From: Pseudomonadota bacterium
GTDB taxonomy: Bacteria > Pseudomonadota > Gammaproteobacteria > Burkholderiales > Gallionellaceae
DNA length: 64,000 nucleotides
Direction of reading: 5' to 3'
Assembly (NCBI GenBank): GCA_021782365.1
Contig: JAJXVB010000007.1
Span: 62,001-126,000, forward strand
This document shows, one piece after another, positions 1 through 64,000 of this stretch; the stretch's first letter is position 1; the number at the start of each line of letters is the position of its first letter. The notes under the pieces were generated by a model that was given only the letters and a program-made list of their open reading frames with translations, searched no databases and was not told the origin of the DNA. A program made the translations under genes and the position numbers.

Positions 1-113
1 AACAGGTCGGAGAGCTGGCTGCCCGTTCGGGCGAGGCCGGATTTGAGTCGCGCCATCCAGCCTTCGGAGGCCTTCTCGCCGGTCTTATCACTTTTTTTCA
101 GGAAACTAAACAT
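1..113 (-). CDS. ftsY: FtsY, signal recognition particle receptor (N-terminal fragment)
   Basis: Reverse-strand reading frame starting with ATG at 113 and running off the left edge of the window. Only 37 residues are visible, beginning MFSFLKKSDKTGEKASEGWM. The lysine-rich, amphipathic start followed by a charged stretch is what betaproteobacterial FtsY begins with. FtsY is the membrane-associated SRP receptor GTPase that docks ribosome-SRP complexes at SecYEG. The GTPase domain lies outside the window, so the call rests on the N-terminus and on context: ftsY divergent from an M16 peptidase pair and rsmD-coaD is a recurrent arrangement in this class. It is too short for the ORF track. Confidence 0.72.
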   Translation of the reverse strand, partial: MFSFLKKSDKTGEKASEGWMARLKSGLARTGSQLSDL

Positions 114-212
114 CTTGGATGCATTCCGGTAGTTGGGGCATAATGTACGCGGTCACATCATGTGGCCATTTTCGCTATTTTAAGCCGATTGGGCGCGCCG
201 AGGTTAAGGATT

Positions 213-1577
213 ATGCGGATATATCTGTATTGTATTGCACTGCTGGCATTCGGTATGCAACAGGTGGCCTCGGCCGAGGTGTTCGAGAAGACCCTGGCAA
301 ACGGCCTGAAGGTCATCGTCAAGGAAGACCACAGGGCTCCCGTCGTGGTGCAGCAGGTCTGGTACAAGGCCGGCAGTATGGACGAAGTGACCGGCAAGAC
401 GGGTGTCGCGCATGCGCTGGAACACATGATGTTCAAGGGCACAAAGCGCGTGCCGGCTGGCGAGTTTTCCCGCCTCATTGCGGCGGCAGGCGGGCGCGAG
501 AATGCGTTCACCAGCGACGACTACACCGCCTATTTCCAGCAGCTCGAAAAATCGAAATTGCCGCTGGCGATGAAGCTCGAATCCGACAGGATGCAAAACC
601 TGGATCTCTCCGAAAAGGAATTTTCCAAGGAGATCAGGGTGGTAATGGAAGAGCGGCGCATGCGCACAGACGACGATCCGCACGCCCTGCTTCAGGAGAA
701 GATGATGTCGGTGTTCTACGAGGAGCACCCCTATCGGCATCCCGTGATCGGATGGATGAACGACCTCGAGCATCTGACGGTAAACGATGTCAGGGACTGG
801 TACAGGAAATGGTATGCGCCGAATAACGCGACGCTCGTGATCGCAGGCGATGTCGATCACGATGCCGTTTTCGCTCTGGCAAAGCGCTACTACGGCCCCA
901 TTGGGATGCGCACAGTGCCTCCCCACAGGAACTACATAGAACCTCCTCAGGTCGGCATCAAGCGCATGGTGGTCAAGGCGCCGGCCGAGCTTCCCCTTCT
1001 GGTGATGGGTTACCATGCGCCCAATGTCGTCGATCCGCTCCGGGACTGGCAGCCTTATGCGCTCGAGATGCTGGCAGGCGTGCTGAGCGGAAACGATTCG
1101 GCAAGGTTGAACAAGGATCTGGTTCGCGAGCAGAAGATCGCAAGCGATGTCAGCGCGGGATATGACGCGACTTCGCGCGGTCCTGCTGTTTTCACACTTG
1201 AAGCAACCCCAAGTGAAGGCAAGACGGCGGCCGATGTGGAAGCGGCGCTGCGCCGCGAGATATCAAACATCGTCAAGGACGGCGTGAGCAAAGAAGAGCT
1301 CGCGCGCGTGAAGGCGCAGGTGATGGCTGCCGAAGTTTACAAGCTCGATTCCGTTTTCTACCAGGCGATGCAGATAGGCCAGATGGAGAGCATAGGGCTG
1401 GGCCAGCAGGCCATCCCCCTGATGCTGGACAAGCTTGAAGAGGTGACGGCAGAACAGGTGAAGGATGTCGCAAGCATGCTTTTGAAAGACGACAACCTGA
1501 CCGTTGCAGTGCTCGACCCACAGCCACTTTCTGGAAAGCCCAGGCGTCAAACCGGAGACTCAAGCCATGTCCGTTAA
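213..1577 (+). CDS. M16 family zinc metallopeptidase (catalytic member of a pair)
   Basis: Predicted periplasmic zinc peptidase of the M16 (pitrilysin/PqqL/processing-peptidase) family, 454 aa from the ATG at 213. I preferred this start to the track start at 162 because AAGGA lies just upstream and it opens a clean signal peptide (MRIYLYCIALLAFGMQQVASA). The inverted zinc motif HxxEH is intact (HALEH in GVAHALEHMMFKG), and a downstream conserved glutamate stretch (VVMEERRMRTDD) supplies the third ligand. Two M16 lobes follow in the usual order. It overlaps the next gene by 11 bases and the two products probably form a heterodimer, with this one carrying catalysis. The substrate is unknown; degradation of small or misfolded periplasmic peptides is the usual suggestion for the family. 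Confidence 0.9.
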   Translation: MRIYLYCIALLAFGMQQVASAEVFEKTLANGLKVIVKEDHRAPVVVQQVWYKAGSMDEVTGKTGVAHALEHMMFKGTKRVPAGEFSRLIAAAGGRENAFTSDDYTAYFQQLEKSKLPLAMKLESDRMQNLDLSEKEFSKEIRVVMEERRMRTDDDPHALLQEKMMSVFYEEHPYRHPVIGWMNDLEHLTVNDVRDWYRKWYAPNNATLVIAGDVDHDAVFALAKRYYGPIGMRTVPPHRNYIEPPQVGIKRMVVKAPAELPLLVMGYHAPNVVDPLRDWQPYALEMLAGVLSGNDSARLNKDLVREQKIASDVSAGYDATSRGPAVFTLEATPSEGKTAADVEAALRREISNIVKDGVSKEELARVKAQVMAAEVYKLDSVFYQAMQIGQMESIGLGQQAIPLMLDKLEEVTAEQVKDVASMLLKDDNLTVAVLDPQPLSGKPRRQTGDSSHVR

Positions 1578-2877
1578 ACTTTCGAGATTCCTGGGCACAG
1601 CCCTGCTTTGCTTTGCTACTGGCGCGGCCTTCGCCACTCCTGCGATACAGCACTGGCAGAGTGCGAGCGGTGCTAAGGTGCTGTTTGTCGAAGACCACGA
1701 CATCCCGATGCTGGACGTGGCGGTGAGCGTGCCTGCGGGCAGCCGCTATGACAGCAAATCCGGACTTGCCAGCATGACGCACGAGATGCTGGATCTGGGG
1801 GCGGGCGGAATGGACGAGAATGCCATTGCTGGCGGCATGGCGGATATAGGCGCTGAGCTTGACGGGAATATCGATCAGGACATGGCAAGCGTCACGCTGC
1901 GCACCCTGAGTCAGGAAAAGGAGCGCGACAAGGCTCTGGACATCATGTCCAGGGTGCTGCAGCACCCGACCTTTTCCGACGAGATACTGTCCCGCGAGAA
2001 GGCGCGCGTGATCGCCGCGCTGAAAGAAGACGAGACCAAGCCTGAGAGCATCGCGAGCCGCGCCTTCTACAAGGCGGTATTCGGCAAACACCCCTATGCG
2101 CTGCCGATTTCCGGCGATGTGGCGGGCGTGGGTGCGATCAGCGACCAGGACGTGAAGGACTTTTACCGAACCCACTACAATGCGGCCCGCGCGGTCGTTG
2201 CGATCATGGGCGATGTGACGCAGAAGGAAGCGCACGAGATCGCGGATCGGCTGACTGGGGAGCTTCCGGTATCGAACGAGCCGCTTCCCATGCCTGCCGT
2301 TGACATGCAGATCAAGCCTGTCGAGGAGCGCATTCCCCACCCCGCCACGCAGAGCCATATCCTGATCGGCGCGCCCGGCATGTCGCGCACGGACCCGGAT
2401 TATTTCACGCTTTATGTCGGCAATTACATACTGGGAGGCGGAGGCTTCGTCTCCCGTCTGATGAACGAGGTGCGCGAAAAACGCGGCCTGGCTTACAGTG
2501 TATACAGTTATTTCTTCCCGCTGGGCCAGCCGGGACCCTTCCAGATCGGCCTGCAAACCAAGAAGGATCAGGCGGATGAGGCGCTCGCGCTGGTGCGCAG
2601 GACGCTGGACAAGTTCGTGGCAGAAGGCCCGACCGAAGACGAGTTGAAGGCTGCGAAGCAGAACATCATAGGCGGATTTCCGCTGCGCATAGACAGCAAC
2701 CGCAAGATACTCGGATATCTGAGCGTGATCGGATTCTACGACCTGCCGCTTAGCTATCTCGACGACTTCACCAAGCGCGTGAACAGCGTCACTGTCGGCG
2801 AGATAAAGGATGCGTTTGCGCGCCACATCCATCCTGATGCGATGGCGACCGTGATCGTCGGCGCACCCGCCAAATGA
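1567..2877 (+). CDS. M16 family peptidase-like protein, probably non-catalytic partner
   Basis: Second M16-fold protein, 436 aa from the ATG at 1567, preceded by GGAGA and overlapping the upstream gene by 11 bases. A signal peptide is visible (MSVKLSRFLGTALLCFATGAAFA). At the position of the zinc motif it reads LASMTHEMLDLGAG, so the HxxEH ligand set is missing. The C-terminal lobe keeps the family R/Y-type motif (EVREKRGLAYSVYSYF), which helps bind substrate in M16 heterodimers. This is the classic alpha/beta arrangement: an active subunit followed by an inactive one that shapes the chamber. Translational coupling supports 1:1 production. The function of the pair is inferred from the family only. 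Confidence 0.87.
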   Translation: MSVKLSRFLGTALLCFATGAAFATPAIQHWQSASGAKVLFVEDHDIPMLDVAVSVPAGSRYDSKSGLASMTHEMLDLGAGGMDENAIAGGMADIGAELDGNIDQDMASVTLRTLSQEKERDKALDIMSRVLQHPTFSDEILSREKARVIAALKEDETKPESIASRAFYKAVFGKHPYALPISGDVAGVGAISDQDVKDFYRTHYNAARAVVAIMGDVTQKEAHEIADRLTGELPVSNEPLPMPAVDMQIKPVEERIPHPATQSHILIGAPGMSRTDPDYFTLYVGNYILGGGGFVSRLMNEVREKRGLAYSVYSYFFPLGQPGPFQIGLQTKKDQADEALALVRRTLDKFVAEGPTEDELKAAKQNIIGGFPLRIDSNRKILGYLSVIGFYDLPLSYLDDFTKRVNSVTVGEIKDAFARHIHPDAMATVIVGAPAK

Positions 2878-2883
2878 TCATAG

Positions 2884-3899
<1,016 letters not shown>

Positions 3900-3915
3900 T
3901 CTTGAATGGAGTTGA

Positions 3916-4173
<258 letters not shown>

Positions 4174-4180
<7 letters not shown>

Positions 4181-4977
4181 CATATTCCCTTGATGGGCGA
4201 CGTGTCGCGGCTGTTTCCGATAGGCTCAAGGCCATACAGGTCGAGCAGCGTTCTTAGCACACCGTAATGGTCGATGCGCTGGCCGCTCGTACCGTTCTTG
4301 ATCATCGGGCCAGCCAGTATCGTGACGATGCGGTTGTCCCCCTTGAAGTCGTCCTCGTCCCATGTCAGGATAAACAGGCTGTTGTGCTTGTATGCCCAGT
4401 CAACATAGGGCGCGATATGCGCTTTAAGCCAGGAATCCGCCGCCTCGAAGCTGCCGTCGTGCATGTCGTTGTTCTGATCCGGGATGACGAAGGAGACGGT
4501 GGGCAGCTTTGAAAAGTCCTCGGGAAATTCGCTGAATGGCAGGTTGATGCCGGAGGGAAGGTCAGACCAGTTCGCAGCCGGATTGTGCTTGCGCTGATAG
4601 GGGCCGGCTGCGCAGACAGTGGCGTCATCCGCAGGCAGGCCTTCGGAATAGATTGCGAAGCTCATGTTTTTTTGGATCAGCGAGCTCGCGAGATTCTCTC
4701 CCGAGAGATGCTTGGGGCATCTGTCGTCTGCAATATCGTGGGTGGAGCCTGAAAAAAGCGCCAGATAATTCGGCTGGCTTGGGTGACTCACGCCATAGGA
4801 TCGCTTGAACAGCATGCCGCGCTTTGCAAGCTCGCGGATATAGGAGCCTTGATGCTCCATGACCTCGTCAAAGCTATGGTTCTCTTCTATGACCACCACG
4901 ACGTGATCCGGGCGCGGCAGCGCATGGGCTGAAAATGAAAGTGCTAGCAGGCCCGCTGTGGCAATTTTTCTGATCAT
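4174..4977 (-). CDS. Secreted phosphoesterase family protein (AcpA-like acid phosphatase fold)
   Basis: 267-aa protein with a signal peptide (MIRKIATAGLLALSFSAHA) and the alkaline-phosphatase-superfamily phosphoesterase fold. The start DHVVVVIEENHSFDEVM carries the EENxSFD metal-binding motif. Further ligand regions are SHPSQPNYLALFSGS (nucleophile area), FVIPDQNNDMHDGS, LTWDEDD and the late RIDHYGVLRTLLDLYGL. Related proteins hydrolyse phosphate monoesters or phospholipid head groups (acid phosphatase AcpA, phospholipase C families); the exact substrate cannot be read here. Monocistronic, convergent with the ferredoxin gene with no gap between the two stop codons. Confidence 0.85.
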
Positions 4978-5038
4978 GGTATTCCTCGAGTCAAAATGCG
5001 CATCGTAGCGCGAAATGGTTGCAAGAATCTTTCATGCC

Positions 5039-5839
5039 TTACTTCTGGCAATTCGGGCAGTAAAAGCTCGAGCGCTGTCCCTGTCTGATCTGCCTGATGG
5101 GCGTTCCGCATCGCATGCAGGGCTCTCCGCTTCGGCCATACACCCAATGCTGCTGCTGAAAGTAACCTGGATTGCCTGACGCGTTGACGAAATCGCGAAG
5201 CGTGCTGCCTCCCGCATCGATTGCAGCCTTCAGGGTGGTCTTGATGGACTCTGCAAGTCTTGCGCATCCCGCCAAGCCCAGATTACGGCGTTGCGGTCTG
5301 ATGCCTGCGAGAAAAAGCGCCTCGCTCGCGTAGATGTTGCCCACGCCTACCACGACCTGGCTGTCCATGATGAGCTGCTTGATCGCAACATTCCGGCTTT
5401 TGACTGTACGGTAGAGATGATCGGCATCGAAGGATTCCAGAGGCTCGGGCCCCAGCCTTGAAAGCAGAGGATGGGATTCTATGTCTCCCTCATGCCAAAG
5501 CACTGCGCCGAAACGGCGAGGGTCGCGCAGCCTCATCATTTTCCCGTTGTCGAGCAAGAGATCGAAGTGGTCGTGCTTTTCTGCCGGGACATCTAGAGGC
5601 AGGATGCGCAGGCTTCCTGACATGCCGAGGTGCAGGATCAGCGTGCCTGCATCGCACTTAAGAAGAAGGTATTTTGCGCGGCGCTCGAGGCTCTGTATGG
5701 TTTGCCCTCGCAGAGGCATGTCGCCCGGGATGGGCCAGCGCAGACGATCGTTGCGTATCGCGAAACTGACGATGTTGGCGCCCAGAAGATGGGGGGCAAG
5801 ACCCCGTCTCGTCGTTTCAACCTCTGGAAGTTCAGGCAC
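5039..5839 (-). CDS. mutM: Formamidopyrimidine-DNA glycosylase MutM/Fpg
   Basis: Bifunctional base-excision repair enzyme that removes 8-oxoguanine and formamidopyrimidines and nicks the abasic site. 266 aa, close to the family norm. The catalytic Pro-Glu N-terminus [14 protein letters not shown] is present, as are the helix-two-turn-helix region ([14 protein letters not shown]) and the C-terminal zinc finger CMRCGTP...FYCPNCQK with four cysteines. Its first codons overlap the 3' end of the GldG-like gene by 8 bases, so it is likely the last gene of the ABC operon. Confidence 0.97.
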
Positions 5840-7163
5840 GGCGGCGCACCCACCAGAGATAGATGCCGATGCCCGTGAGCACGAGCGGGATGCCTACCAG
5901 GAATCCGACGCTGATCCCGGTTAACTGGTTTTTGGATAGCGTGATGTTGCTGTCTTTGGCTTTTCGTGGCTGCAATGCGATATGCTTTTCGTCGTGGGCA
6001 AGCCAGTTGACCATGTTGACGCCAAGGTCCACATTGCCGCCGTTTCCCGCAAAGCTGTTTGAGAGGAATGCGCCGTTTCCGACGACCACGATGCGCTGAT
6101 CCACACCGTTGACATCGTGTTCGGCAGCCAGCGCGATCGTGAAAGGTCCTCTCGTGTCGCGCTGCTTGTCGAATTTTCCGCTGGAAGATGCGCTCATCCA
6201 GCCGGTTTGCGCGACGTCGAGCAGCGCATGCCAATGGTTTCCGCTCCATATGAGGGGACGCGCCGACGGAAATGCGGTGATCAGGTTGAAGCCGCTGGTG
6301 ATCGCGTGAGGGGAATAGTCTGTGCCCAGCGCCCAGGTGTCGGGCGCATTCATCTTGGCGGCTGCTGGATCGATCACGATGCCGGGAGGCAACTGCAGGT
6401 TTAGCCTTTCCGCGAGGCGCTCCAGTCCGTGCAAGGGGCCTGGATCGATCAGCCAAAGCAGGTTTCCGCCGCGATCCACATAGCGCAGGATTTTTTCCAC
6501 TTCGCCTGGCATCAGGTCTACCTGGGGTTGCGTGATCACGAGCATGCTGGCATTTGCCGGCACATCCTGTGCGATCGCGAGGTTGAGGCTCGCGATCCTG
6601 AATCCGTTCTGTTTCAGTTTTGCGCCGAATATCAAGCCGAGATCGTAATTGGCGCTGCCGTCGAGCTTGCGCTCTCCATTTCCATCGAGATACATCACGG
6701 TCTGGTTCGTCGCGTGAGCGAGATGCAGGAGCGCGCCCGTCAGCGTATCCTCGTTGATCGTGGTCAGATGTTCGCTGCGGCCTTGATATTCGACCACCAT
6801 TTCCCCGTTGAGCTGGATGTTCGCGGCGCGCGCCTTTTCAGGCTCCTTCTCGGGATCCACGAATGTCAGTTTGATGTCGCGCTTGTAGCGTTGATAGAGC
6901 GAGATGAAGTCCTTGATGATCTTGCGTATGTCACCCATATGCACGTCCTTGGTCGTGGCATATACCGTGATCTCGACTGGTTCTGATAGTTGGCGCAGTG
7001 CAGAGATGCTTGCGGGCTCCAGGCTGTTTTCGGAATTGGAGGTGAGATCTCGTTCGACCGGGTGGAGCGATGCGAGATAGCCCAAGCCCAGCGCTGCTCC
7101 TGCCAGCAGAAGGACGAAAATCAGGTTGCGCAGAGGGTTGGTTGCGAAAAATTTGCGCGTCAT
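5832..7163 (-). CDS. GldG-like auxiliary protein of an ABC-2 export system
   Basis: 443-aa membrane-anchored periplasmic protein. One N-terminal membrane segment ([21 protein letters not shown]), a long extracytoplasmic domain (about residues 35-405) with the Gld/ABC-type unknown-substrate motifs ([31 protein letters not shown]) and one C-terminal segment ([22 protein letters not shown]) ending in RRRA. The family accompanies ABC-2 permease/ATPase pairs and is named after the Flavobacterium gliding genes; in proteobacteria the substrate is unknown and no gliding is implied. It lies 3 bases after the permease gene, completing a three-gene ABC operon. Confidence 0.85.
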
Positions 7164-7166
7164 GAT

Positions 7167-7907
7167 TTATCCGTATATACGGTTATTGTGCAGGCGCCTT
7201 GTGGCCAGTGTCAGGAAGAACGCGGTGAAGAGCATGAAGAATGCCGCATCGCGGCTGTCCAGGAGCCCTGCGTTGAAATTCTGGAAGTGGTACAAGGGCG
7301 AGAACTGGTGCCAGGGTGATGCGGAAGGAGAGGCGATGTCGGCAAGCCATAGCCCTGTCAGAATGGCGACGGTACCCAGGGCCGCGATCACGGGTTGCGC
7401 CGTAAGAGACGAGATGTAGAGGCCGAGCGCGACATAGCTTGAAGTCAGGAGCAGAAGTCCTATGGAGTTCGATAGCAAAAGCCCCGAATCGAGATGCGTT
7501 CCCAGATAGAGCGTGGCTAGCATCAGCGGCAGGATCGCGATCATCGGCAAGAGGAAAATGAGAAGACCTGCGAACTTGCCGATTGCGATCTGCACATCCG
7601 ATGCGGGGGAGGAGAGGAGCAGCGGCAGGGTCTGGTTGCGTCGCTCTTCTGCGATCAGGCGCATCGTGAACATCGGCACCAGCATCATGAGAAGCAGGGC
7701 TGCGGTGTTGAAAAGCGATGCGCCCACGGTGCCGGTCACGCCCGGCGGATTCGCGAGCAGCGCGAGCTGGGGCTGTATCTCGAGAAAGGCCTCCAGTCTC
7801 GTCAGGAAGAACCAGGCAAGGATGAATTGCAGGCCTGCCATCACGAACCAGGTGGATGGGATGGATAAAAGGCTGCGCAATTCTCTCATGGCGATCAGGC
7901 GTATCAT
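7167..7907 (-). CDS. ABC-2 type permease (GldF-like)
   Basis: 246-aa integral membrane protein with about six hydrophobic segments (for example STWFVMAGLQFILAWFFLTRL, LLIFLLPMIAILPLMLATLYLG, IAALGTVAILTGLWLADIA). I set the start at the ATG at 7907 because it overlaps the ATPase TGA in ATGA and gives MIRLIAMRELRSLLSIPSTW, the standard N-terminus of this family; the 7982 start of the track lies deep inside the ATPase gene. It forms the membrane channel of the exporter encoded by the three-gene cluster. Confidence 0.88.
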   Translation of the reverse strand: MIRLIAMRELRSLLSIPSTWFVMAGLQFILAWFFLTRLEAFLEIQPQLALLANPPGVTGTVGASLFNTAALLLMMLVPMFTMRLIAEERRNQTLPLLLSSPASDVQIAIGKFAGLLIFLLPMIAILPLMLATLYLGTHLDSGLLLSNSIGLLLLTSSYVALGLYISSLTAQPVIAALGTVAILTGLWLADIASPSASPWHQFSPLYHFQNFNAGLLDSRDAAFFMLFTAFFLTLATRRLHNNRIYG

Positions 7908-8842
7908 GAATTCTCCTTCGTGATCTTCACGAATACATCCTCGAGCGTAGCATGCAATGGGGTGAGCTGGGTCAGCTGCCAACCCTTCTGGGTCGAGAGG
8001 CTCAATAGCTGGCTTCCGGGGTTTCTGTCTGGCGCATGCAGGATGCGGAATTCCGTTTCGGAAATTTTTTCCACGCTCTCTATGCCTTCTATGCTTTCAA
8101 GCTCGCTCAATGCAGGCGGGTTGCCTAAAGTGATCGTGAATCCGGAAATTTCTCCATAGTGCTGCATGCGGTCGCTGGAATCGCCATAGATCAGGCGTCC
8201 CTTCTGCATGATCTCCACGCGGTCGCATACGCTCTCCACCTCGCTCAAGAGATGCGTGGAGAGGATCACGCTGCCCGAGTTTCCCTGCTCGCGGATCAGC
8301 GCCCTTATGTCGCGTATCTGGGATGGATCGAGCCCGACCGTGGGCTCGTCCAGCACGAGGACGTCCGGGCGATGCACGATGGCCTGTGCGATGCCGACGC
8401 GCTGCTGATAGCCCTTCGACAGGGTCGATATCAGTTTTTTCCTGACCGATTCCAGCCCGCAGCGCCTGATCGCCTCCGTCATCGCGGAATCGATCTCATC
8501 GCGCCTCATTCCATGCAGCCGTGCGGCAAAGTGCAGATAGGTCTCTACGCTTAACTCACGGTTCAAGGGCGGGGATTCCGGCAGGTAACCTATGTGGGCC
8601 TTCGCCTTTGCGGGATTTTTCTGCAGGCTGATGCCGCAGACGTCTATCGTTCCGCTGTCGGGAAGCAGGCATCCGGTCAGCATCTGCAGCGTGGTGCTCT
8701 TGCCGGCGCCGTTGTGTCCCAGCAAGCCCAGCACTTCGCCGCGCTTGAGTTCCAGGTTCAGGTCGTGAATGACCCGACGCTTGCCGAAGCTCCGGCTTAA
8801 GTTGCGCGCTGTAAGGGTTGCGTTCGACAAGTTCGCCTGCAC
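7904..8842 (-). CDS. ABC transporter ATP-binding protein (GldA-like)
   Basis: 312-aa ATPase subunit. Walker A GHNGAGKST, signature region LSKGYQQRVGIAQA, Walker B VLVLDEPTVGLDP and the switch histidine (STHLLSEVE) are all intact. A C-terminal domain of about 90 residues (FTITLGNPPALSELE...) is typical of ABC-2 type exporters. The track start is a GTG at 8842 with AAAGGT immediately before it, which is too close to work well. An in-frame TTG five codons downstream would sit at a better distance from the same AAAGGTG, so the true start is uncertain by a few residues. First gene of the operon ATPase-permease-GldG-mutM. Confidence 0.92.
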   Translation of the reverse strand: MQANLSNATLTARNLSRSFGKRRVIHDLNLELKRGEVLGLLGHNGAGKSTTLQMLTGCLLPDSGTIDVCGISLQKNPAKAKAHIGYLPESPPLNRELSVETYLHFAARLHGMRRDEIDSAMTEAIRRCGLESVRKKLISTLSKGYQQRVGIAQAIVHRPDVLVLDEPTVGLDPSQIRDIRALIREQGNSGSVILSTHLLSEVESVCDRVEIMQKGRLIYGDSSDRMQHYGEISGFTITLGNPPALSELESIEGIESVEKISETEFRILHAPDRNPGSQLLSLSTQKGWQLTQLTPLHATLEDVFVKITKENS

Positions 8843-8907
8843 CTTTGAGTTGTGGATAGCCGCAAATATAACCTAATATGTAGGCCCGTATCAAAAGCCG
8901 TGCTGCC

Positions 8908-10647
8908 ATGAAAGAATTCAGACATTTTTTGCTCGCATGCCTGCTGGTTTCAGGATGTGCTGAGGTACATGAACCGGCGGTGAAGGCGACATCCGAGCCG
9001 CCCAAGGCGCAGGTTGCCCCAGCCCCAGCGCCCGTGCCCGCGCCGGAAGTTCTGCCGGACATCGATCTGACCCAGGATCTCCTCTATGAAATCCTGTTGT
9101 CCGAATTCGCTGCTCAGCGCGGTCACATGGCCTTGGCGCTCGAGAGCAGCATGGATCTCGCCCAGAAGACGCGCGATCCGAGGCTCGCGAGGCGTGCGGC
9201 CCAGCTCGCGATGCAATCCGGAGACATGGAAAAATCGGTCGAGGCTGTCGGACTGTGGCATGAGCTGGACCCGGACTCTGAGATGGCCACGCGCATGCTT
9301 TCATCGCTGCTTTTGCGCGGCGGAAAATTCGAAGAGGCGCGTCCCTATCTTGTGGACGTGCTGAAAGGCTCGGGAGAGGATGTGGGGATGACTTTCCTTC
9401 AGCTCTATCCTTTGACGGCGCCGCAGCAGGACAGGGCGGGTGCGCTCAAGCTGATGCGCGAACTGGCAGAGCCCTATCCCAAGGTAAGCGAGGCGCATTG
9501 GGTCGTCGCGGAGCTTGCGCGCGCCGCAGGAGACGAGGTGCTTGCGCTTAACGAGGCGCGCGAGGCGCACAAGCTCAAGCCCGCATGGAATGCGCCCGTG
9601 CTGCTGGAAGCGGAACTCCTGAACAAGACCGCGCCGGAGCAGAGCCTGGCGCTGATGAGAGAGTATCTTTCCGATTATCCGGCGGCTTCAGAGGTGAGGC
9701 TGCAATATGCGCGCGAATTGCTCGCACAGAAAGAATTCAAGAGCGCGCGGGACGAGTTTCAGTATCTCGCCCGCGAAAATCCGGGCAATGTAGAGCTCGC
9801 CTTTGCGGTGGCTTTGATCTCGCTGCAGCTCAATGATTTTCCCGAAGCCGAGGCCGAGCTCAAGAACACGCTGGTAAGAAACGGCGGGACGCAGGACGAC
9901 GTGGCGTATTTTCTTGGGCAGCTCTATGAGGCGAAGGAGGACAGGGAAAAGGCGCTCGAGTATTACAGCAAGGTGAATGCCGGAGAATATCGCTATGCCG
10001 CAGAGCTACGCATCGTCTACATCCTGAGCCGCGAGAACAAGCTCGACGAGGCGCGCCAGACATTGCATCAGGCAGCCATGGATTATCCTGCAAAACAAGG
10101 GGAGCTCCTGGTGATAGAGGCGCAGCTTCTGCGCGATGCGAAGCAGCCGGGTGCCGCGATCGAGGTGCTGAAGCAGGGGATGGTAAAGCTTCCGGACGAT
10201 CCCGAGCTTTTGTACGAGGCCGCGATGCAGGCCGACCAGCTTGGCCGCTACGATGAGTCTGAAAAATGGCTGCGCCATTTGATCAAGGTGAGGCCGGATT
10301 ACGCGCACGCCTACAACGCGCTGGGCTACGGTTTTCTGGAGCGCAAGGTGCGCATACCCGAGGCGACAGAGCTGGTCGAGAAGGCATTGAAGCTTGCGCC
10401 CAACGACTATGCGATCATGGACAGCGTGGGCTGGGCCTATTATCTCGGCGGAAAGCTGAACGAGAGCGTGGCGATGTTGCGCAAGGCGTTTGCAGGCACT
10501 AATGACCCCGAAATCGCGGCTCACCTTGGCGAGGCGCTGTGGGCGAGCGGCAACAAGGATGAAGCCGAAGCGATCTGGAACGAAAGCCTGAAGGCGCATC
10601 CTGAAAGCGAGCCGTTGAAGGCTGTGATGAAGCGGTATATTCCGTGA
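8908..10647 (+). CDS. TPR-repeat outer-membrane lipoprotein
   Basis: 579-aa lipoprotein: signal peptide with lipobox LLVSGC (Cys about residue 18), an Ala/Pro/Val-rich linker (residues 25-50), then an all-helical array of tetratricopeptide repeats from about 55 to the end. The C-terminal repeats are clearest (LLYEAAMQADQLGRYDESEKWLRHLI, AYNALGYGFLERKVRIPEATELVEKA). Aspartate at position +2 is absent, so Lol-dependent sorting to the outer membrane is expected. Its stop overlaps the lolB start. This TPR gene upstream of lolB-ispE is conserved in betaproteobacteria; the molecular role is not established. Confidence 0.85.
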   Translation: MKEFRHFLLACLLVSGCAEVHEPAVKATSEPPKAQVAPAPAPVPAPEVLPDIDLTQDLLYEILLSEFAAQRGHMALALESSMDLAQKTRDPRLARRAAQLAMQSGDMEKSVEAVGLWHELDPDSEMATRMLSSLLLRGGKFEEARPYLVDVLKGSGEDVGMTFLQLYPLTAPQQDRAGALKLMRELAEPYPKVSEAHWVVAELARAAGDEVLALNEAREAHKLKPAWNAPVLLEAELLNKTAPEQSLALMREYLSDYPAASEVRLQYARELLAQKEFKSARDEFQYLARENPGNVELAFAVALISLQLNDFPEAEAELKNTLVRNGGTQDDVAYFLGQLYEAKEDREKALEYYSKVNAGEYRYAAELRIVYILSRENKLDEARQTLHQAAMDYPAKQGELLVIEAQLLRDAKQPGAAIEVLKQGMVKLPDDPELLYEAAMQADQLGRYDESEKWLRHLIKVRPDYAHAYNALGYGFLERKVRIPEATELVEKALKLAPNDYAIMDSVGWAYYLGGKLNESVAMLRKAFAGTNDPEIAAHLGEALWASGNKDEAEAIWNESLKAHPESEPLKAVMKRYIP

Positions 10648-11192
10648 TGCGCTGGCTTCTGCTTCTGCTGCTCGCGGGCTGCGCGACGCAGCCTGTGGCA
10701 GTCCGCCCGCAGCATGTCGAGGATGCGGACTTCGCGATCAATGGCAGGATACTGGTGAAGCATGATGACAAGCGCGATTCTGCGGGATTGCGCTGGGCCC
10801 ATCAGTCTGGAAGCGACGAGATATTGCTCTTGACGCCATTGGGTCAGACGGTGGCGCGCATCTATCGAGACGACAAGGAGGCGACGCTGGATGAGAACAG
10901 CAAGCACTATCAGGACAAGGATGTGGAGTCGCTGATGATGAAGGTTCTGGGATGGCGCTTGCAGATGGACAGCCTGCATCGCTGGATCCTGGGGCAGCCG
11001 GCAGCAAGCGATGCACTGGTCGAGCGTGACAAGCTCGGGCGAATCTCGGTGCAGTACCAGGATGGATGGGAAGTCCGCTATCTCAAATATTCGGAAGACA
11101 AGGCGGACAGCCTGCCCTCGCGCATGCGGCTTTCCCGGCCGAACCTGCAGTTGACCCTGCTGATAGACGGCTGGGACTGGAATTCCAAATGA
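10647..11192 (+). CDS. lolB: Outer-membrane lipoprotein receptor LolB
   Basis: 181-aa lipoprotein that accepts lipoproteins from LolA and inserts them into the outer membrane. Short signal peptide with lipobox LLLAGC, followed by a LolA/LolB half-barrel region (FAINGRILVKHDDKRDSAGLRWAHQ, ILLLTPLGQTVARIY, WRLQMDSLHRWILGQP). The ORF track begins at a GTG at 10644; I prefer the adjacent ATG at 10647, which overlaps the TPR-gene stop as TGATG. The 3' end overlaps ispE in ATGA. lolB-ispE linkage is classic in proteobacteria. Confidence 0.93.
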   Translation: MRWLLLLLLAGCATQPVAVRPQHVEDADFAINGRILVKHDDKRDSAGLRWAHQSGSDEILLLTPLGQTVARIYRDDKEATLDENSKHYQDKDVESLMMKVLGWRLQMDSLHRWILGQPAASDALVERDKLGRISVQYQDGWEVRYLKYSEDKADSLPSRMRLSRPNLQLTLLIDGWDWNSK

Positions 11193-12025
11193 AGCTGGTC
11201 TGTCCGGCGCCCGCCAAGCTCAATCTTTTTCTGCATGTGACAGGCAGGCGCAGCGACGGCTATCACGAACTCCAGACGCTGTTCCGCTTCATCGATCTAA
11301 GCGATACGCTGCGTTTCTCGCTTCGCGAGGATGGTTTGATCAGGCGGGCAAACAAGGTCGAAGGCGTTGCCGAAGAGCAGGACCTGTGCGTGCGCGCAGC
11401 CAGGCTATTGCAGGATGAGACGGGGTGCCGCCTTGGCGTCGATATCGAGGTCGAGAAGCGCATTCCCATGGGCGGGGGCCTGGGCGGAGGAAGCTCGGAT
11501 GCGGCAACTACGCTGATCGCGCTGAATCGCCTTTGGTCCTTGGGACTGAAGCGACAGCGCCTGATGGAGATAGGACTCTGGTTGGGCGCCGATGTGCCGG
11601 TTTTCGTATTCGGCGAAAACGCCTTTGCGGAAGGGGTGGGCGAGAGGCTTCAGGCCTATGGGCTTCCTCCCGCATGGTATGTGGTGCTTTTCCCACCTGT
11701 GCATGTGCCCACGGCGCAAATATTTTCGCATCCAGAATTGACACGGGACTCGGATTCGATAATAATGCGCGCCCTCTCGACGCAGCCTTTGCGCAACGAT
11801 TTGCAGACGGTGGTGTGCAGTCTTTATCCGGAAGTTGCGGATCATATCGCAGAGCTTGGCCGTCATGGCCGCGCGATGATGACGGGCTCCGGGGCATGCG
11901 TGTTCGCCGAATTCGAGAGCGAGGAAAAGGCGGATGCCGTTTTGCAGCAGCTGCCGCAATCGATGAGAGGCGTGGCAGTGCAAGGTTTGTCGAGGCACCC
12001 TTTGCATGACTGGGTGCAGGATTGA
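11189..12025 (+). CDS. ispE: 4-diphosphocytidyl-2-C-methyl-D-erythritol kinase IspE
   Basis: GHMP kinase of the MEP isoprenoid pathway, phosphorylating the 2-OH of CDP-ME. 278 aa from the ATG at 11189; the longer track ORF reaches back into lolB. Landmarks are PAPAKLNLFLHVTGRRSDGYHEL at the N-terminus, the ATP loop PMGGGLGGGSSDAA, LGADVPVF and the late GSGACVFAEF. The start is coupled to lolB through ATGA. The tRNA-Gln gene begins 5 bases after the stop, so the two are likely on one transcript. Confidence 0.97.
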   Translation: MKLVCPAPAKLNLFLHVTGRRSDGYHELQTLFRFIDLSDTLRFSLREDGLIRRANKVEGVAEEQDLCVRAARLLQDETGCRLGVDIEVEKRIPMGGGLGGGSSDAATTLIALNRLWSLGLKRQRLMEIGLWLGADVPVFVFGENAFAEGVGERLQAYGLPPAWYVVLFPPVHVPTAQIFSHPELTRDSDSIIMRALSTQPLRNDLQTVVCSLYPEVADHIAELGRHGRAMMTGSGACVFAEFESEEKADAVLQQLPQSMRGVAVQGLSRHPLHDWVQD

Positions 12026-12030
12026 GTTTT

Positions 12031-12105
12031 TGGGGAGTCGCCAAGTGGTAAGGCAACGGGTTTTGATCCCGTCATTCGTAGGTTCGATCCCTACCTCCTC
12101 AGCCA
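12031..12105 (+). tRNA. tRNA-Gln (anticodon TTG)
   Basis: 75-nt cloverleaf with encoded CCA. Acceptor stem TGGGGAG pairs with CTCCTCA (one G-T), anticodon loop TTTTGAT between ACGGG and CCCGT reads TTG, and the T-arm GTAGG TTCGATC CCTAC is perfect. Located between ispE and prs, a position seen widely in betaproteobacteria. Confidence 0.97.
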
Positions 12106-12111
12106 TATCAC

Positions 12112-12139
12112 GGGCACGCATGTGCCCTTTTGGTTTTTT
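12112..12139 (+). terminator. Rho-independent terminator after tRNA-Gln
   Basis: Stem GGGCAC-GCAT-GTGCCC followed by TTTTGGTTTTTT, ending 15 bases before the prs GTG start. It would end or attenuate the ispE-tRNA transcript. Confidence 0.75.
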
Positions 12140-12154
12140 CGTTGAGAGGTTCAC

Positions 12155-13105
12155 GTGTCCTACGATAGCTTGATGGTGTTCACTGGCAATGCCAGCCCTA
12201 AGCTTGCAGAAGCGGTCGCGCAGCACCTTGGGATCACATTGGGCCGGGCGACCGTCGCGCGCTTCTCGGATGGCGAGGTGATGGTGGAGCTCCTCGAGAA
12301 CGTGCGGGGCAAGGATGTGTTCATACTGCAGTCCACCTGCGCGCCGACCAACGACAATCTGATGGAAGTGATGGTGATGGCGGATGCGTTAAAGCGCGCA
12401 TCGGCGGGTCGCATCACCGCCGCAATGCCGTATTATGGTTATGCGCGCCAGGACAGGCGCCCGCGTTCTGCGCGAGTCGCGATCACCGCGAAGCTGGTCG
12501 CAGACATGCTGACCAGCGCGGGCGTTGACAGGCTTTTGACCATGGATCTGCATTCCGACCAGATACAGGGATTCTTCGACATACCGGTGGACAACATATA
12601 CGCGACTCCCATCCTGCTCGCGGACGTGTGGCGCCAGAACTATCCCAACCTGATCGTGGTGTCTCCGGACGTCGGCGGCGTGGTGCGCGCAAGAGCGCTG
12701 GCCAAGCAGCTGGATGCGGATCTTGCGATCATCGACAAGCGCCGTCCCAAGCCCAATGTTTCCAAGGTGATGAACATCATAGGCGAGGTCTCGGGCCGCA
12801 CCTGTCTCATCATGGACGACATGGTGGATACGGCCAATACGCTGTGCGAAGCGGCGAAGGCGCTCAAGGACAAGGGGGCAGAGCGCGTGCTGGCTTACTG
12901 TACGCATCCGGTTCTTTCCGGACCTGCGGTCGAGCGCATAACGAACTCGGCGATCGACGAACTGGTCGTGACGGACACGATTCCTCTGTCCGAGGCTGCA
13001 AGCAGCTGCGGACGCATACGCCAGCTTAGCACTGCGGAATTGATGGCGGAAACGATACGCCGCATCAACAACGAGGAATCGGTCAGTTCCCTGTTTACGG
13101 AATGA
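12155..13105 (+). CDS. prs: Ribose-phosphate pyrophosphokinase (PRPP synthetase)
   Basis: Makes phosphoribosyl pyrophosphate from ribose-5-phosphate and ATP for purine, pyrimidine, His, Trp and NAD synthesis. 316 aa, class I length. Motifs: [30 protein letters not shown], the flexible loop [13 protein letters not shown], the divalent-cation histidine [11 protein letters not shown] and the PRPP loop [14 protein letters not shown]. The start is GTG at 12155 with AGAGG upstream; translation [13 protein letters not shown] aligns with the normal N-terminus. Flanked by terminators on both sides, so probably its own transcription unit. Confidence 0.97.
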
Positions 13106-13139
13106 GTTTGGCGGCAGCCATGTCGGCTGTCGCATGTCT

Positions 13140-13169
13140 GAACCGTCTGGTCGCGGACGGTTCTTTTTT
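13140..13169 (+). terminator. Rho-independent terminator after prs
   Basis: Perfect 8-bp stem GAACCGTC / GACGGTTC with an 8-nt loop and six Ts. The rplY ribosome-binding site (GGAGAAG) begins immediately after, so it may act as an attenuator between prs and rplY. Confidence 0.85.
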
Positions 13170-13182
13170 GGAGAAGTAGAAA

Positions 13183-13806
13183 ATGAAGATCGAGTTCAAT
13201 GCAACAAAGCGCGATACGCAAGGTACGGGTGCGAGCCGCCGTCTGCGTAAGGCTGGTTTCGTTCCCGGCATCGTATACGGTTCGGGTGATGCGGTGATGA
13301 TCCAGATGGATCACAACGAGATGTACTACAAGCTGCGCGCGGAAGAGTTCCATGCATCCGTCCTGACCATGAACCTGGATGGCAAGCAGGAAGCCGTGCA
13401 GCTGCGCGACTTCGTGATGCATCCATTCCGCCAGCAGGTTCAGCACCTGGACTTCCAGCGCGTGGACATGAGCAAGAAGCTGCACATCAAGGTGCCGCTG
13501 CATTTCCTGAACGAAGACACGGCTCCTGGCGTCAAGACCGGCGGCGGAAAGATCAGCCACGTGATGATAGACGTGGACGTCTCCTGCCTGCCTGGTGATT
13601 TGCCTGCGTTCATCGAGGTTGATCTGGGCAAGCTCGAGCTCGGCCATTCCGTTCACCTGTCCGATCTCGTTCTGCCCAAGGGCGTCGAACTGGCCGCTCA
13701 CGGCACGCACACCGGTGAGGCTGTGGTCGCGACGATACATGTGCCGCGCGGCGCGGTCGAGGCAGAAGCGGCGGCTCCAGCAGAAGCCGAAGCTCCCAAG
13801 AAGTAA
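13183..13806 (+). CDS. rplY: 50S ribosomal protein bL25 (CTC/TL5 long form)
   Basis: 207 aa, the long general-stress CTC form: an N-terminal bL25 5S-rRNA-binding domain (residues 1-95, start MKIEFNATKRDTQGTGASRRLRKAGFVP) followed by the TL5-type beta domain (DFQRVDMSKKLHIKVPLHFL...). The C-terminal tail is Ala/Glu-rich and low in complexity (AEAAAPAEAEAPKK). GGAGAAG lies 8 bases before the ATG. The prs-rplY-pth-ychF order is strongly conserved in betaproteobacteria. Confidence 0.96.
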   Translation: MKIEFNATKRDTQGTGASRRLRKAGFVPGIVYGSGDAVMIQMDHNEMYYKLRAEEFHASVLTMNLDGKQEAVQLRDFVMHPFRQQVQHLDFQRVDMSKKLHIKVPLHFLNEDTAPGVKTGGGKISHVMIDVDVSCLPGDLPAFIEVDLGKLELGHSVHLSDLVLPKGVELAAHGTHTGEAVVATIHVPRGAVEAEAAAPAEAEAPKK

Positions 13807-13824
13807 CCGGGGATATCCTCAAGG

Positions 13825-13864
13825 ACCCGCCATGGCTGATTTCGGCATGGCGGGTTTTGTTTTT
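13825..13864 (+). terminator. Rho-independent terminator between rplY and pth
   Basis: Perfect 10-bp stem ACCCGCCATG / CATGGCGGGT around an 11-nt loop, followed by TTTTGTTTTTG. It lies between the rplY stop and the pth ATG at 13882. Confidence 0.85.
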
Positions 13865-13881
13865 GAACTGGACGACTGACT

Positions 13882-14457
13882 ATGAATCCGATACGCTTGA
13901 TCGTCGGCCTGGGAAATCCGGGCAGGGAATATGACACGACTCGCCACAATGCGGGATTCTGGTTTGTGGACGAGCTCGCGCGAAGCGAAAATCTTAGCTT
14001 CAGGAGCGAGGCGAAGTTCATCGGCCTTGCCGCACGAGGCAATCTGCACGGGCACGAAGTTTGGCTTTTGAAACCGCAGACCTTTATGAATGCAAGCGGA
14101 AGATCGGTGGCTGCGATCGCGCAGTTTTACAAGATAGCGCCTTCCGAGATACTGGTGGTGCACGACGAGCTGGATCTGCAGCCGGGCATCGCGCGCCTCA
14201 AGGTGGGCGGCGGGCACGGAGGCCACAACGGACTCAAGGACATCATCGCGCATCTGGGCTCAAAGGATTTCTGGCGCTTGCGGCTGGGTGTGGGGCATCC
14301 GGGCGATCGCGCCGAGGTCGTGAATTTTGTGCTGAACGATCCGCGCCGCGAGGAGCTCGAGCTAATCGAGGATGCGATGCAGAAGTCTCTGCATGTCGCG
14401 CCGTTAGCCATCGAGGGAAAGATGGAGGCCGCGATGCTGAAGCTGCACAGCAAATGA
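13882..14457 (+). CDS. pth: Peptidyl-tRNA hydrolase
   Basis: Cleaves peptidyl-tRNA released by abortive translation, recycling tRNA. 191 aa. The active-site region is complete: [24 protein letters not shown] with the Asn and catalytic His, [15 protein letters not shown] with the substrate Asn, and the conserved HDELDLQPG and [12 protein letters not shown] motifs. No strong Shine-Dalgarno is visible before the ATG. It follows the rplY terminator and so depends on read-through or on a weak promoter in the short gap. Confidence 0.97.
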
Positions 14458-14536
14458 GGGTACTGCTGAAAAACTTCGGGCCTGGATGCAGCATGACGAC
14501 CGGAAATCCAGGCCGCCATGTTGCCCTCATGACATC

Positions 14537-14908
14537 CTAGTCGTCGTCGCCCCAGCGCCGATAATATCCGTCATCATCGCCCCAGCGTGGAACGTAAACA
14601 ACGCGGGGAGGTGGTTGATAATATTGTTGCGGCGGGTAATAGACCTGTTGTTGAGGGTAATAGACCTGTCGTGGGTAGTACACTTGCTGGGGCGGACCGT
14701 AATACGGCCTGGAATAGGCTTGGCCGGCGTTGTAACCCATCACTGCGCCCAACGCGGATGCAGCCACTCTTCCGTTTCCCTGTCCCACCTGGGCACCAAG
14801 CAGGCCGCCTGCTATCGCACCAAGGATTCCGCCGCCGTCTGCATGAGCAGGAAGCGAAGCCAGTCCGATTGTTGTGGCAAGCGATACGGCGATCAGTCGA
14901 TTCTTCAA
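14537..14908 (-). CDS. Glycine-zipper 2TM-type envelope protein with Tyr/Pro/Gln-rich tail
   Basis: Small secreted or envelope protein. I chose a TTG start at 14908 (123 aa) because AAGGGA lies just upstream and it opens a signal peptide (KNRLIAVSLATTIGLASLPAHA). The first ATG of the ORF is 21 codons further out, with no visible ribosome site. After the signal comes a glycine-zipper segment (GGGILGAIAGGLLGAQVGQGNGRVAASALGAVMGYNAG) like the Rick_17kDa/OmpA-associated 2TM domain. Then follows an unusual tail made of YYP/QQ/PPQ repeats ending in a duplicated RWGDDD. Function unknown; probably outer-membrane associated. Orientation is opposite to its neighbours. Confidence 0.72.
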   Translation of the reverse strand: MKNRLIAVSLATTIGLASLPAHADGGGILGAIAGGLLGAQVGQGNGRVAASALGAVMGYNAGQAYSRPYYGPPQQVYYPRQVYYPQQQVYYPPQQYYQPPPRVVYVPRWGDDDGYYRRWGDDD

Positions 14909-15200
14909 TTCTTGTCCCTTTGCTAAGAAAAGTACGATCGTTAGGCATGAGGTTGACGGATTTGGTTCCATCCGTTTTGCTTGAAGTATCCTTCTGACAT
15001 TCTCAGCAAGCCTTTGGATCAGCGCAGCTGCGAGTGTTACAATCTTCCTTCAATGCAAAACCGATACAAGATCGTTGTCAAATCGCTTCGATTTCGCTGT
15101 CTTGCAGCCATTTAAATCATCACCTCGCGGTTCTGAGCGCATCCGGCTATAGACGATGCCGACGTTAGGCTTGATGGTCATTTGATATTAAAGGAAAACC

Positions 15201-16292
15201 ATGAGCTTGAAATGCGGTATCGTAGGCCTCCCCAATGTCGGCAAGTCCACCCTGTTCAACGCGCTGACCAAGGCGGGCATCGCCGCCGAGAATTATCCCT
15301 TCTGCACGATTGAACCCAATGTGGGCATCGTCGAAGTGCCGGATCCGCGCATGGACGAATTGGCGAAGATCGTCAAGCCGCAGCGCGTGCAGCCTGCGAT
15401 CGTCGAATTCGTCGACATCGCGGGTCTGGTTGCCGGTGCATCCAAGGGCGAAGGCTTGGGCAACCAGTTCCTGGCCAACATTCGCGAGACGGATGCGATC
15501 GTAAACGTGGTGCGCTGCTTCGACGATCCAAACGTCGTGCATGTGTCGGGCAGGGTAGATCCAATTTCTGATATCGAGACCATCGTCACTGAGCTCGCTT
15601 TAGCCGATCTGGCGGCGGTCGAGCGCACCCTGCAGAGGGATGCGAAGAAGGCGAAATCGGGAGACAAGGAGGCGCAGAAGCTGGTGGCCGTTCTTGAAAA
15701 GCTGCAACGTCATCTTGACGAAGGCAAGCCTGCGCGCACGCTCGAATTGAGCGACGAAGAGAAGTTTGTCGTCAAGCCCTTGTGCCTTCTGACCATCAAG
15801 CCTGCAATGTATGTCGGCAACGTGAAGGAAGACGGGTTCGAAAACAATCCCTATCTCGACAGGCTGCGCGAGCATGCCGCAAAGGAAGGTGCGCCCGTGG
15901 TCGCACTTTGCGCGAAGATCGAGGCGGAGCTTGCCGATCTCGACGATGCCGACAAGAAGGAATTTCTGGCCGATCTGGGGCTCGAGGAGCCCGGTCTCAA
16001 TCGACTGATCCGCGCGGGCTATGATCTGCTCGGGTTGCAGACCTATTTCACCGCAGGCGTGAAGGAAGTGCGCGCCTGGACCATACACAAGGGCGACACC
16101 GCACCCAAGGCGGCGGGTGTGATCCACACCGATTTCGAGCGCGGCTTCATCCGCGCGCAGACGATATCGTATGAGGATTTCATCGCCTGCAATGGCGAGA
16201 CGGGTGCGAAGGAAAAGGGCAAGATGCGCGTCGAGGGCAAGGACTACATCGTTCAGGACGGCGACGTGATGAATTTCCTTTTCAATGTCTGA
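15201..16292 (+). CDS. ychF: Ribosome-associated ATPase YchF (OLA1 family)
   Basis: 363-aa Obg-superfamily P-loop protein that binds ribosomes and prefers ATP. G1 [10 protein letters not shown]3 [17 protein letters not shown], and the non-canonical G4 NVKE (in [10 protein letters not shown]) that explains the ATP preference. A coiled-coil insert lies around residues 130-190, and the C-terminal TGS domain includes [32 protein letters not shown] precedes the ATG. Conserved neighbour of pth, though here a minus-strand gene intervenes. Confidence 0.97.
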
Positions 16293-16318
16293 GCGGTTTC
16301 TGCCGCTTCGTCTTCAGG

Positions 16319-16546
16319 ATGAGCGTCGAATCCCTGCCTAAATTCACAGGACCTGCGGCGAGGCTTTGGGCAAAGCTGCCCAGGGAGATGCGAAAACTGT
16401 ATATATCAAACGTCTGGTGCAAGAATTGCGGCAGCAGGGTTGCGATCACGGATTTTACGGGCACGGTCAGGGACGGAAATCTGCTTCTGGTCGGTCTGTG
16501 CATTGAGTGCCATGGCGACGTGGCGACAGTGATCGAAATGCCCTGA
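16319..16546 (+). CDS. Small zinc-ribbon-like protein of unknown function
   Basis: 75-aa protein with two cysteine pairs, CKNC (about residue 34) and CIEC (about residue 61), spaced as in a zinc ribbon: WCKNCGSRVAITDFTG...LLLVGLCIECHGDVATVI. The ORF is compact, lies in an otherwise unexplained gap between ychF and birA, and ends before the birA start. The ribosome-binding site is weak. I do not recognise a named family; a metal-binding regulatory or RNA-contact role is possible but not shown. Confidence 0.62.
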   Translation: MSVESLPKFTGPAARLWAKLPREMRKLYISNVWCKNCGSRVAITDFTGTVRDGNLLLVGLCIECHGDVATVIEMP

Positions 16547-16587
16547 GCGTATCCTGGCGGTTTGTCGAAGATCGGAAATCTGAGAGA

Positions 16588-17625
16588 ATGAAGACTTTGA
16601 AACCGGGCGCAAAAATACATGAAGAACTGCCAGCCCTTCGTCCTGTTGTTACAGCTCAGATGAATCCCAGAGCCTGGCAGCTTTTGCATCTGCTCTCCGA
16701 CGGCGATTTCCACTCGGGTGAAGATCTGGCAAGAGAGCTTGGCGTCTCCCGCGCAACGGTGTTCAACGATCTTACATCCGCATCCGAATCCGGGGTTCAG
16801 CTGCAGCGCATACGGGGACGGGGTTATCGCCTCCATGGCGGATGGCAGCCTTACGACAGGAAAGAGATCGAACGTTTTTTGGGAAGCGCTGCGCCCCGCT
16901 TTGCGCTCGAGATCGCGCATCAGATTGCTTCCAGCAACACCGAGCTTTTGAGACGACCTGAATTGATAAGCGGTACGGTGCTCGCAGTCGAATTGCAGAC
17001 TGCGGGAAGAGGTCGGCTGGGAAGGCCATGGCATTCGGGTCTAAACAATGCGCTGACATTCTCGCTTCTCTGGCGTTTCGACTGCGGACTGAATGCGCTC
17101 TCCGGCCTGAGTCTTGCCGTGGGAGTCGCGGTCATGCGCGCATTGAAGCGCTTTGATGCGAAGGGCGCGGGCCTGAAGTGGCCGAACGACATCGTGGCCC
17201 CTCACGGGAAGCTGGGCGGGGTGCTGATCGAGGCGCAGGGCGACATGTATGGCCCCAGCATCGTTGTGATCGGCATAGGCTTCAATTGCAGCCTGCCTGC
17301 GAGAATCGACGAGCTGATCAATCAGCCTGCCGCAGCGCTCGACCAGATATGCGCAAAATCCCCTGGAAGAAACGAACTTCTGGCTGCACTATTATGCGAA
17401 CTGGCGCTCGTGCTGGATGAGTTTTCCCGCAATGGCTTTGCCGCATTAAAGGAGCAATGGGAAGAGCATCATGCGCATCGCGATGCTCAGGTTTTCCTTC
17501 AGATGCCGGATGGCACTCAGGTCAGCGGAATCGCTCGCGGCGTGAGCGACAGCGGTGAACTGAGGCTGGAAACGGAGCAGGGCACCAGGCAATATCATGT
17601 CGGCGAAGTGGGGTTAAGATCTTGA
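16588..17625 (+). CDS. birA: Biotin operon repressor / biotin-[acetyl-CoA-carboxylase] ligase BirA
   Basis: Bifunctional protein of 345 aa: an N-terminal winged helix (FHSGEDLARELGVSRATVFNDL), then the biotin protein ligase core with the biotinyl-AMP loop GRGRLGRPW (about residue 145), KWPNDIV and KLGGVLIE, and a C-terminal SH3-like domain. It biotinylates the BCCP subunit of acetyl-CoA carboxylase and, with its HTH, can repress biotin genes. Start at 16588 is chosen because upstream codons lie in the zinc-ribbon gene; an internal Met at 16660 is an alternative. The stop overlaps the coaX TTG start. Confidence 0.94.
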   Translation: MKTLKPGAKIHEELPALRPVVTAQMNPRAWQLLHLLSDGDFHSGEDLARELGVSRATVFNDLTSASESGVQLQRIRGRGYRLHGGWQPYDRKEIERFLGSAAPRFALEIAHQIASSNTELLRRPELISGTVLAVELQTAGRGRLGRPWHSGLNNALTFSLLWRFDCGLNALSGLSLAVGVAVMRALKRFDAKGAGLKWPNDIVAPHGKLGGVLIEAQGDMYGPSIVVIGIGFNCSLPARIDELINQPAAALDQICAKSPGRNELLAALLCELALVLDEFSRNGFAALKEQWEEHHAHRDAQVFLQMPDGTQVSGIARGVSDSGELRLETEQGTRQYHVGEVGLRS

Positions 17626-18335
17626 AGAGACTGCTGATCGATGCGGGAAACACCAATATCAAGCTCGCCTTGGTGTCGGACGAAAGCTGGTCGAGGGTTC
17701 ATAGCTTTCCGACCGGATGCGCGCTCGATCTCGGACAGTTTGGCGATGTAGACGAGGCATGGGTCAGCAATGTGGCGGGAGAGGAAGTCGCAAATTGCAT
17801 CGTTCGCGCCTGTTTGGATCGCGGCATTCCATCGAGATTCATCGAGTCCAGGGTCACGCAGTGCGGCGTCCAGAATGGCTATGAAAAGCCGGAGCTTCTG
17901 GGCTGCGACCGGTGGGCTTCGATGATCGCCGCATGGCATCTGACGAAAGCATCCTGCCTCGTCGTGAATTGCGGCACGGCCACCACGATAGATGCGCTTT
18001 CGGGAGATGGAAGATTCATGGGGGGGCTGATCCTGCCCGGGATAGCGCTGATGCAAAGGAGCCTTCATTCTGCGACCGCATTGCCAGAACTTGGGGAAGG
18101 GAAGCATGAAAATTTTCCGCGCAACACGCGCGATGCGATCTATAGCGGCGCGATAGAGGCGACTTCAGGCGCGATTGCGCGCCAGCATGCGCGGCTAGAC
18201 ATGAAATCCCGAATCCTCCTTTGCGGCGGGGCGGCTTTCCTTCTTTTGCCGCATCTGGCTTTGCAGGCCGAGATCGTGGACAATCTCGTGCTAAAGGGAT
18301 TGGAACTAATCGCAAGGGATGCGGATCGGGAATGA
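17622..18335 (+). CDS. coaX: Type III pantothenate kinase CoaX
   Basis: First enzyme of CoA synthesis, 237 aa. The start is TTG at 17622, overlapping the birA TGA (TTGA), and gives MKRLLIDAGNTNIKLAL, the phosphate-binding loop of the ASKHA fold. Other motifs are GCDRWASMIAAW and VVNCGTATTIDAL. The birA-coaX(-SPOR) arrangement is standard in betaproteobacteria, where CoaX is often found near birA. Type III enzymes are not feedback-inhibited by CoA and need a monovalent cation. The 3' end overlaps the SPOR gene in ATGA. Confidence 0.95.
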   Translation: MKRLLIDAGNTNIKLALVSDESWSRVHSFPTGCALDLGQFGDVDEAWVSNVAGEEVANCIVRACLDRGIPSRFIESRVTQCGVQNGYEKPELLGCDRWASMIAAWHLTKASCLVVNCGTATTIDALSGDGRFMGGLILPGIALMQRSLHSATALPELGEGKHENFPRNTRDAIYSGAIEATSGAIARQHARLDMKSRILLCGGAAFLLLPHLALQAEIVDNLVLKGLELIARDADRE

Positions 18336-19069
18336 AGATATTTTTTTGGATTTTGGTCGCGGTGAATGTGATTTTCTTTGCGGTGATGAAGTCTGGGCTG
18401 TTCAATGGCGGTCAGGACGAGCCCGCGCCGATTCCGCTGCATGCGGAGCAGATTCTGGTTGCAGCGCAATCCGCCCCCGTTGCGGTGCAGCCTGCGCCAG
18501 CTTCAGCGCCCGCGTCGGCCCCTGTTCCGGCGCCCGCGTCGGCGCCTGCTGCTGCATCGGCCCCTGTTCCGGTGCCCGCGTCGGCGCCTGCTGCCGCCAT
18601 CGCTGCTCCGGCGTGCTATGAGTGGGGTGAGTTTTCGGGCGCGGAAATAAACAAGGCCTCGATGGCGCTTCGCAAGCTGCATCTGGGCGGCAAATTGAGC
18701 AGGCACGATGTCAGCCATGCGATAGGCTATTGGGTGTACATCCCGCCGCTCAAGGACAAGGCTCTAGCTGCCCAGAAGGTGGCGGAACTCAAGTCTCTCG
18801 GCGTGACAGACTATTTCGTCGTTCAGGATGCAGGCGTTTGGTTGAATGCGATCTCGCTCGGCGTGTTCAAGACGCAGGAGGCCGCGCAGAGCTTCCTGGA
18901 GGGGTTGAAAGCCAAGGGCGTGCACAGCGCGAAGATAGGCGAGAAGTCCGCCAGCAAGCCTGCGGTGATGTTCGAATTGAGCGGCCTCAACAAGGATGAG
19001 GGGGACAAGTTGACTGCGTTGCAGAAGGATTTCTCAGAAATCGAGCTCAAGCGCGTATCTTGCCATTGA
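18332..19069 (+). CDS. SPOR-domain membrane protein
   Basis: 245 aa: one N-terminal membrane segment (IFFWILVAVNVIFFAVMKSGLF), a long Ala/Pro/Val linker (about residues 45-93), a short conserved CYEWGEFSG motif, then a SPOR-like peptidoglycan-binding domain (about 127-205, including GYWVYIPPLKDKALAAQKVAELKSLGV). SPOR domains bind denuded glycan strands at division sites. The linker is encoded by a 42-bp tandem repeat. The start overlaps the coaX stop (ATGA). The track start at 18221 lies inside coaX and was rejected. Confidence 0.84.
   Translation: MKIFFWILVAVNVIFFAVMKSGLFNGGQDEPAPIPLHAEQILVAAQSAPVAVQPAPASAPASAPVPAPASAPAAASAPVPVPASAPAAAIAAPACYEWGEFSGAEINKASMALRKLHLGGKLSRHDVSHAIGYWVYIPPLKDKALAAQKVAELKSLGVTDYFVVQDAGVWLNAISLGVFKTQEAAQSFLEGLKAKGVHSAKIGEKSASKPAVMFELSGLNKDEGDKLTALQKDFSEIELKRVSCH
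18515..18594 (+). repeat. 42-bp-period tandem repeat inside the SPOR-protein linker
   Basis: TCGGCCCCTGTTCCGG and the following bases (38 of 42 in the unit) occur at 18515-18552 and again at 18557-18594 with one mismatch. The period of 42 is a multiple of three, so length changes would add or remove 14 residues of Ala/Pro linker without a frameshift. Confidence 0.8.
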
Positions 19070-19106
19070 CAGAAGGTGGCGAAATCCGGAAAATGCCGCG
19101 CTCTTT

Positions 19107-19183
19107 GGTGATATAGCTCAGTCGGTCAGAGCACAGCACTCATAACGCTGGGGTCGGTGGTTCAAATCCACCTATCACCACCA
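19107..19183 (+). tRNA. tRNA-Met (anticodon CAT)
   Basis: 77-nt cloverleaf with encoded CCA: acceptor GGTGATA / TATCACC, anticodon loop CTCATAA, T-arm GGTGG TTCAAAT CCACC. The last anticodon-stem pair is an A-C mismatch. The overall pattern resembles elongator Met; a tRNA-Ile2 (CAT modified to lysidine) cannot be wholly excluded from sequence alone. Confidence 0.92.
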
Positions 19184-19197
19184 CCGGATTCGAAGCC

Positions 19198-19222
19198 AAG
19201 CCCCGCCAGTCGGGGCTTTTTC
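19198..19222 (+). terminator. Rho-independent terminator after tRNA-Met
   Basis: Stem AAGCCCCG / CGGGGCTT with a 5-nt loop and a short T-run, 14 bases after the tRNA CCA and about 50 bases before miaB. Confidence 0.82.
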
Positions 19223-19273
19223 ACTTCCAGTATAATCCGCGCTATAAAAATCCGATTGAATTTTGGACATGTG

Positions 19274-20599
19274 ATGAAGAAGCTCTACATTAAGACCTAT
19301 GGCTGCCAGATGAACGAGTATGACTCGGACAAGATGGCCGACGTGCTTCGCGCCTGCGACGGGATGAGCCAGACGGACAGGATAGAGGAGGCCGATGTCA
19401 TCCTGTTCAACACCTGCTCGATACGCGAGAAGGCGGAAGACAAGGTGTTCTCCGATCTCGGGCGCGTGCGCCCGTTAAAGGAGGCAAGGCCCGATCTTCT
19501 GATCGGCGTGGGAGGGTGCGTCGCAAGCCAGGAAGGCGAGACGATCATCCGACGCGCACCCTATGTGGATGTGGTGTTCGGGCCGCAGACCCTGCACCGT
19601 CTTCCGGATCTGATCAAAACGCGGCGCGAGACTGGAAGCGCGCAGGTTGACATCAGCTTTCCAGAAATAGAGAAGTTCGACCATCTTCCCGTGCCGCAGA
19701 CGACGGCGGCATCCGCGTTCGTTTCGGTGATGGAGGGATGCAGCAAGTATTGCACATTCTGCGTCGTGCCCTATACGCGGGGAGAGGAGGTCTCGCGCCC
19801 TTTTGCTGACGTGATGCACGACGTCGAGGTGCTCACGGAACAGGGCGTGAAGGAGGTGACGCTGATAGGGCAGAACGTGAATGCCTATGCGGGCGAGGCG
19901 GAAGACGGGGATACGGTGGATTTCGCATACCTCATCCAGGCTATCGCGAGCCTTCCGGAAATCTCGCGCATACGCTATACGACCTCGCATCCGAGAGACA
20001 TGAGCCAGAGGCTGATCGATGTCTATGCGAATACGCCGAAGCTCGTGAGCCACCTTCATCTGCCCGTGCAATCGGGCTCCGACCGCATTCTGGCAGCGAT
20101 GAAGCGCGGCCATACCGTCCTGGAATACAAGTCCATCATCAGGCGAATCCGGGCTGCGCGCCCCGACATATGCATCTCGTCGGATTTCATCGTGGGTTTT
20201 CCTGGGGAGACGGAGCAGGATTTCGAACTCACGATGAAGCTGATCGAGGAGATCGGTTTCGACAACAGCTTCAGCTTTCTGTACAGCCCGCGCCCAGGAA
20301 CGCCAGCCGCCGAGATGAAGGACGACACGCCTGTTGATGTGAAATCCGAGCGACTGTATCGCCTCCAGGAGCTTCTGTTCAGGCAGGAGACTGCGGTCGC
20401 CGAAAACATGCTGGGCACCGTGCAGCGCGTGCTGGTGGAGGGCATCTCGAAGAAGGATGCGCTCGAGCTTGCGGGGCGCACCGACAACAACCGCGTGATC
20501 AACTTCAAAGGATCGCCCGGTATGATAGGGCGGTTCGCGGATGTCAGGGTGACCGAGGTGGTCAAGCATACCCTGCGCGGCGAGCTCGATGAAAAATAA
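19274..20599 (+). CDS. miaB: tRNA-2-methylthio-N6-dimethylallyladenosine synthase MiaB
   Basis: Radical-SAM methylthiotransferase that converts i6A37 to ms2i6A37. 441 aa from the ATG at 19274; the track start at 19157 lies inside the tRNA gene. Domains in order: N-terminal UPF0004 with cluster cysteines (TYGCQMN, NTCSIRE, GGCVAS), radical-SAM CxxxCxxC ([14 protein letters not shown]) and a C-terminal TRAM domain. It overlaps ybeY by 11 bases. In many proteobacteria phoH (ybeZ) sits between miaB and ybeY; it is absent here. Confidence 0.97.
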
Positions 20600-21023
20600 G
20601 CTCTCACTTGCCGTGCAGTATGCAAGCGATGCGGCGCTGCTCCCCACGAGGCAGCAGCTGCGTCGCTGGGTTTCGGTCGCGATGCAGCAGGACCTCAGGA
20701 TGACCCTGCGCATCGTCGACGAGGCGGAGGGGCGCGAACTCAATCATGCCTATCGCGGGCGGGACTATGCGACCAACGTGCTGACCTTCGTCTACGACGA
20801 TGCCGGCTCGGGGGATGTGGCCATCTGCGCGCCTGTCGTCGAGCGCGAGGCGCTCGAACAGCACAAGGACCTGATGGCGCATTACGCGCACATGGTGATA
20901 CATGCGGTGCTGCACCTGCAGGGGTTCGATCACGAGACGGATGAGGATGCCAAGAGGATGGAGGCACTGGAAACCCGCTTGATGGTAAGATTGCGCTATC
21001 CCGATCCTTATATGGAAGCCTGA
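20589..21023 (+). CDS. ybeY: Endoribonuclease YbeY (rRNA maturation factor)
   Basis: Zinc-dependent single-strand endoribonuclease involved in 16S rRNA 3' maturation and ribosome quality control. 144 aa. The signature [17 protein letters not shown] matches the H3 zinc motif HxxxHLxGyDH, and [16 protein letters not shown] is the conserved upstream block. The ATG lies inside the end of miaB, implying translational coupling, and corC follows after 9 bases: a miaB-ybeY-corC operon. Confidence 0.95.
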
Positions 21024-21032
21024 ATCCCAAAA

Positions 21033-21854
21033 ATGCCCGAACCCGAGAGTCACAAGCCGACGCTTTTGGAACGCCTGTCCGCGCTTTTGTTCCGCGAGCC
21101 GGAAGACCGCGAGCAGCTGATCGCGTTGCTGCATGGCGCTTATGAGAACAACCTGCTGGATGCCGATGCGCTGTCCATGATGGAGGGCGTGCTGCAGGTG
21201 TCGGAGAGACAGGTGCGCGAGATCATGATCCCCAGGGCGCAGATGGACGTGATCGACATCAGCCTCTCTCCCGAGGAATTCATCCCCTTCGTCATCGAAA
21301 CCGCGCATTCGCGCTTTCCCGTGGTCGAAGGCGACAAGGACAACATCATCGGCATCCTTCTGGCGAAAGACCTGTTGCGCTATTACGCGGGCGAGGAGTT
21401 CAACGTGCGCGACATGCTGCGCCCGGTCGTATTCGTGCCTGAAGCCAAGCGGCTGAATGTGCTGCTCAGGGAATTTAGGAGCAACCGCAACCACATCGCG
21501 CTGGTGGTGAACGAATACGGCGGCGTGTCCGGCATGGTGACGATAGAGGACGTGCTTGAACAGATCGTCGGTGACATCGAGGATGAGTACGATTTCGATG
21601 AGGAAGAGGACAACATCATTCCTGACGGCACGGGCAAGTTCCGCGTCAAGGCGGATACCGAGATAGCGGATTTCAATACAGTTCTGGGCTCGGACTTCAG
21701 CGACGAGGAATACGACACCGTGGGAGGCCTGGTGCTGAAAGCCGCAGGCAGGCTGCCAAAGTCCGGCGAGAGCCTGCATGTCGGAGGCCATGTGTTCACC
21801 GTGCTGCGCGCGGACAGCCGCAGGCTGCACACGCTTCTGGTTGGGAAGGAGTGA
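21033..21854 (+). CDS. corC: CorC/HlyC-family protein with CBS pair (YbeX)
   Basis: 273 aa soluble CNNM/CorC-type protein without the DUF21 membrane domain. After a short N-terminal helix region come two CBS domains (about residues 65-185; VREIMIPRAQMDVIDIS and VFVPEAKRLNVLLREF) and the C-terminal CorC_HlyC FAD-like domain (GVSGMVTIEDVLEQIVGDIEDEYD, VGGLVLKAAGRLPKSGE). Implicated in Mg/Co efflux and, through its linkage to ybeY, ribosome homeostasis. An lnt gene usually follows; here the next gene is convergent, one base away. Confidence 0.92.
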   Translation: MPEPESHKPTLLERLSALLFREPEDREQLIALLHGAYENNLLDADALSMMEGVLQVSERQVREIMIPRAQMDVIDISLSPEEFIPFVIETAHSRFPVVEGDKDNIIGILLAKDLLRYYAGEEFNVRDMLRPVVFVPEAKRLNVLLREFRSNRNHIALVVNEYGGVSGMVTIEDVLEQIVGDIEDEYDFDEEEDNIIPDGTGKFRVKADTEIADFNTVLGSDFSDEEYDTVGGLVLKAAGRLPKSGESLHVGGHVFTVLRADSRRLHTLLVGKE

Positions 21855-21855
21855 C

Positions 21856-24036
21856 TCAGGGAGCCTGCTGAACCAGTATCCGGGTCAGCGCATCTTGTCC
21901 TAGTGGCCTGTGATAGAGGAATCCCTGCATGGTGGAGCAGCCCGCGTTTTCGAGATAGCCTGCCTGCAATTCCGTCTCGACTCCTTCCGCGATCAGGTTC
22001 AGCCCAAGCTCCTTGGCGATCGAGATGATCGCGAGGATGATGGGCGAATGGGTATTCTCGAAAACGATCTCCTTCACGAATGACTGGTCTATCTTGATCG
22101 TGTGGATCGGGAAACGCTGAAGGTAGGCGAGTGAGGAATACCCCGTTCCAAAATCGTCTATCGCAACGCTGACCCCTGTCCTGCTCAGCATGTTGAGCTG
22201 GTCTATCGCATGGTTGGGATTGCGGATGCAGATGTTCTCGGTGATCTCGACCTCTATCTGGCTCGGGGAAATGTCATACCGCAGCAGCGCTTCCTTGAGT
22301 TTCCTGGGAAAGCCGCGTTCCAGGCATTGGGGTGAGAGATTGATGGAGAGCCTGGAAGGGCTGATGCCTGCCTCGTTCCAGGCTGCAAGATGTTTAAGCG
22401 TGGTCTCGAGCATCCATTCGCTGATCGGCACGATGAGCCCGTTTTCTTCCGCGTAGGGCAAAAAATCGCCGGGAGTCAGCATGCCGCGCATCGGATGCCG
22501 CCAGCGCATCAGCGCCTCGACCCCGGTGATGCGGCCGGTGGCGATATCCACTTGTGGCTGGTAGTGCATCTCAAGCTCGCTTCTCTCGAGCGCCTTGCGC
22601 AGGTCCTTCTCGAGAGCGAGCTTCTGATGCGATGCGTCCACCATCGAGGTGTCATAGAAGCCATGCCCGTTCTTCCCTTGCGCCTTCACGTGGTACATCG
22701 CGAGATCCGCGTGGCGGATCAATTCCTCTATCGACGACCCGTCGTCCGGATAGAGCGCGATGCCTATGCTGGCCGATATCTGCGCCTCATTGCTGCCGAA
22801 ATGGAAAGGCTGCTGCAACGACTTGAGAAATTTTTCCGCAACCTCGATGGCATCCTGCTTTTCCTTGAGGTCCGTCATCAAGAGGATGAACTCGTCTCCT
22901 CCGATGCGCGCGAGTGTGTCACCTCTGCGCAGGGATCCCTTCAGGCGTGTCGCAACCTGTCTCAAGAGTTCGTCTCCGGTGACATGGCCCATCGTGTCGT
23001 TGACCAGCTTGAAACGGTCGAGATCGATGAACATCACCGCAAGTTTCGAGTCATTCCGCTTGCATTGGATGATCGACAGGCCGAGCCTGTCCTTGAAAAG
23101 AGCCCTGTTCGGCAGATCGGTCAGGATGTCGTGATAGGCCTGATAGGTGATCAGGGCCTCGGCTCGCTTGCGCTCGGTGATGTCGCGCGCGACGCCATAG
23201 GTGCCAAAATACTCTCCGCTGCTTTTCCGGGTGTCGGACAGATACATTCCCATCGAGTTGAAAGAAATGGTCAGCAGCGAATTTTCGAACGTGATGCTTC
23301 CGCCCAGCGCCTTGTGGCACTTGAGGCGAAGCTCGACATTGCTCGATGCGCGCTCTCCCACCCTTCTTTCCTGAAAGACATATCTGGCCTGCTCGACGTC
23401 TTCCTCGTGGACCAGCATGGAATAATGCTGGCCTATCAGTTCCTCTCGCGTGTATCCGAGCAGCTGCTGCACCCGGTTGTTGACGAAGGTGAATTTTCCA
23501 TCCTCGTCCAGCGCATAGATGATATCCGGGGAATTGTCGACGAGATAACGGTAGTTCTTCTCGGAATTTTCGAGCTGCATCGTGACCTGTCGATGTTTTT
23601 CAGCAAGGGCTCGCTGCTTCAAGACATTGTCCACGGTCTTCAGGAGCTCTTCCCTGGCATAGGGCTTTCTGAGGTAGTCGAATGCGCCGCGTTTTAGCGC
23701 CCCGATCGCCGAATCGATGTCGGTGTTTCCGCTGATGACGACCACGTCGGTTTCCGGGGTGTCGGCATTGATGACGCTCATGATATCGAGCCCGCTCATG
23801 TCGGGCAGCCTCATGTCGAGGAGCACCAGATCGAACTTTTCCTGGCGCAGCAGCTTGATTGCATCCTCGCCGCTGCCGGCAGTGGCCAGTTTGAAATTGA
23901 AGGGCTTCAGGAGTTCATGAAGGCTGCTCAGCATCCTTGGTTCATCGTCCACGAGCAGGATGCTGGGTATTCTGTTCGCTTCAGAGGCCTCACCCATGAG
24001 CGCTGCCGCAAAATTCAACGAGTGTGCGGCATTCAT
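21856..24036 (-). CDS. Response regulator with PAS, GGDEF and EAL domains
   Basis: 726-aa c-di-GMP signalling protein. Receiver domain (residues 25-140) with acidic pair VDDE and phospho-acceptor Asp73 (VLLDMRLPD); PAS (about 160-285, YALDEDGKFTFVNNRVQQLLGY); GGDEF (about 300-460) with intact RIGGDEF and an inhibitory I-site RRGD five residues upstream; EAL (about 475-720) with EALMRWRHP, the loop DDFGTGYSS and EGVET. Both catalytic sites look intact, so net output cannot be predicted. Its start overlaps the kinase gene by 4 bases (ATGA), making the upstream HDOD kinase the obvious cognate sensor. Confidence 0.93.
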   Translation of the reverse strand: MNAAHSLNFAAALMGEASEANRIPSILLVDDEPRMLSSLHELLKPFNFKLATAGSGEDAIKLLRQEKFDLVLLDMRLPDMSGLDIMSVINADTPETDVVVISGNTDIDSAIGALKRGAFDYLRKPYAREELLKTVDNVLKQRALAEKHRQVTMQLENSEKNYRYLVDNSPDIIYALDEDGKFTFVNNRVQQLLGYTREELIGQHYSMLVHEEDVEQARYVFQERRVGERASSNVELRLKCHKALGGSITFENSLLTISFNSMGMYLSDTRKSSGEYFGTYGVARDITERKRAEALITYQAYHDILTDLPNRALFKDRLGLSIIQCKRNDSKLAVMFIDLDRFKLVNDTMGHVTGDELLRQVATRLKGSLRRGDTLARIGGDEFILLMTDLKEKQDAIEVAEKFLKSLQQPFHFGSNEAQISASIGIALYPDDGSSIEELIRHADLAMYHVKAQGKNGHGFYDTSMVDASHQKLALEKDLRKALERSELEMHYQPQVDIATGRITGVEALMRWRHPMRGMLTPGDFLPYAEENGLIVPISEWMLETTLKHLAAWNEAGISPSRLSINLSPQCLERGFPRKLKEALLRYDISPSQIEVEITENICIRNPNHAIDQLNMLSRTGVSVAIDDFGTGYSSLAYLQRFPIHTIKIDQSFVKEIVFENTHSPIILAIISIAKELGLNLIAEGVETELQAGYLENAGCSTMQGFLYHRPLGQDALTRILVQQAP

Positions 24037-26150
24037 GATTGAGCCGCCGCGTATTTTGGATGTTCCGCTTTTGCTGCGGCAACGGGAAGGAGGACCGTGA
24101 AGGTGGTTCCTGATGGCCCGCTGTCGCAGCTGATGATCCCTCCGATTTTCTTGACCAGATCGTGGATGATGCTGAGTCCCAGGCCCCGGTTCTCTCCTCG
24201 TTTGCTGCTTCTGACCGGAGAGAAGAGGTTGGCCAGCACTTCTTCAGGGATACCGGCCCCGCTATCGCTGATGCGAAGCTCGCAATAGGCTTTACCATCC
24301 TGGATCTTGCGGCCGCTGTTCCTGACTTCTATGGTTCCCCCGTTGGGCAGCGCCTCGACCGCGTTCTTGATCAGATTCAAGAGGATCTGCTTCAGCGGAT
24401 CGGCAGAACACGCGATTTCGTCTGGCTTGTCGCCCGTCTTGACGACGATGTTCACCGTGGAAGGCAAATAGCGGCTTACGGAGAATAAGCGCACTACATC
24501 CTTCAGCACGCCGTTGACCTCCGTGGTATCTGATTCCTGTGGCTGTTCGGCGAGTGAGCCCACGATGCGGCCTACGCGGTCGATCTCCTCATTCAGTATC
24601 GAAAGCTCCTCGACGATGGGCTCGTTTCTTGCGATCTTGTCATCGAGCACGCCCAGATAATTCTTGATGATGGAAAGCGGGTTGTTCACCTCGTGGATCA
24701 CCTTGCGCGAAGTTTCCTGGTGCGCCTGATTTATCTTGGCGATGCTCTTCTCGATCTCGGATCTTAGCTGGGTTGCCGACTTCAGCGATGCGGCTGCCTG
24801 TGTCGCGTAGGATTTCAGGAAACGCTCGCTGTCCCATAGTTCGGATGCCTGGGGGGCCGAGAGCCCTCCCACCAGGACGCCCAGGCAGGATTGCTCGATC
24901 ATCAATGGCATGTAAACGAGGTATTCCGTTTTCATGCTGCGCAAAAGCTGCTGGTCAACGATGCTCAAGGAATCATCGCGCCTGATGAATGTGACCTGGC
25001 GCTTCTGCACCGACTCCGCAACCGCGCATTCGTCGGTCAGGGGTATGGAGATTTCGCTGATGCGCTGCTGGTTTTCTGTGATGGGAACGCCTGTGAGCGT
25101 TTTTGCGTGGTTCAACAGCAGCAGTGTGTCGTCGAAATTGAAAAGAACACAAGCGGTGCGCGCGATGGTTTCGAGCAGTTCTCGCCCGCTGCAGCGGGAA
25201 AAGGATTGGGCGGCCGCAGATACGAGGGATGTATTCCTGACTTCGTCTGCCAGCCTTGCCTGTTTCTTGTCCTCGGCCTTTGCGGGAGGGAGATATTCGG
25301 CGGCTGGCGGGGCTGCTTCGCTAAGATTGATGCCGAAATAGGATGCGGCAGTCCTGGTCTGCGCTTCCACGGCATTCAGAATCGTTTGAAGATCATCGTC
25401 ATTCATGCCGCAAAGCTCTCCTGCGCCGTTTAGCGCATCGGGCTTGTAGCTGCTCAGGAGGTGAGCAAGGCACACCAGACGGATCAGCGGGTGCGCGGAT
25501 TTCAGGCGTCCGATGGGCTCGTGGTGGTAACGCACGCTGTCCGCCATGAAAGAATCCAGGTTCCAGCGCTCGATAAGCCATGCTCCCGCTTCTGCATGCG
25601 TCATTCCCATCGAACTCGTCTCGACCGAGCATAGATGCTCGTCATCCATCGCCATGAAGTTCGATCCATATGCTCCGGTACTCAAGAGCGCCAAACGTCC
25701 TGCATCGTGCAGCAGGCCAGCGAGATACGCTTCCTCGATATGGGGATAGGATATTTTTCTTGCGAGCTCGCGGGCAATCACTGCGGTTTTTAACGCATGC
25801 GCCCAGAAGCCTTCGAGTTCGATGCCATGCGAGAGGTTGTTGAAAGTCTGAAATATGGATTCGCTGATCACCAGCGTCTTGGTCATTTCGACGCCAAGCA
25901 CGTTGAGCGCCTGCATCAGGCCGATCTTGCGGTTGCCGCGGTTATAAGCGGCGCCGTTTGCAATGTTCAGAACCTTGATCGCAATGCCTGCGTCATGCGC
26001 GATGAGTTTGGCCAGTTCGCCTATCCCTGCCTCTTCCTTCTGACAGAGATTGAGCAGTTTCGAGAGTATCTGCGGCATGACCGGGAGACGCGCCACCAGC
26101 AGTTTATTGCGAATAGTCTGATCAGATCTTTGCATTTTTGCGAGGTGCAT
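24033..26150 (-). CDS. HDOD-GAF sensor histidine kinase
   Basis: 705-aa soluble kinase. N-terminal HDOD domain (about residues 20-215, ARLPVMPQILSKLLNLCQ), a GAF-like sensor domain (about 310-460), HisKA with the phospho-acceptor His in KVIHEVNNPLSIIKNYLGVL, and HATPase with N-box NLIKNAVEAL, G1 SDSGAGIPEE and G2 RGLGLSIIHD. No transmembrane segments are seen, so it senses an internal signal. It is the first gene of a two-gene operon with the RR-PAS-GGDEF-EAL protein. The FNR-type site at 26290 is about 146 bases upstream of its start and could affect it as well. Confidence 0.92.
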   Translation of the reverse strand: MHLAKMQRSDQTIRNKLLVARLPVMPQILSKLLNLCQKEEAGIGELAKLIAHDAGIAIKVLNIANGAAYNRGNRKIGLMQALNVLGVEMTKTLVISESIFQTFNNLSHGIELEGFWAHALKTAVIARELARKISYPHIEEAYLAGLLHDAGRLALLSTGAYGSNFMAMDDEHLCSVETSSMGMTHAEAGAWLIERWNLDSFMADSVRYHHEPIGRLKSAHPLIRLVCLAHLLSSYKPDALNGAGELCGMNDDDLQTILNAVEAQTRTAASYFGINLSEAAPPAAEYLPPAKAEDKKQARLADEVRNTSLVSAAAQSFSRCSGRELLETIARTACVLFNFDDTLLLLNHAKTLTGVPITENQQRISEISIPLTDECAVAESVQKRQVTFIRRDDSLSIVDQQLLRSMKTEYLVYMPLMIEQSCLGVLVGGLSAPQASELWDSERFLKSYATQAAASLKSATQLRSEIEKSIAKINQAHQETSRKVIHEVNNPLSIIKNYLGVLDDKIARNEPIVEELSILNEEIDRVGRIVGSLAEQPQESDTTEVNGVLKDVVRLFSVSRYLPSTVNIVVKTGDKPDEIACSADPLKQILLNLIKNAVEALPNGGTIEVRNSGRKIQDGKAYCELRISDSGAGIPEEVLANLFSPVRSSKRGENRGLGLSIIHDLVKKIGGIISCDSGPSGTTFTVLLPVAAAKAEHPKYAAAQS

Positions 26151-26289
26151 TCTGTTACCTGATGCACCGATTCCCCCTGCGTTGCCGTCTAAACAGAGAT
26201 TGTCTTTGAGGCTATTTAGAATCTCCCTGATATAACAATATCACAATGTGTATGAAAAATGCAGCAAAAATGGATATTTCTGCCAAAAA

Positions 26290-26336
26290 TTGATCTAGAT
26301 CAATATTCCGATGAAAGCCTGAATATATCCTTCATA
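26290..26336 (+). promoter_or_regulatory. FNR/ANR box with class II-spaced promoter
   Basis: TTGATCTAGATCAA (26290-26303) is an exact match to the FNR/ANR consensus TTGATNNNNATCAA, also palindromic through its centre. A good -10 hexamer TATATC lies at 26324-26329, which would start transcription near 26336-26338. That puts the box centre at about -40 to -41.5, the class II activator position. It points at the short ORF at 26375. The same box could also influence the divergent HDOD kinase gene. Only sequence evidence; no FNR gene is in the window. Confidence 0.8.
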
Positions 26337-26374
26337 CCGGCTGTTTGGCCCAATCAACTACGGAGGATGTCGGA

Positions 26375-26467
26375 ATGCAAAGCTCACTGCCACTATTGTT
26401 TGTCTTTTCGCCATATCTTGTTTTGGCATTCATGATCATGTTCAGCGGATCTCCTACACGCCATTGA
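26375..26467 (+). CDS. Predicted 30-aa single-span membrane peptide
   Basis: Too short for the ORF track. ATG at 26375 preceded by GGAGG with an 8-base spacing, the best Shine-Dalgarno in this 520-bp gap. The product MQSSLPLLFVFSPYLVLAFM... is one hydrophobic helix of about 20 residues ending in GSPTRH. It lies about 40 bases after the predicted start of an FNR-class-II promoter and about 70 bases before a strong terminator, so it forms its own roughly 225-nt transcript. I do not recognise a family; size and topology recall small subunits of oxidases or membrane-regulatory peptides, but similarity is not shown. Alternatively the transcript is an sRNA and the ORF is fortuitous. Confidence 0.5.
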   Translation: MQSSLPLLFVFSPYLVLAFMIMFSGSPTRH

Positions 26468-26538
26468 TCTTCATGCGCTTCATGCGCTTCTTGCCCATAC
26501 AACCTTATGGTTGAGTTTTACAATGATCGCGTTTTCAT

Positions 26539-26563
26539 TCCCTCGCTTGCGAGGGATTTTTTT
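26539..26563 (+). terminator. Strong Rho-independent terminator
   Basis: TCCCTCGC-TT-GCGAGGGA (effective loop CTTG) followed by seven Ts. It separates the short FNR-box transcript from the chemoreceptor gene. Confidence 0.9.
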
Positions 26564-26673
26564 ACCTGCGATGCTCTCGATTAAAGTATTATCCTTGATT
26601 GCCGATAAGGGTATACCACGTTGATCATCGAGGCGTCGGGCGAGAGACCCGATATCCGCAGGGGGAATGCAAA

Positions 26674-28752
26674 TTGAAGAACAATCAGCCGGTGACGCAG
26701 CACGAGCATTTGCTTCCGGAAGGAACGCTCCTCGTTTCAAAAACCGATCTCAAGGGCATCATCACCTATGCAAACGACGCATTTGTCGAGATAAGCGGCT
26801 TCTCTAGGGAAGAGCTTATCGGCAAGAGCCATAACATCGTCCGCCATCCCGACATGCCGCCATCTGCATTCAAATGGCTATGGGATACGCTTTCATGCGG
26901 ATTGCCGTGGCGCGGCATCGTGAAGAACCGTTGCAAGAATGGCGACTATTACTGGGTGAAGGCGCTGGTTTCCCCCATCAGCGAAAATGGCAAGGTTATC
27001 GGATATCTTTCGGTAAGGCACAAGCCTTCGAGGGAGGAGGTCGGCGAGGCACAGACGTTATACCAAAAGCTCAACGAGACCGGCGCCACGATAGGCTCCA
27101 GGTTCGACAAGTTCAGGTTCAGGAATCTTTCGCTGAACTTGAAGCTTCAGCTCCTCATACAGCCTGTGCTTTTCATCGTTCTGGCAAGCGCTACCTATCT
27201 GCTTTATGGAGAGATGAAATCGACCATGCTGGAGCATGCAAGGCAGCGGTCAGAAGCGACCGCGATGCAGGTGATAGACAGCGCGAACATGCTGATGGTG
27301 ACAGGCCAGATCAGCGAGCCGGAAAACCGCAAGCTTCTGATCAGGAAGATCATGGAGGGCCAGCATCTCACATCGCTGCGCCTGGTGCGCACAGAACAGG
27401 TGGTCAAGCAGTTCGGCCCGGGGCTGCCTGAAGAGCATCTGGATGATCCGCTGATCAAGGAGACGATAGAGGCATCGGTCAAGGCAGGAAAGTCGCTGCC
27501 GCATTTCAGCCAGGAAAAGGTCGGCGGCAAGCTCCTCTTCAGGGCGATCACGCCCTATATCGAATCGCATGGGTTTCACGGCACGGATTGCCTGAGCTGC
27601 CATTCGGTCGAAGTGGGGAGTTCGAACGGCGCATCCGACATCACCCTCGATCTGACAAGCGAATATGCGCATCTGCACAATCTTCTGATCACGCTGATAG
27701 GTTCGCAGATCGGCATACAGCTTTTCATCTTCCTGGTGATGAGGTTCGGCTTCAAGCGGTTTGTCGAGCGCCCCCTGGTCGGCATGGAGAAGCAGTTCGA
27801 GGGCGTGATAGAGGGCAATCTTGCAAGCGACATCGACATCTCGGGGCGCGATGAGCCGGGGATACTCTATTGCAAGCTGCAGGTCATGCAGTCCCAGATC
27901 CAGGTGATGCTGGACGAGATGGAATTGGCGGCATCCATCATCATGGAACACAGCACGGAGCTCGACGAGAAGGTGGTCAGGGTGGCCGAGCAGTCATCCA
28001 ACCAGCGCAACAACATCCAGCAGATCACGAGCAGCATGGAGGGCTTCAGCCGGTCCGTATCGCAGGTCGCTCAGGATGCCAGGGATTCGGCAGGGGCTGC
28101 CACGAGCTCGCAGGGCATGATAGAGGACAGCAACAGGCGCATGGAGCAGGCTGTGCTCTCCGCATCCAAGGTGGTCAAGGCGGTGCGCTCATCCAGCGAT
28201 GCGATAGACGATCTGAAATCGGCCATCCAGAAGATAGGCGACATCAGCAAGGTCATCAAGGAGATCGCCGACCAGACCAACCTGCTCGCCTTGAACGCGG
28301 CGATAGAGGCGGCGCGCGCAGGCGAACAGGGCAGGGGATTCGCGGTGGTCGCAGACGAGGTGAGAAAGCTTGCCGAACGGACGGGCTCCAGCACGACCGA
28401 CATCGCCAGCATGGTAGGAAACATCCATGCGGTGAGCCAGAGCGTCGTCGAATCCATGCACGAGGCGATCAGGGAGGTCGAGGAGGAATCCAAGATCGTC
28501 CATGAGAATGGCGAGACGCTGAAGCAGATCATGGATGTGAGCCGCATGGTGACAGGAAATGCGCAGCGCATCGCCGAGGCTTCCAAGGACCAGTCCGTCG
28601 CGAGCGAGAACGTGTCTCACAACCTCGAAAGCATCTCCGATCTGGTGAACAGCAACGTGAGCATCGCGGAGGATGCGAGGTATGCCTCTCTCGAGCTTTC
28701 GAAGTCGGCGACCGAACTTCAGGCCTTGATCAGGCAGTTGAACAAGAAATGA
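26674..28752 (+). CDS. PAS-containing methyl-accepting chemotaxis protein with a periplasmic haem-c motif
   Basis: 692-aa chemoreceptor from a TTG start at 26674 preceded by GGGGGA; the ATG at 26599 has no ribosome site. Order: N-terminal PAS of the Aer type (residues about 15-120, [28 protein letters not shown]), TM1 (about 158-180), a periplasmic domain of about 155 residues, TM2 (about 336-360), HAMP, then the signalling domain with the canonical tip [31 protein letters not shown]. The periplasmic domain contains CLSCH (Cys306, Cys309, His310), a c-type haem attachment motif. This suggests redox, oxygen or NO sensing outside the membrane in addition to the cytoplasmic PAS. No CheR-docking pentapeptide is seen at the C-terminus (ends QLNKK). 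Confidence 0.9.
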
Positions 28753-28756
28753 TGCG

Positions 28757-29185
28757 TCAGCGTCCGCCGCTCAGGCAATCGAGGTAGACTGCGGCATCGG
28801 GCGCAGTGCGGTCGCGCTGTGCCCGCCAGATCATTTCGCTGAGGCACTCCATCATGCGATGCTGCGCATCGTGCTCGGACTCTAGCTCATGCGTCAGGCG
28901 GACGAAATGCGCGCGTATCCCCTGAGGCTGGTCTATGGAGATCTGCTCCTCGATCGCAAGATGCATCATCAAATGCAGGAAGGGATTGGCCTCTCCCTGC
29001 TCGGGCAGGTATTCGCGTTCGAGATGGCGCCCGGGGTCTTCGAAGACGGAAAAGTACTCGGGGTGCTTCTCGATCAGCTGGGCGGCCAGATCCTCGAGCG
29101 GCGTCAAAATCTCTTTCGATCTTCTCTTGCGCCATGCCTCGAAGAGGAAGTTTCTCGCCTCGTCTCGTGAGGGGTTGAAGAACAT
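28757..29185 (-). CDS. DUF1841 family protein
   Basis: 142-aa protein beginning MFFNPSRDEARNFLFEAWRK, the signature start of DUF1841, with PLEDLAAQLIEKHPEYFSVFEDP and a histidine-rich centre (NPFLHLMMHLAIEEQI). Function unknown; widespread in beta- and gammaproteobacteria and usually next to nth, as here (its start is directly after the nth stop). Convergent with the chemoreceptor, 4 bases apart. Confidence 0.88.
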   Translation of the reverse strand: MFFNPSRDEARNFLFEAWRKRRSKEILTPLEDLAAQLIEKHPEYFSVFEDPGRHLEREYLPEQGEANPFLHLMMHLAIEEQISIDQPQGIRAHFVRLTHELESEHDAQHRMMECLSEMIWRAQRDRTAPDAAVYLDCLSGGR

Positions 29186-29818
29186 TCATTCGCCCTTGTG
29201 CTTGTATTCGCAGAGATCCTCGATCAGGCATTCCGCGCATTTCGGCTTGCGCGCCTGGCAGACATAACGGCCGTGCAAAATCAGCCAGTGATGCGCGTCA
29301 TGCAGGAATTCCCTGGGGATGACCTTGAGCAGTTTTTTCTCGACCTCGAGCACGGTCTTGCCGGGGGCCAGATTGATGCGGTTTGCAAGGCGGAAGATAT
29401 GCGTGTCCACCGCAATCGTGGGCTCGCCGAATGCGGTGTTGAGGATCACGTTCGCGGTCTTCCTGCCGACGCCGGGCAGGGCTTCCAGCGCCTCGCGCTT
29501 CTGCGGCACCTGGCTGCCATATTGCTCAACCAGGATGCGGCAGGTCTTGATCACATGCCTGGCCTTGGTCTTGTATAGGCCTATCCGCTCTATGTATTGG
29601 GAAAGCTTCTCCTCGCCCAGATCGAGTATCGCCTGAGGCGTGTTCGCAACGGGGTAGAGCCTTCTCGTCGCCGCATTCACGCTGACGTCGGTCGCCTGGG
29701 CCGAGAGCATCACGGCGATGAGCAGTTCGAAAGGCGTCGAATATTCGAGCTCGGTGGTCGGGTGGGGATTGGCGGCCTGCAGTCGGAGGAATATCTCGCG
29801 CCGTTTCTCTGCATTCAT
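29186..29818 (-). CDS. nth: Endonuclease III
   Basis: Bifunctional DNA glycosylase/AP lyase for oxidised pyrimidines. 210 aa. Helix-hairpin-helix with catalytic lysine (LPGVGRKTANVILN), catalytic aspartate (VDTHIFRLANR) and the C-terminal [4Fe-4S] motif Cx6Cx2Cx5C (CQARKPKCAECLIEDLC). The ATG overlaps the rnfE stop, so it is translated as the last gene of the rnf cluster, the arrangement also seen in E. coli. Confidence 0.97.
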   Translation of the reverse strand: MNAEKRREIFLRLQAANPHPTTELEYSTPFELLIAVMLSAQATDVSVNAATRRLYPVANTPQAILDLGEEKLSQYIERIGLYKTKARHVIKTCRILVEQYGSQVPQKREALEALPGVGRKTANVILNTAFGEPTIAVDTHIFRLANRINLAPGKTVLEVEKKLLKVIPREFLHDAHHWLILHGRYVCQARKPKCAECLIEDLCEYKHKGE

Positions 29819-30495
29819 GCGGCGGAAATGACGGGTTCTATGCGCGCCTGTCTGGATTCAGTGCGCTGGTTGAGCCAGTTCTTTCCTGCGATCAGGCACC
29901 CCAGGGTGATGAATGCGCCGGGTGGCAGTATCGCCAAAAGGAAGCCGTGATAATCGGGCAGCACCGTGATCACGAGCGATTTTGCGGATGGGCCGAGGGC
30001 AAGGTCTATGCCCGAGAGCAGCGTGCCATGGCCCATGATCTCGCGCAGCCCGCCCAGCACCGCGAGCACCGCGGTGAGGCCCAGGCCCATCGCCATGCCG
30101 TCGAAGGCGGATTGCGAGGCGGGATTCTTCGCCGCAAACGCCTCGACGCGCGCCAGCACGATGCAGTTCGTGACGATCAGCGGGATGAAAATGCCCAGCA
30201 CCACGTAAAGCGAATAGAGATAGGCGTTCATCAGGTACTGGATCGCGGTGACCAGGACGGCGATGATCAGGATGAACACGGGGATGCGCGCCTCGTTGGG
30301 AACCAGTTGGCGTATCAATGCGACGGAAGCGCCTGAAAGCGCCATCACGATGGTCGTCGCAAGACCCAGGCTCACGCCGTTCACGACGGAAGTGCTGACC
30401 GCGAGGATGGGACACATGCCGAGCAGCTGGACGATGCCCGTGTTCTGTTTCCATACGCCGTTATAGAAGATGTCCCTGAATTCCTGATAGCTCAT
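29815..30495 (-). CDS. rnfE: Rnf electron-transport complex subunit E
   Basis: 226-aa polytopic membrane subunit of the Rnf/Rsx complex, with about six hydrophobic helices and the family start YNGVWKQNTGIVQLLGMCPILAVS. The conserved cysteines in GMCPIL and VTNCIVL are the intramembrane iron-site ligands seen in Rnf/NQR. Homologous to RnfA, and together they form the membrane core. Overlaps nth downstream and rnfG upstream by 4 bases each. A C-terminal extension (KNWLNQRTESRQARIEPVISAA) is charged and cytoplasmic. Confidence 0.96.
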   Translation of the reverse strand: MSYQEFRDIFYNGVWKQNTGIVQLLGMCPILAVSTSVVNGVSLGLATTIVMALSGASVALIRQLVPNEARIPVFILIIAVLVTAIQYLMNAYLYSLYVVLGIFIPLIVTNCIVLARVEAFAAKNPASQSAFDGMAMGLGLTAVLAVLGGLREIMGHGTLLSGIDLALGPSAKSLVITVLPDYHGFLLAILPPGAFITLGCLIAGKNWLNQRTESRQARIEPVISAA

Positions 30496-31124
30496 CTGAT
30501 TCCTCCTGCGAACAGTGCATCGCGGTGCAGCGCGAAATACTGCAATGCCTTGTGCACGGCCTTCACGACTGCGCGCGGCGTGATGGTCGCACCTGCCATG
30601 TAGTCGAATTTTCCGCCGTCCTTCTTGACTTTCCAGTCCTGATCATTGTACTGCGCCGTCGACTTGCCATCAAACCCCCTGATCCAGTCGCTCTTCGCGA
30701 TGTCGATGTAGTCGCCAAGGCCCGGTGTCTCCTTGTGAGAGACCACGCGCACGCCCGCGAGTTCGCCGTTTTCGCGTATCGCGATCAGCATGAATATCTT
30801 TCCGCTGTAGCCGTCAGGTGCGACGGCCTCCAACACGACCACGGAAGGCTTGCCGTCGAGGCGGGCGCGGTAGGCGGTCGTTTTTCCTTCATTGCCGAGA
30901 AGCGGATCTGGCAGGATCTCAAGCGTGTCCTTGATGATGTCGTTGTCGTAGAGGCTGTGCGGCAGAATCTGGGAGATCAGCCTGAGCTTCTCAGCCTCGA
31001 CGCTTTTCTCGATGCGCTCGTGAGTCTGGTTGTAGATGAAGGCGAGCAGGGCCGTGCCGAATAGCGCGAAGGCGCTCAAGTTGAGCGCAGTCATGAGGGC
31101 GGCCTTGGCCATCGTGCGCCTCAT
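30492..31124 (-). CDS. rnfG: Rnf electron-transport complex subunit G
   Basis: 210 aa, one N-terminal membrane anchor (LMTALNLSAFALFGTALLAFIYN) and a periplasmic FMN-binding domain. The covalent flavinylation motif is AGATITPRAVVKAV, with the threonine in the S/TGAT context that ApbE modifies. No apbE gene is seen in the window. Upstream VVSHKETPGLGDYIDIAKSDW is the conserved partner region. Overlaps rnfD by 4 bases. Confidence 0.95.
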   Translation of the reverse strand: MRRTMAKAALMTALNLSAFALFGTALLAFIYNQTHERIEKSVEAEKLRLISQILPHSLYDNDIIKDTLEILPDPLLGNEGKTTAYRARLDGKPSVVVLEAVAPDGYSGKIFMLIAIRENGELAGVRVVSHKETPGLGDYIDIAKSDWIRGFDGKSTAQYNDQDWKVKKDGGKFDYMAGATITPRAVVKAVHKALQYFALHRDALFAGGIR

Positions 31125-32146
31125 CGCTCATCCTTCCTGCCGAAAACCGCAGGCTGGGTCCATGCGTCGATCAGCGGCACGCAGATGTTCATCAGGAGGG
31201 TTGCGAATGCGACGCCATCCGGGAAGCCGCCATATACGCGTATCAGAAAGGTCAATATCGCAGCACCAAAAGCGAAGATCATGCGCCCTTTCGGCGTGGT
31301 GGGGGAGGTGATGGGGTCTGTCAGGATGAAGAATGCGCCCAGCATCGAGGCGCCCGAGAACCACTGGAAAAGCGGGCCGGCATAGCGCGCGGGATCCATC
31401 AGGTGAAACACTCCCGATATCGCAAACAGGGTGATCAGGAAGATTGCGGGTATGTGCCAGCCTATGATGCGCCGAGCATAGAGATAAATTCCCCCCAGCA
31501 GAAATCCAAGGGATACCCATTCGCTCCCCACTCCTGCAAGACGGCCATAGATCGGCATCTCGAGGATGGATTTCATCTGCCCGTTCATGTGCAGCTGCGT
31601 CTTCAGCGTATCCAGAGGCGTTGCCATGGTGACGCCGTCAAGCGTCAAGCCATCGGGCAGGGCGCCCCTGAAGATATAGTTCAGCTGGGACTGGAAGTCG
31701 AGCCCCGCGCTCCCGAGGCCGCCCGGCGCCAGCCAGTGGGTCATCTGGGACGGGAAGGAGATGATCAAAACCGCATAGCCTATCATCGCTGGATTGAAGG
31801 GATTGCTGCCCAGGCCTCCATAAAGGTGCTTGGCGATGGCGATCGCGAACATCGTGCCCACCACGATCAGCCACCAGGGTGCGAGAGGCGGGATGGAAAG
31901 CGCGAGCAGCCAGGCGGTGAGCAGCGCGCTGTTGTCTTTCAGGAAAGGGGCGATCGGGCGTTCCCTGAGTTTCAGCATCAGCGCTTCCGTCGAGAGCGCG
32001 GTCAGGCTTGCGAGCAGGAGGGAGACCAGGATGGCCGGTCCGTAAAACCAGACATAGATCGCGATGCCGGGAATCAGCGCGAAGAGCACCTGCAGCATGA
32101 TCTTCGATACGCTGTCGGGCTTTGTGATGTAGGGTGAAAAAAGCAT
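31121..32146 (-). CDS. rnfD: Rnf electron-transport complex subunit D
   Basis: 341-aa membrane subunit (about nine helices), beginning MLFSPYITKPDSVSKIMLQVL. The covalent FMN motif is DGVTMATPLDTLK, in which the threonine before PL corresponds to the SGATPL attachment site; the middle residue differs (Met for Gly). NPFNPAMIGYAVLIISFP is the most conserved helix. Positioned between rnfC (2-base gap) and rnfG. Confidence 0.95.
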   Translation of the reverse strand: MLFSPYITKPDSVSKIMLQVLFALIPGIAIYVWFYGPAILVSLLLASLTALSTEALMLKLRERPIAPFLKDNSALLTAWLLALSIPPLAPWWLIVVGTMFAIAIAKHLYGGLGSNPFNPAMIGYAVLIISFPSQMTHWLAPGGLGSAGLDFQSQLNYIFRGALPDGLTLDGVTMATPLDTLKTQLHMNGQMKSILEMPIYGRLAGVGSEWVSLGFLLGGIYLYARRIIGWHIPAIFLITLFAISGVFHLMDPARYAGPLFQWFSGASMLGAFFILTDPITSPTTPKGRMIFAFGAAILTFLIRVYGGFPDGVAFATLLMNICVPLIDAWTQPAVFGRKDER

Positions 32147-32148
32147 GT

Positions 32149-33810
32149 CTATTCCCTGGGTTGCGCATCGGTGGAGGCCTGGGCGATCTCGCGTATTCTT
32201 GCGCGCCTTGCCTCTATTTCGGCGATCTCGGCCATCTGCTGGGGTGTCAGCTGTTCCGTGTTCTTGGGTTTGACTTCCGCAGCCTGTGCCTTGGCCTGAT
32301 CGATCGCCGCCTGTATCTTGCGCGCTATCTCATCCTGAGGTTTGGTATCCGGCTTGTCAGAAACCGGTGCGGGCTCGCTCCTTGCCGCCGCCTTTTCCTT
32401 GGCGGCCAGTTTTTCCGCTTTCTCGCGCTTGTCGCGTTCCAGGCGGCTCTCGCGGAATTCATGGCGTTCGCGCGCGGCATCGGCAGCCTTCTGCCCGGCC
32501 TGCTGCGCCCATATCTCGCTCTTGGCAAAACGGTAATATTGTACCAGCGGAATGTTGCTCGGGCAGACATAGCTGCACGCGCCGCATTCTATGCAGTCGA
32601 AGAGGTGATACTCTTCCGCCTTCGTGAAATTCTTCGCGCGCGCAAACCAGTACAGATCCTGCGGCTGAAGCTCCGCGGGGCAGGCATCCGCGCAGCGTGT
32701 GCAGCGTATGCAGGGAAGAACGGGCCTGGGAGGCGGGAAAAGCGCATCGGATGCGGCGATGATGCAGTTGGTCGCCTTGACCACGCCGGCCTTGTCGGAT
32801 GGCAGAAGCACGCCCATCATGGGGCCACCCATGATGAGCCCGGTGGTGCCGGGAAGGTTGCCCGCCTGTGCGATCAGTTCGGCGATCGGCATGCCGATCA
32901 GCGCCTCGAAATTCTGCGGCGATTCGACATTGCCCGTCACGGTGACGATGCGCGAGATCAGGGGTTCGCCAAAGCGTATCGCGCGCCATGCGCTGTATGC
33001 GGTTCCCACGTTGAAGCACTGCACGCCGAGATCCGTGGAGCGCACGCCTGCCGCAACCTCGATCCCCGTCAGCACGCGGATCAGCTGCTTAGCGCCGCCT
33101 CCGGGATAGATCGTCGGAACGGCGATGACCTCCATGCCCGAATGCTTGCCCGCGGCATCGCGCATCGCGGCGATCGCCTCGGGCTTGTTGTCCTCTATTC
33201 CGATCAGCACTTCGTCGGCATATAAAAGCTCGCGCATCAGTTCCGCGCCCTTCAGTACTTCTTCCGCGCGCTCCCGCATCAAAAGATCGTCGCAGGTGAT
33301 GTAGGGCTCGCACTCCGCGCCGTTCAGAACCAGTGTTTTGATCTTGTGCTTGTGAGCATAGAGTTTCATGTCGCTCGGGAAAACGGCGCCTCCGAGCCCG
33401 ACGACGCCGGCATTGCGCAGGCGGTGGCGCAATTCGCTGTGGGGAACCGCCTTCCAGTCTTCGCAGGGCTCAAGCTCCATCCACTCATCGAGTCCGTCCG
33501 GGATCAGCGTGATGCAGGGCTCGGGAAGGCCTGAAGGGTGAGCGACAGGCTGCATGCCTATCGCCGAGATCGTGCCCGAGGTCGATGCATGAACCGCGCT
33601 TGAAACATGGCCGTCAGCCTGCCCTATGATCTGGCCTTTCCTGACGCGCTCGCCGACTTCGACTGTTGTCCTCGCGCTATGGCCCACATGCTGGCGCAGC
33701 GGGATGACGAGTTTGGATGGAAGTTTCGCCTTTGCGATCGGGCTTCCGTTCGACTGCGTCTTGCAGGTGGCAGGATGCACGCCGCCGTGGAATGTGTGGA
33801 GTTTTCTCAT
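32149..33810 (-). CDS. rnfC: Rnf electron-transport complex subunit C
   Basis: 553 aa from the ATG at 33810, which overlaps the rnfB stop; the longer track ORF extends into rnfB and was cut. It starts [17 protein letters not shown]. The NADH/FMN-binding Rossmann-like region includes [12 protein letters not shown] and [12 protein letters not shown]. Two [4Fe-4S] motifs follow ([17 protein letters not shown] and [17 protein letters not shown]), then an Ala/Lys/Glu-rich charged helical tail (about residues 440-553), which is variable in length among species. Cytoplasmic subunit that contacts NADH. Confidence 0.96.
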
Positions 33811-34364
33811 GGCGCGGTTTGCGACGGCATTATTGCGTATACCGGATATTGCCATTTCCAGTTGCCGGTGGTGTCTGCGATGGGCTCCATGCTGATGCAG
33901 TCCACGGGGCAGGGAGGCACGCAGAGCTCGCAGCCCGTGCATTCTGCTGCGATCACGGTGTGCATCTGCTTGGCTGCGCCGACGATCGCATCCACTGGGC
34001 ATGCCTGTATGCAAAGCGTGCAGCCTATGCAGGTGGATTCGTCTATCAGCGCAACGCTCTTGGGTTTGGGGACTGTCGAGCCGCCGAAAGGCTTGAACTC
34101 GGTGCCCAGAAGATCAGCCAGCTTGTGTATGCCTTCCTCGCCGCCGGGCGGGCAGAGGTTGATGTCGGCCGTGCCTTCGGCGATCGCGGTCGCATAAGGC
34201 TTGCAGCCTGGATAGCCGCACTGGCCGCACTGGGTCTGGGGCAGCACCGCGTCTATCTTGTCGACCAGGGGATTGCCCTCCACGCGGAACCTGATCGCGG
34301 CAAAGCCCAGCACCGCGCCCAGCGTGATCGCAATCGCCCCCATGGCCAGCAATGCGCTGAGCAT
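33807..34364 (-). CDS. rnfB: Rnf electron-transport complex subunit B
   Basis: 185-aa ferredoxin-like subunit: N-terminal membrane helix ([23 protein letters not shown]), a Fe-S domain with CGQCGYPGC...INLCPPGG, and two [4Fe-4S] motifs ([16 protein letters not shown] and [16 protein letters not shown]). It accepts electrons from ferredoxin or passes them to it. Overlaps rnfC by 4 bases and shares one base with rnfA. Confidence 0.97.
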
Positions 34365-34942
34365 TATTTGATCAACCCGGAGAATCCCATGAAAGACAGG
34401 CTCATGAGCCCCGCTGTCACCATCGCGATCGCAGAACCCTTGAAGATGCCGGGCACGTCCGCTCCTTCCATGCGCTCGCGCAGACCGGCGAACAGGACCA
34501 TCACCAGCGTGAAGCCGAGCGCGCTGCCTGCGCCGAAGACCAGCGACTGCATGAAGTTATGTTTCTCCTGCACGTTGAGCAGCGGCACGCCAAGCACCGC
34601 GCAGTTCGTGGTGATCAGCGGGAGATAGATGCCCAGCGTCTGGTAGAGCTCGGGGCTCGTTTTCTGTATCACCATCTCGGTGAACTGGACGATGCCCGCG
34701 ATCACGACGATGAAGGAGAGGGTGGTGAGGTAGGCGAGATCGGGCCCCAGCAGATAATGGTTGATGAGATAGCTCGAGCCCGATGCCAGCGTGAGCACGA
34801 AGGTGGTCGCAGCGCCCATGCCGACCGCCGCTTCCAGTTTCTTGGAAACGCCCATGAACGGGCACAAGCCCAGTATCTTGACCATCACGATGTTGTTCAC
34901 GAACACCGCGCTTAGCAAGAGTAGAAGGTAGTCAGTCGTCAT
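34364..34942 (-). CDS. rnfA: Rnf electron-transport complex subunit A
   Basis: 192-aa membrane subunit, first gene of the rnfABCDGE-nth operon. Family landmarks: [31 protein letters not shown], and [13 protein letters not shown] with the second cysteine of the intramembrane iron site. Six helices. The complex couples ferredoxin/NADH electron transfer to ion movement; in proteobacteria it commonly runs as NADH to ferredoxin for nitrogenase or SoxR reduction. No nif genes are in the window, so the local role is open. Confidence 0.97.
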
Positions 34943-35013
34943 CGTTGCGATCTCTCATCAGGCGCGAATTATCCGATGATTCAGGGGCGGCTTCAACCGC
35001 TTTGTTGTGGCAA

Positions 35014-36039
35014 CTATAGGGTTTGCATGCCGCGGATCGCCTTTGCGCATTCCGAAATCAGTCCGGGGCCGCGGTAGATCAGCCCGCTGTATATCTGGAT
35101 CAGGGATGCGCCGGCCTCGATTTTCTCTGCCGCATCGGCGCCGCTGAGAATTCCGCCCGCGCCTATGATGGGCAGCGCCCCTTGCAGATGGGAGGCCAGC
35201 TTTCTGATGAGCGCGGTGGATTTTTCGCGGACCGGCGCGCCGGATAGCCCGCCCGCCTCGCTGCCATGCAGAAGGTGTTCGACGCCGACACGCGACAGCG
35301 TGGTGTTGGTCGCGATCACGCCGTCCATTTCGTGCTTCATCAAAAGGCCTGCGATCTGCGCGATCTGCTCGTCTTCCATGTCGGGCGCGATCTTGAGCGC
35401 GATGGGCACATGCTTGCCGTGCTTGTCTTCAAGGTTTCTCTGTTCGTTCTTCAGCTGCATCAGCAGATCGTCCAGCGCGTCTTCGTCCTGCAGTTTGCGC
35501 AGATTCTTGGTGTTCGGGGACGAGATGTTGACGGTGACATAGCTTGCATGGGGATAGACGCTGCGCAGGCAGGATAGATAGTCGTCTGAGGCATGCTCGA
35601 TGGGGGTCGTTGCATTCTTGCCGATGTTGATGCCGAGTATGCCCTTGTAGTCAGCGTGCGCGACATTCCGGATCAGCGCATCCACCCCTTCGTTGTTGAA
35701 GCCCATGCGGTTGATGATCGCCTGCGCCTCTGGCAGACGGAATAGCCTGGGCTTCGGATTGCCGGGCTGGGGAAGCGGCGTGATGGTGCCGATCTCGATG
35801 AACCCGAAACCCAGGCTCGCCAGTCCGTCTATGCATTCCCCGTTCTTGTCGAGGCCTGCTGCAAGTCCTACCGGATTCGGGAAGCTGAGCCCCATCACGG
35901 TGCGGGGATCATCGGGGATGGGTTGGGCGATGAGGCGGCTCATGCCCATCCTGTAGAAGGTGTTGAGGCTCTTGAGCGTCAGGTGGTGGGCTGTTTCGGG
36001 CTGGAGCCTGAACAGGGCGGGGCGCAACATGGAATACAT
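35014..36039 (-). CDS. pyrD: Dihydroorotate dehydrogenase (quinone), class 2
   Basis: 341-aa membrane-associated flavoenzyme of pyrimidine synthesis, linking dihydroorotate oxidation to the quinone pool. The N-terminal amphipathic region ([23 protein letters not shown]) marks class 2. FMN/catalytic motifs: [27 protein letters not shown] with the catalytic serine, KIAPDM and [15 protein letters not shown]. It starts directly after the bpt stop, so a bpt-pyrD transcript is likely. Confidence 0.97.
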
Positions 36040-36777
36040 TCAGTCTTCTCCGGTTTCTTGAAGCGGCTGCCATAAGCCATCTTGCAGTCCCTCCGCTGGC
36101 TGATACTGGATCTTGTAGGACATCTTGGGGCTTTCCTTGATCCAGTAGCCGAGGTACACGTAATCGAGTTCAAGCTTGCGGCATAGCTCGATCTGCCAGA
36201 GCACGTTGTAGACGCCATAGCGCGCGCGGGGCACATCTGGGTCGAAAAAGGTATATACCGATGACAGGCCGTCGCTTAAGAGATCGATCACGCTGACCAT
36301 GCGCAGCGTTTCCTGTTCCCTGAATTCCACGAGCAGCGTATCGATATGGCTTTGCAAAAGGAAGGTCCGGTAGGCATCGCGGTCGTCGTTGTCCATCCCG
36401 CCGTTGCGGTGACGCGCGCGCTGATAGCGCTGATAGAGCTCGTAATATTCCTCCCTGTCCTGCAGGGGATGAAGGCTGACTTTCAGGTCGGCATGCTGCT
36501 TCCACGCGCGCCGCTGCGTACGGTTTGGCTTGAACTGCCTTGCCACCACGCGCATCTGGACGCATGCATTGCAGGCATCGCAGCGCGGCCGGTAGATGTA
36601 GGTGCTGCTGCGCCTGAATCCGTGCCGCACCAGCTCAGAATAAAGAGGGGTGTTGATCAGGAATGTGGGTGTTGCGACCTGTGAGCGCGCCTGCAGTCCC
36701 GGCAGGTAGCTGCAGGGATAGGGCGCCGTCAGGTAGAAGTTCAGCGCGGAAATGCGAATGTCGTTGAATGAACTCAT
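36040..36777 (-). CDS. bpt: Aspartate/glutamate leucyltransferase Bpt (arginyl-transferase family)
   Basis: 245-aa aminoacyl-tRNA-protein transferase of the ATE1/Bpt family. In bacteria it adds leucine to N-terminal Asp or Glu, creating a degron for ClpS-ClpAP. The conserved cysteine cluster [26 protein letters not shown] at the N-terminus and [17 protein letters not shown] near the C-terminus are diagnostic. It overlaps aat by 4 bases; the two transferases of the bacterial N-end-rule pathway are therefore co-translated. Confidence 0.95.
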
Positions 36778-37454
36778 GGTAGGATTATGGACGAGAACTG
36801 CCAGTCTATAGGCTCGCAGTTTATCAACTCTTCGAGCCTTGCAATAAATTTTTCACGCGGGATCAGCCTTGCTCCCAGCGATGCAAGGTGAGGCGTGTGC
36901 ATCTGGCAGTCTATCATCAGCGGCCCAAGCCTGCACAAACGCGCAAGCGCGATCTTCGATGCGTTTGGCGATAGGCTGAACATCGATTCTCCATAGAACA
37001 TTTTACCGATCGCAACGCCGTAAAGACCTCCGGCAAGTTTCCCTTCCATCCAGGTCTCGATCGAGTGCGCATGGCCCAGTCTTTGCAGTTCGCAATAGGC
37101 GGCGATCATCTGCTCGCTGATCCATGTGCCGTTCTGGCCTTCGCGCGGCGCTGCACAGGCGCGCATCACCTGTTCGAAAGAGGTGTCGATGCGCACCTCA
37201 TAAGGCTTGTTGCGCAGCACTTTTGCAAACGAGGAAGAGATCTTCAATTCTTCCGGGAAAAGCACCATGCGCGGATCGGGGCTCCACCAAAGTATCGGAT
37301 CTTCCTCGCTGAACCAAGGGAATATGCCGTGGCGGTATGCATCCAGCAGGCGCTCGGGCGTCAATGACCCACCGGCCGCGAGAAGGCCGTTTGGTTCATG
37401 CAGCGCCTTCGTGACCGGTGGGAACGGGGAGTTTGCGCCAAGCCAGGGTATCAT
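36774..37454 (-). CDS. aat: Leucyl/phenylalanyl-tRNA-protein transferase
   Basis: 226 aa, adds Leu or Phe from aminoacyl-tRNA to N-terminal Lys, Arg (or Met) for ClpS recognition. Motifs: [60 protein letters not shown] and [16 protein letters not shown]. First gene of the aat-bpt-pyrD cluster on the minus strand, divergent from the gene at 37527. Confidence 0.97.
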
Positions 37455-37526
37455 CGTCTGTACAAGATGGGGGAAGATGTGTTTATATTGCCACGGGATG
37501 AAAGGTAAATCATCGGGGCCTTTTGC

Positions 37527-38969
37527 ATGTTTGGGAAAATATTCGGTAAAAAATCAGATCACCCGATGGCGGATGCCAAGTCTGCGCAAGCCTTGCTGAA
37601 TGATCTTTCAAGGAGCGATCATCTGAAATCGCTTCTTGAATTGACCGACTGGATCGAATCGGTTTCCATCCGTGAAGACTACAAGTTTTCCGACCAGTTG
37701 GCCGTTCTGAATCTGCTCGATGAAACCGCGCAGTCCCATCTCAGGAAGCTGACCTGCGAATATTTCACGCTGCCCGACATGCACGCGTTTCACGGCAACC
37801 GTCTCGGCATGGCTCTGGGCAACTTTTCCCGCTCGATGTGCGATGCCTACTGCCTGATGTTCGATCGCAGCAGCAAGGAAGATGGGGCTGCAACCCTGCT
37901 GGTGACGCGCGCGATGCGGCTGATCTGCGAGAAGCTGAAATACATGGCCGTGAACTATCAGACCCACGACGAGACTGCATGGCGCAATTTTGCAGCGCTA
38001 TATCGGCATGCTGAAACGCACGGGTGCGTGAGCGAGCCGGTGAGCATTTATTCGTCCATTCAGACCACGATCCTGAAGGAGGCAGGGAAACTGATGACAT
38101 GGTATGCCTGCGGCATCACTTCGATCAGCCCGCGCAGCATGCACCTTTCGGAGGTCATCCTCGCCCGGAACAGCGATGCGATTTCGATCGGAAGAGAATC
38201 CGGAAGTCAGGACCTCTGCAGCTTCGATCTTTCCCAGGCACATCCGCCGATGCGCATTCTTCCGGATGCGAAGAGGAGTCCCGAGATGCGCTATGTCAGC
38301 CTCACAGGGATGCAGGCAAGGCTTGAGACCATGATCCGGGTTCTGGAAAAGGATATCGTGCCAGAAGAGTTCAGCCCGGGTTGTCCTTATGCTGCGGAAT
38401 GGGTTCTGGAAGCTGCGAGGCATGTGTTGAATCAGGCGGTTTTTTCTCCGCAGCGCTCGACCAAGAGGCGCGAAATGCAGGCGGATATCTTTGCCGCGTT
38501 TGGCTGCGAGAGCCTGCTGCGCCTGGCACTGGGAAAGAATGTAGATGAGATGCAGATGAGGCTTGAAAACGCGAGCCCCGGCGGTTTCTATGCTGAGCTT
38601 GTCGGAAAAGGCGCGGACAGGGCGCGCGTAGGGCATGTCTTCGGTGTGAAAACGCAAGCCGGCCTTGGCGTGTCGATCGTCAGGCGTCTCGCGCGCGATG
38701 CGGAAGGGCGTCTGCATGTGGGGGCGGAAATTCTGACCGGAAAGGCATCTGTCGTGACGCTTTCGGGAGGCGGGGGGGCGCAGCTCCTGCTGTATTCCGA
38801 GGATGGAATTGCGACGCTCTTGATGCAGGCGGATGTGTTTTCCATGCAGCGCAGCCTGAAGGCTTCTTTTGATGGCAGAAACTATCTGCTGATGCCTGTC
38901 AAGTTGCTTGAATCCGGCCTGGATTACGATCTCGCGAGTTTCCGCGCGATCGAGCAGGAAGAAGAATGA
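37527..38969 (+). CDS. Conserved hypothetical protein, possibly with a C-terminal PilZ-like region
   Basis: 480-aa soluble protein, start ATG 37527. The N-terminal two thirds are helical without motifs I recognise. The C-terminal third contains [27 protein letters not shown], a pattern resembling the hydrophobic strand of degenerate PilZ domains (G-x-VRR...GR-x-x-G-x-EIL). No N-terminal RxxxR motif is obvious, so c-di-GMP binding is speculative. A comparable block occurs in the 528-aa protein at 54994-56580, suggesting a distant paralogue. Its last 57 codons are duplicated about 1 kb downstream. Monocistronic, divergent from aat. Confidence 0.7.
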
Positions 38970-39016
38970 CTGTGCCGTTTGAAACGGTCAGCCTCCTCCA
39001 AACTCGGGATGCTTCA
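38798..39016 (+). repeat. 219-bp direct repeat, copy 1 (3' end of the 37527 gene)
   Basis: Covers the last 57 codons of the 480-aa gene, its stop, and 47 bases downstream. Copy 2 lies at 39834-40052 (offset 1036) with 10 mismatches and no gaps, about 95 percent identity by my count. Copy 1 is continuous with the intact gene. Confidence 0.93.
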
Positions 39017-39062
39017 TTTTTCTCCATTGTTGTCCGGCGCATTGCGGTGTAGTGCGCGAGAG

Positions 39063-39356
39063 CTACCGCCTCCCACCAGTGTAACTGGGCTTCCTGTGCT
39101 GATGTCGCACTATCAGGATTAGAATGCTGCTCTCGAGGCTTCGATATACGACCGAGTAAGGAAAAACTTTCAGCGGGAATATTCTTCGCTCTTTCGTCGT
39201 TGGCATTCCGAGATCGGGATATTCAATCAGGAGCTTGACGACACGTTCAAATTCTTCGAGGAAACGCTCGGCAACCACAAGGCCGGCTTGTTCTTTGTAA
39301 AAATCCAGAGCGTTGGCAATATCATGTTCCGCTCCAGGGTGGAGCGAGTAGGTCAT
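39063..39356 (-). CDS. ParE/RelE-superfamily toxin
   Basis: 97-aa toxin of a type II toxin-antitoxin pair. The pattern YSLHPGAEHDIANALDFYKEQAG...AERFLEEFERVVKLLIEYPDLGMP...RRIFPLKVFPYSVVYRSLESSILILIVRHQHRKPSYTGGR is typical of ParE-like plasmid-stabilisation proteins, ending in the HQHRKPSYW-type motif. The target could be gyrase (ParE) or mRNA (RelE); sequence alone favours ParE-like. Its ATG overlaps the antitoxin stop by 4 bases. Located in the segment between the two 219-bp repeats. Confidence 0.9.
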   Translation of the reverse strand: MTYSLHPGAEHDIANALDFYKEQAGLVVAERFLEEFERVVKLLIEYPDLGMPTTKERRIFPLKVFPYSVVYRSLESSILILIVRHQHRKPSYTGGRR

Positions 39357-39580
39357 CGCGTAAGTCTTGCTCGAAGCCTGGCAATGGCATCCTGTCCTGA
39401 AACTGCCGGGATTGAACCGGATTTCAGTTCGGCTTCCCTGCGATCAGCTACTTTCACCCAAGCTTCCTCGACTTCGGGATCCGAATCAAGACTGGCGATT
39501 AGCCGTCCAAGCAGGTGTGATCTTTCGACCGGATCCAATTGCAGGACTTCGGCTTCCAGAATTTCCAGGTTTGTGCTCAT
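39353..39580 (-). CDS. Addiction-module antitoxin (PF09720-type)
   Basis: 75-aa antitoxin from the ATG at 39580, which is preceded by GGAGGT; the track ORF starts 45 codons earlier without support. The sequence MSTNLEILEAEVLQLDPVERSHLLGRLIASLDSDPEVEEAWVKVADRREAELKSG is characteristic of the putative addiction-module component family whose members neutralise RelE/ParE toxins. Antitoxin-first order with a 4-base overlap is the standard arrangement. A TGTGATAAACTG sequence just upstream could hold the -10 of its promoter. Confidence 0.9.
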   Translation of the reverse strand: MSTNLEILEAEVLQLDPVERSHLLGRLIASLDSDPEVEEAWVKVADRREAELKSGSIPAVSGQDAIARLRARLTR

Positions 39581-39833
39581 GCTAACCTCCAATATGGCAA
39601 GTGCTGACGATTTGCAGTTTATCACAGCGATGTGATGCGCACGGTGGCGCGACCAGTTGTGATGTCCAGCAAGGATATAGAAAAAGTTTGCGCATCGTGC
39701 ATCTGGCGGAAGCAAATATCAAGGTCAAACCAGATGAAATAACCTGGCATCCGCAGCGGTCATTTCTGATTTTGCAATTGACAATGCTACCGTTCTATAT
39801 CTGACCCTCGACCCAGACCTGACCCTCGACCCG

Positions 39834-40005
39834 CGAGGATGGAATTGCGACGCTCTTGATGCAGGCGGATGTGTTTTTCATGCAGCGCAGCCTGAAGGCT
39901 TCTTTTGATGGCAGAAACTATCTGCTGATGCCGGTCAAGCTTCTTGAATCCGGCCTGGATTACGATCTGGCGAGTTTCCGCGCGATCGAGCAGGAAGAGG
40001 AATGA
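39834..40005 (+). pseudogene. 3' fragment of a second copy of the 480-aa protein gene
   Basis: Reads in frame as [19 protein letters not shown] to the stop at 40003-40005, the last 57 codons of the 37527 gene, but with no start or 5' part. Within the coding part there are six base differences from copy 1; five are silent and one changes Ser to Phe. The reading frame is intact. This looks like the tail of a related allele rather than a long-decayed copy. Confidence 0.85.
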
Positions 40006-40052
40006 CTGTGCCGTTTGAAACGGTCAGCCTCCTTCAAACCCGGGGTGATTCA
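39834..40052 (+). repeat. 219-bp direct repeat, copy 2
   Basis: Second copy of the 3' end of the 37527 gene. It begins directly after the short sequence GACCCTCGACCC, which itself occurs twice (39803-39833 region). The copy ends about 180 bases before the DMT transporter stop. Confidence 0.93.
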
Positions 40053-40228
40053 CCTGCTTCAGGGGCGATTCAAGGTGTCCGGATCGGCGTCGAGCAGGGA
40101 GTCCCACTGCGCGGTGCGCAAATCCGACGACCCATCGAGCTGCGCAACGCGGAATTCGTGCGCGGCCATTGCGCCAACATACCAGAAGCGAGCGGCGAAC
40201 CCGCCCCGGCCGATTCCGGCAACCGCGC

Positions 40229-41110
40229 CTATTCTTCCCCGATCGCGAGCAGCGCCGAGGCGACCACCGCGAGCGCGATGCCCGCGATCTTGAATGGTCC
40301 GGGGATCTGGCCGGCGAGCGCCATCGCGATCAAGGCCGTGAGTAGCGGCGAGGCCGCATTGGTGAGCGCGGAGACGACCATCGCCTTGCCGTCCCGCAGC
40401 GCGTAGACGATCGCGAGCGCTCCCACGGCGTTGAGCAGCTGAATCCCCGCAGAGAGCGGCGGACCGTCGATCCCCCAGTTGATGGACGCGCCCCAGTGCG
40501 TGCGAACGAGCGCGACTGGGACAAGGAGCAGGCCGCCCAACGTCATGTAGAAGAAGATGGCCCCGGTGCTCATCGAAGCATGGGCGATCTTGATGAAGTA
40601 GTTCTGCAGGCCCCACGACACCAGGATAACGAGCGAGAGGAAGAACCAGAGGCCGAAGTGCACCGTGCCACCGCCAGGCGTCCAGTCGTTGAGAAGGGGC
40701 AGGGCGGCCAGCGCCAGCACGATGCCGACCACGCCGATCCGGCCCGTGCGCTCCCCGAGAAATGCCGTGCTCAGCGCGATCGTGACGAGCGGCGAGAGCG
40801 AAATGATCGGGAAAATGAGGTAGGACGGTCCCATCGAAAGCGTCGGGAAGAGGACGATGACCCCGCCTGCGCCGGTGAGGCCGATCGTCAGTCCCAGTGT
40901 AAGGGATCGCGGATCGAGCGGGACCTTCCCGCCTTCGCGGCGCAAAACGAACGCCGCGGGCAGCAGCATGCAGACCGCCCATACGACGTATGTCAGCGTA
41001 TCGGGGAACCCCCGCTGCGCGGGGATGGCGCTCAAGGCGCCCCAGAGACCCCAGGCGACGGTGGTGATCAGCGCATAGCCGAGCCAGCGCCGGCTGCCGG
41101 ACGACGACAT
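40229..41110 (-). CDS. EamA/DMT-superfamily transporter
   Basis: 293-aa permease with ten predicted membrane helices in two EamA-like halves (LGYALITTVAWGLWGALSAIP ... GVVGIVLALAALPLL; LWFFLSLVILVSWGLQNYFI ... IAGIALAVVASALLAIGEE). I chose the ATG at 41110 because AAGAGGA lies six bases upstream; an ATG two codons earlier abuts it too closely. Substrate unknown (drug, metabolite or amino-acid export). By eye it is richer in GC and uses different codons than the flanking genes, suggesting transfer. A sigma70-like promoter with repeated elements lies upstream. Confidence 0.85.
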   Translation of the reverse strand: MSSSGSRRWLGYALITTVAWGLWGALSAIPAQRGFPDTLTYVVWAVCMLLPAAFVLRREGGKVPLDPRSLTLGLTIGLTGAGGVIVLFPTLSMGPSYLIFPIISLSPLVTIALSTAFLGERTGRIGVVGIVLALAALPLLNDWTPGGGTVHFGLWFFLSLVILVSWGLQNYFIKIAHASMSTGAIFFYMTLGGLLLVPVALVRTHWGASINWGIDGPPLSAGIQLLNAVGALAIVYALRDGKAMVVSALTNAASPLLTALIAMALAGQIPGPFKIAGIALAVVASALLAIGEE

Positions 41111-41149
41111 TCGCATTCCTCTTGTTGCCCCGGGGTGAATCGCCCCCGA

Positions 41150-41217
41150 TTCTCTAGACACATCCCATTCTCAATAGGATGGCTGCAATGGTATACAAAA
41201 CCGACTTCTCTAGACAA
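41150..41217 (-). promoter_or_regulatory. Promoter of the DMT gene with two TGTCTAGAGAA repeats
   Basis: On the minus strand TTGTCT (41217-41212), 16 bases, TATACC (41195-41190). The 11-mer TGTCTAGAGAA occurs twice in direct orientation: at 41216-41206, overlapping the -35, and at 41160-41150, downstream of the start point. The arrangement would suit a repressor with two operators. Confidence 0.5.
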
Positions 41218-41339
41218 TAGCCATGAGGCCGTCCTCTCAATAATCCGAAACTACAATCGCAGGCGTCCTGCAACTAGACGCCGCCTTCTGCGGCAGGCGT
41301 TGATCTGAAAATGAGCGGAAGTTATGCTGCGTCTTTTCC

Positions 41340-42590
41340 ATGAGTGATGCGAAAATGAACCAGGATCTGCAAGCTGACGCGAAACGCAAGCTCACCAAGA
41401 TGAAGTGGGCGGCCACAAGCCTGCTTGTGCTGGCCGCGTTGCTCTATGCGTTAAGCAAAGCGCAAGGATGGGATTATCTTTCCGCTTTTTCCGAGGCGGC
41501 AATGATAGGCGCGCTCGCTGACTGGTTCGCGGTGGTCGCGTTATTCCGTCACCCGCTGGGCATGCCGATTCCCCACACCGCGATCGTCACGAAAAACAAG
41601 AGAAGCATCGCAAACGGTCTCGCGGATTTCGTGGTGCTGCAATTCCTGAGCGCGGGAGCCATCAAGGAGAAATTCGGAAGCTTCGACGCGGCAGCGCATA
41701 TTGCAGAATGGCTGCCCAAGAACAGGCAAAGGGTTGCCGGCTATCTCGGCATCGCGATGGAACACGGCGTGAAGGCGCTGGACGACAGGCGGATACACGA
41801 TTTCATCGCAGAGGCTGCGAGGAAGAGGCTGCAGGAAATCGATCTTTCAGGATTCTTTGCGGGCGGGCTCGAACTGCTTACGCAAAACGGGCGGCACAGA
41901 AAAATTCTTTACAGCGGGTTGAACCGCTTCGCGGATTATCTGGAAGATCCGGAGAACGCGGAAAGGGTGACTGCATTCATCAAGGGGTGGAGCGAGAACG
42001 CATTCGTGCAGAGCATGATAGAACCCTTTGTGCCGTCCATACGGTCGGCTGTCGCAAACAGGCTGCGCGCGGCTGCAGAGGATCATGAAAACAGGCTTTA
42101 TGCCGAGTTCGATGCGCTCGTGGAGAACTACATTTCGAGGCTTCAGGAAGACCCGTCGCTCAAGGAGTGGTTGTCGGAAAAGAAGGATGCGCTGCTTCAT
42201 CATCCCGAATTTGCAAGGCAGGTCGAGTCGCTATGGAATCAGTTCAGGGATTGGGTGGTCATCGATCTGTCCCATCCCGATTCGGCGATCTCTCAGCGCA
42301 TGGTGAAGATGGTAATGGAGCTCGAGGATCATCTCGCAGAAAACGAGGAATTCCGTTCGTGGATCAACGGACAGATACAGGAAGCGCTGATCAAGCTGGC
42401 AAACGCCAACAAGGGCCAGTTGGGAGATCTGATACGGGAGCAGCTCGTGAGGTGGGAAGATCGCTACATGGTGGGTAAGCTCGAGCTCTATCTCGGCCGC
42501 GACCTTCAATACATACGCATCAACGGAACGCTGGTCGGCGGCCTGTTCGGGCTTCTGATCTACACGGCTACGAAGCTGGCCTTGGGGTAG
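41340..42590 (+). CDS. DUF445 family membrane protein (YjiN-like)
   Basis: 416 aa. N-terminal hydrophobic helix (KWAATSLLVLAALLYALSKAQ), the DUF445 signature region AAMIGALADWFAVVALFRHPLGMPIPHTAIV, a long helical central part, and a C-terminal membrane segment (GTLVGGLFGLLIYTATKLALG). The role of the family is not established; it is probably an inner-membrane protein with most of the chain on one side. Monocistronic, divergent from the DMT gene. Confidence 0.9.
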   Translation: MSDAKMNQDLQADAKRKLTKMKWAATSLLVLAALLYALSKAQGWDYLSAFSEAAMIGALADWFAVVALFRHPLGMPIPHTAIVTKNKRSIANGLADFVVLQFLSAGAIKEKFGSFDAAAHIAEWLPKNRQRVAGYLGIAMEHGVKALDDRRIHDFIAEAARKRLQEIDLSGFFAGGLELLTQNGRHRKILYSGLNRFADYLEDPENAERVTAFIKGWSENAFVQSMIEPFVPSIRSAVANRLRAAAEDHENRLYAEFDALVENYISRLQEDPSLKEWLSEKKDALLHHPEFARQVESLWNQFRDWVVIDLSHPDSAISQRMVKMVMELEDHLAENEEFRSWINGQIQEALIKLANANKGQLGDLIREQLVRWEDRYMVGKLELYLGRDLQYIRINGTLVGGLFGLLIYTATKLALG

Positions 42591-43059
42591 TTTTTGCCGG
42601 CGGCATGGGTACGCCGCCGCTTTGCTGCAGATATCAATAGCGCTCGCCCAACTTCACCGCTGCGACTGTCTTGCTTCGGCAGTGCAAGGGTTGACACTCA
42701 TGGTGCGCCTCAAAAAATCGAGTCTGAGTATGAAGTCCCTATTAAAGAAATCCTCAAAGCCACAGATTCTTTTCTGTTGCTCAATTCAGCGTTCTCCTAT
42801 GGCGCAGCCATTTCTTATCTGAGCACAATGATGCGCGTTTCATCAGTAACCAATTGAAGCTGGCAAACCGGTTGCTTGCAGGCACTGACGACGGGAGGAA
42901 TCATGAGTTTCACGCAAAGCGCCGGGAACTGGGAGTCTGTCTTTGCGGCATACCCACCCGGACAAGGGGTTACATGTTACGCATCTAGAGTTGAGCCTCT
43001 GACTGTGCGATTTATAAGCGCTATTCGCTAGGCGGCCGATACTGTTAAGGATATGTAGG
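42591..43059 (+). other. Intergenic region without a confident gene
   Basis: 469 bases, noticeably less GC-rich than its left neighbour. A weak hairpin CGGCGGC / GCCGCCG (42598-42619) could help end the DUF445 transcript but has only CTTTG after it. The track ORFs here (87 and 66 aa) look random. One 42-codon ORF with a good ribosome site is listed separately. Confidence 0.5.
42903..43031 (+). CDS. Possible 42-aa ORF, unknown
   Basis: ATG at 42903 preceded by GGGAGG (spacing 5). Product MSFTQSAGNWESVFAAYPPG... ends TAG at 43029-43031, with no recognisable domain. It ends 28 bases before the DUF4124 gene and could be a short leader or a remnant. The only support is the ribosome site and its position. 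Confidence 0.25.
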   Translation: MSFTQSAGNWESVFAAYPPGQGVTCYASRVEPLTVRFISAIR

Positions 43060-43734
43060 ATGCGAAAATATTTGTTGTTCTTTGCAATGTTCATGTTAGC
43101 AGTGGCGACTGTTGGTGCCGCTGTTTACAAATGGGTGGATGAAACAGGCACTACTCATTATTCGGAAACGCCCGGATCTGGGAAAAAGGCCGAGAAAGTG
43201 AATATGCCGCCTCCGCCACCGAAAGAGGTGGTAGAAGAGGCTCAACGAAAATTCCAGGAGTCCCGGGAAGAAGAGCTGTACAAAAAATCTGTTAATCGCT
43301 CGTTGTCATTGTCGGAATTGGGGAAACTTCCCTTGAGAACATCATCTGAATATGTTGAGACTCTTGCTGCGAGCATGCTCTTGGATACTCAAAGGCTTGT
43401 TGGGCAGATTCATCTCATGCTTAAAGCTAAACCGAACCTTCCCCTTGGCGCGTACTTGGAGACGCATTTTGAAAATCCTGAAAACCCGGGTAAATCAATT
43501 GTAGTAGGTGAAGTATGGCGGAGAAGCGAACAACCGATACTAATATTATCTCCTGAGTTTAGGGGAATAAAATGTAGGAACTATCAAATTGTAGTCTATG
43601 TGTACACGGAGAAGAGCAAAGACAAGCTTTTAGGTATTCACAGCCAAACCATTCAATCGAGAATAAATCTGGATAAGGTGAGAAGTTCGAAGGAGTTGGT
43701 CGACGCATTAATGGCAGGTGGGAACTGTCCCTAG
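43060..43734 (+). CDS. DUF4124-domain secreted protein
   Basis: 224 aa with a signal peptide (MRKYLLFFAMFMLAVATVGA) followed at once by the DUF4124 core (AVYKWVDETGTTHYSETPGSG), a Pro/Glu-rich linker, and a C-terminal region of about 130 residues without a known family. DUF4124 is common in envelope proteins of beta- and gammaproteobacteria and of unknown function. The gene is clearly AT-richer than its surroundings, with codons unusual here (ATA, TTA, AGA), suggesting recent acquisition. Confidence 0.8.
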   Translation: MRKYLLFFAMFMLAVATVGAAVYKWVDETGTTHYSETPGSGKKAEKVNMPPPPPKEVVEEAQRKFQESREEELYKKSVNRSLSLSELGKLPLRTSSEYVETLAASMLLDTQRLVGQIHLMLKAKPNLPLGAYLETHFENPENPGKSIVVGEVWRRSEQPILILSPEFRGIKCRNYQIVVYVYTEKSKDKLLGIHSQTIQSRINLDKVRSSKELVDALMAGGNCP

Positions 43735-43836
43735 TGAAATCTGCGCTGAATCGGTTTGCCACCCAATTCAAGGATCGGATGCCTCAGCAGTGAGTTACCC
43801 GTTTACACAAAATTCTAAACTCCCTCCCTGATCCCG

Positions 43837-44262
43837 TTACTTTATATCCTGTAAGCGGTACAGATAGTCTATCAGCGCAAGGATTTTGGCTTGTGCGACT
43901 GAGGACCGCAGGTCATAATAACCTTCAATATCGGGTGTCTTTGCTCGAAACTCTCTTCCCCAGACAGGCATGGCGCGCGGACCATGGGCTTCAACGTCTT
44001 TTCGGCCATCAATGACTTCATATACACGCTGCGCAGGGAATACACCGCCGTTATTCTTCATCAAAACAGTCAAGTCTGCCGGCTTTGTAATAAAGGCGTG
44101 TGAGAGTGGTCCGCCCCCCTTCCCGTCCTGCCCATGGCAACTCGCACATTTTGACTCGAACTCTTCTTTGCCGAAGTCGGTTTGGGCCTGCGCTAAGGTG
44201 GTTATCGACCATGACAGCGTGGTGGCGATACCGACAGTCAATATTAAAAGTTTCATCTTCAC
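43837..44262 (-). CDS. Class I cytochrome c
   Basis: 141-aa periplasmic monohaem cytochrome. Signal peptide (MKMKLLILTVGIATTLSWSITTLAQA), haem motif CASCH in ESKCASCHGQDGKGGGPLS, distal methionine in RAMPVWG. The order and spacing match small cytochromes c of the SoxX/c551-553 type. The ATG is preceded by GGAGTG. Electron partner unknown. It stands alone between accessory genes and the 6S RNA. Confidence 0.9.
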   Translation of the reverse strand: MKMKLLILTVGIATTLSWSITTLAQAQTDFGKEEFESKCASCHGQDGKGGGPLSHAFITKPADLTVLMKNNGGVFPAQRVYEVIDGRKDVEAHGPRAMPVWGREFRAKTPDIEGYYDLRSSVAQAKILALIDYLYRLQDIK

Positions 44263-44325
44263 TCCTTTTATAGACTGTTGATGAGTGCCTGGACTTGCAT
44301 TTTACGCCGCGAGCGTTGCCTGCGT

Positions 44326-44352
44326 AAAAAAAGTGCGACCCTAGGGTCGCAC
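44326..44352 (-). terminator. Terminator of 6S RNA
   Basis: On the minus strand GTGCGACCCTAGGGTCGCAC followed by seven Ts: a perfect inverted repeat of 20 bases and a T-run directly downstream of the 6S RNA. Confidence 0.88.
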
Positions 44353-44545
44353 CGGAATAGAGCCCCCCGCCTGTGCCGTTGACCCGGCATCTCGAACCTT
44401 CAGGTTCAAGACGGTCGCTTCCCTGTCGCATCAGGATCATCCGCATGGGACATTCACAACAGCGGCTTATGGGTTGCAACCTGCAATGTTACTTGGTTCA
44501 AAGAATATATGAGTCTGACGAACACCGCAGGGAGCAACTCGAATT
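44353..44545 (-). ncRNA. ssrS: 6S RNA (ssrS), ends approximate
   Basis: Regulatory RNA that mimics an open promoter and sequesters sigma70-RNA polymerase. Identified from position (directly downstream of zapA on the same strand) and from betaproteobacterial 6S blocks read on the minus strand: CTCCCTGCGGTGTTCGTCAG near the 5' end, GCCGCTGTTGTGAATGTCCC in the middle, GAAGCGACCGTCTTGAACCT and GCCGGGTCAACGGCACAGG near the 3' end. The 5' CCCTGCGGTG and 3' GGCACAGGCGGGG parts can form the closing stem. The TTGAACC / GGTTC arms form the apical hairpin. A terminator follows at once. The exact 5' end is not determinable. Confidence 0.88.
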
Positions 44546-44555
44546 CTTGAGGTGA

Positions 44556-44861
44556 TCAGAACAGTGTGTCCTGTTCGGCGAGCGCCTGATCGATTGCTGT
44601 CTGCATGGCATTCATTCTACGCGCAAGATCGCCTAGGTCAACCCCTTTTCCGACTTTCATCGAAAGCAGTTCGTGGGTGATGTTGAGGGCTGCCATGATC
44701 GCGATGCGCTCGACGTTGGTGGTCTTTCCAGCATCGCGTATCTCGACCATCTTCCTGTTGAGATAGGCGACTGCATCCAGCAGTCCCTGGCGCTCTTCTT
44801 CCGGACAGGCGATGCGCAATTCGCGATCGAGGATCGTCACGTCCAGCGTGTTTTTGGTCAT
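44556..44861 (-). CDS. zapA: Cell-division protein ZapA
   Basis: 101-aa FtsZ-associated protein that bundles protofilaments at the Z-ring. N-terminal beta/alpha head (TLDVTILDRELRIACPEEERQGLLDAVAYLNRKM), then the helix with ERIAIMAALNITHELL and a C-terminal coiled coil. Overlaps the upstream coiled-coil gene by 4 bases; 6S RNA follows 10 bases downstream, the widely conserved arrangement. Confidence 0.95.
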   Translation of the reverse strand: MTKNTLDVTILDRELRIACPEEERQGLLDAVAYLNRKMVEIRDAGKTTNVERIAIMAALNITHELLSMKVGKGVDLGDLARRMNAMQTAIDQALAEQDTLF

Positions 44862-45058
44862 GATAATTCTTCGGGTAGGGTGGATAGCAGTTTTTCAAGC
44901 CGCGACTTGGCGCCTTCCATCTTGTCGTTGCACTGGCGGTTCTGGCTCTGTGCCTGCGCCAGGTCCTGGCGCAGCTGGTGGTTTTCCCGGCGCAATTGCC
45001 CGCTGATCTGTATCAGCTGCGCAAGCTTGCTTTCCAGGGCGATGAGTTCATTTTCCAT
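44858..45058 (-). CDS. Small coiled-coil protein (TIGR02449/ZapB-like) upstream of zapA
   Basis: 66 aa from the ATG at 45058: MENELIALESKLAQLIQISGQLRRENHQLRQDL... with near-continuous heptads. The track ORF starts 100 codons earlier, in the riboswitch region, and was cut. This short coiled-coil gene is a regular partner of zapA in betaproteobacteria and is thought to act at the division site in the manner of ZapB. 4-base overlap with zapA. Confidence 0.82.
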   Translation of the reverse strand: MENELIALESKLAQLIQISGQLRRENHQLRQDLAQAQSQNRQCNDKMEGAKSRLEKLLSTLPEELS

Positions 45059-45147
45059 CCTACTAATATAGTTTGGAAAGCGCAGACAAGTCAAATGGAT
45101 GAGGTGTTTGCCTTGCTGTGCGATGAATGATAGAGTGCCCGCCGCTT

Positions 45148-45335
45148 TGAGGTGCCAGGACTGCATTGCAGTCCGGTTAAACGGGAAGCAGGTGCGCTGT
45201 GCCGATTGGCATGGCAAAGCCTGAGCTGCCCCCGCAACGGTCGTCGAGTGTGGGTTCGCCAGCATGCCACTGTGAGCAATCATGGGAAGGCGGCGAACCA
45301 GGACTCGTGAGCCCGGATACCGGCCTGGAAGTACG
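45148..45335 (+). promoter_or_regulatory. Cobalamin riboswitch
   Basis: Contains the conserved blocks of the B12 aptamer in order: GGTGCC, TTAAACGGGAAGCAGGTG, the B12 box AGCTGCCCCCGCAACGGTC, GCCACTG, GGGAAGGCGGCG and GAGCCCGGATACCGGCC. It lies about 110 bases upstream of the btuB ATG; GCGAAGCC-type complementary stretches (CGAAGGCAAGGCTTCG) before the gene could form the expression platform. Adenosylcobalamin binding should lower expression of btuB and the genes behind it. Confidence 0.96.
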
Positions 45336-45443
45336 GACGGGAGATATGCGGGCGGCATGTCGAAGGCAAGGCTTCGCCTCGCGCATATTTCCTGATTGAT
45401 AACGATTCCAACGGGGACGCTTGGAATTCATTCAGGAAAAATC

Positions 45444-47276
45444 ATGAAAAGCAAAACCATCACAGTCGCGCTTGTTGGCGCGATCGCATTTCCTTTCGCA
45501 ACTTTCGCAGACACGCCGGACATGGAGGAGATCGTCGTCACCGCGACGCGCATGCCCCAGGCGATCGACAAGACCATCGCCGACACCACGGTTCTGACGG
45601 AACAGGACATCCAGAATTCAGGAGCGACCGATGTGGAAACGCTGCTGCGCTCCGTTTCCGGAATCGAGATCGCGCAGACCGGGGGACTCGGGTCGCAGTC
45701 CAGCATCTACATGCGCGGCACGAATTCCAACCAGGTACTGGTGCTGCTGGACGGCGTGCGCATCGACTCCGCGACAACGGGCGCGACCGCGCTCGAGCAT
45801 ATCATGCTGGACAACATCGAACGCATCGAGATCGTGCGCGGCAATGCAAGCAGTCTCTACGGTTCGGAGGCGATAGGCGGCGTGATCCAGCTCTTCACCA
45901 AGAAGGGGCGCGGCGCTCCTTCCTTCAATGCAAGCGCGGGAGTGGGCAACGAAGGGACCCGCCATTTGTCCGCAGGATTTTCTGGAGATGTGCAGAGCAC
46001 ATCCTACAGCGTCAATGCGTCGCGCGTGAAAACGGACGGCGTGTCCGCGATGAATCCGCAGATCATGACGAATGCGAATCCCAACAACAACGGCTATGAC
46101 AACACGACGCTGGATGCGCAAATCAGGCACGAGATCGATGCTGACCATGCGCTGACGGCTTCGGTCTACAGCACGCGGGCCAATACCTCGTTCGACAGCA
46201 ACTATGGGCTGCCGACCGACATCAACAACACGATAGAGAATCTCGACAAGTATTCGCTTTCATCGGACGACCAGTTGAGCAGCATCTGGCACAGCCAGCT
46301 TCGCATCGCTCAGGGCATTGACGACAGCCATACCTATACCAACGGCCTATTGGCATATCGCTTCGAAACGCGCGACAACCAGGCTGCATGGCAGAACAAC
46401 TTCAGGATATCCGAAGGCCAGAGGCTGAGCCTCTCGATGGAGAACCTGAATCAGGCGGTGATCTCGACCACTTCCTATACCCAGACGAGCCGCAACGTGA
46501 ACAGCTTCCTCGGGAGCTATGTCGGCGAATACGGGGCGCATCAGGTGCAGCTCAACATGAGGCAGGACAGGTATTCTGATTTCGGCATCGCGAACACGGG
46601 GCTTTTGGGATATGGACTCTCACTTGCGAAGGACTGGCGCGCGACCCTGAGTGTGGGAAGCGCCTTCAAGGCGCCGACATTCAACGATCTCTTCTATCCC
46701 GGCTACTCCAATCCCAATCTGCTGCCTGAGCGTTCTGTGAACAGGGAGGCGGGGCTGCACTATGCATCCAACGGCCAGCGCGTGGACATCGTCTATTTCG
46801 ACAACCGCATCCACGACCTGATCGAATTCAATGCGCTGACCTATATCCCCTATAACGTGGGCCTTGCGCAAATCAAGGGGCAGGAGCTGATGTATGCGGG
46901 GGACTTCGGTCAGACGCATCTCAATGCCAACGCGACCTTTCAGAATCCGCTGGACGAGACGACCGGGATGCAGCTCGTGAGACGGGCCAGATATTTCGGC
47001 AATCTCGGCGTATCGCGCGACTTCGATGCGTTGAACCTCGGGGCGCAGATCCGCTACAGCGGCGCCCGCCAGGACGTGAACTTCAACACTTATCCCTATT
47101 CCACGGTGACCCTGCCTGCCTATCAGCTGTTGAATCTGACAGGGCGCTATCGCATAGACAAGCATCTGGATGCGGTGGGCAGCATAGGCAATGTGTTCAA
47201 CCGGAATTATTCCGAGGTGTATGGATACAACACGCCTGGGCGCACGCTCTTCGTGGGCCTCAACTATAGGCAGTGA
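45444..47276 (+). CDS. btuB: TonB-dependent vitamin B12 receptor BtuB
   Basis: 610-aa outer-membrane transporter from the ATG at 45444. Signal peptide (MKSKTITVALVGAIAFPFATFA), TonB box region MEEIVVTATR, plug domain with VETLLRSVSGIEIAQTGG and SIYMRGTNSNQVLVLLDGVRI, then a 22-strand barrel ending in GRTLFVGLNYRQ. The C-terminal residue is Gln rather than the usual Phe. Controlled by the cobalamin riboswitch. The stop is 59 bases before an uncharacterised membrane-protein gene that leads to cobO. Confidence 0.95.
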   Translation: MKSKTITVALVGAIAFPFATFADTPDMEEIVVTATRMPQAIDKTIADTTVLTEQDIQNSGATDVETLLRSVSGIEIAQTGGLGSQSSIYMRGTNSNQVLVLLDGVRIDSATTGATALEHIMLDNIERIEIVRGNASSLYGSEAIGGVIQLFTKKGRGAPSFNASAGVGNEGTRHLSAGFSGDVQSTSYSVNASRVKTDGVSAMNPQIMTNANPNNNGYDNTTLDAQIRHEIDADHALTASVYSTRANTSFDSNYGLPTDINNTIENLDKYSLSSDDQLSSIWHSQLRIAQGIDDSHTYTNGLLAYRFETRDNQAAWQNNFRISEGQRLSLSMENLNQAVISTTSYTQTSRNVNSFLGSYVGEYGAHQVQLNMRQDRYSDFGIANTGLLGYGLSLAKDWRATLSVGSAFKAPTFNDLFYPGYSNPNLLPERSVNREAGLHYASNGQRVDIVYFDNRIHDLIEFNALTYIPYNVGLAQIKGQELMYAGDFGQTHLNANATFQNPLDETTGMQLVRRARYFGNLGVSRDFDALNLGAQIRYSGARQDVNFNTYPYSTVTLPAYQLLNLTGRYRIDKHLDAVGSIGNVFNRNYSEVYGYNTPGRTLFVGLNYRQ

Positions 47277-47335
47277 TTGCGATGAAAACGCGCGCTGTGG
47301 TATGGTGCGCGTGTAAACTTTTGGGATCAAATGAC

Positions 47336-47866
47336 ATGATGAACAAGATGAAGAACCTATTTCCCGCGATGGCGCTTGCAGCGCTGATGGCCGCAACCCG
47401 CATCCACCAGTTTTCGGTGCCCGATGCATCCCTTGCAGTATTCCTGATGGCGGGCTTTCTGGTGCAGAACCGTCTTTTCTTCGGTGCGCTGCTGATGGAG
47501 GCGGGCCTGCTCGATTACTTCGCGATCGCGCACATGGGCGTTTCGGATTATTGCTTCACGCCTGCATACTGGTTCCTGATTCCGACCTATGCGGTGCTCT
47601 GGTATGCGGGGCGCAGCGCCAAGGCGCATCGAGAGAAGCCCTGGCTGATGGCAGCGACCTCTTTGATTGCGGTGAGCGTTGCATTCCTCATTTCCAATTT
47701 TTCCTTCTATCTCTTTTCCGGAAATTTCGCCGGCATGAGTGCTGTGGCATACGCGTTGCGCATAACACCCTATTATCTTCCCTATGTCTCGAGCGCGGCG
47801 ATCTATCTGATCCCCGCCTTCGTCCTGCAGTTCGCGCGCGGAGCCGTTTCGACCCGGCATGCCTGA
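47336..47866 (+). CDS. Integral membrane protein in the B12 regulon, function unassigned
   Basis: 176 aa with five or six hydrophobic helices (FPAMALAALMAATRIH, ASLAVFLMAGFLVQNRLFFGALLMEAGLLDYFAI, PAYWFLIPTYAVLWYAG, AATSLIAVSVAFLISNFSFYLF, YVSSAAIYLIPAFVLQFA). Size and topology resemble ECF-transporter S components or other small B12/cobalt-linked membrane proteins, but I cannot name a family. It lies between btuB and cobO behind a cobalamin riboswitch and overlaps cobO by 8 bases. This points to uptake of cobalamin, its precursors, cobalt or dimethylbenzimidazole. ATG 47336 chosen; ATG 47339 is equally possible. Confidence 0.7.
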   Translation: MMNKMKNLFPAMALAALMAATRIHQFSVPDASLAVFLMAGFLVQNRLFFGALLMEAGLLDYFAIAHMGVSDYCFTPAYWFLIPTYAVLWYAGRSAKAHREKPWLMAATSLIAVSVAFLISNFSFYLFSGNFAGMSAVAYALRITPYYLPYVSSAAIYLIPAFVLQFARGAVSTRHA

Positions 47867-48452
47867 CAAGAGTCACAGCCAGCGCATGGCGAGAAAGAAG
47901 GCCGTGGTTGACGCGGCGATCGCCAAAGCGGATCGTGACAAGGGGCTGATCCTGGTCCTGACCGGAAACGGCAAGGGAAAGTCCAGTTCCGCATTCGGCA
48001 TGGTCGCGAGGAGCCTGGGCTATGGCTACAAGGTCGGGGTCGCGCAGTTTCTGAAATCCCGCCGCGACACGGGAGAGGAAAAATTCCTCGGCAGTCAGCC
48101 TGGCGTGGCATGGCATGTTCTGGGGGATGGCTTCACCTGGGATACGCAGGATCGCGATGCGGACATCGCGACGGCAAGACGGGGCTGGCAGGTCGCAAGG
48201 CAGATGCTGAAGGACGAGTCGCTGCACCTCGTGGTCCTGGATGAGCTGACCTACCTTCTGAATTACGGCTATCTCGACGAGAGGGAGGTGTGTGCCGATC
48301 TGGCCGAGCGCCCTCTCTCGCAGCATGTGGTGATCACGGGGCGCGCAGCCCCGCAGTGCCTGATCGACATGGCCGACACGGTGAGCGAGATCAGGGACAT
48401 CAAGCACGCCTTCCGTTCGGGAATACGCGCCCAGCCCGGCATAGACCTCTAG
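47859..48452 (+). CDS. cobO: Cob(I)yrinic acid a,c-diamide adenosyltransferase (CobO/BtuR)
   Basis: 197-aa corrinoid adenosyltransferase that transfers the 5'-deoxyadenosyl group of ATP to cob(I)alamin precursors. P-loop LTGNGKGKSSSAFGMVAR, VVLDELTYLLNYGYL and TGRAAPQCLIDMADTVSE are the family motifs. Positioned after btuB and the membrane protein: an uptake-and-activation set under one riboswitch. The stop region overlaps the convergent rhodanese gene by 4 bases. Confidence 0.96.
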   Translation: MPDKSHSQRMARKKAVVDAAIAKADRDKGLILVLTGNGKGKSSSAFGMVARSLGYGYKVGVAQFLKSRRDTGEEKFLGSQPGVAWHVLGDGFTWDTQDRDADIATARRGWQVARQMLKDESLHLVVLDELTYLLNYGYLDEREVCADLAERPLSQHVVITGRAAPQCLIDMADTVSEIRDIKHAFRSGIRAQPGIDL

Positions 48453-48775
48453 GAGGGTGGGACCGCTGGCAGGCCGCTCTGCACCCAGCCTATCATTCCG
48501 CCTCTCAGGTTGTATACGTTCGAGAAACCCTGCTGCTGGAGAAACATGCAGGCCTGTGCGGAACGGGCGCCGCTCCTGCAGATGATGACCAGCTTCTCGT
48601 CGTTGGAGAGTTCGCTGACCCTGGCGGGCAGCGTGTGCAAGGGTAGGGGCTCGGCGCCCGGCACCGTGCCCATCGCGATCTCCTGCATCTGTCGAACGTC
48701 GATCACGCGCAGCTTGTGGCTTTCGTCTCTCACCCATTGCGCGAGTTCGGGCGATTCTATTTCCTTGATTTGCAT
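48449..48775 (-). CDS. Single-domain rhodanese-like protein
   Basis: 108-aa cytosolic rhodanese from the ATG at 48775, which has GGAGGA upstream; the track start is 13 codons further. The active-site loop is CRSGARS in LVIICRSGARSAQACMFL, with the cysteine that carries persulfide. LRVIDVRQMQEIAMGTVPGAEPLPL is the CH2A-like region. It probably moves sulfane sulfur or has a thiosulfate/GSSH role; the substrate is unknown. Convergent with cobO. Confidence 0.9.
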   Translation of the reverse strand: MQIKEIESPELAQWVRDESHKLRVIDVRQMQEIAMGTVPGAEPLPLHTLPARVSELSNDEKLVIICRSGARSAQACMFLQQQGFSNVYNLRGGMIGWVQSGLPAVPPS

Positions 48776-48845
48776 AACGGGTCCTCCTTGAAGTTGAATT
48801 TCAAATGTTAGCATAGACTAATATAGTGGCAAACAGTTCATTTGA

Positions 48846-48863
48846 GCAGCCTTCGAAGGCTGC
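48846..48863. repeat. 18-bp perfect palindrome upstream of msbA
   Basis: GCAGCCTTCGAAGGCTGC is fully self-complementary. It lies 44 bases before the msbA ATG in the gap between divergent rhodanese and msbA genes; it could be an operator or an mRNA hairpin. No T-run follows. Confidence 0.6.
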
Positions 48864-48906
48864 CGATTCGGGCGGTCAGCATGCTTTTCTGCTAAAGTGT
48901 CGGCCT

Positions 48907-50664
48907 ATGACCAACACCCAGCTTTACCTGCGCCTGCTGTCCTACGTCAGAGCCTATTGGCGCGTTTTCGCCGCATCCGTCCTCGGTACGGCGGTCTCCG
49001 CGGCGACCGAACCGCTGCTTCCCGCGCTGTTAAAACCCATGCTGGACGGCACGTTCGTTCAGAAGGACGACTTCGTGATCCGCTGGGCCCCGCTCATCAT
49101 CGTGCTGATCTTCTTCGTGCGCGGCATCGCCGGATTCGTCGCGACCTATTCGATCAACTGGGTTGGAAACAAGGTCGTGATGGACTTAAGAGGCGAGATG
49201 TTCAGGAAGCTTTTGACCCTGCCGGCCCATTACTACGACAACCATGCGACAGGAAACCTGATCTCCAAGCTCACTTATGACGTCACCCAGGTGACCGCGG
49301 CCGCGACCAGCGTGGTCACGGTCAGCATCAGGGATTCCATCATCATCGTGGGGCTCATGGGATGGCTGCTCTATCTGAACTGGAAGCTCACGCTGCTGTC
49401 CCTGATCGTGACGCCTCTGGTCGCGCTCGTGATCTACACGATCAACAGAAGGCTGCGCAATGCGAGCCGGGACTCGCAGCGCGCGATGGGAAACCTGACC
49501 CAGGTGATCGAGGAGAGCGTGAGCGCGCACAAGGTGGTCAAGCTCTTCGGCGGGCAGAACTACGAGGAGCAGCGCTTCACGAATGAGACAAACTGGATGA
49601 GGCGCTACATGATGAAGCAGGCGGCGGCCGCTGCGGCCAACGTGCCGCTGGTGCAGCTGGTCGCGGCTTTCGCGCTCGCGATCATCATCTATCTTGCGAC
49701 CTCCCAGGCAAAGACCGATGCAACAAGCGTCGGAGGATTCCTCTCTTTCGTCGCCGCGATGCTGATGCTGACCGCACCGATCAAACGCTTAACCAGCGTC
49801 AGTGAATTCATGCAGCGCGGGCTCGCCGCTGCCGAAAGCGTGTTCGATCTCGTGGACACGGAAAGCGAACAGGATAGCGGCAAGCGTACCATCACGCGCG
49901 CAAGGGGAGATCTGAGCTTCGAGCATCTGGATTTTGCGTATCAGAGCGAGGATGCGCCGCGCCTTGCCCTGCACGATATCTGCCTCGATGTGCCCGCAGG
50001 GCAGACCGTGGCGCTGGTCGGCGCATCGGGAAGCGGCAAGAGCACGCTCGCCAATCTCGTCCCGCGCTTCTACATTCCTTCGGGCGGCCGCATCCTGCTC
50101 GACGGGACAGACATAAACGAACTCAGTTTGAAGAGCCTGCGCGAAAACATCGCCCTGGTGAGCCAGGAAGTGGTGCTGTTCAACGACACTGTGAAAGCCA
50201 ACATCGCCTACGGCCAGGAACGCGAGGTGAAGGAAGACGAGATCATCGCGGCGGCGACCGCTGCTCATGCGATGGAATTCATACGCGAATGGCCAGAGGG
50301 GCTGAACACGCTGGTAGGCGAGCGCGGAGTCAAGCTCTCGGGAGGCCAGAGGCAGCGTATCGCGATCGCGCGCGCGATCCTGAAGGATGCGCCCGTGCTG
50401 ATCCTGGACGAGGCGACATCGGCTCTCGATACCGAGTCCGAGCGCCATGTCCAGGCCGCGCTTGAAACGCTGATGAAGAACCGCACAACGCTCGTCATCG
50501 CGCACAGGCTCTCGACGATAGAGAAGGCCGATCGCATCGTGGTGATGCAGAAGGGGCGCATCATGGAGACAGGCACGCATGAAGAGCTGCTCGAGAAAAA
50601 AGGCATCTACGCACAGCTTCTGCAGTTTTCCGAAGGCGCAAATCCACAAGAAATACAAGGTTGA
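48907..50664 (+). CDS. msbA: Lipid A export ATP-binding/permease protein MsbA
   Basis: 585-aa half-transporter that flips lipid A-core across the inner membrane. The N-terminal membrane domain (about residues 20-310) has six helices (for example RVFAASVLGTAVSAATEPLLPALL, WAPLIIVLIFFVRGIAGFVATYS). The C-terminal nucleotide-binding domain has Walker A GASGSGKST, signature LSGGQRQRIAIARA and Walker B VLILDEATSALD, with the switch His in IAHRLST. Start at 48907 chosen because the upstream 27 codons of the track ORF (through the palindrome) look non-coding; no strong ribosome site is visible. Confidence 0.95.
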   Translation: MTNTQLYLRLLSYVRAYWRVFAASVLGTAVSAATEPLLPALLKPMLDGTFVQKDDFVIRWAPLIIVLIFFVRGIAGFVATYSINWVGNKVVMDLRGEMFRKLLTLPAHYYDNHATGNLISKLTYDVTQVTAAATSVVTVSIRDSIIIVGLMGWLLYLNWKLTLLSLIVTPLVALVIYTINRRLRNASRDSQRAMGNLTQVIEESVSAHKVVKLFGGQNYEEQRFTNETNWMRRYMMKQAAAAAANVPLVQLVAAFALAIIIYLATSQAKTDATSVGGFLSFVAAMLMLTAPIKRLTSVSEFMQRGLAAAESVFDLVDTESEQDSGKRTITRARGDLSFEHLDFAYQSEDAPRLALHDICLDVPAGQTVALVGASGSGKSTLANLVPRFYIPSGGRILLDGTDINELSLKSLRENIALVSQEVVLFNDTVKANIAYGQEREVKEDEIIAAATAAHAMEFIREWPEGLNTLVGERGVKLSGGQRQRIAIARAILKDAPVLILDEATSALDTESERHVQAALETLMKNRTTLVIAHRLSTIEKADRIVVMQKGRIMETGTHEELLEKKGIYAQLLQFSEGANPQEIQG

Positions 50665-50689
50665 CGCGAAGAGGCGAATGGCCTAAATT
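50661..50689 (+). promoter_or_regulatory. Sigma70-type promoter of the peroxiredoxin gene
   Basis: TTGACG, 17 bases, TAAATT: near-consensus hexamers with ideal spacing, overlapping the msbA stop and placing the start site around 50696, 26 bases before the ATG. Confidence 0.7.
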
Positions 50690-50721
50690 GCGTCACCCAA
50701 TTTCAACCTTAGGAGATCGAC

Positions 50722-51327
50722 ATGGCAGTTCTTGTAGGAAAACCGGCACCGGATTTCACCGCCGTCGCGGTGATGGGCAACAATGAGATCAACGAATCGT
50801 TCAATCTGAAGAAGCATATCGCGGGCAAGGCCGCGGTGATTTTCTTCTATCCGCTCGATTTCACCTTCGTCTGCCCTTCCGAGCTGATCGCGTTCGATCA
50901 TCGCCTGAACGAATTCAAGAACCGCGGCGTCGAAGTCATCGGCGTCTCCATCGATTCCCAGTTCACTCACCTCGCATGGAAGAACACACCGGTGAACAAC
51001 GGCGGCATCGGCAAGGTAGGCTATCCCCTGGTCGCAGACATCAAGCACGAAATCTGCAAGGCCTATGACGTCGAGCTCGAGGGCGCAGGCGTTGCGCTGC
51101 GCGGCTCTTTCCTGATAGACAAGAACGGCGTGGTGCGCCATCAGGTCGTGAACGACCTGCCTCTGGGCCGCGACATCGACGAGATGCTGCGCATGGTCGA
51201 TGCGCTTCAGTTCCACGAGGTGCACGGTGAAGTCTGCCCAGCCGGCTGGAACAAGGGCAAGGCCGGCATGAACGCATCCACTGAGGGCGTTGCGAAGTAT
51301 CTGGCCGATCACGCCAAGGAACTGTAA
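50722..51327 (+). CDS. Typical 2-Cys peroxiredoxin (AhpC/Prx1 type)
   Basis: 201 aa. The peroxidatic cysteine is in DFTFVCPSEL, and the resolving cysteine is in HGEVCPAGWNKGKAGM, the long Prx1-type tail. It reduces hydrogen peroxide and alkyl hydroperoxides; no ahpF is adjacent, so thioredoxin or another reductase is the likely donor. GGAGAT lies 8 bases upstream of the ATG. It has its own promoter and a strong terminator, i.e. a monocistronic unit. Confidence 0.96.
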   Translation: MAVLVGKPAPDFTAVAVMGNNEINESFNLKKHIAGKAAVIFFYPLDFTFVCPSELIAFDHRLNEFKNRGVEVIGVSIDSQFTHLAWKNTPVNNGGIGKVGYPLVADIKHEICKAYDVELEGAGVALRGSFLIDKNGVVRHQVVNDLPLGRDIDEMLRMVDALQFHEVHGEVCPAGWNKGKAGMNASTEGVAKYLADHAKEL

Positions 51328-51347
51328 GTCGGTTGACTTCATGGCAT

Positions 51348-51374
51348 GGCCACCTCCGGGTGGCCTTTTTTTTT
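51348..51374 (+). terminator. Rho-independent terminator after the peroxiredoxin gene
   Basis: Stem GGCCACC / GGTGGCC with a 4-nt loop and a run of nine Ts. Confidence 0.93.
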
Positions 51375-51413
51375 GCAGGGCTGTTAAAATCCTTTCATTT
51401 CAATTACGGTTCA

Positions 51414-52913
51414 ATGACTATGCTGTTCTGGTTCGTGATCGCCTACTGGATCGTTTCTGTCGGCATCGGCCTTTATGCCGCGACGCGGGTGCACAACACC
51501 AAGGATTTTGCGATAGCGGGGCGCCATCTTCCGTTCTACATGGTCACCGCGACCGTGTTCGCGACCTGGTTCGGTTCGGAGACCGTGCTGGGAATCCCCG
51601 CGACCTTCCTCAAGGAAGGCCTGCACGGCGTGGTGGCGGATCCTTTCGGCGCGTCCATGTGCCTGATCCTGGTCGGCCTTTTCTTCGCGGCTCCCCTGTA
51701 CCGCATGAACCTTCTGACCATAGGCGACTTCTACAAGAAGAAATACGGAAGAGCCGTGGAAGTGCTGACCACGCTCGCCATCGTCATCTCCTATCTCGGC
51801 TGGGTGGGCGCGCAGATCACGGCGCTCGGCCTCGTTTTCAACGTGGTGTCGGATGGCGCGATCAGCAAGCTCGCGGGCATGTGGATAGGCTCCGGAACCA
51901 TATTGGTATATACGCTTTTCGGCGGCATGTGGGCCGTTGCGATAACCGATTTTCTGCAGATGATCATCATCGTGATCGGCATGCTCTTCATAGGCCATGA
52001 GATTAGCGGACAGGTGGGCGGCGTGGCGACCGTGGTGAACCATGCGGCGGAATCCGGAAAATTCACTTTCTGGCCAAAACCCGATGCGAAGGAAGTCGTA
52101 GGCTTCGTTGCCGCCTGGATGACCATGATGTTCGGATCGATACCGCAGCAGGACGTCTTCCAGCGGGTCCAGTCCTCAAAGACAGTGAACATCGCCGTCT
52201 GGGCGACGGTTCTGGGAGGCGGGCTCTATTTCCTATTCGCCTTCGTGCCGATGTTCCTCGCCTATTCCGCCACGCTGATCGATCCCGCCATGGTGAACGG
52301 TCTGATCGATTCCGATCCCCAGATGATATTGCCCACACTCGTGATGAAGCATGCGCCGCTATTCGCACAGGTGATGTTCTTCGGCGCGCTGCTCTCGGCG
52401 ATCAAGAGCTGCGCCTCCGCAACGCTACTCGCGCCCTCTGTGACCTTCAGCGAAAACATCCTGAAGCCGATGATCGGGCACAGGATCTCGGACCGCAAGC
52501 TGTTGCACCTGATGCGCGTCGTGACGGTGAGCTTCACCGTGCTCGTCACGCTCTATGCGATGAATTCCAAGGCCAGCATCTTCAAGATGGTCGAAAACGC
52601 CTACCAGATCACGCTGGTCGCAGCCTTTATCCCGCTGACTGCCGGCATCTTCTGGAAACGCGCGACCAACCAGGGCGCGCTGTTGTCGATATTCCTGGGA
52701 ATTTCCGTATGGCTTGCCGTGCTGATCGCGGGTTCCGACGATCCCTTCATACCGGCCCAGTTCGCAGGCCTCATCGCGAGCGCGATCGGCATGGCGATCG
52801 GTTCATACATGCCGCGTCTCGTTGCAAATCCTCTGCCGGAGGAGCCGGAGCATGCGCATCTCCACCATCAGGCGGCGAGCCATACCGGCCATGTTGCGGA
52901 TCACCATCGCTGA
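51414..52913 (+). CDS. Sodium:solute symporter family protein (SSS/SLC5)
   Basis: 499-aa permease with about 13 membrane helices from the ATG at 51414. Family hallmarks: [71 protein letters not shown] and [22 protein letters not shown] in the sodium-site helix. Solute unknown (proline, pantothenate, acetate-type relatives). The C-terminus is a histidine-rich cytoplasmic tail ([20 protein letters not shown]), unusual for the family. It ends 5 bases before the Pho box, so read-through into phoB is possible. Confidence 0.9.
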
Positions 52914-52917
52914 AGGG

Positions 52918-52939
52918 CTGTCATCTTCCTGTCATAAAT
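52918..52939 (+). promoter_or_regulatory. Pho box (PhoB operator)
   Basis: CTGTCAT-CTTC-CTGTCAT-AAAT: two exact 7-bp PhoB direct repeats separated by four bases (11-bp period), 37 bases upstream of the phoB start. Predicts phosphate-dependent autoregulation of phoBR. Confidence 0.9.
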
Positions 52940-52975
52940 AATTCATATTCTGGCGGTCCCAAACAAGGAGGAATG

Positions 52976-53671
52976 ATGACAGCGAAGATATTGGTTGTTG
53001 AAGACGAACCGGCGATACAGGAACTCCTGGTATTCAACGTCAATCAGGCGGGCTTCGATGCGCTGAGAGCTGCCGATGCGGAATCCGCATGGGAGCAGAT
53101 AAGGCAGCACCTGCCGGATCTCATTTTGCTCGACTGGATGCTTCCCACCACCAGCGGCATCGTGCTGGCAAGGCAGCTGCGCAGCGAGGAACAGACCAAG
53201 TCCATCCCCATCATCATGCTGACGGCAAGGGGGGACGAGCGCGACAAGGTGCTGGGACTGGAATCGGGTGCGGACGACTACATCACCAAGCCTTTCTCGC
53301 CGCGCGAGCTGATGGCGCGCATACGCGCCGTGATGCGACGCCACATACCGACGCTGTCTGACGACAAGGTGGCCGCAGGGGATCTAGAGCTCTCCCCCGT
53401 CTCGCATCGCGTGTCAGCTCGAGGCAAGCCGGTCGATCTCGGGCCCACTGAATTTCGCCTGTTGCATTTTTTCATGACTCATGCTGAGCGCGTATACAGC
53501 CGCGCACAGCTTCTCGATCAGGTCTGGGGCACCCAGGTATTCGTCGAGGAAAGGACGGTGGACGTCCATATCCGCCGCCTGCGCGCATCTCTCGAGGATA
53601 GTGGACTGGACAACCTGATCCAGACCGTCCGCGGAAGCGGCTATCGATTTTCAACCGTGACGGCCGGATGA
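52976..53671 (+). CDS. phoB: Phosphate-regulon response regulator PhoB
   Basis: 231-aa OmpR-family regulator. Receiver domain with [12 protein letters not shown], phospho-acceptor Asp53 ([13 protein letters not shown]), [31 protein letters not shown]-terminal winged helix (about 130-228) with [30 protein letters not shown] and [19 protein letters not shown] precedes two consecutive ATGs (52973, 52976); I chose the second for spacing. The Pho box upstream and phoR downstream (19 bases) settle the identity. Confidence 0.96.
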
Positions 53672-53690
53672 TTCCGGATAGAGAGTAAGC

Positions 53691-54992
53691 GTGAATGAGC
53701 TGCAGGATTTCTGGATAAGGGTGAGTCTGCCGGTGGTCTACGGCGCGCTCATAGCACTTTTGCTCTGGTCGATATTTTCGGCCGTGGTCGCGCTTTCATT
53801 CCTGCTTTTGCTGCTGCTTGCCGTGATGGCCTACCGCGCAAAGCAGCTCTACAAGCTGGGGAAATGGCTAAGCGATGCGCGTCTGGAAAGCATTCCCAAT
53901 GCAGGCGGCATCTGGGACGATGTTTTCTCCAGCCTCTACAAGATGGTGAAGAGGCACAACCAGACCAAGCAGGATCTGGCGGAAGAGCTGCAGCACATAG
54001 AGCAGGCGACCGCTGCGCTCCCCGAAGGGGTGGTGAGCCTTAACGATGCCAACCGCGTCGAATGGTGCAACCCGCTCGCCGAGCAGCATTTCGGCCTCGA
54101 TGCAAACAGCGACATCCTTCAGGACATCACCTATCTCGTGCGCCAGCCGGAATTCATCGAATACCTGCATTCCAGGAACTATGACGAGCCGCTCGTGATG
54201 AAGGCGGCGCGCCACGAGGACATGGTGCTCTCGATCAGGCTCGTGCCTTACGGCGGAAACAAGCACCTTCTGATCAGCCATGACGTGACTCAGCTGGAAC
54301 GCATCGAGACCATGAGGCGGGACTTCGTGGCCAACGTATCACACGAGATGCGAACGCCGCTGACCGTGGTGAACGGCTTCGTCGAGAACCTCATCGATAT
54401 GCCGGATCTCTCGCACGAAAAGATCAGGCATGCTTTGCACCTGATGGCAGAACAGACGCGCCGCATGGATCACCTGGTGTCCGACCTGCTCACGCTGTCC
54501 CGACTGGAAAACGATCACAGTCCATTGCGCACCGAGATGGTCGACATGAAATCCCTGCTTTCGGAAGTGTATCAGGACGGCAAGATGCTGAGCGATGGCA
54601 GGCATCAGTACAGCCTCGAGATGGAAGGGCCGTTGCAAATCAGCGGCAACCGCGAAGAACTGCGCAGCGCATTCACCAATCTCGTGAGCAATGCGATTCG
54701 CTATACCCCGGATGGCGGCTCGATCAGGCTGCGCTGGGAACTCAAGTCTGGGCAGCCCGAATTTTCAGTGCAGGACAGCGGCATAGGCATAGATGCCCAG
54801 CACATCCCCCGCCTGACCGAGAGGTTCTACAGGGTGGACAGGAGCCGATCGCGCGAGACGGGCGGAACGGGGCTCGGGCTTGCGATCGTCAACCGCATCG
54901 CGCTGCGCCACCATGCGAGACTTTTGATTGCAAGCCGCGTGGGAGACGGCAGCACCTTCTCGCTGGTATTCCCGGCGACCTCGATGGAATAG
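53691..54992 (+). CDS. phoR: Phosphate-regulon sensor histidine kinase PhoR
   Basis: 433 aa from a GTG start at 53691 (GAGAG upstream). Two close N-terminal hydrophobic segments (VVYGALIALLLWSIFSAVVALSFLLLLLLAVMAY), a PAS domain (about 100-195), HisKA with VANVSHEMRTPLTVVNGF, and HATPase with NLVSNAIRYTPDGG, DSGIGIDAQHIPRLTERFYRVD and GTGLGLAIVNRI. It receives the phosphate signal through PstSCAB-PhoU, none of which is in the window. Convergent with the gene at 54994. Confidence 0.95.
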   Translation: MNELQDFWIRVSLPVVYGALIALLLWSIFSAVVALSFLLLLLLAVMAYRAKQLYKLGKWLSDARLESIPNAGGIWDDVFSSLYKMVKRHNQTKQDLAEELQHIEQATAALPEGVVSLNDANRVEWCNPLAEQHFGLDANSDILQDITYLVRQPEFIEYLHSRNYDEPLVMKAARHEDMVLSIRLVPYGGNKHLLISHDVTQLERIETMRRDFVANVSHEMRTPLTVVNGFVENLIDMPDLSHEKIRHALHLMAEQTRRMDHLVSDLLTLSRLENDHSPLRTEMVDMKSLLSEVYQDGKMLSDGRHQYSLEMEGPLQISGNREELRSAFTNLVSNAIRYTPDGGSIRLRWELKSGQPEFSVQDSGIGIDAQHIPRLTERFYRVDRSRSRETGGTGLGLAIVNRIALRHHARLLIASRVGDGSTFSLVFPATSME

Positions 54993-54993
54993 A

Positions 54994-56580
54994 TCATGCC
55001 GGCGTGAAGCTCACGCGCTCGAAGTCCATTCCTCTTTCAACGCTGAAACCAAGCTGCAGCATCGTGAACTCGTCGTTCGACTCCCTCATTTCGATCGCAA
55101 GTCCTGGATGAAACCAGCCTCGGGGGATGATCAGGCTGGCGGGCGTCCTGACGGAAGGCAGGGCTGGCATCAGGAAGGCCTGCGCCTCGGTCCTCGCGAG
55201 ATTGATTCCGGCAGCGCTTATCCTAACCGGCATCGGCTGGCCGGGTATGTACTTGATGCCCATCTGCAGCCTGCCCTCCCTCGTGACGTTCATCCACGCA
55301 ACGCTTCCGAGCATGAAGGAGGACTTGGCGGACTTGATTGCGACGAGCTGCCTGATCCTGTAGCGCCGCCCGCTCTCGTCTGCCCTGACGATGCACGCTC
55401 CCATGATGTTCTCGTTTTCGATCACCCAGTTTTCAAGCGGGTGCTCGACTTCGGGAGCCGGAAGATCGGAATTCGGCACATAGCCCATCGTCTCTATCTT
55501 CACGATCGCAAGCTTGTCCATCCTGGAAGGCTTCTTGCCCTTCTGCGAGAGATGCGCGTGTATGCCATTCATCAGGCAGACCAGCCTTACAGCCCTTGAG
55601 ATTTTTTTGCGCTGCCCCCCCGAACGCCTGTGCCTGTTTTCGCACCAGTTCTGGTGAAGGAGGATCAGGAGCTCGTGGCAGGCATGGCTGTCGTACTGGT
55701 CTCCCAGCCCCACCTGCTGCGGCGTCTGCCCCTGCTGCATCAATATGGTCTTGACGCGCAGCAGCTTGCTCATGGGCGCCATGTCCATATAGCGCATGGA
55801 GTCGTTGTGCAGCACCTCGTCAGCCCTTAGCAATCCGGACTCTCCTGAGATGTCGACGGCAAGAGGGTCAGCCTCGCCGCGGTTCAGCCTGTAGCTCTTA
55901 GCAAGAGAAATGGTGGAGCTCCACGTCGCAAGCCAGCGATTCATCTGCTGCAGCTGCCAGCGAGAAAGCTCCGCGGGATTGGCATAGCAGGAGAGCAGGG
56001 TCTTCACATAGGTCGCGGCGCAGTCAGTCCTGTAGTCGAGTTCTTCGACTTCTGTCTTTTGCAGGTCATTCTGTTCGGCGTAGGCATAGAGTTCATGCAT
56101 CTGGCGCCAGAGAGACGGGCTGAATTCGTATCGGGTACGCAGGTATTCGAATATTTCGAGGCCGCAGTAGCATAGGCAGCGCTGGCAAAGCAGCGCGCCG
56201 TGAGTTGTCAGCTCCTTTTCGCCCAGGATGTAGAACTGAAGGCAGCGCTGGTAGCCCTTCAGCATGGCCTGCCAGAGCTGCACGATGGACATGAAGATCG
56301 TGATCTCGTCGTCGTTCAAGGGCAAAGGCTTGTCGATCAGCTTCCTGGCGTAGTCTTCCTGAACGAAGCCGACCGTTTCCCTAAGCAGTTCCAGCATTTT
56401 CATGCGTTCAAGGCCGCTCATGGGATAGCGGTTGAGCTCGGTTATCTGGTACAGAAGCTGGCTGTGCGCGATCTGCAGATGCGTGAGCTGCAGCTGACCG
56501 AGCCAGAGCTTGCAACCTTCCGCATCCTTGAAGATCGGATCGGCGAGATCGTCGGTCGGTTCGAGTGGCAGAATCAGCAT
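54994..56580 (-). CDS. Conserved hypothetical protein, distant relative of the 37527 gene product
   Basis: 528-aa soluble protein, mostly helical in the first 370 residues with several conserved Cys (RCLCYCGLEIF). The C-terminal part has SSFMLGSVAWMNVTREGRLQMGIKYIPGQ, which matches in pattern the block [27 protein letters not shown] of the 480-aa protein at 37527-38969 and recalls a degenerate PilZ strand pair. Function unknown; a c-di-GMP or envelope-related role would be a guess. The start at 56580 is the track ATG; no strong ribosome site was recognised. Probably monocistronic. Confidence 0.68.
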   Translation of the reverse strand: MLILPLEPTDDLADPIFKDAEGCKLWLGQLQLTHLQIAHSQLLYQITELNRYPMSGLERMKMLELLRETVGFVQEDYARKLIDKPLPLNDDEITIFMSIVQLWQAMLKGYQRCLQFYILGEKELTTHGALLCQRCLCYCGLEIFEYLRTRYEFSPSLWRQMHELYAYAEQNDLQKTEVEELDYRTDCAATYVKTLLSCYANPAELSRWQLQQMNRWLATWSSTISLAKSYRLNRGEADPLAVDISGESGLLRADEVLHNDSMRYMDMAPMSKLLRVKTILMQQGQTPQQVGLGDQYDSHACHELLILLHQNWCENRHRRSGGQRKKISRAVRLVCLMNGIHAHLSQKGKKPSRMDKLAIVKIETMGYVPNSDLPAPEVEHPLENWVIENENIMGACIVRADESGRRYRIRQLVAIKSAKSSFMLGSVAWMNVTREGRLQMGIKYIPGQPMPVRISAAGINLARTEAQAFLMPALPSVRTPASLIIPRGWFHPGLAIEMRESNDEFTMLQLGFSVERGMDFERVSFTPA

Positions 56581-56643
56581 TTGCTCCGGAATCAGGGCTC
56601 GGGGTTCACGATTCTACTCCGCATCATGCCAATCGTGTTGCAG

Positions 56644-59600
56644 TTAGAGCAATACCCTTTCGATTCCTCCGCTGTTTGCGCGGGCAACGAATTCGGCCAG
56701 CCAGTTTTCGCCCAGGAGGTTCTTTGCCATTTCGACGACGATGTAATCGGCGCTCGTGCCGGTGTCCTCGCTGTAGCGCGACAGCCCCTGCTGGCAGGCC
56801 GGACAGGAAGTGAGCACCTTGACTTCGCCTGCAAATCCGTCCGAGCGCAGAGCCGCAGCGCCCTTTTTCATCTCCTCTTCCTTGCGGAAGCGCACCTGGG
56901 TCGCGATATGCGGCAGGCTCACCCCGAACGTGCCGGATTCCCCGCAGCATCGGTCATTGAAGGGAATGCTTGCGCCCATCAGTCCGTCCACCACTTTCTG
57001 GGAGGCATAGGTCTTCATCGGCGCATGGCAGGGCTCGTGATACATGTAGCGCGTGCCGCCCGGATTGCCGATCTTCACGCCCTTCTCAAGGAGGTATTCG
57101 TGTATGTCGAGCAGGCGGCATCCCGGGAATATCTTGTCGAACTGGTATTTCAGGAGCTGGTCCATGCAGGTGCCGCAGGACACGATGACCGTCTTGATGT
57201 CGAGATAGTTGAGCGTGTTGGCGACGCGATGGAAAAGCACGCGGTTGTCCATCGTGATCTGCGATGCCTTGTCTCCCTGGCCGGAAGCGTTCTGCGGATA
57301 GCCGCAGCAGAGGTAGCCGGGAGGCAGCACAGTGGTGGCCCCCGTCTCGTAAAGCATCGCCTGGGTGGCGAGCCCTACCTGGCTGAAGAGCCGCTCCGAG
57401 CCGCAGCCTGGAAAATAGAAGACGGCCTCGGATTCTTCGCTCGGAAGATTCGGGTTTCTGATGATGGGGATGATGCGGCCATCCTCTATGTCAAGAAGCG
57501 CGCGGGCGGTCTTCTTCGGAAGATTCCCCGGCATGGGCTTGTTGATGAAGTGGATGACCTGGGTTGCAATGGGCGGCTTCCCGACCGTCGCGGGAGGATG
57601 CGCAGTCTGTTCCCTGAAGAGCGCCTTGCCTGCCTTGTGCGCGATGCGCTGCGCGCGGTAGGCCCACTCTATCATCGTCTTGCGCAAAAGCTTGATCGTC
57701 CTGGGATCGCTGCTGTTCAGGTAGAGCATCGAGGTCGCGGCGATCGGGTTGAATTTCTTCTTCCCCTGCTTGCGCAGGAAATTGCGCATCGCAGTCGAGA
57801 CGTCGCCGAAGTCTATGTTCACGGGACATGGGTTCAGGCACTTGTGGCAGACCGTGCAGTGATCGGCCACGTCGTTGAATTCGTCGAAGTGCCGGATGGA
57901 TACGCCGCGCCTTGTCTGCTCCTCGTACAGGAAGGCCTCGATCAGCAGAGAGGTGCCCAGTATCTTGTTGCGCGGGGAATAGAGGAGGTTCGCGCGAGGC
58001 ACATGGGTCGTGCAGACGGGCTTGCATTTTCCGCAGCGCAGGCAGTCCTTGATCGAGTCCGAGATGTCGCCAAGCTCGCTCTTCTCGAGGATCAGGCTCT
58101 CGAGTTCCATCAGGTTGAAGCTCGGCGTATAGGCGTGATCGAGGTTGCTTCCGGGAAGCAGCTTGCCCTTGTTGAATCTTCCCTCGGGGTCTATTCTCTT
58201 CTTGTATTCGGCGAAAGGCGCGATCTCCTTCTCGTCCAGGAAATCGAACTTTGTGATGCCTATGCCGTGTTCTCCCGAGATGACGCCCCCCAGATCCTTC
58301 GCAAGCTGCATGATGCGGCCTACCGACCGGTAGGCCTGCTGCAGCATCTCGTAGTTGTCGGAATTCACCGGGATGTTGGTATGCACGTTGCCGTCACCGG
58401 CATGCATGTGCAATGCGACGAAAACGCGGCTTTTCAGCACGCGCTGGTGGATATCGGTGCAACCGTCGAGCACCGGCTGATAGGTGCTGCCGCCGAAGAT
58501 GTGGCGCAGCTCTTCGAGAATTTCAGCCTTCCAGGATGCGCGTATCGTGCGATCCTGAAGAATGGAGAAAACCGATTTCCCTGATTGCAGGGCTACTTCA
58601 GGGATCAGGCTGCAGTCCGCATCCAGATTGTCTCTCAGCCATTCCCACCGGCGGCGCACATGGGTCAGAAGCTGCCTTGCATCCTGCACGCGGTTGCCCA
58701 GAAGCTCGGCGTCTCCCAGCTGCTTGTCGTCCTGGTAGCGCAGCGGCAGGCTTCCCGAAAAGAATTCGTCGAGCGCATCAAGGAGCTTTATCTTGTTGTG
58801 CAGAGACAGCTCGATGTTGATGCGCTCTATGCCGTCGCAGTAGTCGCCCATGCGGGGGAGCGGGATCACCACGTCCTCGTTGATCTTGAATGCGTTGGTG
58901 TGCTTTGCGATCGCCGCTGTGCGCGCGCGATCGAGCCAGAACTTCTTGCGCGCTTCAACCGACACCGCGATGAAGCCCTCGCCGTCCCTGAGATTGGCGA
59001 TGCGCACGATCTCGGATGCGGCAAGTCCTGCGGCGTTCTCGTCGTCGCTCACCACGTCCGCGATCAGCACCATCTTCGGGCGAGATCCCCTGCGGGATTT
59101 TGTCGCATAGCCCACCGCCTTGAGATAGCGCTCGTCCAGATGCTCGAGTCCTGCGAGCAGCACGGGGGATGAAAATTTCGATGGCTTTGCGCTGTTCAAA
59201 AGCTCGGTGACTTCGATGATCGCAGGAACCGCTTCCCTGACCTGCCCGAAGAATTCAAGGCATACGGTGCGCGTGTGTTCTGGCGCGCGGTGCAGGATGA
59301 AGCGGGCCGAGGTGATGATGCCGTCGCAGCCCTCCTTCTGGATGCCGGGAAGCCCTGACAGGAACTTGTCCGTGACATCCTTGCCAAGCCCGGTCTTCCT
59401 GAAGTCGCCGCCGGGTATCGTGAGAAGCTCGGGCTCCCCTGTCGGAGTCCTGCCGTCAGCCTTGAAACGGCTGATGCGGAAGGTTGCGGATTCGGCATCG
59501 TGTATCTTGCCAAGATTGTGGTTCAGCCTCTCGACATTCATCCACATCCCGTCAGGCGTGACCATGCGCCATGACGCGAGATTGTCGAGCGCCGTGCCCC

Positions 59601-60456
59601 ACAGCACCGCCTTCTTGCCTCCTGCATTCATGGACACGTTGCCGCCTATGCAGGATGCGTCGGCAGAAGTGGGATCCACCGCGAACACCAGATCCTCGTT
59701 TTCCGCCGCCTCCATCACGCGCCGCGTGACCACGCCCGCGCCGCAGTGTATGGTGGGGCAGGGCTTGTCGAGACCGGATAGAACGATGTGCTCTATTTTG
59801 GACAGTGCATCCAGCTTCTCGGTGTTGATCACCGCGCTATGCCTGTCCAGGGGAACGGCGCCCCCGGTGTATCCGGTGCCGCCGCCTCTGGGGATGATGG
59901 TGAGCTTCAATGAGATGCAGGCCTCAACCAGGGCCGCGATTTCCTCTTCAGTGTCGGGATGCAGAACGACGAAGGGATATTCCACGCGCCAGTCCGTCGC
60001 ATCGGTCACGTGGGAGACCCGGGAAAGTCCGTCGAACCGGATGTTGTCGCGTCGCGTGATGCGCGAGAGCTCCTTCAATGCGCGCCTGCGAAGCGAGAGC
60101 GTGGTTTCGAACTCGTTCGAAAAATGATTGACCGCCTTGCGCGCAATTTCAAGAAGGCGCAAAACCTGCTGGTTCTCCTGGCGCCGCTCGTCTATCGCAT
60201 TCAACCTGTGGTGCAGCGCATCGATCAACGCATCTCTCCGCTTCGCATTGCTCAGGAGATCGTCCTCGAGATAGGGGTTGCGCGTGACGACCCAGATGTC
60301 TCCCAGCACTTCATAGAGCATGCGCGCGGAACGCCCCGTGCGGCGCTCTGCGCGCAGTGTATTGATGATGTCCCATGCCTCAGCGCCCAGGAGGCGAAGC
60401 ACGATCTCGCGGTCGGAGAAGGAGGTGTAGTTGTAGGGGATTTCGCGCAAACGCAT
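56644..60456 (-). CDS. Large FAD-linked oxidase / [4Fe-4S] fusion protein (DUF3683, D-2-hydroxyacid dehydrogenase-like)
   Basis: About 1270 aa from the ATG at 60456 ([24 protein letters not shown], the DUF3683 start); the track ATG at 60525 adds 23 unsupported residues. Order: DUF3683 (about 1-140), FAD-binding PCMH domain with [19 protein letters not shown]-oxidase C-terminal domain with [15 protein letters not shown], a ferredoxin-like section with two [4Fe-4S] motifs ([33 protein letters not shown]), and two CCG domains ([15 protein letters not shown]). Related to GlpC/YdiJ-type D-lactate or D-2-hydroxyglutarate dehydrogenases. Likely passes electrons from a 2-hydroxyacid to the respiratory chain. 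Confidence 0.9.
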
Positions 60457-60536
60457 TTTTGCCGCTCGTAGGTGTCTTGTGCGCATTTTACCCGATTGCC
60501 GCATTCTTCTCGATAGAGATGCCATGAGGATAGAAT

Positions 60537-61055
60537 ATGGAGATGGAACATCGAGCGGATATCTTGCGGATTTTCTTCGCGCTATGGCCCGACAGCATAG
60601 TCAGGCGCGCGCTGTCCTCATGGCAGGGAAAACTCGAAGGAATGGGGCGCGCGATGCGACCTGGGAACCTTCACGTCACGCTGGTTTTCCTGGGGAATGT
60701 GGAAGCCTCTCGCCTGGAAGCCTTGCAACTCGCGGCAAGTGAAATCGAGGCCAGTCGTTTCGATCTCTGCCTGGACGAGGTTCGCTACTGGCAACACAAC
60801 CGCATATGGCATGCGGCCCCCCGAGAGGTTCCGGAAGCATTGGAGGATCTGGTGAGCGAACTGCAGCTGGGTTTGGAAAGGCACGGCTTCGATTTCGACA
60901 GGCGAGAGCACAAGCCTCATGTCACGCTGCTGCGCAATGCGCGCATGAGCGATGCGCCGGCTGTGGATCCTTTGTTCTGGCATGTGAGGGACTTCGCGAT
61001 GGTGCAGGGCGGGATGACGGATTACAGGGTGCTGGCGCGTTTCCCGCTTGTATAA
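60537..61055 (+). CDS. thpR: RNA 2',3'-cyclic phosphodiesterase ThpR (2H family)
   Basis: 172 aa. Two HxTx motifs of the 2H phosphoesterase fold: [10 protein letters not shown] (about residue 47) and [10 protein letters not shown] (about residue 130). Start ATG 60537 with GAGGA six bases upstream. It hydrolyses 2',3'-cyclic phosphate at RNA ends in vitro; the in vivo role is unclear. Divergent from the large oxidoreductase; pldA starts 7 bases downstream. Confidence 0.95.
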
Positions 61056-61062
61056 TGAACGG

Positions 61063-62139
61063 ATGATCAGATACTCAATCGCAATCCTGCTGCTCTTGAC
61101 CATCGCATCGACTGCATGCGCGGGTTCCGAAGACTTCCTGATCTGCGCAAGAAACTATCCGGACAATGCCGCAGAGCGTCTGAAGTGCTATGACAAGGCT
61201 GCAGAGGTCTCTCCCGTCAAACCGGATGAGTCATTGCAATCGAAAGAAGCGAACTTGAAGACAGGGGCGCCTGACGAGATTCCCAGGGAGACCCGGCCCG
61301 AACCATCCGGCACGAGCTATCTCACCAGGGTCTGGAATCTGGACAACCGGACTAACCGGGACGGCAGCGCGCTGGACAGGTTGCAGCCCCATCAGCAGAA
61401 TTATCTTCTGGTCCAGAAGACCAACAGCATCAACAGCCAGCCTTATTCTCCTGCGATCGGAAGGACGGTTGCGACCCCTTATGACTTCGATACGGCCGAG
61501 GCGAAATTTCAGATCAGTTTCAAGACGGATTTCGCAACGCAAGACATCGACCTTTTGGGGATGCATACCCTGCGCTTCTGGGGCGCCTATACGCAGCAGT
61601 CCTACTGGCAGGTTTTCAATACACGCAACTCCTCGCCTTTCAGGGAGACCGACTACGAGCCTGAACTGATCGCGGCGTTCGGCACCGGAAATGAAACGGG
61701 ATGGAAGTTGCTCAATCTCGGGCTTCTTCATCAGTCGAACGGACGCTCCGATCCATGGTCGCGCAGCTGGAACAGGGTTTATGCGCAGGGCGGATGGGAG
61801 TGGGGAGAGTTCTCCCTTCTTGGGCGCGGCTGGTGGCGCATCCCGGAGAGCGCCCAGAAGGACGACAATCCGGACATCATGCACTACATGGGCTATGGGG
61901 ATCTGATGCTGCGCTGGCAGGCCGAAGATAATTCGCAGTCCGTCGCCCTGCTTCTTCGCAACAATCTTAGCCTGAGCCAGAATCTGGGTTATTTCCAGAT
62001 AGACTGGACCTTGCCTGTCGATCTGGGCAAGGCTGCAAGCCTGCATGCACAATTTTCCAACGGTTACGGAGAGAGCCTGATTGACTATAATCATCGCCAG
62101 ACCACCGTAGGGTTGGGCGTTTCATTCCGGGAATGGTGA
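61063..62139 (+). CDS. pldA: Outer-membrane phospholipase A1 PldA
   Basis: 358-aa outer-membrane phospholipase that degrades misplaced phospholipids in the outer leaflet and helps keep asymmetry. Signal peptide (MIRYSIAILLLLTIASTACA), an N-terminal region with LICARNYPDNAAERLKCYDKAA, then a beta-barrel from about residue 80. The catalytic region LLHQSNGRSDPWSRSWNRVYAQ contains the His-Ser pair and Asn as in E. coli PldA. It ends in VGLGVSFREW with a terminal aromatic residue. The trHb gene follows after one base, suggesting a thpR-pldA-trHb transcript. Confidence 0.94.
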   Translation: MIRYSIAILLLLTIASTACAGSEDFLICARNYPDNAAERLKCYDKAAEVSPVKPDESLQSKEANLKTGAPDEIPRETRPEPSGTSYLTRVWNLDNRTNRDGSALDRLQPHQQNYLLVQKTNSINSQPYSPAIGRTVATPYDFDTAEAKFQISFKTDFATQDIDLLGMHTLRFWGAYTQQSYWQVFNTRNSSPFRETDYEPELIAAFGTGNETGWKLLNLGLLHQSNGRSDPWSRSWNRVYAQGGWEWGEFSLLGRGWWRIPESAQKDDNPDIMHYMGYGDLMLRWQAEDNSQSVALLLRNNLSLSQNLGYFQIDWTLPVDLGKAASLHAQFSNGYGESLIDYNHRQTTVGLGVSFREW

Positions 62140-62140
62140 C

Positions 62141-62533
62141 ATGACATTTGAACCACAGACACACTATCAGCGCATCGGCGGCGAGGAAAAGATCCATGCT
62201 CTGGTGGACCGCTTCTACGAATTGATGGACACGCTTCCTGAAGCCTATGGAATAAGGAAGCTTCACGGCCAAAGCCTGAAGAGCGCGAACGACAAGCTTT
62301 TCAAATTTCTTTCTGGCTGGATGGGAGGGCCGCAGCTCTTCGTGCAGGAATTCGGCGAGCCATTCCTGCGCCGCCGTCACTTTCCTTTTCAGATCGCAAG
62401 CTCCGAGCGCGATCAGTGGATGATGTGCATGAAGCAGGCTTTGGATGAGATCGTGGAGGACGAGGCGTTGAGGCGCGAGCTTTCGGGTGCGCTTGCCAGG
62501 CTTGCCGATCACATGAGGAACAGGGAAGGCTGA
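62141..62533 (+). CDS. Group 2 truncated haemoglobin (GlbO type)
   Basis: 130-aa 2-over-2 globin. Family pattern: YQRIGGEEKIHALVDRFYELMDT, KLFKFLSGWMGGPQLFVQEFGEPFLRRRHFPFQI, with the proximal haem histidine in RRRHFPF and the group-2 tryptophan in RDQWMMCM. Likely roles are O2, NO or peroxide handling. One base separates it from pldA, and its stop is one base from that of the convergent wrbA. Confidence 0.95.
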   Translation: MTFEPQTHYQRIGGEEKIHALVDRFYELMDTLPEAYGIRKLHGQSLKSANDKLFKFLSGWMGGPQLFVQEFGEPFLRRRHFPFQIASSERDQWMMCMKQALDEIVEDEALRRELSGALARLADHMRNREG

Positions 62534-62534
62534 A

Positions 62535-64000
<1,466 letters not shown>

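Follow-up and report, generated by a model that had tools for sequence, protein, structure and literature searches.

A conserved single-helix membrane peptide with a predicted FNR promoter, and its kinship with the anchors of truncated haemoglobins

The window analysed here is a stretch of 64,000 nucleotides from a bacterium of the family Gallionellaceae (assembly GCA_021782365.1), and the unit of interest occupies one of its intergenic gaps. At the head of the unit is an FNR/ANR box, TTGATCTAGATCAA (26290-26303, + strand), an exact match; the box itself is palindromic, and its strand is set by the conserved distance to the ORF downstream. A -10 element, TATATC (26324-26329, +), begins 27 nt past the box centre, the spacing of a class II promoter. 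There follow a Shine-Dalgarno sequence, GGAGG (26362-26366, +), 8 nt 5' of an ATG; a 30-codon ORF, MQSSLPLLFVFSPYLVLAFMIMFSGSPTRH (26375-26467, +; ATG at 26375, stop codon 26465-26467), encoding one hydrophobic helix (best 19-aa hydropathy value 2.28); and an intrinsic terminator, CCCTCGCTTGCGAGGG with its T-run (26539-26563, +; stem 26539-26556), more stable than its shuffles (z -2.2), which ends a unit of ~225 nt. Read from the sequence, box, -10 element, GGAGG, ORF and terminator are one stand-alone transcription unit; it is one that annotation would miss.

The unit is flanked on one side by a divergent gene for an HDOD-GAF-histidine kinase (24033-26150, - strand), itself adjoined by a gene for a GGDEF-EAL protein. 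Downstream lies a chemoreceptor gene (26599-28752, +; the start may instead be TTG 26674) whose product comprises PAS, a transmembrane segment, a CxxCH segment, a second transmembrane segment and an MCP signalling domain. The CxxCH motif, CLSCH, sits between two hydrophobic helices, and the receptor could be a c-type haem sensor. The original prediction had noticed this pairing of a haem-motif chemoreceptor with a c-di-GMP pair, and the description is accurate. The chemoreceptor is a syntenic neighbour: it recurs in G004, G031 and G010, and in the HDOD-kinase records L018 and L019, which appear to come from the genomes G814 and G813 and are not counted as additional orthologues. Kinase and chemoreceptor are both kept around four orthologues (G813 and G814 through L019 and L018); the kinase gene is missing beside the G010 copy.

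One way to understand this arrangement is to suppose that the peptide is a small regulator of the adjacent chemoreceptor, acting in energy or oxygen taxis: the receptor is a same-strand neighbour in the orthologues and in G010, and it contains PAS and CxxCH. A terminator separates the two genes, however, and the other family copies adjoin unrelated genes, many of them housekeeping (guaB-like, uvrD-like, P-type ATPase, MacB-like); closeness to chemoreceptor and c-di-GMP genes is therefore not family-wide, and such a regulator seems quite unlikely.

A single exact box is weak evidence, because about 0.8 would be expected by chance per genome (an estimate from base composition); it is conservation of the box across loci, not the lone box, that carries weight. 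The 2.53-Mb assembly holds three exact boxes, this one included, and the reversed-pattern control gave 0 matches in the same assembly; shuffling yielded nine exact boxes in 17,000 upstream stretches of 200 nt. Another of the three falls within a cheY-like gene. The third (L132, G000:C28 about 228362) precedes a sensor-kinase-like gene and has TATAT at the distance of a promoter element.

The exact box lies precisely 85 nt 5' of the ATG in all five orthologues (window, G004, G031, G813, G814). It is also found upstream of two globin-fused genes (G019, G808) and of the stand-alone copy in G010; the class II dyad TTGATNNNNATCAA, exact in the window, is kept in these eight loci. The 27-nt spacing from box centre to -10 start recurs in seven of the eight, and in four of the five orthologues: G004 is the exception, with CATATC at the corresponding place, and the spacing in G019, G808 and the G010 stand-alone copy is identical to the window's. 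With transcription predicted to start at about 26336-26337, the box is centred near -41.5 and the -10 element is in place, as in class II promoters. A sigma-70 promoter scan found no match, as would be expected of a promoter that depends on an activator and has no -35 element. Among the proteins encoded in the genome is one of FNR/ANR type, 42% identical to E. coli FNR. It has the [4Fe-4S] cysteines (NCSTCNLAELC near the N-terminus and one further Cys), and its gene adjoins a hemN-like gene. FNR binding at the box, and oxygen-dependent expression of the unit, are predicted on grounds of sequence.

The whole unit (box, Shine-Dalgarno sequence, peptide and terminator, with the same stem) is kept in G004, G031, G813 and G814 besides the window, that is, in five congeneric species. 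Compared with G004 and G031, the window copy has an in-frame shortening close to the N-terminus. Within this orthologue group pN/pS is 0.11-0.39, about 0.2; pooled across ten subgroups, core codons give pS 0.50 and pN 0.11, on short sequences that restrict statistical power. By such comparison the peptide is a real, conserved protein under purifying selection. The original prediction had read the gap as a class II FNR promoter followed by GGAGG, a 30-codon ORF with one hydrophobic helix and a strong terminator, together a unit of ~225 nt skipped by annotation, and had looked to relatives for a conserved frame, GGAGG and box; all of this is borne out. A non-coding RNA or a chance ORF, which a short and unannotated unit might suggest, is already refuted by comparison and retains almost no probability: substitution is biased to synonymous sites across subgroups, the indel among orthologues is in frame, and homologues occur as domains of larger proteins.

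The peptide represents, as far as sequence comparison goes, a new and unnamed family of anchor helices, occurring alone or as the N-terminal tether of truncated haemoglobins of group 1 (trHbN). The family consensus, MxNxxxxxFVFSPFxxLxLMILFSGK, describes a single helix in which a Pro at mid-helix and a Gly close to the C-terminal end are conserved; the window peptide fits the pattern of the family alignment (A3), an FxFSPF...LMIxFSGK-type helix with both the Pro and the Gly. The N-tail is acidic or neutral and the C-tail basic, which predicts, by the positive-inside rule, a topology with the N-terminus out and the C-terminus in. With the family profile, matches are found in 21 of the genus's 76 species, at up to three copies per genome, and in 8 of 9 species belonging to another family in the order. 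Of 399 genomes sampled from the phylum, the window's own alone was matched, and class- and phylum-wide searches gave marginal matches or none; those in G496, G627, G654, G162 and G200 were judged to be chance on reading the sequences. Pfam and NCBIfam hold no model matching the peptide at E<=1, and the lone match in a PDB sequence search with the family profile was put down to chance.

Most other family copies have no FNR box in the upstream regions examined; as their neighbours are unrelated too, FNR control is a trait of two subgroups and not of the family. Another subgroup (MLITWIG...; L012 and L093) has instead a near-perfect 23-bp palindrome upstream, AATATATCACAATGTGATATATT, the G804 version of which is AATATATCATATTATGATATATT. 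Dispersed paralogous units (L097-L101, L108, L005, L006) have in common an upstream block resembling GATGACACTATTTCATTGCCAC, and several have a GGCCTGGCTTCGGTCAGGCC-type terminator; they look as though the whole unit had been copied about the genomes. In the second family (L022-L026, L120, L123), a stand-alone copy lies between a MacB-like permease gene and the gene for a short membrane protein (MARWLIISG start).

Short hydrophobic peptides, in up to three copies per genome and in dispersed small units with promoter and terminator of their own, might also be type I toxins. This reading is very unlikely: members of the family are joined to globins whose haem pocket is intact, the FNR promoter of the window unit speaks against it, Rfam finds no antitoxin RNA family at the locus, and the mRNA of the unit is less structured than its shuffles, unlike typical toxin mRNAs.

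In eight genes, spread over both families, trHbN carries the helix as an anchor at its N-terminus: G019, G808, G010 and G811 in this genus; G197, G261, G291 and G159 in the other. Each is laid out as helix, then linker, then truncated haemoglobin. The fused domain belongs to group 1 (PF01152 match; cyanoglobin 2hz2 at 6e-36), and its fold, as predicted, agrees with trHbN structures; AlphaFold models the anchor helix itself with low confidence (pLDDT about 40). Tyr, Phe, Gln and His are invariant in the globin alignment (A4), and we take these to be the residues expected in the haem pocket. The window ORF ends after the helix, with neither globin domain nor haem pocket; the globin is found in relatives only. 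The gene in G159 (L027 / L053 6925-7803) encodes an anchor helix and then two tandem trHbN domains in one protein. The window also carries, near its end, a second globin, which is trHbO-like (62141-62533; PF01152 1.1e-37). Fusion of the helix to small bacterial haemoglobins suggests a role in O2 or NO handling at the membrane. The functional part of the original prediction is borne out only in part: a role as regulator or as oxidase subunit is less likely, and comparison points to a different one, the same helix being an anchor of trHbN.

A fused gene can give rise to one that encodes the anchor alone, to judge from G010. In this genome the locus of the window unit, between chemoreceptor and MiaB, holds a stand-alone copy with an FNR box, and a globin-fused copy comes directly after it. 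The DNA right after the stand-alone stop codon can be aligned, with a single frameshifting gap, to the beginning of the globin domain (score 41, against a best of 27 among 200 shuffles), and is thus a decayed globin fragment. The window peptide might then be a functionless relic, an anchor that survived loss of its membrane-tethered globin and is still transcribed from the old FNR promoter. We give this a low probability: the orthologues in five species keep frame, Shine-Dalgarno sequence and terminator at the pN/pS given above, many further stand-alone subgroups are conserved, and a search behind the window peptide and three of its orthologues found no globin remnant. Since purifying selection persists where no remnant is left, the free helix seems to have a function of its own.

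The distribution of the peptide follows that of trHbN-class globins, which occur in 20 of the 76 species: it is present in 17 of these 20 genomes versus 4 of the 56 others (Fisher 1.5e-10), and the four (G804, G819, G026, G821) are 65-93% complete. On a tree of one gene, MiaB, 3.6 of the 4 independent pairs with support show peptide and trHbN changing in the same direction, and 0 in opposite directions; the median p is 0.125, four pairs being too few to reach significance. The window genome has a soluble trHbN gene with a ferredoxin-reductase gene and a divergent nsrR (L133; G000:C10:34000-41000). The arrangement recurs in most peptide-positive relatives, and most soluble trHbN genes have an NsrR-like dyad upstream and adjoin both nsrR and a ferredoxin-reductase gene; an exact FNR box was found upstream of soluble trHbN in none of 19 genomes examined.

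Small size, a single helix and FNR control are typical of oxidase accessory subunits, and the analogy would fit a terminal-oxidase subunit like CydX, CydH or CcoM that low oxygen induces and that stabilises a bd or cbb3 enzyme. At one contig end of the window genome there is a fragment of CydA; the genome also has heme-copper oxidases, and 10 of 12 genomes with true CydA have the peptide (Fisher 1.8e-5). This association is not upheld on the MiaB tree (1.4 same, 0.2 opposite, 2.4 no change); moreover, 11 peptide-positive genomes have no CydA, and because these include G010, 99% complete, bd oxidase is not required for the peptide. Pfam and NCBIfam gave no match to a CydX/YbgT-type model at E<=1, nor the PDB to any chain, and a supposed resemblance to CydS, a bd-oxidase subunit, was dropped for want of a PDB match. 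No copy lies beside oxidase genes in the neighbourhoods read: the window's neighbours are the chemoreceptor and the HDOD kinase, not cydAB. The oxidase reading also leaves the globin fusions unexplained; the role is possible, without specific support, and we think it improbable.

Comparison shows a coding gene with a conserved box and geometry, purifying selection and globin fusions. The reading preferred here, to which we give roughly an even chance, is that the gene encodes a single membrane-spanning helix, induced at low oxygen, which serves a haem protein involved in handling O2 or NO. In detail, at low oxygen FNR/ANR bound at 26290-26303 would activate the class II promoter at about 26337; the ~225-nt monocistronic mRNA would yield a 30-residue peptide; the peptide would cross the inner membrane once, its N-terminus outside and its basic C-terminus inside; and under oxygen scarcity it would position a haem protein there, or aid it, so that O2 is supplied or NO removed. 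The stand-alone form would most likely work with such a protein: candidates are the soluble trHbN and a membrane-bound haem enzyme, for instance a terminal oxidase.

A more specific and distinctly more tentative version supposes a two-part membrane globin system, in which the free helix, regulated by oxygen, brings the soluble trHbN, itself under NsrR control, to the membrane, or else associates with the helix-fused form of trHbN. If true, this would be a membrane-targeted NO dioxygenase or an O2-delivery device, protecting respiration in low-oxygen bacteria. Truncated haemoglobins have long been suspected of acting at the membrane: membrane-associated cases are listed in PMC3820574, and the trHbN of an iron oxidiser has been suggested to be part of a terminal oxidase (PMC3770913). 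A genetically encoded transmembrane tether would make membrane action directly testable, as it would the ability of a free helix to substitute for the covalent one. The peptide also adds a small-protein family, invisible to current annotation, that has a clear regulatory signal and a domain-fusion link to haemoglobins.

How does the peptide compare with known systems? CydH and CcoM are single-span oxidase subunits of about 30-40 aa. CydX-type subunits likewise are about 30-40 aa long, with one helix and a low-oxygen setting (PMC4325964, PMC6005532). The window peptide resembles all three in length, helix and setting; it differs in matching none of their sequence models, in its distance from oxidase genes, in its presence without CydA and in having a globin-fused form. 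Compared with trHbN/GlbN and cyanoglobin (PF01152), the fused relatives carry a complete trHbN domain and differ by their covalent N-terminal transmembrane helix, whereas the window gene is the helix alone. Cyanoglobin has been reported as a peripheral membrane protein (Hill 1996, as cited in PMC3820574); no transmembrane trHb was found in the open-access literature set, which is not proof of absence. Legionella has an NsrR-GlbN-ferredoxin reductase module, an NO dioxygenase (PMC3820574), and the peptide-positive species examined have a like arrangement with an NsrR-like dyad; globins of that type are here soluble and without the exact FNR box, whereas the peptide gene is unlinked and FNR-boxed. 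Lastly, the window promoter has the exact consensus box and the -10 distance of other class II FNR/ANR promoters: it is ordinary in build, and its target gene is new.
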